From assembly GCA_025024175.1 (NCBI GenBank), contig QCXZ01000041.1, forward strand, positions 29,383,786 to 29,447,785: a stretch of 64,000 bases of DNA, read 5' to 3'. The position numbers and the translations under genes are program-made. Positions 1-64,000 of the stretch are shown one piece after another; positions within the stretch are counted from its first letter, which is position 1, and every line of letters starts with the position of its first letter. The notes under the pieces were generated by a model. That model had not been told where the DNA came from and did not search any database. It was given only the letters and a program-made list of their open reading frames with translations. Origin of the DNA: Rhyzopertha dominica. Its lineage: Eukaryota > Arthropoda > Insecta > Coleoptera > Bostrichidae.

Positions 1-39
1 GGACGGAAACTAGCGTTGTAGGTTTGACTGTTCAATTGT

Positions 40-430
40 TGTTTGTCGAATGACTTNAAAGCAGTGGTAATCCTTGAAATTCTGCATTCGGCAAACAAGA
101 TAACCTATCACAAACGTCGGTTTTCCGACCGATTTCCCACAGCACGCACTTCATGGCAAGGGAAGTGGGCCATTTCATACTGGGTTAATAGAAGTGTTGC
201 AGGAATGGTTGAACGGGGAATGCCGTAATCGTATAACCCTACATTCAGATGTAGTACATGTACTTGATATTCATAATGGATAGAATGCCTGTCAGTGTAC
301 CCCGTAAGCGTACGAGACATAGAGGCGTGTTCAGCAATGTCATTTAAAACAGACAATGCAATTTTTGTGAAACGTTTGGCAAATGGAGGAGGCTTTTGAG
401 GATGCAGTTTAAAATATGTTAACTTTAAAA
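40..430 (+). pseudogene. Degenerate IS630/Tc1-mariner-like transposase (DUF4817-type), internally deleted
   Basis: Two blocks resemble the two ends of an arthropod transposase family often annotated with a DUF4817 helix-turn-helix. The first (about 58-230) reads as a DNA-binding segment with an RRFSDRFPTART-like stretch followed by an Asn-Arg-Ser-Val helix. The second (about 330-420) reads, with a frame change, like the family's C-terminal tail, including FEDAV followed by LKYVN in the next frame. The catalytic middle is absent. Two further remnants of what looks like the same family lie at 17.3 kb and 43 kb. The assignment rests on remembered family pattern only, and the unknown base at 57 adds doubt. 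Confidence 0.35.
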
Positions 431-837
431 CAATTGTATTACATTTTGAGTGTAATTTTATTATTACAGTATTAGCACACATACTTACTCAGTTCGGTGC
501 AGTTAAAAAATAGAGCAAAGTGTTTTATTTATAATTAACGTATCTACTGCTATTTTGCTCATACTTACGTATAATGCCTTTAACTGTACATTAATTCATT
601 AAGCTATTTATTATGATGAAAGTAAGAATTTAGGTTGGCAATGCCATCTGTCAGCATTACACTGACATGATGACAAAGCCACCTAGCTGCCTTAACGGGT
701 ACTACTTCCTAAAGGAAGTGACCTGCAGCCTGATAAATTGGCATGCAACTGCATACTTCAATTTGACATCAGGCCCCNNCGGCACTTTTTGCTGACGGGC
801 AAGAACCAACATACATAAAAATGCATGTCTATGCTGT

Positions 838-932
838 GCTGTCTACACCTCAACCAACTGCAGATAGTACTATTTCGCTGTCATTACAGCTCATCAGTGC
901 AGTTTAGGTCTAGTGTTACTAGTGTAGACAAC
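838..932 (-). ncRNA. Type I hammerhead self-cleaving ribozyme, copy A
   Basis: Read on the minus strand, the conserved core CTGATGA lies at 897-891, followed by helix II GCTGT-AATG-ACAGC and GAAA (876-873). Next come the self-complementary 8-mer TAGTACTA and the cleavage triplet ATC ending at 863. Predicted self-cleavage is between 863 and 862. Helix I is long: CTGCA pairs with TGCAG beside the core, and GTTGTCTACAC pairs with GTGTAGACAGC beyond an internal loop. This copy has about 10 extra bases (a small repeat of ACACTAG) in the helix I loop region, which could affect tertiary contacts. Confidence 0.88.
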
Positions 933-951
933 ACGGCATAGAACTGGTTTT

Positions 952-1033
952 GCTACACTAGACCTAAACTGCACTGATGAGCTGTATTGACAACGAAATA
1001 GTACTATCTGCAGTTGGTTGAGGTGTAGACAGC
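952..1033 (+). ncRNA. Type I hammerhead ribozyme, copy B (slightly damaged)
   Basis: The core CTGATGA is at 974-980 and GAAA at 995-998. Helix III is TAGTACTA (999-1006) and the cleavage triplet ATC is at 1006-1008, so cleavage is predicted after 1008. Helix II here is GCTGT/ACAAC, with one C-A mismatch compared with the other copies. The 5' strand of outer helix I is shortened by the junction with the inverted copy (CTACAC at 953-958 still pairs with GTGTAG at 1023-1028). It sits 351 nt upstream of copy C in the same orientation, so double cleavage would release a unit-length RNA. Its own activity is probably weaker than that of copy C. Confidence 0.82.
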
Positions 1034-1288
1034 ACAGCATAGACATGCATTTTTATGTATGTTGGTTCTTGCCCGTCAGCAAAAAGTGCCCTGGGGGCCT
1101 ACTTTCAAATTGAAGTATGCAGTTGCATGCCAATTTTCAGGCTGGAGGTCACTTCCTTTAGGAAGTAGTACCCGTTAAGGCAGCTAGGTGGCTTTGTCAT
1201 CATGTCAGTGTAATGCTGACAGATGGCATTGCCATCCTAAATTCTTACTTTCATCATACCATTGCTTTGGTATATAAGCAAAACCAGT

Positions 1289-1391
1289 TCTATGCCGTGT
1301 TGTCTACACTAGACCTAAACTGTACTGATGAGCTGTAATGACAGCGAAATAGTACTATCTGCAGTTGGTTGAGGTGTAGACAGCACAGCAT
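1289..1391 (+). ncRNA. Type I hammerhead self-cleaving ribozyme, copy C (best preserved)
   Basis: CTGATGA lies at 1325-1331. Helix II is a perfect GCTGT(1332-1336)-AATG-ACAGC(1341-1345), GAAA is at 1346-1349 and helix III is TAGTACTA (1350-1357). The cleavage triplet ATC is 1357-1359. Helix I beside the core is CTGTA with TGCAG, using one G-U pair. Outer helix I, from about 1289-1309 to 1374-1391, is some 18-20 bp with a single mismatch and one wobble. All core residues needed by the family are present. Short helix III is typical of ribozymes in Penelope-like elements and retrozymes, where dimers or tertiary contacts support activity. Confidence 0.9.
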
Positions 1392-1425
1392 AGACATGCA
1401 TTTCTATTTATTATGAATTATTATT

Positions 1426-1482
1426 AATATACTCGTTTGCGAACCCATCTGTATTTCATTACGCGATACAGACGAGTATATT
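1426..1482. repeat. Nested hairpin
   Basis: An 11-bp perfect inverted repeat (AATATACTCGT at 1426-1436, complement at 1472-1482) encloses a second 6-bp inverted repeat (CTGTAT 1449-1454 with ATACAG 1466-1471). It begins ten bases past the ribozyme insertion. Role unknown; it may be an end of another small element. Confidence 0.5.
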
Positions 1483-1766
1483 ATAATAGCATATGCAAAG
1501 CCACACTAGCGCCACCAACGGTCGATAAACTTTCCTATCTGCGTGATTATTGGTAGGTTTAATACCTATATTATACCTGTTTTGCGTTATCATCATTATA
1601 CATCCTTCATTTCTTGATGTTTAATAACATCCTATGATAACATCATACAGGTAGCTTTTTTTATCAAGCCCTGAAGCGCTGTTGACCTTGCGATGAGAAT
1701 CAACCAAGTACATTTTCTGTTTTCTATTTGAAGATAAGGTAATGCACAGCGAGTAGACGTGACCCA

Positions 1767-2118
1767 GTGGTGCTCTGGTCATTTGTGTTCAAAGTGCCCA
1801 ATTTATGTGATTCAAATTTGTATTCTGAAGCCATAGATGACTGTCATCGTGTGGGAAGTGTGAATACTGGAAAATATGGGCCTAGAATCGTCAGATTCTG
1901 CTTAAGAGAGAATAGGCAACTCATATTCCGAAATAAGAAGTTGTTGAGAGGAACCAATATTTCTATAAAAGGCTTCACGAGGAAGTGCCTAGGATTACTA
2001 AAACTCTGCAGCTGTGAATTTGGTGCTCGTAAAGTATGAACTTACCAGGGTTACGTCAAAGTAGTAGTAAATGGCCGTAAATACTCTGTAAATTCTGTTG
2101 ACGATATAGACAATATAC
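1767..2118 (+). pseudogene. LINE ORF1 C-terminal fragment
   Basis: The frame from 1767 carries the RVGSVNTGK...PRIVRFC and R...I(F/L)RNKK pattern seen in the C-terminal domain of ORF1 proteins of insect LINEs, which bind nucleic acid in the ribonucleoprotein particle. The frame stops at TGA (2037-2039). Downstream codons stay homologous to the family in the same frame (TYQGYVKVVVNGRK, then VDDID), so TGA most likely replaced a tryptophan TGG. The first residues before about 1790 do not look like the family; the ATG at 1767 is probably accidental. Confidence 0.65.
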
Positions 2119-2354
2119 AATATACAATATTGGTAGCAGTTAATCGGCAACGTTGTCTCTTTATTATGTGAGGAGCGGATTTGTTGCTAGCGTAAAATGT
2201 AATGCTTTTCCGGGAGCTATCGCCGGCTGTTAAGCATTAATTTTGCTTTTCTTTAATTTAAGAATTAAGCAGACAATTTAGTTTAATTAAGTCAGGTTAT
2301 ATTTGTTCTCATTTAGAAGTAATAGATATTCTTTATTAGTTTAGCTTATAACTT

Positions 2355-3018
2355 TTATGCTATCGTCCGCCTAACTCCAGCTTGGGAAATTTTATTGAAA
2401 CCCTTGACAATATCTTTGGTTTTGTTTGCGGTATGTATGAATATGTTGTTTGCCTGGGTGATTTCAACATGAATTTCTTAAATATTTCTCACCCTGTGTG
2501 TGCATGTTTGGATGCATACAACTTGGTGCAAGTCTTGGATAAACCAAATAGAGTGACTGGTAACTCGAGCTTACTGATCGATCCTTTATTCGTATCTCAT
2601 TCTCTGAATGTTTCAAGGTATGGTACATGGAACTGTGACGATATTTCTGACCACAGATTGGTTTATTGTGAATTTAGTACACATAAGATTATATGCGAGC
2701 CCAAATAATGTTACTCATAAGTCTTTCAGACGCTTTGATGTCAGTGAGTTTCGGGAAAGTTTGAAATCCATTGAATAGACTAATTATTTCTCTCTTTGAT
2801 CGGCACCGGGTGGTAACGTCTAGGTTAACAAACTCCAAGACAATGTGGTGTTGCCCTGAAATCAAATGTCTCATGGGTGAACGTGATGCATCCTTACATA
2901 TATACAAAGGAAGTAATTTTCCTGAAGATTTTTCTGCATATAAGAGGTTGAGGAACTTGACTGCTAACTCTGTTAGGATGGAAAAAGGTCGTTACATAGG
3001 TACAGTTGCTTTAAGTTG
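2355..3018 (+). pseudogene. LINE endonuclease (EEP/APE domain) and linker to reverse transcriptase
   Basis: This encoded the enzyme that nicks target DNA to prime reverse transcription. Reading starts with CYRPPNSS (about 2355). The open part at 2382-2708 contains LGDFNMN, with the Asp-Phe-Asn characteristic of these endonucleases, then RVTGNS..LIDP and the catalytic-loop motif SDHRLVY. After the stop at 2706 the family resemblance continues in other frames. About 2771-3018 matches the linker (PEIK.LM.ERDA, then AYKRLRN) that precedes the reverse transcriptase in insect LINEs. At least two frame changes make it non-functional. Confidence 0.75.
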
Positions 3019-3049
3019 AGATATACACATTATTTGGTCGGCTTTACGT

Positions 3050-3545
3050 TTGGTTAGCGTCTTAACTACAGCTTCAAAGCTGTTTGAATCTCTGGTCTAC
3101 GAATAGATATCTGACTTTGTCTTGTCTAAGAAAACCATGCTCAGTGCGGATTCAGACGCGGTCGGAGCACTCCTACTGCACTAGCTTCAGTCATGGAAGA
3201 TCTCATTTCAGCTTATGACAAAGGTTTAGTCAGTGCTTTGGTTTTGCTCGAGTTTTCAAAAGCGTTCGATACTATTAATCATGGTCTATTATGCGATAAC
3301 TAAAGTCTTACGGTTTCAGCAGTTTGTTGGTACAGTGTATTAGATCGTATTTGAGCGATAGAACTCAAGTGGTAAAATATAAAGATAGTGTCTGCTCTGA
3401 TTCTGAATTGTCAGTTCCGCAAGGCTTCATATTAGGACCTCTGCTTTTCATATATATATACGTCTGATATAGTGAACTCAGTTCGTCAATATAGAGTAAT
3501 AACCTATGCCGACGATACACAGCTTTATTTTACTTACATTCACAG
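3050..3545 (+). pseudogene. LINE reverse transcriptase fragment
   Basis: In fragmented frames this shows, in order, TTASKLFES, a FRRGRSTPTALASV block, FSKAFDTINH (palm motif A region), VPQGFILGPLLF (the family usually has Ser where Phe stands) and YADDTQLYF (motif C with the two catalytic aspartates, near 3506-3535). Several stops and frame changes interrupt it. Nothing of thumb or C-terminal domain is recognisable after 3545. Confidence 0.8.
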
Positions 3546-4957
3546 TATAAACCTATCTATATTTTTTGGGTATGAACGACCGCAAAGAAAAAATTTACCG
3601 TATAAGTCTAATTAATATCGGAGATGTCAAAGTCAAAATTCGTACAGAATGTCACGCATTAGATGAAGGAATTCTCTCTAAAGTGTGCATTCAAGGGGTG
3701 ATAGTCATGTTTGGATCAGAACGGGATCTCTTTCAACACATACTGGATTGAGTATTTTTTTATTTTAATACAAAAAATTTATTATACTAACTGAACAAAT
3801 TTATTACTCGCGTTGATCACGTTTTATTATTTTTGGGAATATCTTTTTTATGTAAATGCCTATTTTGTAAATGTACCTCAAAATTTAGGTGAACAATACA
3901 TGACATTTGATTAAAGAAAAAACAGTTTGTTCCACCCTGTAAGGGGTAGATTTGATTTTCGCTGCCACCACCCCACTTAGCGAGGAAAATTTACTGAGAT
4001 CTTACTTTATTCGATTTAGCTACAAAAATTATCACCTATAACCTCTTCGGATTGCGGGTTCTTCTCGAAGAAACGGATCACCGTTGTTTATGCTGAAAAG
4101 CAATTTTAAAAGAAAACTCCGAATCTATTACAAATTTATCTATTGAAAACTAAAGAAGCAAAGTAGAAGACACCCAAAAATTACAACTATGGTCAATACA
4201 CTCGATAACCAATTTACCAAGAATATTTATTGACAGTGAGTATTGACTGCTTTTTTTAAAAAGAAAGATAAAGAAAAATAATTTTGAGTCAATAACAAAC
4301 TTGAGTCCCTCAATGTCGGTAAATCCCACACAACTAACGTAAACCCGAAATCAACGTGATTTAACTCAACACAAGAAATTACACATAATACGACAAGAAA
4401 AAATTAAAGCGACACGAAATGAATACGTTTTCGAAGTATTTTCGACCGAGGGCAATGGGGTACTGACATTTCAATTTTCTGTAGGGTCCGGGAAACTTCC
4501 GCAAAAAATGCTACTTTTGCATTGTTGGGTGATCGAACCTTGGGCAGTCTCGGNAAATTGCTGCGCCAAGATGTTTACGGGAAGTATCTGGATTTCCGCA
4601 TATCTCTTGTTTTACCTTATTTNGCCANTACGGTCAGATACNGCCGGGTCAATGAATACCGTAAATTACAAGTTCACTATTAAAAAAAGTGTCATTATAC
4701 ATTTAATTTAAAGTCACAATATCGAATACTATTTTACTTATCAGGACATTTTCTTTTTTAATTGGCATGTAAGTAATAGTTCTTTTCATAACCGTAGTAA
4801 CTGCTCAATCAATTTTCGAACGGAAGTGCATTTAAACGGGATTTAAAATAGTTTCCATTATATACATAGGACTGTGGAGTGTTAATCCTGGAGAAGTAGA
4901 TAAACTTTGACAACCGTGGTGCTAAACGCGGGCGCAATTCTAGCCAGGCAAATTAAT
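3546..4957. other. No gene recognised
   Basis: AT-rich DNA with scattered short open frames that show no family motif. A phrase CCACCCTGTA near 3930 resembles ends of small insect repeats but has no visible partner. Unknown bases occur at 4554, 4623, 4628 and 4642. Confidence 0.5.
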
Positions 4958-5446
4958 TCATCTAGTCGGGACGACCGTCTTTATTGTTTGTGAACATGTA
5001 GCTTTGCATTTTGCAGTTCCCGATCCGTTTGCCTTTCTAAGCTGGGCTACCAACCGGGATGTTGCGTTAGAGATAAAGGACTGTACAACTAAACAAGTTC
5101 CAACAAAGTTTGGTGTAAGCTGAATTGCAGTAATACACCTTAAGTCGTAACGAAGTCCTTGGTGGTGAAGTGTTAACACTAGCGTTACTTGGATATGCAC
5201 GGCTACGGCTAACAATACGTTATAATATAACTTCTTAATGTGTAGGCAGCTATTTATTATACTAACGAACACAAATTTTGGAAACGTGTTTGTTACATTC
5301 TTAATACTCAAAAAGTTTGTTTGATTACTAGCGTAAAGCGTGGTAAGGTATTTCATCATAATACACTGAGACACACTATTGTTTAAAAAATTGATCAAAA
5401 ATAAGTCGTACGCTCTAACAGATATATCGTTAATCACGGATCCCAT
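4958..5446 (-). CDS. Unassigned 162-codon open frame, doubtful gene
   Basis: This is one of the longest uninterrupted ATG-started frames in the window and lies on the minus strand. The predicted protein is mixed: a central hydrophobic run (about residues 70-95) suggests one membrane segment by eye, and the C-terminal third is basic. I recognise no domain. No splice signals, TATA box or transposon neighbour supports it. At this base composition a chance frame of this length is uncommon but possible. A decayed transposon fragment or chance is more likely than a host gene. Confidence 0.2.
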   Translation of the reverse strand: MGSVINDISVRAYDLFLINFLNNSVSQCIMMKYLTTLYASNQTNFLSIKNVTNTFPKFVFVSIINSCLHIKKLYYNVLLAVAVHIQVTLVLTLHHQGLRYDLRCITAIQLTPNFVGTCLVVQSFISNATSRLVAQLRKANGSGTAKCKATCSQTIKTVVPTR

Positions 5447-5689
5447 GATTTACTTATCGTTGCAGGTATCCATTTGAACGAAACAATTATATGCAATGAC
5501 AAACGTTTATTTGCTAATTATTTTTCATTCTTTCGGCTACTTTTTTTCTTGTATATCAAACTCATTTCCATGGCAGCGTATTTTTTGTTGCTTTCTTTTA
5601 ATACCAACCAAGCGATATTTTAAAGATATTTATAGCTTTTATCCTTGAAATTAATGATCTAGTGTTTATTTTGTATGATTTGATAACAA

Positions 5690-5980
5690 AATTTTTCTAA
5701 AATTTTGGAATTATATAGAAAATCAAATTTCTGATCAGAAAGCACTCTTGTAATTTTTTTTAAGTTAGTAATTTTCGAGTTATTTGGCAAAAACCGATTT
5801 TATAATTTATATATTTTTGCTAATATCACGAGGACTGTTTGTCTTAGGAAAATGTGTAGAGAGAAAAAATGCTTAAAACCTGATTACTAATCCTATAGTA
5901 TAAGAAATCAAAACGTAAATGTCATTTTGACAATTGGATGTGGAAGTGTTGATTCAATTTCCAGCGGTTTTTTACATTGT
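5690..5980 (+). repeat. Anonymous dispersed repeat, copy 1 (truncated)
   Basis: This matches, with about 10-15% difference by eye, the right-hand 300 bp of the element at 19153-20047. Shared phrases include AAATTTCTGATCAGAAAGCA, GAGGACTGTTTGTCTTAG, TTTTGACAATTGGATGTGG and GATTCAATTT.CAGCGG. It lacks the left two-thirds of the element. No coding potential. Confidence 0.7.
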
Positions 5981-7985
5981 TCATGTACTGTACTGTAATG
6001 CAGAGCAGAGGTCAGAAACCATCGCATATATTAGGCGACAACTAGATCACATAACAAATTACTTAGTCCTTTTTTAGATCATTGCCATTCCATGGTTATT
6101 TGTTGCCTACCACTTACCTACTCAGTGTGTGGTACCAAAGTTATCAACTTAGTTTCACCTAAGGCAACTCGACATTTAGACAAACTTCTCCTTTCGAAAC
6201 ATACGCATGCTCATTGAATAGCTTCACTTTGATCCCTATACCAAATAACATTTGTGCAAAAACTGAACCCCAGTGACTACTTTGCATAATACATGTCTAC
6301 ACAGACACAGACTCAGATGCAGTAGTAATGTATACCTAAACAAAACGTTTTAGAATATCCGTATTCAAATAAATGTGAGCGGTTTTAGAATGTTAAATGT
6401 ATTAACTAAAACTAACCGATATATTTCTATGAATTTTTAGGCCTTTTTAGTAAAGCTCTTGATAAGCAAACACTAACTTATTCAATGGTAACAAAATATG
6501 TTTCTAGGAATTGCATAGAACTTATTTCTGCTCAGATTTCGCCTTACACTATTTAAGCCATCATCTCTGAATCGCGCTTGCTTCCAAAATAATATTTTAC
6601 ATGAGTTTTTTTAATTAACCTTCTTTGCTATATACAGAATACAGAAAATAATTTTTGTCCTTTTCTTTAGAAATGATCTCCAAATAATAATATTAACAAA
6701 AATTACATTTCTTCCCGCAGCAGTCTCTGCCAAACTTTAAGAGGAATCAACCAAAGTCGATATGATCTACGATCTCATAAATTCCTAACAGATACAAAAA
6801 GATCATGATTGATACGTATATTATCTCGCCTTCGTGCTGCTGAAAGAATTCGGTGACGGCAGCTCGAGGGAAATGAGATATTAAATTAGTGGCACTTATC
6901 CAGTGAAAATCGATCGGACGTTGACGGCCTTAATTCGAAAGCAATAGAGTCTGTTTGTCTTCGCCCTCGCTTGAAAATACAACCCCTGCAACAGGTGGCT
7001 AGGGACACTTTTTGCGGTCGCGCTGATGTATGTTTCATGTTCGGTAAGAAAACATTTCTGTCTTATCACGTAATGACAATAAGGTCTACAATGTTACATG
7101 TAAAAACGAAATCACTCACACAAATACACTTTTATAGGTTCTTAAGGATATTCTGACGAAATAAGGTAATGCAGCATTTTCGCTTACTTTGAAAGTCGAT
7201 ACTAAATTATCACACTACAGTCTAGTTCTCCGATCAATTTAAAATGTTAGTTTGCTAAGCATTCTTCAACTGTAACAGTTTCAGTAACTAAGCTGACTTA
7301 TGGGCTTGCTAGAGTAGCTAATAATTAATGAATACAGCCTTGCCACTTTACTGTGTAGATAAACGTAATACCATCACATCGTGTTCTATGTAGAGATGGT
7401 AGTTCTAGTTCATTTAAGTGACTAATTCGTACTGAATTAATTCAATTAAATGAATAGTCCAATTTTGTCGTTTAAAATTAACTATAGTTAGAATTCACTA
7501 GACGCTTCCCATTTTCTAGTCCTGCAATTAAGATACCTGCGGACTTGTGCTATACAGCATGAAACAGTTGATTAGCGTTTAGTTCTATAATAGCTACGCA
7601 TGTCGTCTGTTTGAGATACAAAAAGTAATTGGTACTTTAATTGTTAAACTAGAATTATGAAATATATTTAAGTTTATAATTAACTTAATGGCTTTGGAAA
7701 TACAATATAGTGAAAGTAATAATTAATAACTTCACTAATACAACTGTATGTATTCTTACATACAAGCCTACGACTTATGACTTGTGTAATATATCGTCGA
7801 AGAAGTTCTCAAACATTGCGTGCTTATGTAAAATGAAAATGTGAAATTGTGAAATTATTGATTTGGTTTGATTGGGGTTAACGAAGGTAAATAAAAGAAA
7901 AATTACCACTGTGCAAGCGAGCGAGACTTTGATGTTTATCAGTTATTAACCGCATAACAATTATGCCTTTTTAAATGTTAATTTG
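5981..7985. other. No gene recognised; less AT-rich block at 6780-7050
   Basis: No reading frame or repeat is recognised. The part at about 6780-7050 is noticeably richer in G+C than its surroundings, with no transposon resemblance, and includes TAATT-core sites (AAATTAG, CTTAATTCG) that homeodomain factors can bind. It could be a conserved regulatory element; that is a guess from composition only. Confidence 0.35.
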
Positions 7986-7989
7986 TAAA

Positions 7990-8061
7990 CTGGGCGGGGG
8001 TCGAACCCGAGACCGAACGAATCTCTGGCGTGCTAACCAATTGCACAACCGTCACCGGGGC
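7990..8061 (-). pseudogene. tRNA-derived sequence (old SINE head or tRNA pseudogene)
   Basis: On the minus strand a D arm GTGC-AATTGGTTA-GCAC and a T arm CGGG-TTCGACC-CCCG are spaced as in tRNA, giving RNA polymerase III A-box and B-box-like sites. The anticodon stem pairs poorly and the acceptor ends do not pair, so it is not a working tRNA. The AT-rich flanks show no clear SINE body. Confidence 0.5.
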
Positions 8062-9904
8062 ACTCGGGCGAACCCCAGCCAAGCGAGCAACACGAATAAC
8101 ATATTCAGTTCCTAGCTATTGTGTTTTTATTGTTTGTGCAGTGACATTAGCTAAGAAAATCATTTATATTTATTTATTGTCCGTATTATACTATAATGCA
8201 GTTTAGAAACGAAGTAGCAGATGTTGATACTTGAAAATTAAAATTAAAAAAGAGAACTAACGTAACGTTATCTATAAAATAAAAAAGGGCGAATTGGCTT
8301 CAATCATACCAAAATATCCGAACTTTTGCTATTGTGTTCCTCATTGAGATTTTAACAAGAATACTATGAATTTTTATTTTTTTTTCTCTCCCTTGTGTTA
8401 AATCTATCTGGAGCCTTGTATTTTTCAATATTTTTTTGATGATTAGGCGAGTAATGCTCAATATGACGAAGTTCTGGACAAGGAAAGGTTTGGCGTTTTT
8501 GTACAAAAAGGTCATTATATCGTTCATAAAACTTTTTGGTTATATTGCCAGAAAGACTAGTGGCTAACTCTGGCCAAAAAGTACTCCCGAAACATTCTTT
8601 TAAAATTATTTACATAATTTTCCATATTAATAGGGTGATAAATTGTTCAATTTTCTGGACGTATTTGTGTGTTTCTTGCCAAATTAAACATGTCTTTGGG
8701 AATCTACTTGCCATTCTATGTTAATGTTTAAAATAAATAAATAATGTTTAAATAAAATAAAACTCTTGTCCAAGAATTTTAATAGTCAATAACGCAATAA
8801 TAAAAGGTTCATATATAGCTTATATGTTTGTTTTTAATCTAGCATTAACCTTAACTCTATGAACTGTAGACTTTGTGACTTATCGGCTACAACTCGCTCA
8901 GATAGGTTAGCATTGTTTCGTAAGTAGACTCTATCCTTAAATGTTTTGCTAGTTTAATCTATCTCCAGTCCGGATTTTGAAGATAAGTGTGTACAATTTA
9001 TTTACGACGAATATCTTTTGTGTAACCACAAATATTTTATTGACTTTTTTAATATCATTGGTTAACCTCAATAAAAGGAAGTTACGGAATCGATTTTCTT
9101 TCTAAATAATGCAGATAATAAAGTGAATCAAAAAAAACTGTTAAGAAAATGTGGAACTACAATTTGATTTAAATTACAAATTTTTCTTACCGCTGTCAAA
9201 CTCTACAGGGTGGTATAGAATTTATGGAAAAACATTTTCTAAGTAATTGTTACACCCGGTATACATTCACAAATTATTAATGTGAAAATAAGCATTAAAG
9301 TCACTTTGTGGAAAATTTAGCCTATACTAATCAGCCGAGTAGTTTGGACACCAATTAACAATCAAAGCTTTGGATATTTGCGTTAATTCCTTGAAGCAGT
9401 CTATAATGTTATTATAAAACTCATTATTATAACAAGCGAATAATTTGTTATAAAAGACTCACTTGTTTTAAACAGACATTGCTGTTAGCTTGAATATTAC
9501 AGCCAGCTATACAAAGATGTAACACTTACTCGCTAAATAAGGTACGTATACGTAAGGGTTGCAAAGTTGCATTTGCACTTGAACGGTCAATACCCCACGA
9601 ACATCTCTGTGACCATACCCAACTATAGTGCATCCTAACCGTAAGATTAAGCTTTATCTGACAAGTTTTATGAATAGCTCATTTCGACAATACAGTTTTA
9701 TTCTCAAGAGCGTACAAAACTGTACTTAAAATCGGATGTGCATTTGCTCTCGTAACAGTTACCGGTACTTTGTACGCATTTGACGATGTCTGTGTGGTGA
9801 AAATGATACCGTTCAATAATTCAATGCATTTCTAAATCAAAGCACAATGTAGAGCAGCTTGTGTTCAACATATTTAATTTTATGATTTACGAACATTTCA
9901 GACC
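8062..9904. other. No gene recognised
   Basis: AT-rich sequence with short frames only. A phrase CTACAGGGTGG near 9205 recalls small insect repeats but has no visible partner end. Confidence 0.5.
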
Positions 9905-10775
9905 TCAACGCTTAAAAAAACCGCTGCAAATTGAATCACTACTTCCACATCAAATTGTCAAAATGACACTTACGCTTTTATTTCTTATATTATAAGAAAG
10001 ATAATGAGGTTTTGTGCATTTCTTCCCTGTAAACATTTTTTTCAACAAAAACGGTTCTCGTAATATTAGCAAAATCGATCAATTTTTAAAATCTGTTTTT
10101 TTTCTAAATAACCACAAAATTATTAACATAAAAAAATGAAAGAGTGCTTTTCGATCAGAAATTTGATTTTCTATATAATAGTGAAATTTTAAAAAATCGT
10201 GTGGACAAGGTTCAAAATCGTTTTTCTGGAAATATTTCGAAAATGTCACAATTTTCGAAAACACTTTTGGTGAGAAATTTTATATCCTATCTGATGGTAT
10301 TTTCGTTTTTAGATATATTAAGTATTTTCGGACATATTTAGGAAAAACTGGTTTCTTAAGTGACGGTTCTTTGTTATCTTCTAAACAGTTTGCTGCACCA
10401 AAAATTCATATGGATTAATAATACTCGCGATTATACTACTGATCACGCACTAAAAGGAAAAAAGAAACAATTTTAAAAAAGGGTAGTTACTCTATATTAC
10501 TTTCATATACCCTACTTACCCCAAAAACGATAGGTCACTTTGGGTAGTTGAGATTTATATGTATGCAAAATTTCAACTTCATATGTTAAGTCTTTCGAAA
10601 GTTATCACACACAGACCGACAGACACATACACCCAGACAAGAAATTATNTGCTTAAATTTAGTTTTTGGACGTTTTCGAGCATTTTAAAGCGATTGAGAA
10701 AATAAAAATTTTCGCTATACAATACTTTCCATTCACTGGATGTGGAAGTAATATGTTTAATCCTAAGAAACTGGA
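9905..10775 (-). repeat. Anonymous dispersed repeat, copy 2 (near full length)
   Basis: Reverse-oriented copy of the element at 19153-20047. The shared right end (AAAACCGCTGCAAATTGAATC read on the plus strand) is near 9917 and the shared left end (GGATGTGGAAGTAATA) near 10745. The inner phrases CAAACTGTTT...GCTGCACC, GGTCACTTTGGGTAGTTGAG and CTTTCGAAAGTTATC all have counterparts in copy 3. It has no convincing coding frame. The short frames within it reflect low stop density, not a gene. Confidence 0.7.
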
Positions 10776-11780
10776 CAATCATTTCGAGTTGCAAAAGCTT
10801 TTTTAGTTAAAAAGTAAACAAGGAAGTTTATTCTTTTCAGAAGAGAAATTAAAATATGGAGTTTTGTGCTAAGTATGAAACGTTAGTAACATATTAAGTA
10901 CATCAAAATATGCAACGGTGCCCCCCGTTTACCGTTTTCGAGAGCCCAGTGGTAGGCATCGAATTTGTAACACCCTGTATAAGAATGCTATCTTTTGACC
11001 TAAGGGACTTTTAAATGTTACCTGCATGTAACGCAGCAGTTTTAAGTAAGTCGCAAATATTCTTTTATCCGTGTTTTGTTTATCATATGAGGAATGTTCT
11101 CATATCACATATAAAATGTATGTTGACGAGCGACAATTTTCATATGTAATAATTAGCATTCACCATAGAATGTTACACCAATAGTGAACGTGACCGTAAC
11201 ATGTAGTACAATCGTTTGCAATAAATATCGCTAACAATGCTTCCACGCATGTATTGGCAATTTTAGATACGTGTATATGTACATTATCATATTTTATTAG
11301 CCAGCTGTTTCTTATCTTGCAAAAAACTTTAGCTCTTATATCTCTTCAAATTAATAATAGGAACCGAGAAGCTCGTTTCCATACCAATAATAATAAAGAA
11401 TTGAGCTATAACGTATTTAATAAAATTTCTACTTTAGCCTGAACAGCGTAAACTTGCCGTGCAACGATGATCCAAACAAGACCGCAAAGCAAACTTTTGA
11501 AATACCTCTCGTCAGGAACCACTTTCATTATGTTTGGAGAAAACTACGAAAACTTTGATACTTTATAAGATTGCTGTTCTCACGGCGACTTCATTTCATC
11601 TTTGCTGTCCTCTTTACGTTCTGTTTTCGACACAGGTAACTTAATATTCCACCAACGTCCCATTGTTGAGTGTAATTTTGCCTTTTCCAAAATTCGTTGT
11701 AGATAAACCTAAATTAGATGCTATCTGCTGCAACCGCCGTTACCATACGAAACCCATTGACTTCGTTAGCAATATAATTC
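10776..11780. other. No gene recognised
   Basis: AT-rich; no repeat or gene identified. The phrase AACACCCTGTATAAG near 10970 resembles ends of small insect transposons, unpaired here. Confidence 0.45.
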
Positions 11781-12303
11781 GAAAAATTGTGGGAAGGCAA
11801 CCTAACCCCGTGTTCTAAAATCCCGCTGTTTGCATTGCAATTTCCTCCGCAACTTGTTTGTAAAAACAGGAACGAATTCCTGTTTCGTTACCCCTGTTTA
11901 TTCTGCAATTTTGCACTTTTCCTTCCAGATTCCTGTTTACATTTGCGAGCGTTTTTCTGGCAGTCGCGCTCGTAATTTCATTTCACTCTATTTGCATTGT
12001 TAAGTTTAATTGCCGGAATACATATCCGCTGAAACTGTTAGGCGAAACAAGGGGCATTTAAAATGAAAACAGGCGGGAATTACCTGATTTAATATTCTTA
12101 TTGAAACGTTAATTCTGTAAAATGACAGTTATAACACCCTTTTTTATTTCTCGGTCGGTTTTGCGTGCGAGGCGTACAATTTATGCTAGCCGCTTGGATA
12201 AAGATTGCAACAGGAAAAGACTGTGATGCACCAGTTTAAATGCATTCAATTAATGCATCACAGTTAGAAAAAAGGTGAAACTAGATAAGGGATGAGGTAC
12301 ACG
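11781..12303. promoter_or_regulatory. Less AT-rich block upstream of the 12.3-kb promoter, possible regulatory DNA
   Basis: This stretch contrasts with its flanks in higher G+C, pyrimidine-rich runs and absence of recognisable transposon sequence. It contains an inverted repeat AAACAGGAA-CGAA-TTCCTGTTT (about 11853-11874), an arrangement of TTCC/GGAA half sites that dimeric factors can bind. It ends immediately upstream of a good TATA box and first exon, so a role as upstream control region is reasonable but unproven. Confidence 0.3.
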
Positions 12304-12307
12304 TATT

Positions 12308-12340
12308 TATAAAACAAAAGTGCTTGCAGATAGCTCATTC
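12308..12340 (+). promoter_or_regulatory. Core promoter: TATA box plus arthropod initiator
   Basis: TATAAAA begins at 12308. The arthropod initiator TCATTC (fits TCA-K-T-Y) lies at 12335-12340, with its +1 A at 12337. The 29-base distance is what TATA-directed transcription needs. A start codon follows 15 bases downstream and a consensus splice donor 48 bases downstream. Three independent signals with correct spacing make this the best host-gene start in the window. Confidence 0.55.
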
Positions 12341-12351
12341 AAGGACCAGAT

Positions 12352-12384
12352 ATGAAAAAACAAATCGNAGTAATGCTTTGTATG
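12352..12384 (+). CDS. First coding exon of a probable secreted protein (partial)
   Basis: ATG at 12352 opens eleven codons reading MKKQIxVMLCM (x unknown because of an N at 12368), then a consensus donor GTAAGT at 12385-12390 in phase 0. Two lysines followed by a hydrophobic run are typical of the beginning of a signal peptide. A very short first exon that splits the signal peptide, downstream of a TATA box and a short 5' UTR, is a common layout of insect cuticular and other secreted-protein genes. No convincing second exon is identified. An exon-like segment at 29082-29128 is in a compatible phase but too distant and too short to be trusted. Confidence 0.45.
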
Positions 12385-12390
12385 GTAAGT

Positions 12391-14290
12391 ATTNTACAAA
12401 TCGAAGAGTCACTCATATCTTCCTTCTTCTTCTTCTAAATGGTCGCAAAAAAAGTGTACATATCTAGGCACGCTGTTTCCTGTAGTTACTTAAGCCGCTG
12501 TTATACCATACTGGTTCCATACGTTACAACGGGAATAGATTAACCTGGAAGAGTAAAAGGTTATTTTAAATGCTTCATGTTACATGCATGTGTACGATGA
12601 CGACACATTTCCATACGGCTATTTCTACCGCAAAATGTTGCCACGGGACAAAAAGACTTTTCAAATGAAGCCAAATTACACGCTGCTGTTGCTTTAATAA
12701 AAATATTTTGTTTATTAGCAATTTGTAATGTAAGTAGCAAAAAGCTTTATATATCATACGCGCACAAACATGCTAACGGCGTAGAGTTTGGTGGTTCCTT
12801 CAAGTTAGAAGCCTAGTTTTCCACTCCACACCTACAAAACATTTCCCTGCAGCATATTGCTATTGATCACAATACGCCTGAAAACCCAAAATAAAGTTAC
12901 ATTTAAATGCTGGATGCCCCATAAGTGTCTCCTCAGAGGAAATGTGGTAGTTGTACCGCAACGAAATAATAAAAAATAAGGCTTTNGTTNTTCGCTTGAT
13001 AGATAATAAAGGTTTAAAGTGACCAATCCTAAAAGCCCTTACTCAGGCATCTGGTAAGGTCACTAGGGGGCTGCCCTAGCGTCAAAATGACCACCATTCA
13101 TATAAAGTTTGATAAGTGTAGTGCTTTTTGATGCTGAATTTAGGGGTGCATCCTAAATTTTGATTACGTCTATAACGGACGTATATTCCTATAAAGGTGC
13201 TGTTTTGCTTCATGGGTTGCATAAAATACTTGTCAAAGTATTTAAATATGCTTATAATTACGTTGAAATTCAATAAAGAAAATGCAATACAGGGTATTCT
13301 ATTTAAAATATCAAAGTTATCGTCTACATCCGCTACAACCACTTATATAAATAACCGTGAGCCTATATGTGATTATGAACATTCAAAACATTCAGCACGT
13401 CATATCCATTAGAATGAAATATATGTATTTCCAATTTGTAAACCGTCTCACAATCATAAAAATGTTTTGTTAGGTTTCCTAAAAATATATATTTTCTACT
13501 ACAAATTCATTATATTCATTTGTGCGATCTTCGTTTTGTTCATTATTCAAACGTTTATCAAATTTGACTGATTTCTATTGACTCCTGTATTTTACATTTC
13601 TACAGTCATAATTAAAGAAACAAAGCTTGTACGGTTTTAAACAGTGATTTACAGAGATATGAACACTCATAAGTTCAGGAAAAAATTCATCGTCATCGAC
13701 TAAAATAGATTTTAGTTATGCTTCCATGATGCGTTACTATAGCAATAAGCATACAGTGGAATGCAGAAGAATGGACCGGTTTTATGTAATGAATGTAATC
13801 TGGATATTGATTTAAATAGAGCGTATTCCTAACATACATTGATGCCGCATTCTAGGCAAGCAAAGAAAGCGAAGTTAAATCTTATATATGCTGTAGTCAC
13901 TGTGTTGCAACGTCATTAAATTTGCTGATGGTTCACTGAAGGGGCGCGGTGAGATCGTCAATTACTGTTCAGTAGGCAGTAGTGCAACAAGCGTGTAGGT
14001 ATAGTACACAAAAATACTACACTTGCACTACTTAACCACTAGCTGTGTGTTTTTATTCTGATTAGAACATTATGCAATCTAAGAAAGATAAATCGATTAG
14101 ATTCAGACAACGATAACATGATTAAATTAAATTAACAACTAAAATGTCACACCTTCTGAAGAATGTTTCTGAATTTTTTAGAAACATTATTTGTATAAGG
14201 GAATCGTAACTTGGAGGAGAACTATGTGATATATACGTCAAGGACATAACAAATAAACTAAAACGATGGAGCCGTTTAAACATCAGAACA
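12391..14290. other. No gene recognised
   Basis: Probable intron or intergenic AT-rich DNA. A phrase ACAGGGTATTCTATTTAAAA near 13290 resembles small insect repeat ends. A 71-86 codon open pair of frames on both strands at 13082-13412 shows no known domain. Unknown bases occur at 12394, 12986 and 12990. Confidence 0.4.
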
Positions 14291-14299
14291 GCCAGGTTA

Positions 14300-15048
14300 A
14301 ATACAAGGATTTTCTTACTGAATATAAACCAAGAGAGTTAATACCTAAAAATATCATGGATAATATTATATTTAGATAATTATTTAAGTGATTATATACC
14401 TAATATTTTTTATGAATTCAAAATTAGACAAAATATAACATTTAACAAAATATTTCATCAAACAAAACAAAGAAACATAAATAAAATTAATACATTAGAA
14501 AACATTCAATCACAAGAAATTAATGTTCAAGACAATTGGTTTAAAAATATATCAAGTACACAAATTTCAAATTTTAAGCATTATGCAAGTTTACCTTATT
14601 ATTCAAATTTAACTGACAAAACAATTAAAATTTTTAAAGGTGAAAACATTAAAAGTTGCTCGCAAAACAGTGAAAAGTGTAGAAAAAGTATTGAGTAAAT
14701 TAAAAGATAAAACTAAACTAGTAAATAATTCAAATGTTATATAAGAACGACATATGATAAAGTATATTTAGGACAAACTTCACAATATTTAAAAATTCGC
14801 GTTTCATTACATAAAAGTGACATCAAGGGTAATAAGCATAGATGTACACTTACTAGCCATGTAATAGATAATACTCCACTGCATAAAATAGATTTTGATA
14901 ATATAAAAAATGTAGATAAAGAAGAAAATTTATGTAAAAGATCTTTTGTGGAAAAGGCATACATTTATAAAAAACAGACATTCAAAATTTGTTTAATTTA
15001 TTCATATTTATTATCATGTACCCCGCATAAAGGTCCTTTAGTTAAATA
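14300..15048 (+). mobile_element. Penelope-like element with reverse transcriptase deleted
   Basis: An ATG-less open frame of 118 codons (14342-14695, stop TAA at 14696) reads first like the N-terminal region of Penelope-like proteins: DYIPNIFYEFK, then WFKNISSTQIS. It then continues directly into the post-polymerase region (SLPYYSNLTDK, then IFK..NIKS). The whole reverse transcriptase, about 400 residues in the family, is missing between them. The GIY-YIG endonuclease follows in a shifted frame. The join is in frame, so the deletion happened cleanly or was transmitted as such. The only damage between the two blocks is one or two frame changes at 14696-14758. Confidence 0.7.
14753..15048 (+). 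pseudogene. Penelope-like GIY-YIG endonuclease domain
   Basis: The frame gives YDKVYLGQTSQYLKIRVSLH, the GIY-YIG opening with the conserved Tyr, Gly and Arg. It continues with HKSDI, a TSHVID...HKIDFDN block and a Glu (FVEKAYI) that corresponds to the metal-binding region. It ends at a stop near 15046 after HKGPLVK. In Penelope-like elements this domain nicks target DNA for insertion and is diagnostic when joined to such an N-terminal region. Length is normal for the domain. Confidence 0.8.
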
Positions 15049-17275
15049 AATTAATCGTATAAATAAAAATAGCACAGTTTGTAAATAAAAATTTTACTTT
15101 GTCAACTTTCAGTTTTATGTCAAATTCAAAAATTAATGTTCTAGTTGTGTAATATTTTTGAACTAGTTTTGTATTTGCATGTAGGTGAGATTAATAAGTA
15201 ACACTTTTAGTTCCCTGAAGAATACTAGAAAATAAATTAGTCGAAAACTTGGAAATATTATGTAATCACTTAGGCCGATAAGTTCTAATAATTACGACCA
15301 TTAAAATCAACTTAATATCGCTCTTGCTATAACCATTTTAAAAAAAGCTGATTTTAGTTACTGTCTTGTGTCCGTAAGCTTTCTTCTGTTTTTTCTATAC
15401 ACTGTTCTTACTGAGCTACTCTTAAGTGAAGAAAGTATCCTGTACGTGGAAGTCAAAGAGACAATAATAGTAGCCTAGGAAACTTATGTCTTAGCTAACC
15501 ACTTCTTGTTAATTTTTATGTACAAGAAAACTGTAGTACCAACATTCTCTAACCTCATAAATCAAATAGTTACCTAACCCTTCCCCTTGCTCATGTAAGT
15601 ATGTACCTATACATCTTACAGTAGATAAGTACTTTACGTTTCGGAGTAGTTTACTTAAACGGACTTGCTTAATCGTATTAACGTTAGATAACTTATATGT
15701 GTTCATAGAACTTGCACTATTACGAGTAAATACGCTGTCCGCGGCATTTAAATTAAAACGAATATTTCTCTTCAGTTTATGTACGTGTGCCAAAGAAGTA
15801 GTTCAAGCAAATTTCCACGCCTGTGATCTATTTTTAGTGTAGAGTGTGCAACAGTCACACAGTAAAGCAACTTTACAGAATATATTCAGTAGTAATTTCG
15901 CAGGCGGTGCGTTGCAGTCTAGCGTAACGAAATCTGACAATGATTGTTTTACTATGTGGCGATTACTGTTTATTGCAAGTTTTATTGAATGATGTTACAA
16001 GGATGTAAGTGTCGATTCTGCGCACTACGGAATTCATTCTAACAAAGTAAGCTTCTTTGTACTACCGTGACAAATAATGTAAATTGTACATAAGTTGCAT
16101 GTAGTCGTCATTTTTTGTACCTGTAAGCAGCGTTCATAATATAAACAAATATAAAATTTAAATAGATACTACCTATTACCTATTTTTAATAGATTCAAAT
16201 CATTTTGTATTTCTTATAAACCACGATTTCATGTATACAACAAACGAGATGTGTTCCTTTAGATAGAGAAATCTAAACTCGCAAAAGTTATTGTCTGCAT
16301 GGTGTATTTAGTAACCATGTATAATATAATATTGCATTATACCTATGCTTAATATAAAAGCTTATGTTAGAAATATTATCATATTTCAAATTATATAAAA
16401 TACACTACACTATGCAAATAACAGACATAAGTAACGTACTTAACCTGGAAAGCATCCATGCTAAGCAGCAGCTATGCATATCAAACCTTGATCTAAGAAT
16501 ACCTCGACATTAATAAATGTCACAAACAGCACTAAAATACTTCGTTTCGAACATCGTATACATACCTATATTTTCTGTCTATCTGTCTGTTTTATATATA
16601 ATTATAAACGTCAAACAGAATGGTCTAAAAACTCAATTAAGGTAATACAAATAATTGGTCAAATCGAAATATTGTAAGTTCAATCTTATCGGGTCAAAAC
16701 ACACAAACCCACCCCCTCAGAAATATAAGTGTAGTTTCTCGTACCACATGATGCTAGTTTTAATAAAGGACTTGTCATTCTCCTAAACATCATTACCCCA
16801 TCATGTCTGTAATTTGCTTATACAAGTTTAGACAAAAGTATGCAATAACCGAATTATTTCTATAAATATGAATTTATTGCAAATTCTGCTGTGCAAAACA
16901 ATCTTTTGTTTTCGTACGTTAACCAATCAAATTTTTGCCGATTTGTCTTGCTTTTTTCGTGGTATTTTATTTATTATGTATGGTTTGGTAACAATTTCTG
17001 AAAAAAATGTATTTTCAACTAAACGACAAAGAGCGTTATCAAAGCAGGTTCTGTAAGTCCCAGTACTAGTTTTTTATTCATTTCATGATAATTGTACAAA
17101 AACGATAGTGACCTCCGAATTTTCTTTTTTTCATACTGCAGTTTGAAATACTTTACAATATGTTAAAAGGTTAATCTAATAAATAGTAAAACCAGTTTCA
17201 TTTTAATTTGAGACAATGGTGAAGATGATTCACACCAAGATGTTTGTGATTTAATAACATATATTTAATAACATT
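15049..17275. other. No gene recognised
   Basis: AT-rich. A 94-codon minus-strand frame at 15509-15793 and a 62-codon plus-strand frame at 16868-17056 have no recognisable domain. No inverted or direct repeats noticed. Confidence 0.45.
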
Positions 17276-17279
17276 TATC

Positions 17280-17710
17280 CGGTCAAGCTCTTGATGTATT
17301 AGTTAGTGTTATGGATAATTCACACACAACAACCAGGCAACTTGCTTTGGACAATAATATTGTCGGTTGCTTAAATATTAAAAAAGAATTTGTGCCTAAC
17401 TGGATTTGTAAATAGACAGAATTGCCGCTACCGATCTAGTAAAAATCATTACTGAATGATGCAAGGGCATACAGAATATACTCTGCCTCAGAAACTACTT
17501 GTATGAGTTGGTATTATTAGGCAATACGTTAGGTCCACACTTCATAAATAAATGAAGCAGATATCGATCTGAACCTACTGCGTGATAATATTCTAGCTCT
17601 GGTTACAACAAGACAGCACATTTTGGGGTTAATGTTTGCCTGTATCTGTATAACATCTTCAAAGGTCGGTAGATAGGACGTTTCGTAACTTAATCCATTA
17701 TATTTTTTTC
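17280..17710 (+). pseudogene. IS630-like transposase remnant, second copy
   Basis: A helix-turn-helix-like segment reads VSVMDNSHTTTRQLALDNNI (about 17307-17366), the pattern preceding the DNA-binding turn in this transposase family. A second block (about 17530-17690) carries GPHFINK, LLRDNI, then LQQDST and VCLYLYNIFKGRWIGR-like words in mixed frames. At nucleotide level that block resembles the reverse complement of 43.1-43.4 kb (for example GATATCGATCTGAACCTACT against ACATATTTATCTGAACCTAC). The segment between is partly lost. Clearly dead. Confidence 0.5.
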
Positions 17711-18573
17711 TTGTGATATCTTTACGAGAGTTTCAAGAGTTTGAAACCAAAATAAAACACAAAATTCAAGAAATACCGCCTAAGTGGCTACAAAATTGGT
17801 TGCGCGGCTTCTGTGAATTTGAAACATTTAATTTGATGTAAATATTTATTTAAGGGAATAAAGTATTACAAGCGTTAGAGTTATCACCAAATTAATAAAA
17901 ACCCCTGACCCTTGCTTTTTGCAGAGCATTAAATTCTCTACAAATTTTGTCTCAAACAATTTTTTATACGTTTAACAGTTTTTGAGATGAAGCGCAAAGA
18001 ATGCAGAGGCTGCGCATAGGTATCATCAAGCAAATATGATATTTATAGACAAATGAGTAGGTATGTGACCTACTCATTTAATAATATTTACCTCTTATGT
18101 AAATTATAAAATAATTTAATGAAATGTTTTAAATATTGTAATAATATTTTTTTATTTAGCAATAATTATGTATCAGTCATTTATTAAACGTAAAGTATAA
18201 ATGTGGGGAGGGTTCTTACAACTACAGTTAGTAGTACCTAACCTCGGTAGTAACAAATATGGGTTTAATCTTTTTTTCCATTCCACAAACTGCGGATTGG
18301 TTATCGTTATCATCGACGTTCGTCTCTAAACTTTGAAGAACTGCAGAGTCATATTCGCTTCCTTCACCTAGATCTTTATGATACTATGGCGTGTTGAAAC
18401 ATGCTTATCCGTTTCACTAGCCATAAGTTGAAGGGCACTGCAGCCCGGATTTTATGCAAGCACAGCGTAAACGACAATCATTCTTATACAGTTGAAAACC
18501 ATACTATAATAAGCCCGTTAAAAAATCGTCATCGGTCGTCCTCACTATGCGTTGGTACTTCGTTTTGGGAATT
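17711..18573. other. No gene recognised; one perfect hairpin
   Basis: A 12-bp perfect stem (AAATGAGTAGGT at 18051-18062, complement at 18068-18079) with a 5-base loop lies here. A 67-codon frame at 18401-18604 overlaps the start of the following pseudogene but is in another frame. Otherwise unremarkable AT-rich DNA. Confidence 0.45.
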
Positions 18574-19152
18574 GCCCCTGATGGTAGCAACCACAGAGCT
18601 ATAAACCTCATCTCTTTCGTTATACAGTATCACGACTGGAAGATAGGAGGTTCCGGAATACAGGTTAGGTTTTAGAGTTCAAAAACTCTCGCAACGAAAT
18701 ATCAGAAACTACATTAAAAGTACTTTAGATACCTATAGATTCTCCTCGAAATTAATAGCATTTTCTGTGGACAACACAAACACCAATTTTGGAGGGCGCA
18801 AAAAGGAAAAAACATATTTTCAAATTTAAAGCAATCGTTAGGTCGTAATATTGCAGGTATTCTACATAACTGCATTCAACATGTTGCAGACGGTTTGAAA
18901 TTTGACGTAGAGCCTATAGTTCTAAAACTTTTTTTTTCATACATAGGGTAAGAACGGAAGCGCTAAAGGAATTCTGTCACTTTGTAGATGTCAATTACAT
19001 AGACTTGTTGTATCACACACACACTGTCTCTTTCTTGTTCTATTACAAGAACTCTACAGTTGCGGTAGTACTGAGAGCCTATTTTCTTTCCCAAGAGCAG
19101 CCCCCAAAGATAATTTTGAAATTTTTTGAAGATGACCTTAGTGAAATATATT
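18574..19152 (+). pseudogene. hAT-like transposase pseudogene, left part
   Basis: In broken frames it reads PDGSNHRAINL..FVIQYHDW (18577 onward), NYIKSTLDTYRFSSKLIAF, SVDNTNTNFGG (about 18770-18802), HVADGLKFDVEP, then VRTEALKEFCHFVD and YFLSQEQPPKIILKFFEDD. This order matches a widespread animal transposase-derived protein with a hAT-like RNase H fold; the Asp in SVDNTNTNFGG would be one of the catalytic acids. It stops abruptly after SEIYL (about 19152), where the dispersed repeat begins. The protein continues at 20048. Confidence 0.6.
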
Positions 19153-20047
19153 TATTACTTCCACATCCAACGGATGGGAAGTATTGTATCGCGAAAAAAA
19201 TTTCAAAATTTTTTATTTGCTCATTCGCTTTAAAATGGTCGAAAACGCAAAAAACAAAATTTGAGCAAAAACAAATTTCTTGTCTGTGTGTGTGTGTGGT
19301 TTTGTTTGTGGACACGATAACTTTCGAAAGACTTAATATATGAACTTGAAATTTGGCAAAAGTATAAATCTCAACTACTCAAAGCGACCTATTGTTTGTG
19401 GGCTAAGTAGGATATCGGGAAAGGGGCGAAATTGGGGGGTAATTACCCTTTTTACAAATATTTATTTTTTTATTTTTTTTCGTTTTAGTATGTGATTAGT
19501 ATTATAACTGCGAGTATTATTCGTTCTTATAAATTTTCGGTGCAGCAAACTGTTTAGAAGATATTAACAAAAAAGCGTCACTTAAAGAAAGCGGTTTTCC
19601 TAAATATCTCCGAATATATTTAATATATTCAAAAAACGGGAATACCATCANATAGAAAATAATATTTCTCACCAAAAGTGTTTTAGAAAATTTATTCAAA
19701 ATTTNGACATTTTCGAAATATTTACAAAAAACTTATTTTTGACCCTGCTCGTACGATTTTTTTTAAATATTGGTATTATACAGAAAATCAAATTTCTGAT
19801 CAGAAAGCATTCTTGTAATTTTTTTGTTAAGTTAGTAATTTTCGAGTTATTTGAAAAAAAAAACGATTTTAAGATTTATATATATTTGCTAATATTACGA
19901 GGACTGTTTGTCTTAGAAAAAATTTGTAGAGAGAAAAAATGCTCAAAACCTGATTACTAATCGTATAGTATGTATAAGAAATAAAAACGAAAATGTCATT
20001 TTGACAATTGGATGTGGAAGTATTGATTCAATTTGCAGCGGTTTTTT
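19153..20047 (+). repeat. Anonymous dispersed repeat, copy 3, inserted in the hAT-like pseudogene
   Basis: About 0.9 kb separates two halves of the transposase pseudogene. TACTTCCACATCCAA at 19156-19170 is the exact reverse complement of TTGGATGTGGAAGTA at 20008-20022, so the element has inverted near-terminal repeats. The shared right end (GATTCAATTTGCAGCGG then T-run) extends about 25 bases further. Copies occur at 5690-5980 and, reversed, 9905-10775. A TG-rich tract lies at 19281-19297. No coding capacity is evident; probably a non-autonomous DNA transposon. Confidence 0.7.
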
Positions 20048-20378
20048 TCTGCACTCTTTAATTCCAGCCAAAATACTCCAACTTGAAAGACAAGACAATT
20101 CTGTCTTGGAAATAACGGAGACTTTAGAATATATTAAATCATGTTTAACAGAAAGACGACTCAACACTTCCTACCACTTAAAGTGAAAGAACTACTTTCA
20201 AAATTACAGAATAACGGAAAATTCGAGAAATGTAGTCAGTTTAAAGCAGAATCTTTTGCAGTTTATTCAAGATGTTTGGATTACTTAAAGAATTTTTAAG
20301 TGGATGCAGTTGAAACCTGAACAAATGAAATTCGAAAACGTTAACCAAAGCATTATTTACTTCCTACTGGATAAAGTA
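20048..20378 (+). pseudogene. hAT-like transposase pseudogene, right part
   Basis: This continues the protein interrupted at 19152: HSLIPAKILQLERQDNSVLE, then an EYIKSCLTERRLN segment. After a frame change near 20165 come FLPLKVKELLSKLQNNGKFE and AVYSRCLDYLKN. After another frame change near 20300 it reads WMQLKPEQMKFENVNQSI. The helix-rich pattern suits the C-terminal region of the same family. At least two frameshifts and stops make it dead. Confidence 0.55.
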
Positions 20379-20904
20379 ATAATTTTGTGATGTCATATTA
20401 ATGCATATATTCTAAGTAGATTTTTGCTTCCTCTCACTAAGCACTGCAGACAGGTGATGAGGTGTATTGACTGCACACAATTACTATAAAGATAAGAAAC
20501 ACAAGTGGAATGAGAGGTGCTTCGATGTAGTAGATCTTTTTTTTTACAAAATTCGCAATGCACCATACTTGAGTTATATAATCGCGGTGGGTGCCGAATA
20601 TGCCATCCAGTAACAAAAACGAACACCACGTGCTTTGCTACTTACTGAGAAAGGTGTATAATGTTAATGCGGAATTTTATAAAGGTTCACGATTTTAACC
20701 GTCAATCATTAACGTCATATTTATCGCAGAAGCGAACCTTTGTCAAAATGTTAAAAAGGACCAGTGGCTACAAGCGCTAAGGTGGTTTAAATCTGTCACA
20801 ATTAATTTACATGCATTTTGGTATGTAAGTGATATCCAGTTATTTAGAGATCAGTGGCTCAGTGTCGTTACAACAACTTAACCTCAACGTTTCATAAACA
20901 TACC
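20379..20904. other. No gene recognised
   Basis: Intergenic AT-rich sequence. The 78-codon minus-strand frame at 20393-20629 shows no domain. Confidence 0.45.
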
Positions 20905-21500
20905 GATACATCAACATAGAGTTTGAAAATCGCGACGTTTTATAAACATCCCAAATCACACGATACATAAGAAGCTGCAAATTTTGTGTCGATGTTTTCA
21001 GAACTGCTTATATGTAGTTCACCTGTACGTTATAGCACCTTAGAGCTACAAACTATAGGTAAACGGAAGTCCTAAAGAATAGATTATTTTCACAATTTGA
21101 GAATGTGTAATTTGTCGATAACGAGGCGCACTATTTCTATGATTTATGCGAAGGGCTTTGTTTATTGGAGCTAGTCCACACAATGTTTGCGTTATTTGGT
21201 TTTCTTGTAAGTATACTTGTGTTCTTCATGCATTGGCGGTATACCGTTTATAATGCAACATGCAATTATATGCCCAATTTGTCATTTATTTATTTCATTT
21301 TAGGTGTTCTTATTTCGCTGTAACCTGTTAATGGTTAACAAAAACAAAACTAACAAGACGGACAGTAGTTGCGTGTATGGTAGTTCTAAAGTTCAAAAGT
21401 AACTTGTCCTGTTGGCGGCAGCTCTTCGCACAAGTATGTATCGTGTAAACGAGGATGTTTATATAGCGTCGCAATTTTCAAACGGCATGTTGACATAAAG
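20905..21500. mobile_element. MITE-like DNA element with long inverted ends
   Basis: Left arm (about 20908-20972: CATCAACATAGAGTTTGAAA, then TCGCGACG and TATAAACATCC...CGATACATA) is matched in reverse by the right arm (about 21438-21500). The right arm plus inner sequence, including CAAGACGGACAGTAGTTGCG at 21355-21374, recurs reversed at 38175-38405. So the family is dispersed and about 0.6 kb here. Inside, an ATG-exon, 97-base GT-AG interval and second open segment (21183-21402) look intron-like but are probably accidental. Confidence 0.6.
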
Positions 21501-22017
21501 TCGTGTTGTATCGTCCTGTTACCGCTTCGCGAAGGTTCCATTGATAGCACTCTCTGGAGTTTCGACACTCTTGCCATCTGTCTGTCGCTAGGATCATTAC
21601 TTGCAATGTCCTACTACACCGTATCTGCACGTTTGCGACTCCCTTCCATAGATGGCGCTGATTCCGCAATATTATATTCATAAATTATTATTGTATTTAA
21701 CTTTCCGTACGCAAATCTGTACTTTAGTTACCTTATCTTAGTTTTCGTGTAGCCCTAACTTTGACTCAACATAGGTACGGCTTTTTTATAAATAATCTAA
21801 TTTGTACATTTGTACGCTGCTATTTCAATGATAAATATATTAACTATAATAACCGAACAAAATTTTATCCCGCGATAGTGTTTGCAACAACTTTCTTTTG
21901 AGTGATGTTTTCTACTCGCTTACCAAGTTTTGCTACTTAGAAATGGGCATATCCTATAAAGGGGGTGATTACTATGAATCTGTAACGCAAGTTCTAATCT
22001 AATAGTTGAGACTTAGC
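21501..22017. other. No gene recognised
   Basis: Ordinary AT-rich spacer before the microsatellite. Confidence 0.45.
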
Positions 22018-22175
<158 letters not shown>

Positions 22176-22932
22176 GGCCTTTATTGAGGAAAAGCTACAT
22201 AAATGAAAACGTAATTTCAATATTATCACTTGCCTATGCTTCTATGTAATTTTTTTGAATGTCATCTTATGCATTTATTAAATAACGATAAAATTTGTTC
22301 TATTGTGCCCATTTTGATTGTTTTTATGTCACATAACATATGGTTGAATTTCTCATGCAATAAGGACGAGAATGATACCAAAAATGCATATGGTTCTATT
22401 AATTTAAGACGTCATATCATATTTTCGTCATGGTAACAAACTGCTCTGTTTCAATCGTCTCAAAATATAGCTTTTTAATCTCAAGTTACCTGTTTCAGGG
22501 TTTCTTCTTACTTTATTAATTATTATTTACTTCGGCACATGGGTTAACGAATAAAGTAATAAACAAGCACATAGGTACTTACTACCATTTGGATAGATTG
22601 GATTTTGTTCTTTTCCAGAATACCGACGCTAGATAAACGTACTTTAGTGTTATTACCTTTTCAGTAATCTTCCTTTCCTTGATTGTTGTTCAAACAAGGT
22701 TCAACAATAGAAAATAAAACCTATTAATTCGAGCGGGAAAGGAAAACACATTCCTAGTCATCACCAATATATCACAGGTCCACTGTGTTTGAAGGCGACT
22801 GCAGTTTACAGCGCTAGGTGGCAGCAACAGCCAGAACGCATTTTTAGGCTTGCAAACGTTTGGGAATAAAGTAATTACACAGTGATTTTTTGACGAAATT
22901 CAATGAATTTTTTTATTGTAAAAATAAAAGAC
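22176..22932. other. No gene recognised
   Basis: AT-rich; no motif identified. The block 22790-22850 is slightly more G+C rich (CGCTAGGTGGCAGCAACAGC) without further meaning. Confidence 0.4.
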
Positions 22933-23084
22933 AGGTGCATGCTATTTATTTGGCGGAATCTGACAAGTAGGCTTAGAATCACCGTAAATTACAAACAAAA
23001 ATCATAAAAATTTTGATAGAATAGACCTGATTTTTTAGTGTTTTAGGGACTTTTCAAAAAGTACCAAATAAATAGCGTGCCGGG
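22933..23084. repeat. Short hairpin element (MITE)
   Basis: A 17-bp inverted repeat with one mismatch (GCATGCTATTTATTTGG at 22937-22953 against 23064-23080) bounds about 145 bp. The interior is AT-rich and non-coding. No clear target duplication seen. Confidence 0.6.
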
Positions 23085-25251
23085 ACTCTTTTAGACCACA
23101 CTCCTGAAGTGCCACATTGATTGCTCTTTTTATTCGTTTGTTATAACTTTTTTTTAAACCTATGTATCGAGCAGATTTTTCACGCTAGGTATTCCCTCTT
23201 AACTGTTAGACAAACGTTTCAACAAATATTATAACTAGCTTTGCGAGGTGCTCCTGTTTATGGAATTATGTACTAAATACTTTCCAGATATTTATGTTTT
23301 AATTCTTTATTCTTGTTTGTTCTTAATAGGATATACCATATTTATCTTCTGTGCAAACTTCATTACTTATAATGCATGTTCGTAGAACCGTCTCTTAAAA
23401 TTCACAACGACCTGTGTCAACATGGAGTCAGATGTCCATCTACTTCAGCGTAGACGTCTCCGTCAAGCATAATGTGCTTTCATTCGTTCATCTTCAGTGT
23501 CGTGTTACTCGACTGCCACGGCGGTCTGTAATCACAAGACGCCGACTTCAATCGACGTGAAAACCAATACCTACCGTCGTTGAATTTACCTTTACCTTAT
23601 AATATGTACAACAACCTAATGCTAGTGATTTAGATTTTGTAGAAAGTAATTATTGACTTCACGTGCGCTTATTAAGTTACGCCTGTCATTTTTAATGTCG
23701 TTAATGGCAATGTTTTTCTCCGCAAAATGATATATATCAGTTACGACACTTTTTCACGGTTAGAATCAAATATTGTTGCGTTTCAGGATATAAGCAAAGG
23801 ACGCACCTGGCAAAATTATTCAACGAGTAAGTATATAGATACACTTTTTAAATTAAACAAACTCCATAAGTGTTTCTATAAAGCATGAGACGTGTCCACG
23901 TTAAAATTATGGATGTAAGCATCTACATACCTAACCAACAGTTAGATTCAAACTGAAAACGAAAACTGTTAAGCGCTACCTCTGCAAAGTTTTTCATATA
24001 CAAATTGGCCACTATAGGGGTTAAGGATAAACTTATGTTCATAAGAATTGCCGTTCTATTAAAAATTTCTAACACGCTCAGATAATTTGGCTATCGAGTC
24101 ACATAAGTGATGGTCTTCACTAAGTTTGGATGTGATAGTCGTTTCAGCTATGAGCAATTTCTTAAATAAAGAGGCCACGAATATGCAATCTTTTTATTAC
24201 ATCAATAAAATCTCAAGAAGTTTTGACGATCTATGAGTTTTTTCTACCTGAGGCTTCAAATATTACCACAAAATGTACAGCTTTGGTACCTTCCACTCAG
24301 AAACAGTTAAAAATGACTTTTTTTACACGAAAGATTTGAAATTTTAATAAGCTCATTAGTAATTTTGAAAATTTTTGAGATAAGATCTTAAAACAATTTT
24401 TTGTACGATTAGCCTCATAATCTGCTCTATCTAAAATTAATGTGTATCTTAATCCTCCTTAGTACCTATAATGGGCTTATCTGTATTTAAGTCTTTAATC
24501 TTTTCCGCGCAATTCTTTGGAATGATCGTTGGCGTTACGGTAAAGTTCATCCCATAGTCCCCCTCGCTACAATATTAATAAAGCATCTGAGACACTCTTT
24601 ATTTAAACAAGTTTTGTTTCTTGACCTTTTTAAAGTGTTGCTTGTATACTTTTTGTGTAAACTTCATTGTGTCTTCAAAAGCTTAATAATGTTTACTTCT
24701 ACAATAAACATTACTACACATATATCCACTTAGTGAAAATGGACCACTTTACATTGTTTAAAACGTTAATAGATAGAATTTGAAATGTTATCATTATGTA
24801 TTCATCTAAGAAATCAAGTTGTCTACCTTGGTCAAGTATGTGTTCTCTAATTAAGGCGAATTTAGTTTTAAGCGTAAACTGGTATGGCTTGCATGATTTT
24901 GTCTTAATAAAAATTTGGTATAACCTTTTTAACCCTGCAGATTTTAAATCTGCTAATCTGTTGACGGAACTCGCTTTCTTTAATGAAGTCCTTTCTTGTC
25001 TTCTACTTATTCCTAGCATTTACTTTCCTTACACACGTATACGAAAAAAAATAAATACTTTTGGAGTCCATACTATAAGATTATTGTTTTCGGAAAAACG
25101 CTGTCGCCGATTAAACATTTTCCTAAAACATAAAATCCCATGAAATGGATCCTTGTATATTAATATTATAAATATCTTCAAATTGTAAATATATATAGAA
25201 ATTAAGTATACAAGTGAAATTAGTTATTTTAATTGACGGTTGTACGTGTGA
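23085..25251. other. No gene recognised; one exon-like segment at 23787-23826
   Basis: The 40-base segment 23787-23826 is preceded by a good acceptor (TTGCGTTTCAG) and followed by a consensus donor (GTAAGTATA). Without neighbours in phase it cannot be called an exon. Open frames on both strands at 24714-25143 have no convincing family match. Confidence 0.35.
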
Positions 25252-26582
25252 TTGGTATACAGCGATGGTCGTTTACGCGTAAATTATAATTTTCTACGTT
25301 ACATGCGTAGAAAATGTAGATAAAGCACTTTGGCGTAGATTTTGATTAGAAAATATGAGGCGAGTATATTATGGCTAAAATGTGTTAAGTACATGCTAAA
25401 ACAAAATAGAAATTAGTTTGTTTCTAATTTCTGTTTTGCTGGCTTCTCCGTGTCTCAAATTTCTTAAAATTTTAATATTTTTTTATATCTATATTGCAAA
25501 TTTGTATATCGTGTTCAGTAAGTAGTCAGAGTATCCAAACGGTTTTCTTACTTCTTCGAAACACAAAAGAAAAAGCATATGTTTACGACGTCTTTCCTTC
25601 CACAACTATACTAGGTTACATGACATGTTGTTTTCCGGGCTTGTTCCCACGTTGGTTATTAAACCTTGACGATTCGACACTCATGTCGGTGTCTTCCTCA
25701 GAAGTAGCTCTGAAACTGAAGTGTCCTAGTCCGCTCGGGTATTTATACTCGTCCGGGTCACTGACGCGTGGGCGTTGTTACGCATGACCGGTTTCCAGAT
25801 TCCAGGTAGTTCAATGCCCCGGTCTCGGACTAGGACACTTCAGTTTCAGAGCTACTTCTGAGGAAGACACCGACATGAGTGTCGAAACGTCAAGGTCTAA
25901 TAACCATCGTGGGAACCAGCCCGGAAAACAACATGTCATCGACAACAACCACGGAAGCCTTCAAACCAAAACTATACTAGGTTGTATTTATAACAGGCTA
26001 TCAAATTCGGAACCGCACGTACAAGTTGATTTTTTTTTCAAAGAAATGTATTCACTATAACCAATTGGTCATCGTTACTTGCTTCTTTAGATCAATGTAT
26101 CTAGTTCAGCAACAAGAACTGCTTGTATACCCTGTTGATTTGCTTTTTTAAGAACTTGCGATAAAAGAACATGAGTAGCGTATGAAGTGCCTGTTTACAG
26201 AGAAGAAAGAAAATAAAATCACAGTTTACAGTCATTAGGGAGTCCACTTGGCCGACTGAGGGGTTAAAGTGCTTTTGACAGCACGCTTGTCCTGTTTAGT
26301 CATTTTTTTGGCCCTAAGGTATGACCAAACATCTTATTGCTGTTTAAACATTTGTCTAGTTAACTCCATTACAAGGTAGTATTTCTTTTGGTTAACAAGG
26401 AATGAAAAGCAGTACTGATAACGGACACCATTAAAAATAAAACTAAATATTTCTAGATTTCTCTTTATCTACACAATGCTATTTTCTACGATAAAATTTC
26501 GAAGTAGAATATTACGTAGTTTACGCGTAGATAATAGCGTAATCTATATGACGTATTCTACACGCCCATCACTGTGGGTATA
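25252..26582. mobile_element. Non-autonomous hAT element with 8-bp target duplication
   Basis: The element runs 25260-26574 (1315 bp). Its ends are CAGCGATGGTCGT on the left and, reversed, CAGTGATGGGCGT on the right, the CAGTGATGG-type termini of hAT transposons. Sub-terminal arms stay similar for about 100 bases (TTTACGCGTA, TTTTCTACG, GTAGATAAAG). Flanking octamers TTGGTATA (25252-25259) and TGGGTATA (26575-26582) agree at 7 of 8 positions. There is no transposase. A foldback insertion sits inside at 25618-25969. Confidence 0.75.
25604..25983. repeat. Foldback insertion with 14-bp target duplication
   Basis: Direct repeats AACTATACTAGGTT at 25604-25617 and 25970-25983 flank a 352-bp insert. 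Its arms (about 25618-25735 and 25820-25950) form an inverted repeat of about 120 bp around an 85-base loop. The arm motif GAGTGTCGAAACGTCAAG resembles the CGAAACGT-containing ends of Penelope-like elements (remembered pattern). A related foldback with the same GACATGAGTGTC word is at 34387-34526. Open frames here are by-products. Confidence 0.75.
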
Positions 26583-27496
26583 TTACCGGCAGTATTTTAC
26601 AACTGGAATTAAAAACAAATAATTCACAATATCCTAGGGCACAATTCTTTTTAAATAAAAATCATATACGATACTAAGCTATAGTTCACGCAAGCAAAAA
26701 ACAGAGTTCATTGTGCTGCATTTGCATAGCCGTGAATTTTTGTAACTGTTATATAATTCATATAATAATATTGATATTCTTAGCGCTGCATACAAATTCA
26801 TTTGCCAGCCACAGGAAAAGCAAAGCAATCATCGCTTAGTACTGGCTTTAAATCTTGTTAAATAGAAATTGAGTCAGTAGTCATTTGGACGATATTTATT
26901 TGCAAATTAAGATTTGATACCTATAGCAAGCAGTGATGGTAAATAATTATGAAGCAGCTATGCCAGCTGGAAGTGGTTACCAACATAACAATGTACTAGT
27001 GCAACCACCACCGAAATATTTTAATACAGAAGAATGCTCCAGTTACTTCAATATTGCTTTAATTAGTTTCAGAGCGTTAAGTTCGGAATACATGCCATTT
27101 TGCATACACGACCTTTGTAACAGACACATTTATAGCATATATTAATTTCGTAAAGAAATCTACAGCGTAAGAATTTTTTAGAATTTCAGACAGAGCTGTA
27201 CTCAACTTCTAACGAAATATTAATATTTCTGCTAGGTGTGTAAGTTAGGAGCGCTATCCAACGAGAGGATGATATTTCCAGACATTATAGTTTTATTTGT
27301 GACAATAAAGAGTTTTTAAACATTACGTATCTGTACATTTTCAAAGTTATATACATACATAAGCATAATAGTACTGTAAAAAAAGTAAATCTCTATAGTC
27401 CTTGATATAAGTAGAATACCACATGTACAGTATAGTAAAGGGTTATGTTTTTTAAGTTAATTGTGTGTAAGGAAATGAATATATCCACATGTACCA
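26583..27496. other. No gene recognised
   Basis: AT-rich. A 70-codon frame at 26933-27145 has no recognisable domain; its start overlaps a CAGTGATGG word that can mark a hAT end, but no partner end was found. Confidence 0.4.
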
Positions 27497-28542
27497 TATG
27501 AGGGGGTATTGATAAGTGGTTAGTCTAGACAGAAAAATTTAAAATTTTTAAATGTAACTTTTTTATTACTCAACGTTATCTTCCCATTTTAAACAGCGCT
27601 CCTGTAGTGCTTTTAAGCCTTTCAAAAATGTTTTCTAGCTTTCTACAGATTCCGTAACTTCTGTCTTTGGAAAACAGATAATAGTCAAATGGCGCCAAGT
27701 CAGGTGGATAGGGATGATGGTCTACCAGTACGAATCCTAAAGGGCTAATTGTGTTTATTGCATACAATACGGTACTTGAATGCAGGCGCATTGTCCTGCA
27801 AGAACAAGACGACCTTTGCTTTCCCCTTCACCAAATAATAACTGAAGGTGACACCGCGATTATTCCAAAGACCTGAAGAAAGACCTTTTCCAACCGATTT
27901 TTGGACTCGAAGACTTTTGGCTGTCGGAAACCCAAAGTGCTTCAAAAATTGTATCTGCAGTGACAACTGTGTTCAAACACTCAGAATCTTCAGCAGTCAC
28001 ATATTGAACGCGAAATTTCCACTCACGTCCGCTTTTGATCTGCGTTCAAGCATTTTAGAATCCATTTCGAGGAAATGTGCTCCATACTTAAATCAAAATT
28101 GATAATGTGATAAATTAGTTCATGTGAAGTGTCCAATGTCAGATATATATTTTAGTCGAATTTGTCGGTCTGATAATGTCATATCATGAGCCATGAAATG
28201 CATAGATGTTGTCAGGGGGTGACGTAGAAATGGGTCATCCAGGCGTCTGATCATCCTAAGTGGAACATTTTGTCTTTTTGAGACACAATGATAATAAGAA
28301 GAGCAGACATCGTGAAACGTTTTGACTATATTGTCGCAAATCTTCTTACGTCATAATGACCTTTTTAATTTAGGATATTCCAGTTTGTTGATTTTGTCAC
28401 TAGCAGCTGACATTCCTTTAACATAGTTTTTATTTTGTTTAACCTTTGGACATGAAAATATTTAATCAAAAAATCAAAATGTATTTATATGGAAACGAGA
28501 TTCCGTTATTATCTTCCAAACAGTCAATCAATACCCCTTCTA
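27497..28542 (-). mobile_element. Old mariner-type transposon
   Basis: The element spans 27499-28540 and is flanked by TA dinucleotides (27497-27498 and 28541-28542). The ends form an imperfect inverted repeat sharing AGGGG(G)TATTGAT. At about 1.04 kb it is somewhat shorter than a full mariner. It carries a heavily decayed transposase on the minus strand. Confidence 0.65.
27576..28140 (-). pseudogene. Mariner-like transposase, heavily decayed
   Basis: Reading the minus strand from about 28140 gives, through several frame changes, a YGAHFLEMDSKMLERR block (family: RWVP then helix), VVTADT (first catalytic Asp region; family TGDET), LWNNRGVTFSYYLVKGK, LFLQDNAPAFK (second Asp, QDNAP-H type) and HHPYPPDLAPFDYYLF (third Asp region of the D,D34D triad). 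The order and spacing are those of mariner transposases, but at least four frameshifts or stops intervene. Confidence 0.7.
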
Positions 28543-30125
28543 TAGCAGGTATGCCTATATTGTCACAAAGCCTTCAATTTCTACTTAAGGGTGATAATAC
28601 TTAACAATTCCGTGAGATCAATAGCAAGTATTTTTAGAAATGACGCAAATAAGGCTAATGTTATTTATGCCAAAAGCATTATTATTGTATATGCAGTGGG
28701 ACACTTAAGTGTCATCGAAAGAAGAACACAGCTACTGATATTATTATTTCTGCAATACTCAAACAATATGCTTTCTAATTTTTAATTACCACCAGCACTG
28801 TCTCTGTTTCGATAATTTTATAAGCTGTTCCTTTTAGAGGTAAAAAGGGTGAGATTACTATTACTGACATGCTCCAAACAAGTATTGGCAGAACATGTAT
28901 TTGTAGGGGTTGCAGTAGTGAATATAGGTAATCGAATGTGCCATTAAGTGATGTTGATAACCAAATTGTACTTAATCTATTTTACCATTAAAAACGACAT
29001 TATAATATGTTGCATGTTTTATTTCTACTAAACAAATACTAAATTCACGACACTCCTTATTTACACGTCATGTTGTTTCAGGTGACCAGCAATCATAAAA
29101 TATCCAACAGTAGCTCCGAAACAAATAGGTAAGTGGCGATAAAACACCTTTGTCTAATGCCTAACGATAATCGATATACTAAATTCAAGCAAGAGGTGGA
29201 AAAGCAAATCGTCTGTACGAAGATGTCACCGTTTTAGTATTGTTAGTAGTTAATCAGTTCCGTTTAGATCCAACTGTTGTCAGCATGGTTCTATATCCAA
29301 TATAAAGGTGAGAGTTTACTGAAGTTTTTTGTTATGCACTTTGGTCGAGATGTTAATCCCAAAAGTCAAGCTAAAACATTTCAAAAATTTGACTGGTTTG
29401 GTACTATTTAAGTTTTGCGATTATTTTAAGAGTTGTATTCTTTAAATGTATGAAATACGCCATCTGACAATTTACTGAGGTAATCTTGTATGAGCCATCA
29501 CTTGCTGTTCAAACTCCCCAACTTTTTATAATCTAAGATCCCAACTAAGGTTAACATACCCTCGTCTGTTATTTGAATGAGAGGCATCTTTTACAAAAGA
29601 TAACATTTAAACAAACAAATCAAGCATGTGCAGTCCAGTCATATCCTGACCATTCTGCCTTTAATTAAAAATCCTTCCATAGACCTTTTTGTGGTCACCC
29701 CTCATCTGTAATTTTAAAAAGTATAGTACTAATCGAGACCATAATATATAAAGAACAAGAAAAAGGCAAGTTACCTATCTTTTACCTAACCTTAGCATGA
29801 GGTTAGTTAGTAATTTAACCTCAACTGTACTTTTACTGAAACAAACATCAAAATGAAGATTATTTTATTACGAACACGATGGTATTGGGTTTCCTAAAAA
29901 TCTTGATTAAACTCAGCGTTGCCGCAATTTAAACCTCGAATATTTGAGCAACTGCATAACATTTGTGTGGGTATTAATAATCTTAACTTACCTTTCAAAT
30001 TTATCTATATAATGAAACAAGTTTCATAAAACGATTAAATGAAAACGAATAACAAATTTATTGTTAATATAAAAAATTACAGAAATCAAGTTAATTTACA
30101 ATATATAAAGTTATTCGGTATCTGA
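28543..30125. other. No gene recognised; one exon-like segment at 29082-29128
   Basis: The 47-base segment 29082-29128 has a good acceptor (TGTTGTTTCAG) and a consensus donor (GTAAGTGG), and one open phase (VTSNHKISNSSSETNR). That phase could follow the 12384 donor, but nothing else supports a link. The rest is AT-rich. Confidence 0.35.
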
Positions 30126-30129
30126 ATCA

Positions 30130-31030
30130 GCAGGTTGCAATGTTAGGATCATATTCTGAGAAATTATCATCATCACTATCATCGTTTGTCTCTCATAATA
30201 TATCTACCTGTGAGAACAGTGGGTTCCCAACAAACCCAGCTGGTTTTAAATAGTCATCCACCATCCAACGGCAATCTTCCAGGTATAGTTTGGCACAAGA
30301 TCTGTTGCATAAGCTACATAGATTTCACAGATTTGAATTAAAGCTCTTATATTAGCGATATGTTGCGTCACTTACACTAGTGTAATGCTTGATGCCATAC
30401 ACAAGAGCAGCAAACTCCTGAATAACATCAATTTTTCGCCCATAAAAATGCCTTCATCTGCTAATAACCAAAATATTTTTCGGTACCCTCTTTAAAAAAA
30501 AATAATTAAGGTTTGTCTTTTACTTAATTGCAAAACGCTGTCGTGTAATCGCAGCCTTTAAATGCATAGAAAACCGACTAACTTCGGTCTAACCTGGATC
30601 CCCTCTTTAAAGCCAATTCTGTACAATTAATGCTAATAAGCTCTTCATTATTTCTTCTTTTTGTTGTTGAACTCCCTAACCAAATTTCTGATTTTGAAAC
30701 TTTATTAATAAAACAGCAGTATCAGAGACTTTTACTAAAGTTCTTCAACTAGATGGCACTCTGTAAACATGCGACGTAATTTGCGTATACGCTTCTTTAC
30801 TTTCATCGCATGTTATTTCCTGTGCGATAAGAATACAACTGATTTCAGACTGTTATAATTTTTTCGTTCGGATAAGTGATACCAGATAGTGATTTTCCCA
30901 GTAAATAGCTACGAATTGTACCAAAGCGTCTTTAAAACTGAGCCTCATAATAATTAAAGCTCTTTTTTCGTAAATGTTTCATCATCAAAATAAATTCAAG
31001 AACCTTTCTAAGCCGCACAAAAAACATTTC
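30130..31030 (-). pseudogene. Remnant of a transposon-encoded protein (EADT...GCDYT family)
   Basis: On the minus strand, in mixed frames, one reads FKDALVQFVAIYWENH, DESKEAYTQITSHVYR, KVSDTAVLLI, then FYAFKGCDYTTAF. After these come a KYFGLLADEGI-like stretch, QEFAALVYGIKHYTSVSDAT and an acidic tail (DDSDDDNFSEYDP). This order matches a large family of uncharacterised metazoan transposon proteins whose usual signatures are EEADT, SDTDV, HAFTGCDY and a Tyr-Gly motif. I suspect a link to Academ-type elements with an XPG-like nuclease, but that is memory, not proof. Multiple stops make it dead. Confidence 0.5.
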
Positions 31031-31577
31031 TTCCTATTTGTGTAACAATAAGTTATACTAGTGCAAACCTGAAGGGTTTTTATGACACTGTAATCCAATT
31101 GTCACATTGTAATGCTAGGTTTCCTTAAACCTTTTCTTAAAAAAATCTGATTATGTCCTCTGAATCTTGACAACTTCTTTTAGGCAACCCTACTATCTAC
31201 TATCACCTTTTTATACTTGCCAAACTCGTACTAAAGGCAGATAAAAGGTAGGCCATCTATTTTTTCTCTTTATTTATGTCGTATACTCTTCATTAGTACT
31301 ACACCTTTTGAACTAACTGATAAGGGAAATGACCACAAAAAAGTTAATGAAAAAATTTTTAATTAAAGAATAGAATTAGGCGACCGATGCGCGATGTGTC
31401 TATATAAATATTTTCTTCGTTATTATCTCATACAAAATACAAACCTGTTAGGAGATCACTAATACAAAATATGCTGGATGCTGTTGACGTAAGCGATAAA
31501 TAATAAATTTAAAGATTGTAACCGTTTAAATCAGAGTATAGACTAAATACGAATCCTAGCTGATTATTTGCATTCTT
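31031..31577. other. No gene recognised
   Basis: AT-rich spacer; no motif identified. Confidence 0.4.
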
Positions 31578-31655
31578 ATGAGCTGTAATGACAGCGAAAT
31601 AGCACTATCTGCAGTTGGTTGAGGTGTAGACAGCACAGCATAGACATGCATTTTA
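31578..31655 (+). repeat. 5'-truncated hammerhead unit, copy D
   Basis: Matches the 3' part of the ribozyme unit at 1330-1403: TATGAG in place of CTGATGAG, intact GCTGT-AATG-ACAGC helix II and GAAA, helix III TAGCACTA, cleavage triplet ATC, then the 3' strand of helix I. The 5' strand of helix I and the first bases of the core are missing, so it cannot self-cleave. It ends at ATGCATTTT like the other units. A 5' truncation with a fixed 3' end suggests reverse-transcription-based insertion. Confidence 0.8.
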
Positions 31656-33759
31656 AATAGAGATGGTGATCACGGAACGTAATTTTTCATACTAACGTTT
31701 TTCACTACTTCAGCTATGTTAATATAAACTTTATTGAAATTTTAATAAAATGTATTTTTTTTATTTATAGTAAAAAGACTAGCATTTGCTAATGTTTCGT
31801 TCGCAAAATCAATCTTATCAAACGATTCAGCGGTCAGTGTAGACGCTGTCAACATGTTGCTGATAATTTGTTTCTACAAATTCTAAAAATTAGTATTGAA
31901 ACATGACTTATTTTAAAATAGATATAGACATATACTTAATAAAGATTCAAATATTTTAGCAAATACAAATTATTTTGAGATTTAACTGTAGTTTTCTCCT
32001 CGGGTTTCATCAACTAACTTAAAAATTGGAGAATTGGAAGTCATTTTCCTAATAACAGGAACAACATCCTGACGCAAGGATTTGTTACAGATCTGTAAAT
32101 ATCCAAATAATCTTAACCGCGAGTAGGGCTACCACTTTTCCAGCATCTGGAATCATATCACACAACCGCTTACCCCACGTTCACTACCTCCATAATACTA
32201 GGAACACGGGACACACAAGCGTCTAGGTAGCACTACAGTCTATAGTCACTAAATGGAATACAGTACCGCAATGTCCGCTATATTAGGAGTAAAAGTTTTG
32301 ACGAAAACATTAAAATATCGCAATGTTAATTTTACTTAGATTGGAATAAGACCAAGATCAAAAATGAAAACCCATTGCTTTCTGCACAACTGGGAGTGAC
32401 ATAAATTTAAAAATGATTTTAAATCGAGCGAATCTGCTTAAAAAATGACTCCCTGATCGTAATAAAATTACTTTCATTGATTTCGGGTATTCTTATAATC
32501 AAAGATCGAGAGTATCACATAAAACACAGTGCAATAGCGATGTGTCCATTTTTTTGCCCGTATTCATAAAATCCAATAGGATCATTTCTAATATATAGAT
32601 AGCAGTAGTTATTTAATTTGGTTTCCTTATATCAAAATTCATTCACCAGGCAACAAATATCATTATCAAAAATGCATTGTAATATTTATGTAAAAAATAA
32701 ATTTACTTTATTGTATTTAGGTAGAATGTCGACATATTGTTGTACCTACTTACGTTCAAGATGTCTATTAAATATCACAGATCGTGTATATTAAATAGAT
32801 TTTTTCGAGAAATTTTAAATCCTAATCCGTCTTAGCTTTGTTACTTAAAGTATTGAAAAACATCTGAAGGCTAGTGATGGTGAACATTGCCTACTTAATA
32901 GATAATTGTATTATAGATAATCTCATTAATATATAAAATGTAAAAAAAGGTGGTCATTCAACACTGGCTCCCCACAACTATAAATTTTGCACCAAAATTT
33001 TCTTCTACGTATTAAATTATGTACTTACTTGGGTAATTTTCTTTCTTAAATCAATACAGTTTGTATAGCTAAAAGTACGAATTTTAAAGTAAAACTCACG
33101 ATTTGATATCATTGTGGGCTTGAAAATCATTTGCAAGAGGCTAGTAATTCGCACTAATTTGCTGTTGCCCGCGTTATCTAGATATTTTGCGCTCGCAAGT
33201 TTGATCATTTGTAGCATTGTATGTATGCTACATAGCTAGACGCTTGTCAATTCCACTCTATCTTTCTTCCTTAGAATTCATTTCAGCTCGGACGTGTTTC
33301 TTGCGTTATACCAAATTCTAGTTCTGAAGGTGCCCCTTATAAAAGCGGACGTGGACGCTTTTTCCCAAACCGACGTGATCTATCTCAAGAGCAAGATTTC
33401 AAAATTACGTTTTTTATATTTGTTTCTGTCTCTTACCACGTAAAGTTTCTATGAGAACACTTTGGAGAAAGTAGCGGAGCACTTGTAAGTAACACAGTAA
33501 TGACAAAATGACAGTTTACAAAACTATGTACAAATAATATTATTGTACTGAACTAAAGGCTGGAAGTTGAACTAGAGCCTGGAAATTAAACTGACTGGCA
33601 TCAGTATAACAAGAATAATCGGATTAGGGAATTAAAGAATTCGTGAAAACCTAGAAGTTAAACCGGCATAACTAACAAAAAATTTTAGCTTGAGCACTTG
33701 CTAGAGTGCGAAGAAAGACCAGCCAAGCAATAATGGAAAAATGGAGCTCAAAAACATGG
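31656..33759. other. No gene recognised
   Basis: AT-rich. A minus-strand frame at 33017-33217 ends in ...RKKITQ followed by a GTAAGTACA donor-like sequence and could be read as an exon, but it has no acceptor-supported start or known domain. Confidence 0.35.
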
Positions 33760-33838
33760 TACGAGGCATGTTTTTTAAGTAAGTACCGTTTTGGAATTAA
33801 AAAAAGACGTGCAAAGATATCGCAATAATTTTATCTTA

Positions 33839-35996
33839 CACACTGAGAAAAAAGTGTAGAACTTTCTATTACAAATTATAATAAACATAGGGATGTGAAC
33901 AATTTGTAACAAAAAATTAAATTATTATGTAGTAATCACACTTTATTAAAAAATAACACAACCTATATATTAATTGTCCCACTTGCCATTTTAAGCAAAT
34001 ACCAATAATGGTATACTGCAGATTACTACAACATTGTTTGAATATCCCACATTCCTTTTATTACAAATTCAACACTGTGCTGCAAAACTGCAATACAGTA
34101 TTGTTTGAAATTTAAAAACTACATTTGCAAAATTTCTATTTATTTGTAGTGAATTTTACTATGCATTGTAGTACAATGTACTATTACTGGTAGTATGGAT
34201 TACTACAAAGTATAGTAAATTGTTGATTTTATTGTAGAGTTATTACTAACAAAATTTTTACTTAATGTACATACTATACTCACCTGTTTTCTTAATTATT
34301 TTAATGCTTTCTGGGTGTGACGTTGTTTGACACCGATGTGTACACTTTATATAATAATAATAGTAATTGGTTTGATGGCTAGCGTGGTTGTTGTCAATGA
34401 CATGCTGTTTTCTTCGCTGCTTCCCACGTTGTTTGTTTGAACTTGAACACCGACATGAGTGTCAAAACGTCAAGTTCAAGCAAACAACGTAGGAAGCAGC
34501 CTGGAAAATAACATGTCAATAACAATAATTATAATAATAATAATAATACTGTCAAAAATTGAAATTATTCTAAATTCATTTAACTATTACATTGTTCCAC
34601 ATTGTAGAACAGAACGCTTACTAATTATGTCAGTATTTTTGTGTCATTGCACTTTCTGCTAGCACTGAGTATAATCCTAACGAACCATTATGACATATTA
34701 GCGAGGTAAGTATTAATAGTTTTATTTCAGATTGATAGTATTTTATTAAAATACATTTTTCCCACTTTTTTCCACCTTGTACAAACAATCAGAGATACGG
34801 ATTTAGGATATCTACTGCATTTTCAAACGTTTTGTGAAACAATAAATAAGTAAATATAGCTCCACATCCCTTGTTTAATGTGTGTAGGTGTATTGTTCAT
34901 ATTTAGTTTCAGTATTATATAGTAAACATATTTCATTTGCTATTATTACATCATAAAATTATTTAAACGCTAATAAATTTTGGTTTAATATTATGGGCTT
35001 TGTTTTAATGTGTGAAATATATCGTACTAGGTAAATATAGGCTATCCAAACATGTTAGACGTGCAAGTGAATAATTTTTATTAAGAAATGCAAGATATAA
35101 TAACAGCTACGTTTTGTCTGCAAAAAAACAGATGCAATAAAGCTATTCTACTTGACTTTGACTAGCAAGAGAGTGTTTTGCGTTATTTAGGTACCTACAT
35201 AATAAAGAACACTTACATTTTTGGACAGTCCATACATACATTAGTATTTATCACTATGCATACGCATTCCAATATGAGGTACTTGCCGGTTGCCGCCATG
35301 CCGCCACATGCTTCGTGCTTTTTAACATTTTAGGTTAGATACTTACTGTTAAATGTATCAGACAATTTGTCTATTAACCACCAATTATCAAGCTGTTGCT
35401 TCACAAAGCCATCCATTATTAAAACAAAAGAATCAGTTCTCTAAAGTTGTCCAGTCATACACCCAGTGCCAATCAAACGCAAGATGCAAGTAGAGTAAAC
35501 GCTGAAAAATGATGTAATGATGATCTCATGCGGGTCGGTGCATAATGGCCAAGTGACGACGATCGACGAACGGCCACGAGGATACGCATTAACTAATCAC
35601 GTGTATGCAAGGAATATTTCTATTGGTTAGTTACCCATAAACATTTAGATGCGCATTATTAAATCTTTTTTAAATTTTACTACAAATTTTGTACTAATTA
35701 TTAACATATTTTTTTTTAAATCATTAAAATTAGTAGTAAATTTTAACAAAATTGTTTGCATGGTTACACGCTTTTTGTAGTACTTTTCAAAGTTACCTGT
35801 TTTGAAATAAATAATATAGGCTGTTGTTCTTACGAAAACATTTTGTTGTAATTTATAATATTCGTTACAGTTACAATAAAATTCGCAATTTTACAATGTA
35901 CAGTTGTTCCTTACCCCACAAATTGTTGCCAAAAACTATAAAATAACAACCCTACAACAATTTAGCAAAAAATTGCACACTATTTTTCTGAGTGCA
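33839..35996. mobile_element. Nested DNA transposon of unknown family (about 2.16 kb)
   Basis: It lies between the left mariner end and the mariner stop codon. Its ends are CACTGAGAAAAAAGTGT on the left and, reversed, CACTCAGAAAAATAGTGT on the right, each able to fold into a small CACT...AGTG hairpin. A CA dinucleotide adjoins each end; no longer target duplication is clear. It has no recognisable transposase. Inside are many TACTACAA/TTGTAGTA words and a foldback at 34387-34526. Superfamily not assigned. Confidence 0.65.
34387..34526. repeat. Foldback repeat related to the one at 25.6-25.98 kb
   Basis: Left arm 34387-34448 and right arm 34469-34526 are inverted copies (for example GACATG...TGTTTTC with GAAAATAACATGTC) separated by about 20 bases containing GACATGAGTGTCAAAACGTC. 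That central word also occurs in the larger foldback at 25.8 kb. AT-rich simple sequence (TAATAATAA) on both flanks hides any target duplication. Confidence 0.65.
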
Positions 35997-36015
35997 TGAA
36001 AGCCTGTACCTTAAT

Positions 36016-37095
36016 CTACTTTTCTACATAATTTCCGTGAGTATTGAGGCACTTGTCATAACGCGGCACCAGTTTTTGAATACCCTCCTCATAAAATTCT
36101 GCCGCCTGACTTGTTAACCACTGTATCACAAATGTTTCGACTTCGTTATCATCTTGAAGACGCTAACCACCCAGGTGTTTCTTCAAGTGCAGGAACAAAT
36201 GGTAGTCGCTGGGCGCCAGATCAGGGCTGTATGGAGGACGATCTAGAGTTTCCCATTTAAAAGATTTGATGAGATCTTTTTGTCCGATTAGCCACATGTG
36301 GATGGGCATTGTCATGCAGCAAAACGATACCCTTACTCAACTTGCCACGTCTTTTGTTCTGGATTGCACGACGCGGATTATTCAATGTCTTACAATAAGA
36401 CGCTGCATTGATTGTCTCATTACGAGGCAGAAACTCCACTAGCAATACTCCTTTTCTGTCCCAAAAAACTGTGCAAATGATTTTCCGGACAGAAATTGTT
36501 TGCTTAAACTTCACTTTTTGGGTGATGATGATTGTCGCCATTCCATGGATTGTTGTTTCGATTCTGGTGTGACGTAGGCCACCCATGTTTCGTCACCAGT
36601 AACAATTTGGTCTAAAAAATCTTCACCTTCATTGTGGTACCGCTCAAGAAAAGTGAATGCACTGCCTAAACGTTGGGTTTTGTGCAAATCCGTCAACATT
36701 TTCGGAACCCAACGTGAACACAATTTCCAATAATTCAAGTTCTCGGTCACAATGCGATACAAAACACTACGAGAATATTGAGGAAACCAGTCGCACAAAG
36801 ATGAAATTGTAAAGCGTCTGTTTTCTCTCACCTTTTCGTTCACTTTCTGCACCAAATCTTCATTAACGACCGAAGGACGCCCACTCCGTTCTTCATCATG
36901 CACATTTGTGCGGCCATCTTTAAATGCTCTCACCCATTTCCTTACCATTCCATCACTCATAATGTTTTGTCCGTAAACTTCACAGATCTCACGATGAATA
37001 TCGATCGGTTTTACGCCTTTAGCACTAAGAAATCGTATAACAGCCCGTACTTCACAATCGGCGGGACTCACGATTGTCGAAAGCATCTTAAACAC
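36016..37095 (-). pseudogene. Mariner transposase, nearly intact
   Basis: The reading frame runs from ATG at 37095 (or, more likely, the second Met at 37086, MLSTIVSPADCEVRAV) to TAG at 36016-36018, about 350 residues and full length. It shows the N-terminal helix-turn-helix region, RWVPKML, TGDETWV (first catalytic Asp), LLHDNAHPH (second Asp) and PPYSPDLAPSDYHLF (third Asp), that is, a D,D34D mariner. Two lesions are visible: loss of one base in an A-run near 36513, which shifts the frame after SSPKK, and a TAG after KKHLGG near 36170 where the family usually has Gln. Both look recent. Confidence 0.9.
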
Positions 37096-37250
37096 TCAAT
37101 AAACAACGTATACAATGAAGAATCAAACTGTAATGGCGTCAGTGCGTAGACAAGATATGTAGGTAACCAGCGCGCATGCGCGGAACGCCGACCGTAGCGC
37201 TGCGGCGGCGGAATTGCAAAACGGTACTTACTTAAAAAACATGCCTCGTA

Positions 37251-38174
37251 CATAACAGTGACCGTTGACACAGGCCGAAGCAGTAAGGGCTTAGCTACGT
37301 ACATCATTGACGAAATACGCAGACAACTTTCGATTCAACCAGCTAACCTAAACCTAAACAATGGTGCATAATAGAAACCAGAACAATGAAAACTCACAGC
37401 TAAAGTCGTGCTCGTATTTCTAGTAAAACTTGTACCACATCATCATTTTCTTCGTCCTTCCTAAAATATTACAGCAGAAAATTTAAGACCGATTCCTGTG
37501 TCCTCAACAAGAACACAAGTATTACTTTCATATGAAGTCCATGCAGTTTAAAGCAACGTCTTGTATGGATATCCGAGTACCAACAAAAACCGTCGCATTA
37601 GCATTTAAAATGCCAAGAACGGCTTGAGAAAACACCGTCTCGCTTATTTGTATCGCTGGTGGAGCACGTGGCGTCTGTATCACTTAGCGTGTTCCCCTAT
37701 TCCACCCGGCAGAGGATAAATCCTGAAACGTGTGCTTGCGCGCTTCAGCTCGCGATCTGCTTATTTCAGTACGCACATAGACGGCGCCAATCCGCGTGTT
37801 CATTTCGCCTGGATTGATGTAATTTAAACGCATTAACTGGCGACAGAGCTGTTGCGACAACGGCTCACACTAGAATTATGCTTGTTAAAGGGTTTGCTAA
37901 AGTGGAGAAATTGATATTCCTGACGTTTATCCGTATTAACAATTCCTGCTATAGAAATGGAAAGCCTTATTTCTTTCTTGTAATGTATTTGATACTTAAG
38001 TACAACGCTTTTCGCTGGTATGATAATAAACAGCTCGGATTTTATGCATATTTTATTATGCGGTATATAAACGAGATGTTGAGTTCTTTATCAGTAGGTA
38101 GTGATTATTAACAATAAAAACTAATTAAAAATGCATATTTTACATATTTCGTCATCTTTGAAGTAAAAGGACGA
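37251..38174. other. No gene recognised; G+C-richer block at 37600-37870
   Basis: The block around 37600-37870 is clearly richer in G+C than neighbours (CGCTTCAGCTCGCGATCTGC and similar) and shows no transposon resemblance. It may be conserved regulatory or exon sequence; no frame or splice signal supports a gene. A 77-codon frame at 37878-38111 has no domain. Confidence 0.35.
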
Positions 38175-38405
38175 TACATAAACACGACGTTACGCCAATA
38201 TGGCGTTTGAAAATTGCGACGTTAGATAAACATCCTCGTTTACACGACACAAGCTCTTACTATGCGCTGTCGCCAAAAGGATAAGTTATGTTTAACGGGT
38301 AGTTTTTTGTACTCTAGAATTAGCAAAAACGCAACTACTGTCCGTCTTGTGTACCTATTTTGGTTTTATTTTTGTTTAACTTTTGTAGGTTACACAATCG
38401 TAATC
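38175..38405 (-). repeat. Copy of the MITE-like family seen at 20.9-21.5 kb
   Basis: Reversed, it matches 21310-21500: ACAAGACGGACAGTAGTTGC, GTCGTGTAAACGAGGATG, CGTCGCAATTTTCAAACG. Only one arm is present, so this is a fragment or a shorter family member. Confidence 0.65.
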
Positions 38406-38526
38406 GCATTAAAGCATCATGTTTAAATTTCCAAAAAAGATCGAGACAAATCTATCAAAAGCTTTGGCTTTGTAGGTTTTTGCGGGACTCGGTTCCTAAT
38501 GATAACTCATATGTTTGTTATAATAC

Positions 38527-39985
38527 TACGTTTCGGCCGTTCTTGATGGGCCTTCCTCAGGCGTGTTGTTTTTATTTTGTCTGAAAGTTTTGTGATTGAG
38601 TACATGTAACATATTAAAAACGTATACATATTTAAAAATAAATTCACAATTTTATGTTAAAATTTGATATTAAAATTTTGGTCTACAAATACTGTTTTGG
38701 TATAAGTGTAAAATACCTTAACCGTTCATGTGACCTGCACATTCTGTCATCTTGGCTTCATTTGTGTGTATCTTGTACCTATTATCTCGATTTCGTCCTC
38801 TATTGTTTTTTTGCTCGTCATCCCGTCAGTGTCATCTACCGTGGCGTTGTTGTCAGCCTTTGTGTTTTGTCCGGAGATATGTATGTATGTATTTTGAGTT
38901 GTGTTAGTGTTTTTCTTTAAATAATGGTGTTGTAAATACGGCTTAGATTTTGTATATCTGTTCGGTCATTTACGCAGTCTTTCAGGTTCTGTTGGATGTG
39001 TATCATCTCTAATATTATTGTTTTTTGTGTGTGTTGTTCTTTCGCGATTATTTTGGTGTTGTTAAAGTTGAAATGGTGATTATGTTGTTGCTCGTGTTTT
39101 TTCAGCGCAGTTAAATTATCGTTTTGTTGATGTTGTTTTATTCTATAAGATATTGTTTGGTTTGTCCGATGTATTGCTTATGGCAATTTTCGCAGGATAT
39201 GCTGTATACTGTATGTGTCGTGTAGTCTTTTGGAGTTTTTGTTTTGAGTTTTGTGTGAAATTGTTTGGTGGTGTTTATTGGTTTATTTGTTATGTTTATA
39301 TTGTGAGGTTTTAGAATTTTTTTGTAGTGTTTGGGACAATGAGGGAATATATGGCAATGACAAGTATGTTTTCTCTGTTTCTGTGTTCTGGTTTTTGTGT
39401 CTTGAGTTATGTCTTAGGTTGTTGTATATTGCGTCGGTTGTGCGATTTATTACGTTCTTGATAAGACCTATTGGGTATCCGTTGTTTGTGAGTAATTGTG
39501 TCGCTTGTATAATTGTTTCCTGTCTGTAGTCTGGGCTAGTGAGTTTTATGGCCCTTTCTATTGTATTCCTCACTACCATGCGTTTTTGATTGTAGGGGTA
39601 GTTTGAATTTAAATGCAAATAACGTCCTGACGATGTGGGTTTTGTGTACCATTTTGTCTTAATTCTGTTTCCTGTTCTGATTAATGTAATGTCCAAAAAA
39701 TGTATAGTGTTGTTGCTTTCTATTGTTAATTGTAGTTGGTTATTGTAGCTATTAAAAATATCTTGTGTGGCTTTAGTTTTGGTTTTTTAAATTATCGAAA
39801 AACAAGTCGTCGACGTATCGTCCGTAGAAGTGTATGTAGTCCGTTTTTTCTAGTATGTTTTTCTCTAAGTCTTCCATGACTATTTCTGCAATATTGCTTG
39901 ATATAGGGCTACCCATGACTACTCCATTTTTTGTTTATAGAAATCGGTTTTATATTCAAAATAATTTGTATTTAAAATAAAAACC
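38527..39985 (-). pseudogene. Penelope-like element: C-terminal half of reverse transcriptase plus GIY-YIG endonuclease
   Basis: On the minus strand from 39985 one reads FEYKTDFYKQK, then a MGSPISSNIAE...EDLEKN block. The catalytic motif RYVDDLFF follows (YVDD at 39817-39806). An open 137-codon frame (39696-39283) begins DITLIRTGNRIKTKWYTKPT and ends with SLPYIPSLSQTLQKN. After stops comes SISCENCHKQYIGQTKQYL (GIY-YIG, about 39200-39155), then HFNFNNTKII and EMIHI. About 38560-38527 carries CCTGAGGAAGGCC and GGCCGAAACGTA, a phrase typical of Penelope-like ends. The 5' part of the reverse transcriptase is missing, as in a 5'-truncated insertion. Several frameshifts, so inactive. Confidence 0.85.
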
Positions 39986-40711
39986 TAGCAGTGCCGTCCG
40001 ACAGTATACTCCGCATAAATCATTTTGCACTGTCCATCATGTCCATCACCGTAACCTCAAAATATAAATTTTCACACATGCTACAGTCACATGCTTTTAT
40101 GGGTTCAGACGTCAAGCACGTGGATGAATGTTAACAAGTGGTCCATTGTATTTTTCTGATCGTACGTTAAAGAAGCGTTTGTAGATTGGGTTATTTGCCA
40201 AATGGTTGTTCATACTGTCTGCATTTATTTATTTATCTTCTACAGTTTTGCAAGTCTGACAAGATTTTGACATAACAATATATTTTTCATGTATCAAATA
40301 TTGTAAACTGGTTCATTTACTCGAAGTGAATATTTAGTTTGTAACTTTTCCAAAGATTAAACCCCACAAAGTCCAACATTGAACACTTTATTAACAAATG
40401 TGTAATTGGCAAAGCGCCTTCAGCTTCTAATAGCCAGCATCAGTGCCTGCTAGTAAGAGAATCACAAAATAATTTAAATTAAAAGTGACGTCAAGTTAAA
40501 AATAAGCAGTCTTAACTTCAAATAAAAGTAGCCTGCACGCCAACAACACAAACATGAATTCAATGATCCGACAAATAATTTATTATAGAGTAGGACAACT
40601 AAAATGATAAAAATCATTCAAAATTTAGTTACGGTTATGATTTGTTAATGTTTGTTAATAACAAAGATAAAAATTTATAACATACAAGTCAAGGTGCATA
40701 CCAATTTGGCA
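39986..40711. other. No gene recognised
   Basis: AT-rich spacer between the truncated Penelope-like element and a hammerhead unit. No repeat links the two. Confidence 0.4.
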
Positions 40712-40937
40712 GAATACAGATCACTTCCTTTAGGAAGTAATTTCTACCAAGGCAACTAGGTGGCTTTGTCATCATGTCAGTGTATTGCTGATAGATGGCA
40801 TTGCTATCTAATTTTCTTCTACCATCATACCAAGTCTTTGGTATATAGGCAAAATACACTGACGAGCTGTAATGACAGCGAAACAGATCTGTCTATAGTC
40901 CGTTATGGTGCAGACAGCATAACATACAGATGCATTT
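40712..40937 (+). mobile_element. Hammerhead-ribozyme unit, copy E (divergent single unit)
   Basis: Aligns with 1150-1400: CACTTCCTTTAGGAAGTA, then GGTGGCTTTGTCATCATGTC (20 bases identical), GCTGA.AGATGGCATTGC and TTTGGTATATA. It then carries a hammerhead and ends at GATGCATTTT as other copies do. The body is about 80% alike by eye. It is shortened between the TATA-like word and the ribozyme core, so much of outer helix I is lost. No clear target duplication. Confidence 0.85.
40840..40918 (+). ncRNA. Hammerhead ribozyme variant, copy E
   Basis: The core is CTGACGA (40859-40865; C at the variable position is allowed), helix II is a perfect GCTGT-AATG-ACAGC and GAAA is at 40880-40883. Helix III is the self-complementary CAGATCTG (40884-40891), with cleavage triplet GTC (40891-40893). 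Helix III is stronger than in copies A-C, and GTC is the classical triplet. Compared with copy C, helix III changed at paired positions yet stays self-complementary, which suggests selection on structure. The first helix I base pairs next to the core are weak (TACA against TATA), so cleavage is uncertain. Confidence 0.75.
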
Positions 40938-41889
40938 TAATTATACGAGTAACATACCAGTTAATTTTCATTTAATACGGTCTAACAGCTACATTTTAAT
41001 AAAAAAAATTAGCGTCAACATTTTAATGTGCATGTAGCCCTAGAGCAGATCCTGGATTTACTAGATTGGTTGTGTGGTTTTTCTCCTAACAATAGTTAGC
41101 TGTTAACAAAGCAAAATAAAAAAAGTTTTGGAGGTTTACACGATTGAAAGTTGTAACAGAAAAATTGAATTGGTTAATTCAACTTTATCTACGTAATGGA
41201 AACAAAATATAATAATGAAAGAAAAGAAATCTTAAAAATAAGATTTTGTGAGTATTTCTAAAGAGTATATCGAATGAATAATGTAGTTGAATCTGCAGTT
41301 TATATATAGTTTATATAATATATGGCCATTAAAGGTGATTCTTAATCGTAATTAAATGTTGGATAAATTTATTACTTCAACTAGATTTAGTACTCCTAAG
41401 GCTATAATTTGTCGGTCAAATTACTATTGATACTGATAATGTAAGTTGTAAGTATCCACAAAGTGAACAAAAACATTGTAGTACCTTGGAATTTAATTTG
41501 TACCTGCATTTGGAATTAAAGGTGATTAGATTAGATAACAAGAAATTAAGGAAAACTGGTTATTGTGTTACCAAAAAAAAATAACTTACAGGTATTTATC
41601 TCAATTCAAAATAAACAATTGTTTGTTTAGCCAGTTCACTGAGAATCACATGACAATCACATAGTAATCAACATATGAAATATAACACATTATCTTAGCT
41701 TATGTATTTACGCACTGTGAGTAAAGAAAGAACATACAAAAATATAAAATTGTAGACAGTAATTATTATCATACTGCTTAACGCACTAGAGTTTTTTTAG
41801 TTTTGATTGAGACAGCGCAGCTTAAAATATTAATTCAACTTTTGCGCCTCCTGCACAGACACTGCACACTTTACATCTTGCAAGAACGT
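40938..41889. other. No gene recognised
   Basis: AT-rich spacer, no motif identified. Confidence 0.4.
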
Positions 41890-42515
41890 CATCCGAGCAG
41901 GTTAATGTTTCATGATGACCGAAATAGTTCCTTCCGTTGTTTACAGTGGTCGTGCACGGCACCGTCCCCTTAATTGGTTCCTCTATGGTTGCCGCGCTAG
42001 TCTACTAAAGTTAGTGCAGTTTCCGCGGCGCATAATGGCCCTTTGTCTAGTCCTTCCGTTTCCTGACCCTGCCGGAGTACAGGTAGGGAACATTTCATCG
42101 CTTACCGAAAAAAATCACGAAGGCATCGGCGTGCAAGCTACACGATGCGGTGTTTTGGACAGGGCGCTATGCCGCAATAATGAAGGTGCCAGCGCCTCCA
42201 CCAAAACGGTACTTCAAAAGGTTCCCAGAGCTCCGGGCAAACGAAGTTAATTTTTTGCTCAGTAAACATATTTGTGCACTCGTCATCTCCATACGAGTTC
42301 GGTTCTTTGACGTTAATATCGGTAGAAGGAAAATAAAGTATTTACAAAACTCTGACATTGCTTATTGCGAAATTGGTGTTTTATTCATCTTTATAGCTAA
42401 CAGTATATTAATAATTTTGGGCTTGCCTATTACTGACATACAAACAAGATCAATACTTACTATCAAACCGAAACTCGTAAAAAATCACAAGTTTTTACGT
42501 ATTGCCGATAGGTGA
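41890..42515 (+). other. G+C-richer block with two overlapping open frames, possible exon or control region
   Basis: Composition rises at 41900-42260. A 112-codon frame (41912-42250) and an overlapping 121-codon frame (42150-42515) are open; neither shows a domain. A donor-like CAG-GTAGGG occurs at about 42078-42087 after a Pro-Asp-Pro-Ala-Gly stretch. No promoter elements with correct spacing were found. It could be a host exon, CpG-rich control DNA or an old insertion; I cannot decide. Confidence 0.25.
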
Positions 42516-42974
42516 CGGCCTACGACGAGTGCATATAGTCTATCTAGCATAAATTCGAAAAAAAAACGCGACATAATACGAGAGCAGCTGGATGTATTTT
42601 AGCCTACAGTATTTTTCGAAATCGATATATCAAATAATGAAATTTGCATACAGACTGATTGTCAATCAAAAGTAGCTAGACTCAAACTAAATATAGAGCA
42701 TAACACAAACAATTTAGAATAATTATGTAAAGCTGATATAAACAACAAGACGCATGCGAAACTTCGAAAAAAATTATGCATCAGTATTATTCACACAATT
42801 GACAACTGGCGCACAAACAGTATTAGAAAGTCTTTCAGTTGCCATAACCATTATCTTTTTATCTAATCAAAGTAATCAAGAAGTAATTATTTCTTAATAA
42901 TGAAACTGAACATGGTATGGGTAAAATTTGTAATATTCTAGAAACTTAACCTGGCTATGCTTTCGCTATCCATT
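42516..42974. other. No gene recognised
   Basis: AT-rich spacer. Confidence 0.4.
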
Positions 42975-43640
42975 GTCAGTGCCCAAAACTTATTCTGCCA
43001 ATTCATGGCAGATTTTGTTTTTTTATGATAATTAGTGCTCGTAAAACTACACTTAAATAAATTCTTACAACAAATTGAACGCAACGGATTTTGCAGCCAG
43101 CAGCCAGGCGGTATTGCATGTATTTTGTGTGATTTTGGCTTCCAACATTCAAAAATTTCATGGAGCAGTGCATTCAATAGTTCTTCGACGTTATACCCAC
43201 CGACATTTGAAAATGTTAATCAGACACAGGCTAACATTATCTTCAGTATTTGGACTAATGCCATCTTGGTGAAACCAGACGTTGCGAATTATTGACATTC
43301 CTCTTTGAGGAACAGTATTATTACGTAGTAGGTTCAGATAAATATGTGCTGTCAATTTCCTTTTTAAGTATGAAGTATGGACCTATAATATGTTGCCCAA
43401 TAATACCATCCCACACATTAGCTTTTGAGGTTACTATGTTTGCTGTTCCATCATCCAGTGAGGATTTTCAATAGACTGGTAGTAGCAATTACGTCTGTTT
43501 GCAAATCAAAGAAGTCGTCATAAAATATGTTTGTTAAATTTGGATTATCACTGGTTATGTCCAACATCATTGCACAAAACTGCATTCTTCTCTCCAGATC
43601 GGCTTACTTTAGCTCATGGAGAAGGCGCGCTTTGCAGGAA
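42975..43640 (-). pseudogene. IS630-like transposase remnant, third copy (catalytic region)
   Basis: Read on the minus strand from 43640 in shifting frames: DLERRMQFCAMMLDI, FYDDFFDLQTD (family: FTDEATF), then LDDGTANIVTSKANVWDGII and IIGPYFI. These are followed by TYLSEPT, RNVWFHQDGISPNTEDNV (QDG..PH-type second acid region) and LLNALLHEIFEC. This is the order of the family's DDE domain. The third acid region (normally SPDLTPLDFFLWG) is not clear. Nucleotide words are shared with the copy at 17.5-17.7 kb. Confidence 0.55.
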
Positions 43641-44892
43641 TTGTTTTTTTAGTATTCGGACAACCGACTATTAATTAATATTATTATTGTCCAGAGCAAG
43701 TTGCGCGGTTGACATAGATGCACTACTCATGTCGCTAGCAAACTAATACATCAAGAGCCTCATATTTATTTGTATCGGATTTCGGACTTCCGCACCTTGG
43801 GATTACATGTCCATTTCTTTTAATCTTTTAACTTTTAACACTGTACATTGGACAATTAGGTTTCTATCCGTTTGAACGTTATTAAATAAATCACAAACAT
43901 CTTGGTGTGAACGTTGTTGATCTCCATTCCATAGCCAACCATCAGAATTTAAATTCGGTCTGTGTTACTGAGTTTCACCATATTTGCAAATTAAAATGGA
44001 ACTGCTGTTATTAAATTTACATTTTAACTTATTGATAAATACTTCAAACTGGCACGACAAAAAGGAAATTCCATAGGTAGGATAGGCATCTGCCGAACCT
44101 ACCTTTTTGTTTATTTAAAAACACGATTTTTTACAAAAATTGAATCAAAAAAATGCCATGACAATTCATCCCCATAAAAAATTATCATACTAAAATTATT
44201 GCAAAAAGCTTTTNGGTGTCTGACAAAAACCCCTTACTTTGTGTGTATGAAAGTCTTTTCGCGCAAAAGATTTAACTCGTTCTCTTGTATCAAGAGTGGC
44301 CGAGGAGACCCGATTTCCGGAGAGGTGTAATACATCATTAGGCCAAATCATACTCGATCCGTTCAGCCGTTTTCCAGATATTTAAAAAAAATTAAAGGGA
44401 GGTAGAGCGGGACAGATATCCAGGGAGTGAAGTACATGGTGATTATATTTAGTCCAAGACCTTTCCAACGACCCCTTCCGTTGAGACATTCTCGAGCTAT
44501 ATGCGTTACAGCCCTCAGACGGAAAAAGTGCGCTAAAAACCAATGGAACAAGACGTCTTTTGTATTTCATCTGCATATATGTATTGTTAATAGTGTATTG
44601 TACTACATTTAAGAAGCCTCTGTAATTAACAAAAACTGGTATGTCTAAAACTAAGTATATCTAGTTTCAATATTTCGGACAAACTTGTTGCGTTCCAATA
44701 TCTTCTCTGAAAAACAAAATACAACAGTTTTAAATTACTATCCAATTGCAACATTAACAACTATCTTCACTCTTCAGTAAGCCTACGTCAGATACGCAAT
44801 GATAAAAAAGATTAGTAGAAACTGTTTCAAAAAATTAGTCATGTCTGAAACTTTTGACGAGGACACGTCTTACGCCGCACTTTAGGGGTTAC
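43641..44892. other. No gene recognised
   Basis: AT-rich with a moderately G+C-rich patch at 44280-44540. The phrase GATCCGTTCAGCCGTTTTCC near 44355 resembles 3' regions of RTE-type retroposons, too short to call. GCATCTGCCGAACCTACC near 44090 is related to words near 58970. Unknown base at 44214. Confidence 0.4.
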
Positions 44893-45092
44893 TTTGTGAA
44901 AATCGTTAATAAGTTAACTATCCATTGATTTACTAACTACGACGTAGATCGGTACGGTCTGTAAGTAGAGAGACCTAAATTGCCCATCGTCTGGTCATTT
45001 GGTGAAAATTAGTAGTGCGCATTCTACCAGTGGCTTTGCAAACTACGGCGTACGAGTACGGTCGATAAGTCCAGAGACCTACATTGGCGATC
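44893..45092. repeat. Diverged tandem duplication, period about 105 bp
   Basis: Unit 1 (44893-44987) and unit 2 (44998-45092) align with shared TTTG(G)TGAAAAT, GATTTACTAACTACG against GGCTTTGCAAACTACGGCGTA, GTACGGTC, TAAGT, AGAGACCTA, ATTG and ATCG. Roughly 65-70% alike by eye. No coding frame or known family. Confidence 0.5.
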
Positions 45093-46020
45093 GCTAAATA
45101 AGCGTCTGAATAAAAAGGCCCAGCGAAAAATAGGGCCCAGCAATATAAAATTACCTTGAATGACTAATCTTTGTCATATTCACTTTAGCTCAAAAAGTTA
45201 ACTTCCTGCTCTGCCATGTATTGCATACTCGTGTCCACGTCAAACTTACGAGTAGGTTTATCAAAGATACAGCCATCACGGATTTTTCTAAGTTTAAAGT
45301 GAAAGATGTTTTCGTTGTGTACGAATTTTCTATCTGACTACTGCGTTATTCCAAGTCATTTTCGGGTCAAACTTGTGTTCAATGACCTGGACGAAGTGGA
45401 TTATTATTCAAGTAAGACGCTTCTTTGCAGCTGCTACATTTTCATTGTTTTTTAGAATAGAAAGCGGTTTTTCTAAGACGCAACTTCATGCACATTTTTC
45501 TTCTACCTTAATGCTGTAGCCCTACCTTACATTTCTAATTTCTCCAGATACCTAGCCGTGTATATCATACAGAGAATCCGACAAGACATAATTCATGTTT
45601 CCGTGTATAGCGCGAAACCTGCCGCCGCCGCTTATAAATCGCGGGTTCACCTCGTTGCGGAAATGAAAAATCCGATCCTAGCAGAGGGCGCTAGTTGCAC
45701 GTCGAAAATAGCTCCTGTTGTTTCGGAGCACGTTTAAAAACCTTTAAGTCAAGCCGTTCAAATTTGGGAGATAATTTGGCGTCTATTTTATAACATCATT
45801 ACACGGGCTGCCTTCCTGGACGTGATAAAGCTCGAGAATTTATAGCAGGTTAAGTGAAATATGACCCGTGGAGCCAGAGCGAGCCCCGACACTTGACACA
45901 GGACTAATAGTTGGGACACCGGTGTTATTGGTTCCACTCCCTGTTTGTCACGGGGTCGACTTAGGTTCGAGCACCCAGCGCCAGCGCTCGTCTCGCGTGT
46001 CAACACGGATTAAGGTGATT
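45093..46020. other. No gene recognised; G+C-rich island at 45600-46010
   Basis: The island has the highest G+C in this part of the window and contains TATAAAT words on both strands (plus strand near 45631, minus strand near 45845). A 72-codon minus-strand frame (45788-46006) has no domain. A promoter region or conserved element is possible. Confidence 0.3.
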
Positions 46021-46924
46021 TGGGACTGAAATCGACGTGGACTTTTCACTAATTTAATTTCTTACGAAAGGTCTCAGCCGCAGTACCGCTTACACCGAAC
46101 GAGATTACTGAGAACGCATGTTTATGGTATTTAAGTGCAACATACATACCAAACATGTACACGTAACTTTAATATCATTTAACATTTATAAACTCCGTAA
46201 ACCATCTTGGTCTTTAATAATCACAAACTTAACTAAATGAATGTTTTGTAGTAGTACCTGTTTTGTAACAAACTAGTGGAGCAGGAAAAGACTTAAAGAT
46301 AAGAGAATGAAGACGGATTTTGAATTGAAATAGATGGTATTGGGAAACAACAGTGTCGCAACATTACAATAATCTAAAATGAAAAAACACCTGTCAGCAT
46401 TACACTCCCGATTATTATATTATCCAAAGAGAAGGCATTCTAAATCTTAAAATCCCTCCTCTTCGACCTAACCTTAAAGATCAGAGAACTGTCCGATATG
46501 AGGCTCTGACGCACAAAGCACGTCGCCAATTGCCTAGGGAGAACTCTAGCAACACTGCATCAGTGCCTGATGTCTCATGTCTGATAGTTTCCTAATCTTT
46601 AGGATTAGGTTTGATAGTTTGGTTCCTTCAATCTTCTTTATAAACATTTAAATTTTCGACCACTATTTACCCTAAAATGGCCGTCTATCGCGGTACTGTA
46701 ATATATTTTTTCTATTTTGCGTTTTTAATGAAGCCATCACGATGTGCAATTTGTGTTTCGTAATAAAGCCATTTCGAAACGGATTTTTTTATTTTCCATT
46801 GTTGGTATCACTAAATAACTCTGAGGGAATATTAAATAAACTCCGCGTCGTAACGTCGCAACTACGGATAACTCCACTTAAAATGATAACGATCTTTGCC
46901 ATTTGTCATGCTAATAAATGGCCT
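46021..46924. other. No gene recognised
   Basis: AT-rich. Includes overlapping short frames without domains. Confidence 0.4.
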
Positions 46925-47262
46925 AGTTTAGAAAGAGAGCGAGAGAGGTTTCAAATGTCACCGGTAGATGCCAGCAACTTACAAGTGTAAAATTTTTACA
47001 TTTTTTGCTCTTTTCTTATTCTTATTCTTATTCTTATTCAGAATTAATAATAATAATGATCATGCAATAAGAGAACGTGACATTGGAATATGTCATTTCA
47101 TTTCATTTCAACATGACACGGATAAGTTTAGGTGCTCAGTTTTTTTAACTAGGTACTGTTTCATAAGTTTCATTTAAATTTTAAGCGTTTTTGAGCTTAT
47201 CGTAGTTTGAGTTTTGCAAAATTCGTCGTTTAACATTCGACTTGGCGAAATTTAAGGTCGAT
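46925..47262 (+). repeat. Dispersed repeat, first of a pair (partner at 59341-59661)
   Basis: Shares long near-identical words with 59341-59661: AGCAACTTACAAGTGTAA, TTTTTACATTTTTT, ATCATGCAATA, GTTTGAGTTTTGC, AACATTCGA. It contains a (TTCTTA)n tract at about 47008-47037 that the partner has shortened. Function unknown; a short interspersed element is likely. Confidence 0.7.
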
Positions 47263-47781
47263 TAGAGAAGGCAAACAAATAAATGTGAGGTAGTACATAG
47301 CTTCTTAATTGTTATATTACGATAAGCATTGTTATTTTACGGTAATTTAATGCTTCTGGCGATAAACTGAATGGTTCGTGTTTGTAGTTTTATAACTTGA
47401 ATTGAAACTAAAACCTAACGTTTAACCAGTAAAAAGGAAATTGTGTCATATTGTGCTTAACTTAAATTAAACACTTGACATGGGGCGTCACTTATCGGCA
47501 GTACTTTAAAGCTTGAATTCGCCGACAAAAACAGGGACGCTTCCGAATCGTTTGTTCGACATCCTCAGTGGAGGTATTCCTAGTGGCAACTGTTATGGGT
47601 CTTGTCAAAATTGACACTTAGCCAAACTTAAGCATGATAGGTTAAATTTCCCTAAATTTTTGATATTTATTGAATTTCTCACATTTTCTTCTGTAGAAGA
47701 CGGAAACCACGCAATCCTTCGGCTCGTTTTGTAAACGTTGGATGCGTGCGACATAATGGTGCCTTATGAAATTAAAGTATT
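47263..47781. other. No gene recognised
   Basis: AT-rich spacer. Confidence 0.4.
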
Positions 47782-47893
47782 TTCACTTGACTTTGAGTGA
47801 TCAAGCAATAAAAGGGGGACGGCCATAGACAAGGGCAAGATAAATAGATGGGAAACTCTAATGGTGGGGGTAAGTTCATATAAAGCGCCCGCA

Positions 47894-49487
47894 GTGTCAC
47901 TAGGCTAAACTACACACGAATATGCCAAGTCGATAACATAGGAAACTGCTTTAAATGGTGCAGCAACAACATGCAAGTCAGATTTTTTATTTTCTTTTAA
48001 TTTCTTCTTTGCACCTAGTTTGTTCCATTACTACCTCTTCGAAGTTACTTGTCACATAACTTCAAACGGCGCGGGAATAAACTACTTGCAAATTAAATAA
48101 GAGATTACTTAAGAATAATTTGCAATTAAATGATGATAAACAAAACAAAAGCCGTTTGGTATTCACAAATAANTATAATGATTATAAGTGTACAATTTAT
48201 AAATATTTCAATAAAACAGAAGTATGGTAGACGTCTTCGTTTAAGTCTTTTCTCCAGGGAGTCGAAATAACTCGCCGAAATGCTTGTGACAAACCAGATA
48301 GCGTAAATAAGCTATCTTTTTTAATGCGTTTCAGTCATATTTGGTACATCTGAAACAAGTATGCATTTTTTAAACAGACCTTCATTGTAAATAAAAATAT
48401 TTTCCAAGGGTCTTCATTATAATATTATATAAGAGTATGTGATAAATAAGGGGTGGTATCCACGCAAGATTTTCCAAAGGGACCAGTTTGGTAGGTACAT
48501 ACACTACATTTCAAGAAACGCCAAGAGCATGTCTTAAGTTTTGTTGTCAATAAGGATTGCTGGTATACTGTACGATGTATCATTCGATAAAAATTAAAGT
48601 ATGTTGAATTGTTGTCAAGTTAATGTTGAATTTGCTACGAGATATTTTTTTGAGATTGTGTACGTCCTCGTACAACAACCCATTAAACATATTCACATCA
48701 GTGCTGCTGCTGTGATAGTATAATGAATGTCGATTAAAGGTATCAATTACTCAGATATAATAAATTACTTTACGGCCGCAGCAATATTTATCATCCGGAC
48801 GCTACTATTTACTAGAACTGTACTACCCTTACAAATATTTAAGTGAACCAATTTGCACTTGGATGGATAAAATTACATAGCTTAAAGCTGTAAATGACTA
48901 TGATAGCGGATTTGCAATGCCCAAGTAGACAAATATAATATAATAAAATTGCTTCTCATCCATATAAGTGCAAATCGACTCACTAATTAAATTTTTAACA
49001 ATTTTTAACTCTTGGGAAGAAGCAGAACATTTAAACATGTTAAGAATTCACAATAAGCTTTTGTAGCACCAAGTGTACCTACATCATTTTAAGTGTGAAC
49101 TACTTTATCGAAAAACAAGTTTATGTAGTAACTTCCATGCGGTTATTGAGATATATTTTTACAAAAACTATTACAACTCACCTCCTCGTCCGCAACTGTC
49201 AGAACTCGCTTAGTAGAAATGACTTGTAATTACTAACTGTTCGCACATTCAGCAGTTCAAGAATATTTTATGCAAGCTAAACATTATTGTTATTAACAAA
49301 TTACAGTTTAAATTTGAATTATTTACGTGCTGATATACGTTCTTGACAAACTGGTCCCGACGCAACTGTCAAATAAATAACTAAAGCGCCAACCTGCCGC
49401 CAACTGTAAGCACAGTGACTTTATAAAGTCACTGTACTGCAAGCAGATGCTAGCGCCAAAAATTTGCCGTGTCACTAGGCTAAACTA
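47894..49487. mobile_element. 1.56-kb insertion with 19-bp target duplication
   Basis: GTGTCACTAGGCTAAACTA occurs in the same orientation at 47894-47912 and 49469-49487, exactly where the loop of the surrounding hairpin MITE should be. The simplest reading is an insertion of 47913-49468 with a 19-bp target duplication. The inserted DNA has no recognisable frame or A-tail. It contains a 24-bp perfect palindrome near its right end. Duplications this long fit retrotransposition better than DNA transposition. Confidence 0.55.
49412..49435. repeat. Perfect 24-bp palindrome
   Basis: ACAGTGACTTTA is followed directly by its reverse complement, with no spacer. It lies about 33 bases from the right edge of the 1.56-kb insertion and may be part of that element's end structure. 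Confidence 0.8.
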
Positions 49488-49547
49488 ATCCGTATGGTCA
49501 CCCCCCACCACCGAGAGATTCCCATCTATTTGTCTTGTCTTTATCTA

Positions 49548-49811
49548 TGGGGACGGCCTTGTAAAATATAGGATACACATTTTTAGATAAGCAAAAGGTA
49601 GTGCCGTTAGAAATGCGTTTTCAAAGTAGGTAACCTTTTGCGAAACTATAATAGCCGCTCTCCAAGAAAGATCTACCGGAATATAGTTTGCTATATATAC
49701 AGCTTTCGTAAAATATTACTTAAAAAACGCATTTCTAACGGCACTACTTTTGCGCTTATCCAAAAATGTGTACCGTACATGTTACAAGCTCGTATTAAGA
49801 GGCCGTCCCCC
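49548..49811. repeat. Hairpin MITE inside the right arm
   Basis: Arms pair over at least 45 bases: ACACATTTTTAGATAAGC...GTAGTGCCGTTAGAAATGCG (49573-49617) with its reverse at about 49724-49775. The outermost GGGGACGGCC/GGCCGTCCCC words are shared with the host MITE, so both probably belong to related families. The 67-codon frame 49638-49841 is a by-product. Confidence 0.7.
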
Positions 49812-49843
49812 TTTTATTGCTTGATCCTCAAAGTCAAGTGAAA

Positions 49844-51035
49844 TGTACTGTAATGTTTTAATGAGCAACATTAAAGCACGGATTCTGAGGATTTTTATTT
49901 AACGAAGTTGGTAACCCTGTCACATGACAGCAAAAGTCAACAAATGTCACAAAGAATACGGTACTTTCATATATTTAGTTATTAACTGTAATTAAAACAC
50001 CTAGAAGGGTTTTGTATATAAAACGAAGTAATATAGGAAATGTTTTCTGATGTACTATTTCTCTTACAATTACTTGTACTATATTGTACAACAACAACCT
50101 GCTACGCGCAGGTACAGGCACGACTTGATAATGTAAGAAGAAATAAGCACAGAATTCATATTAGGCAGCCATCAAAACTATTGGCTAGTTAAATGCACAT
50201 CAAACATTCAGCGATTTAAAGGTGTGTTATAATAACTACCAATAATTCATTAACTGTTACTTTTTGTATGAGAAAGGTAATAACATTAATAATACATATT
50301 GTAATTAACCACAGGTTACCTCTAGCGCAAAATGATGCTACTTCAGTAACATTTAATTTTTTACTTGACCGATTTCAGAACATACGAGGTGACCGTGTTT
50401 TCGACTGGCTTATCCAATAGAAACCCCTTCCTGCCTTATTTCCTCCAGGGAAATCTGCCGATCACAAAGACCACAGACCGGTTGCCCAGTGCCGACCAAA
50501 TTACCTCCCTAATACTTCTCTCACGATGCTCGTTTATTTGCTACAAATTGTATTGTTGCCTTTTAACGCGGACATTGCTGCGGCGGCGATAAGGATTCAA
50601 TGTGAGAGCTCCTTCAATGTATCCGATTAAAGCCGAAGAGCTTTTTGTGCCTAGAAAGGACCTTCACGCCAGCCAACATATGTCATGATAAATTCGAATT
50701 AGATAGACATGAAAGATCGCTTGTTCTAAAGTTTAACATAAAATCCGTTTGTCGCCAAAGCGTATTTCATATCCACCCTGCTCGGCGCTAATTCAAATTT
50801 ATGCGACTTATCCCCTGATCACGATCTAGTTTTTCGCATATTTCACGCTTTTTCAGTGTTTTCGGATTACATATGGACGAATATAGCAACTAATGTGTGA
50901 AAGTTTGCTAAAATACGTATGTATGCGTAATACACGTAAGCTGTAGAGTTCGGATTTGACACAACTTTTAAGTGTAACGGTCTGATTTATGTTGTAATCA
51001 TTGCCTTGCGGTCCGATGAAGTAAAGCGGTAAGGC
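49844..51035. other. No gene recognised; G+C-richer block at 50390-50690
   Basis: The block at 50390-50690 (for example GACATTGCTGCGGCGGCGAT) lacks transposon resemblance and may be conserved control DNA or an exon. An 85-codon minus-strand frame at 50853-51110 overlaps the truncated end of the neighbouring gypsy element and shows no domain of its own. Confidence 0.35.
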
Positions 51036-51039
51036 AGCC

Positions 51040-51697
51040 AGTAAAATTTCGTACTCGTCAAACGGAAAGTGACCGAATATCAAATAATGATAGCGTTGCA
51101 GGTTCCCCATCGTAATTGGGCACTGCGTCTAAATGCATTTTGTTAAATGTATTTGCCATATTTACGGTATTGTTAGTTGTATTTACAGTATTACTATTCG
51201 AATTATTATCAATATTATTAATTATATCGTACAAATCTGCTACTAATGAATTGTAAATTTAAACGTTTGTGTCTTCGCTTGACATTAATAAAAGAACGAC
51301 AATGAAAATACTTAAATGTGTACTCACGGTTTACGCATTATTTCTACTCTTAACCTAGTGGACTGGGATTGATCCGTTGGCGATGCTGTCCTCTGGACCG
51401 GATAAAGGGATGTACCTTGGGCGATGCTGTATTCTGGACCGGGTGGATTTGAGAGTTGATCCTTTGGCGATGTTGTCATCTGGATCGGGGTTTGGGTCTT
51501 TGGCGAAGCTTGTTCTCCGGCTCTTTTTCTTAGTAACTATCGATCTTTCGGCGATGCTGTCCTCTGGATCGGCAAACCCTTTGGCGATGTTGTCCTCCAG
51601 GTCCCAGGTGGTTGATTGCCAGTAAACGATTGATATCGACGACTGCGAAGACGACGCTTGTTCTCCACAGCCTTCTGGCAATCCTACTGACTGCGCC
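51040..51697 (-). pseudogene. Ty3/gypsy element, 5' leader and start of gag (truncated)
   Basis: Downstream (minus strand) of the LTR and primer site there is an open 108-codon segment (51681-51355) made of degenerate repeats of the type (G/D)PEDSIA(K/N)GS. After a gap, a short frame contains NMANTFNKMHLDAVPNYDG followed by EPATLSLF. The YDG..ATL.LF pattern is the start of the gag capsid region in gypsy elements of the 17.6/297 group. Homology is lost at about 51050. No protease, reverse transcriptase or integrase follows, so only the 5' end of the element remains. The plus-strand reading of the repeat (LAMLSSGS) is a by-product. Confidence 0.6.
51681..51697 (-). other. Primer binding site of gypsy element
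   Basis: Directly after the LTR the minus strand reads GGCGCAGTCAGTAGGAT. This is close to the GGCGCAGTCGRTAGGAT site used, via a tRNA-Ser primer, by 17.6/297-type gypsy elements. Position and sequence together fix the LTR boundary. Confidence 0.75.
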
Positions 51698-52018
51698 AGT
51701 TAAATTTCATACTCGAACTAATAGATTTTTAAAAACAATTTATTGAGTACAAAATAACGTGAACAGTTAAACAGGCTCTGTTCGATATGCCCTCAGGCAG
51801 AGTATCTGCCTAAAAAGTTCAAGTTTTACAATACAACTAATTTTTATACATTGGATTCCGCCTACTTTACTAATAATACAATAAGCTACTGTTAATTGTT
51901 TACAATAATAACTAATGCTACGTATGCTAAACTATACGAAGTCAACAACGGAAAATAACCGAATATCAAATAGAGGCTATTCCTAAATAATGGATCCATT
52001 GTTGACGGTTTCGTAACT
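51698..52018 (-). repeat. 5' LTR of gypsy element (321 bp)
   Basis: On the minus strand it starts AGTTACGAAACC at 52018 and ends ATTTAACT at 51698, giving the short inverted tips AGTTA/TAACT seen in this group. A polyadenylation-type AATAAA lies near 51742. No second LTR is present to the left. A 103-codon frame across it (52203-51892) is incidental. Confidence 0.65.
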
Positions 52019-52195
52019 GGCCGCTCAGGCGGCACTGTAAGGGAGGCGGCAAAACGAGAAATGGTAAACACGATTTTTTTTGTATTTTCGGATGTAGGTA
52101 GGGTAGGTCGGAATATTATTCGGGCTTTTTGGGTCAAGGAATTTTGACATTTTGACAAATTGGCCATAAGGGCCGGTTGCACAAACTTTTTGCTC

Positions 52196-52310
52196 AAAAA
52201 CAATTTGATCCGAGCTTAACCCGCGGTCGTTGTGTAGCCACGTCATCAAAACGTTATTGCTATTGATGTTGCTATAGCAACGACCGTGGATTTTTGGATC
52301 AAATTTGATC
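52196..52310. repeat. Long imperfect hairpin
   Basis: CCGCGGTCGTTGTGTAGC (52221-52238) pairs with GCTATAGCAACGACCGTGG (52271-52289). Flanking AACAATTTGATCC pairs with GGATCAAATTTG. Just outside, GGGCCGGTTGCACAAAC (about 52170) resembles ends of known insect MITEs (remembered), so this is probably a small hairpin transposon. Confidence 0.55.
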
Positions 52311-52465
52311 CACGTGATTAAAAAGGTAAATGAAAAGAGGCAATAATTTTTTAATGTTCATAGCTTACTTGGATATGGCATCCATGTGGCTTCTCCGGGG
52401 AGGGGGTGGGCCTGAAACTTCCACTTACGCTCGAAAGACTAGGGCGGCTGAAGACGGCTGTTAAC

Positions 52466-52595
52466 TTTTTGTTCTTATCTACAATACAAACATCCGCTGG
52501 GCAGGATTGCCATATTACCATAATTTCCTTCTTTGTTATCTATAATACAACCGCCGGCGCCGGTCAGGGCTGCCACATTGCAGTAGCGTTTCGTA
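52466..52595. repeat. Imperfect direct repeat, two units of about 63 bp
   Basis: TTTGTTCTTATCTACAATAC followed by CCGCTGGGCAGGATTGCCATAT in the first unit corresponds to TTTGTTATCTATAATACAAC followed by GCCGGTCAGGGCTGCCACAT in the second. No coding or structural interpretation. Confidence 0.5.
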
Positions 52596-53970
52596 ACTTA
52601 TAGCAAGGGTCCTTGCAGTAGTTAACAGTTCCTAACCAAGATGTACAGTATACAGATCACATTAAAGAAAGGTGCATAACTTCGCTACCAAGAATCGCGT
52701 CTAATATGGCATACTGAAAAATCATAACTCATCAGAAATTTTGTTTGCAGCCTTTATTGCCATGAAAAGGGAACAGGAGAGTTAGAATATTTCAAATCTT
52801 TAAATTGGCACAACTTAAAAGAACGCTTTAAGCGAATACAACAGGTCTGGTTTATTTTAAAGCGCTGTTTAAGGTTTTTAATTTAGTCGTAACTAAAATT
52901 TATTGTAACTGTTCGACAGTAGGAAGCAACCTTTCAGAAAATATATTTGATCAGGTTTCTTTAAAAAAATTAACTGTAGCCCAACAAGTTCTTTTGCAAC
53001 TTTTGAGCAAAATATATCTGGAAACCAGAAATCGATCCTTTTTTATAAGGTTAGGTCCAAACGTTTACCAATAAATGACTGTTTCCATTATTTTTATTTG
53101 GCATTGTATTTTTGGGGGTTGCTCATACATAAAAAACAATTGCTAATCGCTTATTCTTGTCTATTTGTACCGAAGTCGCGCAGAATTAATAACCTTTACT
53201 AAGGGCAAAGCTAACCAGATTCACAATAAACAAACCACTAGTTAATAAATTATCTGCAGCACTGTGTTATAAATCAAATGGCAGTAAACAGTACACAACA
53301 ATACTGAAACTACCTACATCCCCACACTTAACACTGGATTAATGAGAAGGGGACCCCTACGTATTCCACATATTTATGTGCATAAATTTAGTATACTTTA
53401 TCCTTAAAATATATTTCAACTTTTTAACAGGATGCGATTACATTGCTAGGGATTTATTACTAAGAATTATGTTCAATCCTCTTAGCAATATGTAAATTAA
53501 TCTGTTAGTGGGGTCTAAACGACACGTCTTAAATTTACAAGTAATATTCCATGTTTAGATAGAAAATAGATTGTCACAAACGTGAGGCGTCACAGGGTAT
53601 CTGCTAACAATAACCGAGAACTGCTAATTGAAGTCGACACAGTTAAATTCTATCCTAGACCGCTACTTCGCGCAAAAAATTGAGCCTCCATTGTCACTTA
53701 TAAGTACATAATCAATAATAATTCCAAAAGATTAGTGATGGCTCAAATTCTTGATCTGCAGTACGCACATACAGGTTTGTACAACGGTGCATACGTCACC
53801 CTCTACCTCCAAGAGTTCGTTCATATATCTATGTGCTATGCACATACAAATTACTATATAAATTGTTTCTTCTCCGTCTATTAGATTAAATTTAGTAGGT
53901 GTCTACAACACTCACTGCAGGGGCTTGGACTAGGTGCATATGACTCCAAAGAGGAGGCTCGTACCAGCTG
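52596..53970. other. No gene recognised
   Basis: AT-rich spacer before the gypsy element. Confidence 0.4.
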
Positions 53971-53975
53971 GCTAT

Positions 53976-54118
53976 TGTTGTGTAGTGCTGGTGCAGTTCA
54001 CCAGATATATAGATTTAGTAAATAACAAATTAATGTCATGAGTAATGTCAAGGCATAATAATTGTACTGGCCTAATCTTGTAATAAACATATCTCTCTAA
54101 TTGGTGTCTAATATAACA
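53976..54118 (+). repeat. 5' LTR
   Basis: Begins TGTTGTGTAGTGCTGG and ends ATATAACA, with the usual TG...CA. It differs from the 3' LTR at roughly ten positions by eye, including a short indel (ATCTCTCTAA versus ATGCTCTCTAA), so the insertion is not very recent. No primer site is clear immediately after it, in line with the deletion. Confidence 0.9.
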
Positions 54119-54164
54119 TAACAAAGGATTTTTCCAGTTAGTGCTTTCAGAGGAAACCTCAAAA

Positions 54165-55184
54165 TTGGTAACGTTTGCAGCTCCATATGGAAGGTATAAA
54201 TTTAAAAGGTTACCATTTTGGAATTTCTATTGCTCTAAAAAAATTTTATAGAACTTCTAGGAGTGAAAATTTATATTGATGACATAATTTTTGCAAAGTC
54301 ACAAAAAGAACGTGACACAATTTTAAAAAAGGTTTTAGACAGAGCCAGGCAAAAAGGAGTACATTTTTTAAATAAAAGTGTAAGTTCAACNAAAAGAGCA
54401 TTAAATATGTAGGTCATATTATAATATCAGATCCAGAAAAATTGAGTCAATAAAAAACATTCCATAGCCAGAAAATGTAGATAGTGTGTTGCGCTTTTTG
54501 GGAATGGTTACTTATCTCTCTAAATTTATACCAAACCTGTCACGGAATACTTACAATTTAAGACAGTTGTGTAAGAAAGAAGTTATTTTTCAATGGACCA
54601 AACACCGTGAAGATTAATTTATAAATCTAAAACTATTGCTATCAAGTACGCCAGCAAAGGAATTCTTTGATATAAATAAGCCAATAAGTTTGTCAGTAGG
54701 TAGTTCCAAAAATGGAATGGGTGCAGTTATATTACAAAATAATCAACCAATTGCATATGCATCCAAAGCAATGACCGATGCCCAGACCAGATATGCACAA
54801 TTAGAAAGGGAATCGTTAGTTATTGTGTTTGGATGTCAAAGATTCCATCATTATATATATGGAACACACATACAAGTAGAAACAGTTCATAAGCCATTAG
54901 AGGCAATATTTAAAAAACCATTAAATCAATGCCCACTACGTTTACAAATATTATTAATATCTTTAAAATATGATCTAAATGTAAAGTATACACCGAGAAA
55001 ATTCTTGAAAATAGCTGATGCTTTATCTAGAGCTTTTGATCCAAAGAACAAGTTCTGTGTCGTAGCGGAAGATTTGGAACAACATGTTTGTTTAATAAAT
55101 GTAACAAATGGCATAAGTGACCAACAACTTGCCACAATTAGGAAGGAAACTGAAACAGATCCCGAATTAAAAAAAAATTATTGA
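54165..55184 (+). pseudogene. gypsy pol fragment: reverse transcriptase and RNase H
   Basis: 54165 onward reads LVTFAAPYGRYKFKRLPFGI (reverse transcriptase), then breaks. YIDDI (54272-54286) is the catalytic motif. A frameshifted block with LRFLGMVTYLSKFIPNLSRN (about 54490-54550) is the connection region. RNase H is open at 54636-55184. Two of its acidic positions are changed: VGSS where the family has Asp after Val, and TVHKPL where it has Asp before His. The Glu in YAQLERE is kept. So RNase H would be inactive even without the frameshifts and the stops near 54410 and 54618. Confidence 0.85.
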
Positions 55185-55862
55185 AAAAGGGTGGCCTAAT
55201 TCCAAAGAAAACCTAAACAATTTACTTAAACGTTACTGGAAATTTAGAGAAATAATAACAGGTATAAAAGGAGTTATCACAAAAGGCACTCAAATAATAA
55301 GTCCAAAGTCATAACGTAAGGAAGTGCACTAGCATGCTCTAACGTACATACTAACGTGTTCATTACAATCATTTAAGTTTTAATAAAACAACATTGCGAA
55401 CAGATGAGCTTATTTATTGGCCATATATAAAAAATGATATAAAAATATGATTAGAAATTGTGAAACTTGTACAAGGTTCAAAAATCAACAATCCAAAGAG
55501 CCAGCGTTCAATCGTGAACTACCAAACCGCCCCTGGCAATATGTTGCAGCTGACATGTTTCATATGGAAAATAAAAATTTTCTATTAGTTGTTGACATGT
55601 ACTCCAAATATCCCGAGATCATTTGTCTCAGAAATGATACTACTAGTTCAAATATAATAGAAGAATTAAAAGCCATTTTCTCCAGTCATGAAAAACCAGA
55701 TTTATTGTATACGGACAATGGTCCACAATTTGATAAGGGCAGCTTTTGAAATTTTTTAACAGAATGAGAAATACATCATCAAACAAGCAGTCCTTATTAT
55801 TAACGTCGATGATATACTTTAATGGGTTAACAGGCATAAGAAGAAATGAAAAACTATTGCCA

Positions 55863-55933
55863 GCCTTGACCGAAATTTGAACTCGGGACCTTTTGAACAC
55901 TAGTCAAACGCTATATCACTGAGCTATCAGGGT
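55863..55933 (-). pseudogene. tRNA-like sequence (SINE head), left arm
   Basis: On the minus strand, D stem GCTC pairs imperfectly with TAGC (GAGC in the other arm). Anticodon stem TTTGA/TCAAA has loop CTAGTGT, and T stem CCGAG/TTCGG has loop TTCAAAT. The B box GAGTTCAAATT is good. Length is 71 nt, as in the other arm. Confidence 0.65.
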
Positions 55934-56046
55934 CCTATTCAGAATCGAGGTCAACGTGGCAAAGTCAAATGCGTCAGATGGCGTTCAGCATCGTTACATA
56001 TGATCTTTGATGTATATATGCCACCTTGACCTCGATTCTGAATAGG

Positions 56047-56117
56047 GCCCTGATAGCTCAGTGATAGAGCGTTTGACTAGTGTTCAAAAAGTCCTGAGAT
56101 CAAATCTCGGTGAAGGC
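56047..56117 (+). pseudogene. tRNA-like sequence (SINE head), right arm
   Basis: A 71-nt cloverleaf can be drawn. Acceptor GCCCTGA/TGAAGGC has 5 of 7 pairs. D arm is GCTC-AGTGATA-GAGC, anticodon arm TTTGA-CTAGTGT-TCAAA (anticodon AGT) and T arm CTGAG-ATCAAAT-CTCGG. The A-box TAGCTCAGTGATAGAGC and B-box GAGATCAAATC are suited to RNA polymerase III. Duplication in inverse orientation and the surrounding target repeats mark it as a SINE head rather than a tRNA gene. Confidence 0.65.
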
Positions 56118-56929
56118 TTGTTCATTTCTTCTTAAGCCTCTTAACCCATGAAAATATATGATCGACGCTAATTAAAAACAAATTCAGGAAATAATTAAGT
56201 CCTTATTATGCTGAATCAAATGGATTTATAGAACTTAATTTACAACCCATACAGAAACTGTTAAAAAAGCATGCACGATAAAAAAATCTTTCTATTTCGG
56301 AATATAGGAATACACCAATAAGCTCCAACTTTCCATCCCCCACTGAGTTACTGCTTGGGAGAAAAATTAAAGACTTCTGCCAATATTCAATAAAAAATTA
56401 ATGCCTAAATATAATATTAAAAATTACACTAAAGTATTATGTGATAGGCATCAAAACAATTAATGAATAGCACTAATAACATACTACTGCCAGATTTTCA
56501 GGAAGGAGATAAGGTAGTAGTATATGATCACATTAAAAAATATGGCAACCAGCCAAAATTAAAACAAAAGATGATAATAGACCGCGTTGTCACATTATAA
56601 TGCGGAATGACAAGGAATATTGTAGAAATACAAAATTTTTAAAAAAATGTAATCCGGCTCAGAAAAATATTAATGATATTATGTTTGACTTTAGCAGAGA
56701 CAAAGAAAGTGACACTGATCCTGACAATCACTGTGAACATAACAATCGCAAAAATGTTAGATGTACAAAAAGCGGTAGTTACCGTCTCATTTAAAAGATT
56801 ATGTAGAATATTAGGTGAGATACTTTGTTTCTTGTTATTTTGTTAATTGTACTCAGCATTTCATTTTGTGTAGTGATTGTTTATACTTACCTGTTTTTTT
56901 TCTATTTAATGTTTAATTGAAAAAGGAGA

Positions 56930-57073
56930 TGTTGTGTAGTGCTGGTGCAGTTCACCAGATCTATGGATTTAGTAAATAACAAATTAATGTCATGTGTAAT
57001 GTCAAGGCATAATAATTATATTGGCCTAATCTTGTAATAAACATATGCTCTCTAACCGGGGTCTAATATAACA
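56930..57073 (+). repeat. 3' LTR
   Basis: Begins TGTTGTGTAGTGCTGG directly after the polypurine tract and ends ATATAACA. Near-identical to the 5' LTR. Confidence 0.9.
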
Positions 57074-57078
57074 ACTAT

Positions 57079-58935
57079 TACTCCTGGAGAGCATGCTCTG
57101 CTACAGAAGGTCTTGTGCCAGGTCGTGCTGCCTAAACAGGTTAAAACCGTATATGATTTTTCAGAATTTATGATTTAAAAGTACCCAACTGCCGTTTATA
57201 CACACCTTTATTTCAAATGAAGTGCTGTCAAGTTATAAAAGTCTACCATTGGGACATCACATCAGCTATATACAGAGTGTGGGTAGTTCACTCAGTTTAT
57301 GTGTAAAAAATTCTCAAATCAGTGTAGTTTATTGTAATGGAACGCATCACTGTAGCGGATTAGTGTACGTATATGAAACACTGCGCGAAAGAACGGTTTC
57401 GTAAATTCACGGTGCGTTACTAAAAGCTTGCCAGGAGTTGTCTGTAGATAGTTCAACAGTAACTTGACGGAGTAAGCGTTCCAGAGCGTTGGACTAGTGT
57501 TAAAGACGACCACAGAAGTTGGAGACCTCATACTGCTACCGACAACACTTTTGCTGCTATTGTGGCTAGAAGAAGAAGACCGCATGGACAAACAAGCAAT
57601 GTACAAATACCAAAAGACAAATGTATTTATCTTCTTTGTAGAAAATTTAAACGCATGATTCCAAAAATGTAGACGAGATATTAAAGACAGCGGCGTAATC
57701 CAAAAGGATGCAAAAGCACCATCACGCTTGATCGCATAAAGCAGTGTCAGTCAAAGGAGTTTGCGAGAAGAACTGCTGTGAAATTCTCCCATATCCCCCG
57801 TGCTGAGTCCTTCAGAGGTCGTTCTGTTCCTCCAATGGAATGAAGAATTTGTTAAGTCCGATTTATTGACTTTGAAGGATAAAAGCCCTGCAACGGCATA
57901 AGCGTTCCAACTGCTGAAACATCTTGACAAAAATGGCGTATTTAACGACATTAGATTACTGCCGATGCGATGGCAAAGTATTTTTCGTACGCAAGGGGAT
58001 TATATAAAACGACTTTATCGCAAATTTTTAAAATACGAGTACGGTTTCATTTGCGTGCTGTGTTTTTCTGTGCAGGAATTTTGACATCACCCTCGCAGAT
58101 TTTCACAATTGCGATATTTTCGATTATTTCAGGAAATGTGGTTTCCAGCACTTGGGAAATTTATTGACAGCTCTAAAATTAAAAAGGTATATGTAAGCAT
58201 GTCCTTGCCATTTTGTAACAAAAGAAGAATGCTATCTTCTTTACGTGCTGCAATAGCATTTATCGCTGGGAGTGTATGGAATACGAAACTTCTAATTTCG
58301 AAACTTCAATAATGGATAACTCGATTTTGTCGAACGTAACGATATTGATATTTTAACAGGTCAGATGCAGATTTTGATTTCCCTTGTGGTAATACACAGG
58401 TATTGTTGTCTACTATTTGTAGTTTCCAGCAAACAAAATAATTACATTTAAACGTATATTGAAACTGAAATCAAGGTGACCTTACCATTTTTTTTAATGT
58501 CGGTAACCGTCGTTGTATTATACTGCGAATATGCTGGTATTGGTTTGGCTGTTAAAATGTCATTTTTCAACAAAAAGATTGCATATCCGGTTTTGATACA
58601 ATGATAATTTGGTCAAAATCAAAAGCTCTCAAGCAATACAACTACTGTCCATATCATATACAAATTAATTATTAGTTATTTGATGTTGACTTAAAGAACA
58701 GATAATGATTTTACCAGTGGGCTGTGGATAAACGTGAAGAGAACGTCTTTTGTTCCATAAAAAAGAGGTTCCTTAACAAACTACAATGTTTATTGCTAAA
58801 TGAAAGATATGCTCACGAGCAGACCGGTGACGTTGGTGAATGACGTCAATCCGTGACTAGGGCGATAACCGTAGAAAATAGGCGATAACTTGATAACTAT
58901 TATCCTAGGTGACTACATTTTCTTACATTTTACAA
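57079..58935. other. Fragmentary open frames, no family recognised
   Basis: Many medium-length frames occur on both strands between 57220 and 58320. On the plus strand around 57800-57970 a protein-like stretch reads LSPSEVVLFLQWNEEFVKSD, then AFQLLKHLDKNGVFNDIRLL, with one TAA between. Upstream, TTLLLLLWLEEEDRMDKQ is possible in the same sense. This may be a decayed transposon or host pseudogene; I cannot name it. Confidence 0.25.
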
Positions 58936-59340
58936 TAAAGCAGTGGCGGCTCCTCGGGGTAGGCAAGGTAGGCACCGCCTACCTTGCAATTTCAATCAAC
59001 AATGCCATAAAAAAGAAATAATAATTAGCTAAAAAATTTTAATTTTTTAATGCAATTTGTTTTTATACCAGTGTTTCTTTAATATTTCATCTCAAGTTTA
59101 CCCATACCGCTCAAAAATTACGAACCGCGTTATTACGGCGAACGTTTAAATTGGGAATAGGCGACACAACTTGACCAACTCAAATTCATTTGTATTTGTC
59201 TTCACGTCCTTCAGAATCTGCACCGTTAACGACCGCAGTTGACGGTTAACGTAGTAAAATCTTCGCACACATACATGCGTCTCAGGCGGAATGATCGGTC
59301 GCCTACGACAAACTTTGTATTGTACAAAAATTGTCCTCTT
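58936..59340. other. Possible transposon end; no gene
   Basis: CAGTGGCGGCTCCTCGGGG near 58941, followed by GTAGGCAAGGTAGGC and its near-complement GCCTACCTTGC, resembles terminal regions of small DNA transposons. No matching opposite end was found. Confidence 0.3.
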
Positions 59341-59661
59341 TTAGAAAGAGGGAGATAGAGGTTTTAAATGACACCGGTCGATGGCAGCAACTTGCAAGTG
59401 TAAGATTTTTACATTTTTTATCGTCTTATTCAAAATGAAACACGTAATAATCATGCAATAGGAAGACGTGACATAGGAATATGTTATATAAACTTTCAAT
59501 ATGCTCTCAACAGTTGCAACACGGATAAGGTTAGGTGCTCTATTTTTAAAATTCAGTACTGTTTCACAAGTTTCGTTCAGTTTTTTTAACGTTTTTGAAC
59601 TTATCATAGTTTGAGTTTTGCTAAATTCTTTGTTTAACATTCGATTTGGAGTAATTTAAGA
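59341..59661 (+). repeat. Dispersed repeat, second of a pair (partner at 46925-47262)
   Basis: Same orientation and about 80% alike by eye to 46925-47262 across roughly 320 bp, with a few short indels. The 99-codon minus-strand frame inside it (59640-59341) is not open in the partner and is not considered a gene. Confidence 0.7.
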
Positions 59662-62600
59662 AGTCACCTCTTTGGACCTTCCTTCTTTGATACACATTTA
59701 AATGGCTAAAAATATCTGCAACTTTATACGAGCATAATTGGACTATTTACTAATAAACGCCTTTGTCGCAGCAATCCGAATCCACACAGTAGGTACAGAG
59801 CCGTTCAGGCATTCTTGAATTAAATGGTATATCTTTCCGGACAGGTGGATCTGTAGTGATAAACCCAGCAAGATCGCGTGACATCACCAAGCTAGTTTTT
59901 TTTTTACTTGTGGAGCTTTATGAAATCAAAGGTGTATTTAGTTCTTCCAAGGACACATAAAGGCATGAAAAGAAAGTCGCAGCTGATGAATTAATGTTGG
60001 GCAATGTCGGAAACTTTGAAGAAATAATCTGATACATCTTGATCAAAACAGTGAACGTTTTAAACTCTTACTTAAACTTTTGTAAGAGCTGCAAATTTTC
60101 TCACCAATATATGTTCTATTAACATTTTTTAGAAGAGAACAATAAATTGTAATCGCCTAAAATTATGCCGTTATCAAGAGCAATATTATGAAAAAAATTT
60201 ATTTGCCGAGCTTTTCTTTGCTGCTGACAGTTATTAACTTACGGGAGACGTGCGACGCGATGGGACATAGTGTATATACGTAGATAAATCTTATTTTTAC
60301 ACTAAAAGAGAAAAAACCGGTTTGGGATTTGCCACGTATAAAAAGATCACCTTCACTACAAAATTATACAAAGCAATACGTGTGCAAGTTAGTATAGTAC
60401 CACTGCACTGACTGCCATGAGTTATACTTACGTATTTATTCAGTAATATTAATTTGAAAAATGTCTAAAACTCGATCGTTTTAAATCAGTATCGATTATC
60501 GAAAACGGATATGACTCATAAGCACAAATAACCTCTCATTTTTTACAGTTATTAAACCTCACTTCACACTTCTTTGGAATCGGATGACGCCTATTGCATT
60601 TATTTTACAATAATTTTGAAACTGTTAGGACTGATTATGATCCATGTTAACCTTGAAAACACCATTGTCGAAATTGACACATACCCTAAATGACGTCACA
60701 CTACTATGCAGCCACAAGAGTTAACTTTTAAGCAAATTATGTAATTACATGAAATAAATTTAAAGAGAATGTTAAAATAATCCAATCTAACAGTCCATTA
60801 CCTTTACTGTCTTAAAACGTAGCCTGGACGAGTACGAAATTGTAAGTAATGATTGACCTGACCTGACCTGATCTCACCTGAATGAATTTATAATATGTAA
60901 GAGGCAAGATCGGCGGGTGGCGGTTAGCAGCGTTATAAAGTAGAAAACCTTGATCTGTATTATGCCGCTTATTTAACCTTGAATCTACAGAGAGCTTTGG
61001 TGTTTTAGTTAGCATCGTATTTGAACGGCAATTTAAAGGTCCCGGGTTCTATTGGCGGTCAAAGCTAACAATACTTTTTCAGACATAAGGGTCCTCAGGC
61101 AATTTTATGATGCACGTGGAGATTTCGTCTGCCATTATAACTCCCAGCTCACGAGCCGTACTACCTAAGCAAAAATGTGACATTTGTAAGAAGGTGTCAT
61201 AGCAACCGTTTGATAGCACCACCGGTCAAATATAGCTCCTTTTTTCTGCCATTATTTAGCAAAACCCAAATAAGAAAAACTTATTCACTTTTTTAACTTT
61301 ACTTAAAAAGGGTCAAATGAGGTTTTATTACTCAGGGCAAATGTCTATACTTGTTTCCGTTCGCTAGTATAAAGTCTAGAAAGTTTACCCTTTTTACAAG
61401 GCTGTATTTTGTTATATATACAAATAAAAAGAAACTGCTTAAGGAAAATTCAGCTTAGGTATTCCTTATTCTGGTTACATTTAATAATCTAATCTAGTAA
61501 CACTGTATCGGAAGTTATAGTGGCAGAGAAAAATCTGTACATGCGTCACAAAATTGAACGGCCTGAGGACTCTTCAAGACTTGATAATGTCTACATGGGC
61601 ACTACTTTTATGAACTCCAAATTCAATTTTATTACATCGATAGACATACTACAGTTCTTTATAAATGTTTACTTTAGTGTAGCGCTTGTAGCATAAGGTA
61701 CATTTTTTACACAGTAGGATTAATAACAAAGCTTATACCTGCGTGCATTTAAAGTGTAGTTAGGCTGTGAAATATTGTATATTGTGCGGCGCATTTACCC
61801 TGGTCAAAGATGTCTTGGGTACAAATCCCACATAGTGCATTAATGTTATGTTTGTCCACACATTAAATACCAAAATTGTTGAGTGAAAACCCAAAAATAA
61901 GTAACTGAAAATCAAACATTCTTCTTTCATGCACACTATTTTACATCAAATAATCAAATGCAGTAATAACACGGTGTTGTTTTGTAAGTGAATAAATGAA
62001 CATCTACGATTTATTAGTTTTAAACGCGCATTTACTACACGTTCTTTATTTGCTTACACTTGATTGATATTAATTATAATTAATTAAATAATATAATTAT
62101 TAATTAAATATAATTTGCCGAACACTAAATTTCCGGTTATAAAGAAACCAAAATATTATCATAGTTAAGGTTATCATTTTTCCTCGTGCAAACAATTTTC
62201 GAACCCAGGCAAAACAAGCGAACTTGATGAATAGACTCTCATAAGAAACTGTGCAGTCGGTGACGTCTGAAACGTCAGATACTTCTTGCACTGAAATTAA
62301 TTCATATGGAAAACACAGTCGCGCAGACAATTCTCTTGGCAGCATTGTGCCCTTATTCCACGTCAAAGGCTTTAACCATCTGCTTTAAAATATCTTACCC
62401 TTTTCGTCTTATTTAATATGCAAAAGGTATATTTACGTTACAAGTTGCAGGTTAATTACTACACATACATCTATAATGAATTTCCGTTCCTATTTATTAG
62501 TGTCAAGTGCAGCTGCTATGCAGTTGTGCTACATTATCTACCGCTTATTTGACTTTTAGAGTCAATATACTGCTAACCCAATTTTTGTTTAACGAGTTTT

Positions 62601-64000
62601 TAATAATGGTGTTTGATTTTTAGAGAAGGTATAATTAACCTTATTGTCAATGTTTTTCCCAGTATGTAAAATACCAAATTTGACAAATATGAAACACATT
62701 ACTTTCCTCGTCTTATGCAATGGTAATAGTATAGTCATGGATAACTGAACACTAGGAGACATGTCCGAAATATAATAAACATATTTATTTGTAATTGGTT
62801 CGCTTGGAATCATTTCTTTTTAATAACGGCAGGATGCATTCGACTTTATATCCAGCATGAAGGAACCAGTTAGCAATGAACATTAATAAGGGAAGTTATT
62901 ATTCATTATTACTAATTAAAAATTTGGTTCCTAAATACCTTAAGTTTCTAGAAAGTTTTGTTGCCATGGCATAAGTATTTTTCCACTTTTCATACTGTTT
63001 CAGTTGTTCCTTTCAGTTGCAATCATGAAGGCTCTTCCAATTTGTCCAGCAAAAGCTGCATTCTAATCATTATATAATTATTAGACATAATTAGTGCAAT
63101 CTTATCGTTATTGTGGTCTGACTGTAGAAGAAAAATAAATTCCGTGAAACAAGAATAATTTTAGACAACCAACATTTTATTTCGTACCTATTTAAAGCAA
63201 AAAATTTTTAAAAATGGGCTAGCACTAATTTGTTGAAATAGACCAAGTTCGCTTTTAGATGAAGCGTGGTAGAGAAAAGCCGTGGTTTAGAAGACATATA
63301 AAACAAAAAAAATATCCAAAGACAATTTTGTTTCTAAGGAATAAAAATGTTATTCCTAAAATACGATCAGGTAATTACCTAGTACAAGGAATGTAGTTTT
63401 CAGTCTCTGTGTCATGAATTAATAAAGAAGTAACAACTGAAAATACTTATTATTGAAAGGTAAGTTTTTATTTAAACAAGCTAAATTTTCGTTAGAAGCA
63501 AATTAGATAAAATATTAAACTTCGTTTAACTGTATCTAACACTGTATCTATCACTGTTAAATTTGACTTTTTGGATCAAATGTGCAATATTTACTTATAT
63601 AGTCATTTCTAAAATAACAAGATTTATTTTGTTTTATTTATTTAATTATTTTACCATTTTATTATTTTCCGATCTAGTCGAATGTGTTACAGGTTTATTA
63701 ATACCCAAACAATTATAGTCTGTATTTTAACGATTTGAATAATAGAAATTTGTATACTAACATGTAAAATGCTGTCTGCGACCGTCATGTGTATTTGTGT
63801 AGCTTAAGCCTTAAAGACAAAAGTTCAATGCGATTAAATGAAGAAGATAGTTTGAAATACAAAAACCAAAATAAGTGCTATAAAATTCCGTTGTTTGTAT
63901 TCCTTATCGACGTTTCCTTTTTAGGGTCACTTGAAAAGCGAGACTTTTTTGAACGAATTTTGACAGCAGCGAAGACCGCTAATAAATATTTATATTGAGT
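59662..64000. other. No gene recognised
   Basis: AT-rich DNA with short frames only. Minor features: a (CTGAC)n-like tract at about 60853-60876, an AT-only palindromic tract at about 62068-62112, and tRNA B-box-like words near 61036 and 61830 without A-box partners. Confidence 0.45.

Follow-up and report, generated by a model that had tools for sequence, protein, structure and literature searches.

The window analyzed here, a stretch of 64,000 nucleotides from the beetle Rhyzopertha dominica, carries near its start a short insertion with hammerhead ribozymes on both strands. The question raised by this locus is how a unit with no long reading frame came to be inserted head to head and in tandem in a single event, and whether this is an accident of one site or the usual way in which the unit moves.

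Layout of the insertion and its hammerheads

Alignment of the repeats bore out what the initial annotation had read at 604..1416, namely a 787-bp insertion (617–1403) within a 13-bp target duplication. Its GC content is 43%, and its three hammerheads, all of type I, are arranged in units of 351 nt in the order minus, plus and partial plus (Table 1). The proposed 351-nt spacing of the plus-strand units was recovered from direct repeats at 953–1060 and 1304–1411 (95% identity), and the inverted arms were 96% (735–916 versus 955–1136) and 98% (612–736 versus 1134–1258) identical. Unit positions are numbered from u1, window position 1009, directly 3' of the predicted cleavage point. The final five bases of the left duplication, TATGA, are also found in the unit, and this match is priming microhomology. 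The outer end of the plus arm lies at GCATTT, and the BLAST alignment runs on from there into the target, to u52.

Table 1. Features of the insertion and of related elements, in window coordinates; sites A and B are the two unit positions at which outer ends fall
Feature	Position	Strand	Remarks
Left target-site duplication	604..616		CTATTTATTATGA
Minus arm, 343 nt	612..954	-	outer 3' end ~u250 (site B); inner 5' end u269
Minus-arm hammerhead, core to cleavage site	863..897	-	predicted cut 863/862; Rfam HH9 below threshold at 843-913
Head-to-head junction of the arms	953..954		overlap of 2 nt, CT
Plus arm, 451 nt (one 351-nt unit + 100 nt)	953..1403	+	inner 5' end u296; outer 3' end ~u44 (site A)
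First plus-unit hammerhead	974..1008	+	predicted cut 1008/1009; helix II mismatch (ACAAC); Rfam HH9 below threshold at 958-1028
Second plus-unit hammerhead	1325..1359	+	predicted cut 1359/1360; Rfam HH9 below threshold at 1309-1379
Right target-site duplication	1404..1416		CTATTTATTATGA
Second family member, 80 bp, 95% identical	31575..31654	+	5'-truncated within the ribozyme core (CTTATGA); 3' end again GCATTT (site A)
Penelope-like reverse transcriptase ORF fragment	39283..39786	-	query for the PLE families of the genome; a relative, outside the insertion; no Pfam match of its own
Candidate left target duplication of third member	40678..40689		TAACATACAAGT; 11/12 equal to 40950-40961
Third, diverged member, in two pieces (81% and 77%)	about 40692..40941	+	3' end near site A
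Candidate right target duplication of third member	40950..40961		TAACATACCAGT

All three of the hammerheads that had been reported were found again. The pattern CTGATGA, 8–35 nt, CGAAA occurred in the whole window only at 974(+), 1325(+) and 897(-). A strict type I descriptor (helices I, II and III, core and NUH triplet) matched two of these, 1325+ and 897-, and gave no match in 100 simulated windows; the hammerhead at 974 missed it by the mismatch in helix II. At the gathering threshold, Rfam returned no hammerhead anywhere in the window. Below threshold, Hammerhead_HH9 was matched at all three sites with 28.0, 24.2 and 18.5 bits against a cut-off of 52 (E values 1.5e-4, 2.5e-3 and 0.17), so that the ribozyme calls rest on the descriptor and on conservation, not on a curated Rfam hit. 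As to conservation, complete cores were intact in 123 of 126 units from 40 loci, the window locus included and sister units counted apart. The variation among young copies was 1.1% in the ribozyme core and 1.3% in the rest of the unit (significance not computed), which is no clear sign of selection on the core among these copies.

Rfam matches to MIR6274 and mir-279 were set aside as products of the long inverted repeat. The genome also contains a separate, scattered hammerhead family, RF00163, with 22 of the 25 matches listed lying over the cut-off. The four of these 25 that were inspected (L091–L094) were single motifs with no visible surrounding element and no similarity to the 351-nt unit or to the PLE protein of family F2 (see below), and the RF00163 loci were dropped. 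A search for the hammerhead core in viral contigs gave 0 matches, and the insertion matched no plasmid.

The insertion lacks coding capacity: the longest ORF overlapping 604–1416 is 50 aa, and the longest stop-free run on the circular unit is 58 aa. With animal non-LTR retrozymes, as characterized in the available text of PMC7229834, it shares the type I hammerhead, repeats of about 150–450 bp in dimers to multimers, a GC content below 50%, target duplications of more than 4 bp and the lack of a long ORF. The insertion is a non-autonomous animal (non-LTR) retrozyme, a new member of that kind. Although its integration resembles that of Penelope-like elements (PLEs), the unit is not itself a PLE, since it has no ORF above 50 aa; PLEs encode a reverse transcriptase and a GIY-YIG endonuclease, whereas the retrozyme has 351 nt, no long ORF and a type I hammerhead with helix III. 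The unit contains a TATATAAG box (window 1271–1278, u263–270), possibly an internal promoter, and the minus arm of the window insertion starts just past it.

Two further family copies, not mentioned in the initial annotation, were found in the window. The ribozyme of the 80-bp copy is, judging from its truncated core, probably dead. The diverged member at 40692–40941 is without about 37 nt, which form the 5' strand of the extended helix I; according to an alignment read by eye, it has a compensatory change in a helix III pair (U-A to C-G) and a core change at the free position N7.

Outer ends, arms and template of the family

The suggestion that the genome be searched for copies keeping the core was followed in the 479-Mb assembly (138 contigs), where a 32-mer of the unit had 3,269 matches with at most 2 mismatches (1644 + 1625) and the reversed control had none. 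These matches and the intact cores rule out the refuting case, named in the initial annotation, of a genome in which the core is kept nowhere else. The first sample consisted of the 40 best-scoring loci, including that of the window. Since these were picked by score, a second sample was taken blind to arrangement, as the first 20 consecutive exact 32-mer places on one contig (C1). The arms reached up to about five units, the longest being about 1740 nt (L021).

The results showed that 49 of the 60 mapped loci were head to head (32/40 in the best-scoring and 17/20 in the blind sample). The minus-plus-plus order, which had been called an unusual product, is thus the normal product of the family. 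Of the 32 head-to-head loci in the best-scoring sample, 30 paired one outer end at site A (u45–55) with the other at site B (u232–258), A being on the left in 17 and B in 13, and in the blind sample the A/B pairing was seen in 15 of 17 (counted from the listed rows). Independent use of two sites would predict A/B in about half of the loci; the observed 45/49 differs from independent choice with p = 4e-10, and the blind sample alone with p = 0.001. Over all 60 loci, 55 outer ends fell at u43–59, 52 at u237–259 and only 2 elsewhere. The rule was broken by four of the 49 two-armed loci (L015, L019, L075 and L077). Outer ends at two fixed positions, one per arm, argue for priming from both target strands, and the same ends show that random template switching, raised in the initial annotation, is not the best explanation.

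One-armed loci made up 8/40 of the best-scoring sample, where all ended at A (the three-piece L031 being counted here), and 3/20 of the blind sample, where one ended at A and two at B. As judged by first and last segments, none of the 40 best-scoring loci was tail to tail; L031 has an internal tail-to-tail piece. L031 and the PLE locus L064 consist of at least three segments with changing orientation or a break, perhaps as a result of template jumps or nested events. The median arm length was 507 nt from A and 286 nt from B, and the distance between the two sites in the retrozyme is 154–197 nt. When six near-identical units were folded as circles, site A was predicted to form the UUUU loop of a 7-bp hairpin; B could be located in five of these predicted folds, each time within an unpaired linker of 16 nt. 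The idea that A and B are specially close in the predicted fold was rejected, as their graph distance was 30 and the median from A was 31–32 (five units).

The predicted cleavage point was crossed by 62 of 69 arms, at least twice in 43 of them. The proposals of a single insertion event and of a multimeric RNA template were upheld. Units differed by a median of 0.41% within the same arm, 0.42% between opposite arms of a locus and 2.27% between different loci (means 0.97%, 1.20% and 2.43%, respectively). The arms of a locus agreed in 311 of 315 comparisons made over 14 variable positions. When at least one arm carried the minor allele, the agreement was 31/35, as compared with a mean of 6.8% and a maximum of 24% for shuffled arms. 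With whole arms pooled, the contrast was weaker (1.75% for opposite arms, 2.66% for arms of different loci); the observed mean was reached in 0 of 10,000 arm permutations, and the own plus arm was the closest of 26 in 14 cases. The variant comparisons used 26 and 29 of the 32 two-armed loci, those without comparable sites being dropped, as were the third segment of L010 (a separate 60-nt piece) and, in the unit-distance and cleavage-crossing counts, arms shorter than 60 nt. The low distance between opposite arms and their shared variants indicate that both arms were copied from a single RNA or from several RNAs with a common source. The simplest such template would be a covalent circle. Some loci have more than two units in each arm, e.g. 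1011 and 1214 nt in L011.

Flanking repeats exceeded the 95% level of mispaired flanks in 31/40 best-scoring and 14/20 blind loci. Exact repeats of at least 9 nt were present at 42 of the 60 loci and absent from 18; they were 80% AT, differed in sequence between loci and were mostly 14 (18 loci) or 13 nt (12 loci) long, with three loci each at 15, 12, 10 and 9 nt. One retrozyme copy (L055) sits within a PLE, and its insertion site could be compared with eight PLE relatives. Four of these (L049, L050, L051 and L053) read through the site with an overlap of 8–13 nt, as would be expected if an empty site had been duplicated; of the others, L054 had an overlap of 4 nt, L057 a gap, and L052 and L056 matched on one side only.

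At the central junctions, an overlap of at least 2 nt was found in 72% of 50 joins, compared with 25% of 200 simulated ones. Most retrozyme junctions were asymmetric, L016 and L029 being nearly symmetric, and their positions varied between loci, with five locus pairs alike within 5 nt on both sides. The junctions of L011/L013, L012/L047 and L025/L075 were exactly identical; these loci differ in outer ends or target duplications, and in two of the three pairs A and B have changed places at the outer ends. Such shared junctions might, we conjecture, mark microhomology hot spots. Of the 109 inner ends, 17 lay at u237–259, where 7.1 were expected (p 7e-4, in a region chosen after the data were seen); as a conjecture, this excess could reflect one copy halting at the start site of the other. 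Neither this excess nor the exact shared junctions would follow from a simple two-primer model, and both count against it. Only 1/109 inner ends fell at the cleavage point (u345–u8), against 4.7 expected, and cleaved linear monomers are therefore not the usual template. There was no excess of inner ends at the candidate transcription start, u285–320 (14/109, 11.2 expected).

Penelope-like elements of the same genome

The PLE fragment of the window, used as a query, gave 4671 genomic candidates, of which 150 matches were scored. Among these 150, all 14 pairs of ORFs found by eye on opposite strands within 5 kb were head to head. Seven head-to-head PLE copies had their ends worked out, and in each (7/7) one arm carried a tail of about 36 nt and the other arm carried none; the target duplications of these copies were 12–15 bp. 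The tail/no-tail state was seen in six F1 loci (C64:33.82M, C43:2.82M, C137:34.9M, C64:25.79M, C53:21.29M and C64:49.79M), and for C53:21.29M and C64:49.79M it was predicted before the ends were computed and held for both. F2 (L069, L070) comprises a minus arm plus a tandem in which two 812-aa ORFs are intact; its duplication measures 14 bp, and only one of its ends bears the tail. The 812-aa ORF had no Pfam match to a reverse transcriptase or GIY-YIG domain; a homologue of 36% identity, aligned over 99%, has RVT_1 and GIY-YIG. Relatives of a PLE protein of this genome include Coccinella septempunctata proteins among those of other insects.

The retrozyme thus has the same features of two-strand integration, head-to-head copies and two start sites, as the PLEs of its genome. 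Its start sites are much further apart than theirs (154–197 nt versus about 36 nt). None of the PLE families compared resembled the retrozyme unit in sequence: the retrozyme unit and the F2 PLE shared only words of 10–11 nt, which is the chance level, and against 20 PLE loci (L049–L068) the unit matched only the retrozyme copies lying in L049 and L055. Hammerhead motifs in L049–L068 were likewise confined to these two copies, and no hammerhead was found in L069 by an Rfam search at E values up to 1. Some F1 junctions were nearly symmetric, and one F1 copy (C64:33817839-33824237; L059, L058) is an almost symmetric 4.7-kb palindrome with arms 98.7% identical, as if both strands had been copied up to one 5' point.

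A proposed two-primer route and its alternatives

We propose, with a probability of about 0.8, that both 3' overhangs of the target serve a PLE reverse transcriptase as primers, at two fixed internal sites of one multimeric, probably circular, retrozyme RNA. The hammerhead would cleave transcripts of the 351-nt units, and the products would probably be circularised. A Penelope-like reverse transcriptase/endonuclease would cut AT-rich DNA with a stagger, leaving 3' overhangs that, going by the duplications, should be about 13 nt long. Both 3' ends would then prime on one retrozyme RNA, one at site A (u~45–48) and the other at site B (u~239–250), and each polymerase would pass along the RNA, usually beyond the ribozyme cleavage point and often repeatedly. 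Where the two cDNAs meet, a few bases of microhomology would join them into a head-to-head minus-plus array between target duplications. The two fixed start sites, one per arm, the head-to-head order, the duplications, the multimeric template, the variants shared by the arms and the anatomy of the PLEs were seen directly; from them we infer a covalent circle as the template, the PLE protein as the agent and two subunits of one complex as the source of both start sites. With less assurance, we lean towards a broader view, in which one circle is copied simultaneously from both 3' overhangs, with a start site dedicated to each strand, as the normal route for PLEs and animal retrozymes alike. If true, this route accounts for head-to-head PLEs and their optional tail.

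LINE-1 twin priming resembles this scheme, as both target strands prime and the 5' part is inverted, with target duplications, as here. The second start of LINE twin priming lies wherever microhomology permits, a minority of insertions is affected, and the template is a linear poly(A) RNA. Were the retrozyme RNA inserted by a LINE endonuclease and reverse transcriptase, with the second strand sometimes priming internally and so inverting the 5' part, the same head-to-head order and target duplications would be obtained, and a degraded LINE endonuclease-like reading, made by eye, is present at about 2400–2760 (+) of the window. We regard this origin as improbable, since the second start is fixed in the retrozyme (52 ends at u237–259), two arms are the rule (49/60) and not the exception, and the paired-end rule is directly visible (7/7) in the PLEs of the genome, which is the class of element compared here. 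It is, in our estimate, quite improbable that a single primer sufficed and that one cDNA folded back or switched template to make the inverted arm: fold-back would put the second outer end at random, and in 45/49 loci this end keeps to the other of the two start sites; moreover, retrozyme junctions are mostly asymmetric. The near-symmetric junctions of some F1 PLEs and of retrozymes L016 and L029 fit such a fold-back, and self-priming has been proposed for the inverted repeats with palindromic junctions of rotifer Penelope (PMC3846280).

A linear multimeric transcript of an array could also serve as the template for the same two-primer integration, the hammerhead being irrelevant to mobility; this overlaps with the two-primer reading favoured above in all but the circle. 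Multi-unit arrays do exist (up to about 1740 nt in L021), a linear multimer from one array could likewise account for the near identity of units in the two arms, and unprocessed RNA was used by the Anolis PLE in vitro (PMC11167929). The intact core in 123/126 units, the compensatory substitution in helix III of the diverged copy and loci such as L011, where both arms are longer than two units, nevertheless favour the circle, as does the abundance of similar-sized animal retrozymes as circles in other species (PMC7229834), and we hold the linear template to be rather unlikely. Long palindromes are a known assembly hazard, and palindromic chimaeric reads or later inversions, with arms made alike by gene conversion, could in principle imitate the structure. 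An assembly error, which had been named as a refutation of the trimer, is very unlikely, given that dozens of loci share this anatomy while differing in their target duplications; the imperfect arms (95–98%), the fixed outer ends and the equal same-arm and opposite-arm distances likewise leave very little room for an artefact at the DNA level.

The link to retrozymes and Penelope elements made in the initial annotation was thereby strengthened, as the insertion has the features of retrozymes and the PLEs of the genome share its anatomy. For animal retrozymes, PLEs had been proposed as strong mobilisation candidates (PMC7229834, Cervera and de la Pena 2020), and according to the relevant part of a 2020 review no conserved motif in them reveals the autonomous mover (PMC7761336). 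The animal retrozymes of PMC7229834 are described in its available text as tandem copies, and the word 'inverted' is absent from its main text; insertions with two arms head to head, a pair of fixed start sites and a template shared by the arms are features seen here and not part of that description. Schistosome W elements are, like the present family, satellite-like repeats, some with type I hammerheads and possible target duplications, and differ in that no head-to-head arrangement is described in the available portion of their account (PMC8490949). No report of head-to-head hammerhead insertions or of the one-per-arm rule was found in the literature searched, from which subscription papers were mostly absent.

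As far as the available text of the two studies goes (PMC3846280, PMC11167929), the retrozyme shares with Penelope/Poseidon PLEs the head-to-head inverted copies, partial tandems, target duplications and internal starts, and we count their tail on one inverted end as a further likeness. The copies of rotifer Penelope have inverted pLTRs, are mostly head to head with 8–10 bp duplications and carry the tail on one inverted end; self-priming on an antisense template was suggested for them (PMC3846280). In the in vitro experiments covered by that part of PMC11167929, purified PLE protein from Anolis cleaved both target strands and extended each of them, with a preference for AT-rich DNA; synthesis began at two internal sites that flank the tail, unprocessed RNA was the main substrate, and ribozyme mutants were still inserted. 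The start sites of the Anolis PLE are reported as alike on both strands, whereas here the strands use different sites; the one-per-arm start rule thus goes beyond those findings.

What is new is an integration signature common to the retrozyme and PLEs, consisting of two primers, two fixed start sites and one source RNA, which in this one genome is readable in many copies and matches the genome's own PLEs. The signature ties retrozymes to the PLE machinery, a link that had earlier only been proposed. It also supplies, for the PLE tail, a one-per-strand rule, and it allows a genomic test of whether both strands copy the same RNA.

Other mobile-element and tRNA-like sequences were noted in the window. 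A Mariner/Mos1-type transposase fragment with HTH_48 and HTH_32 matches lies at 36511–37095 (-), and the RNase H part of an LTR-retrotransposon-like polyprotein at 54618–55184 (+). Two tRNA-like sequences, both over the Rfam tRNA cut-off, stand in opposite orientation with 113 bp between them, at 55862–55933 (-) and 56047–56118 (+).
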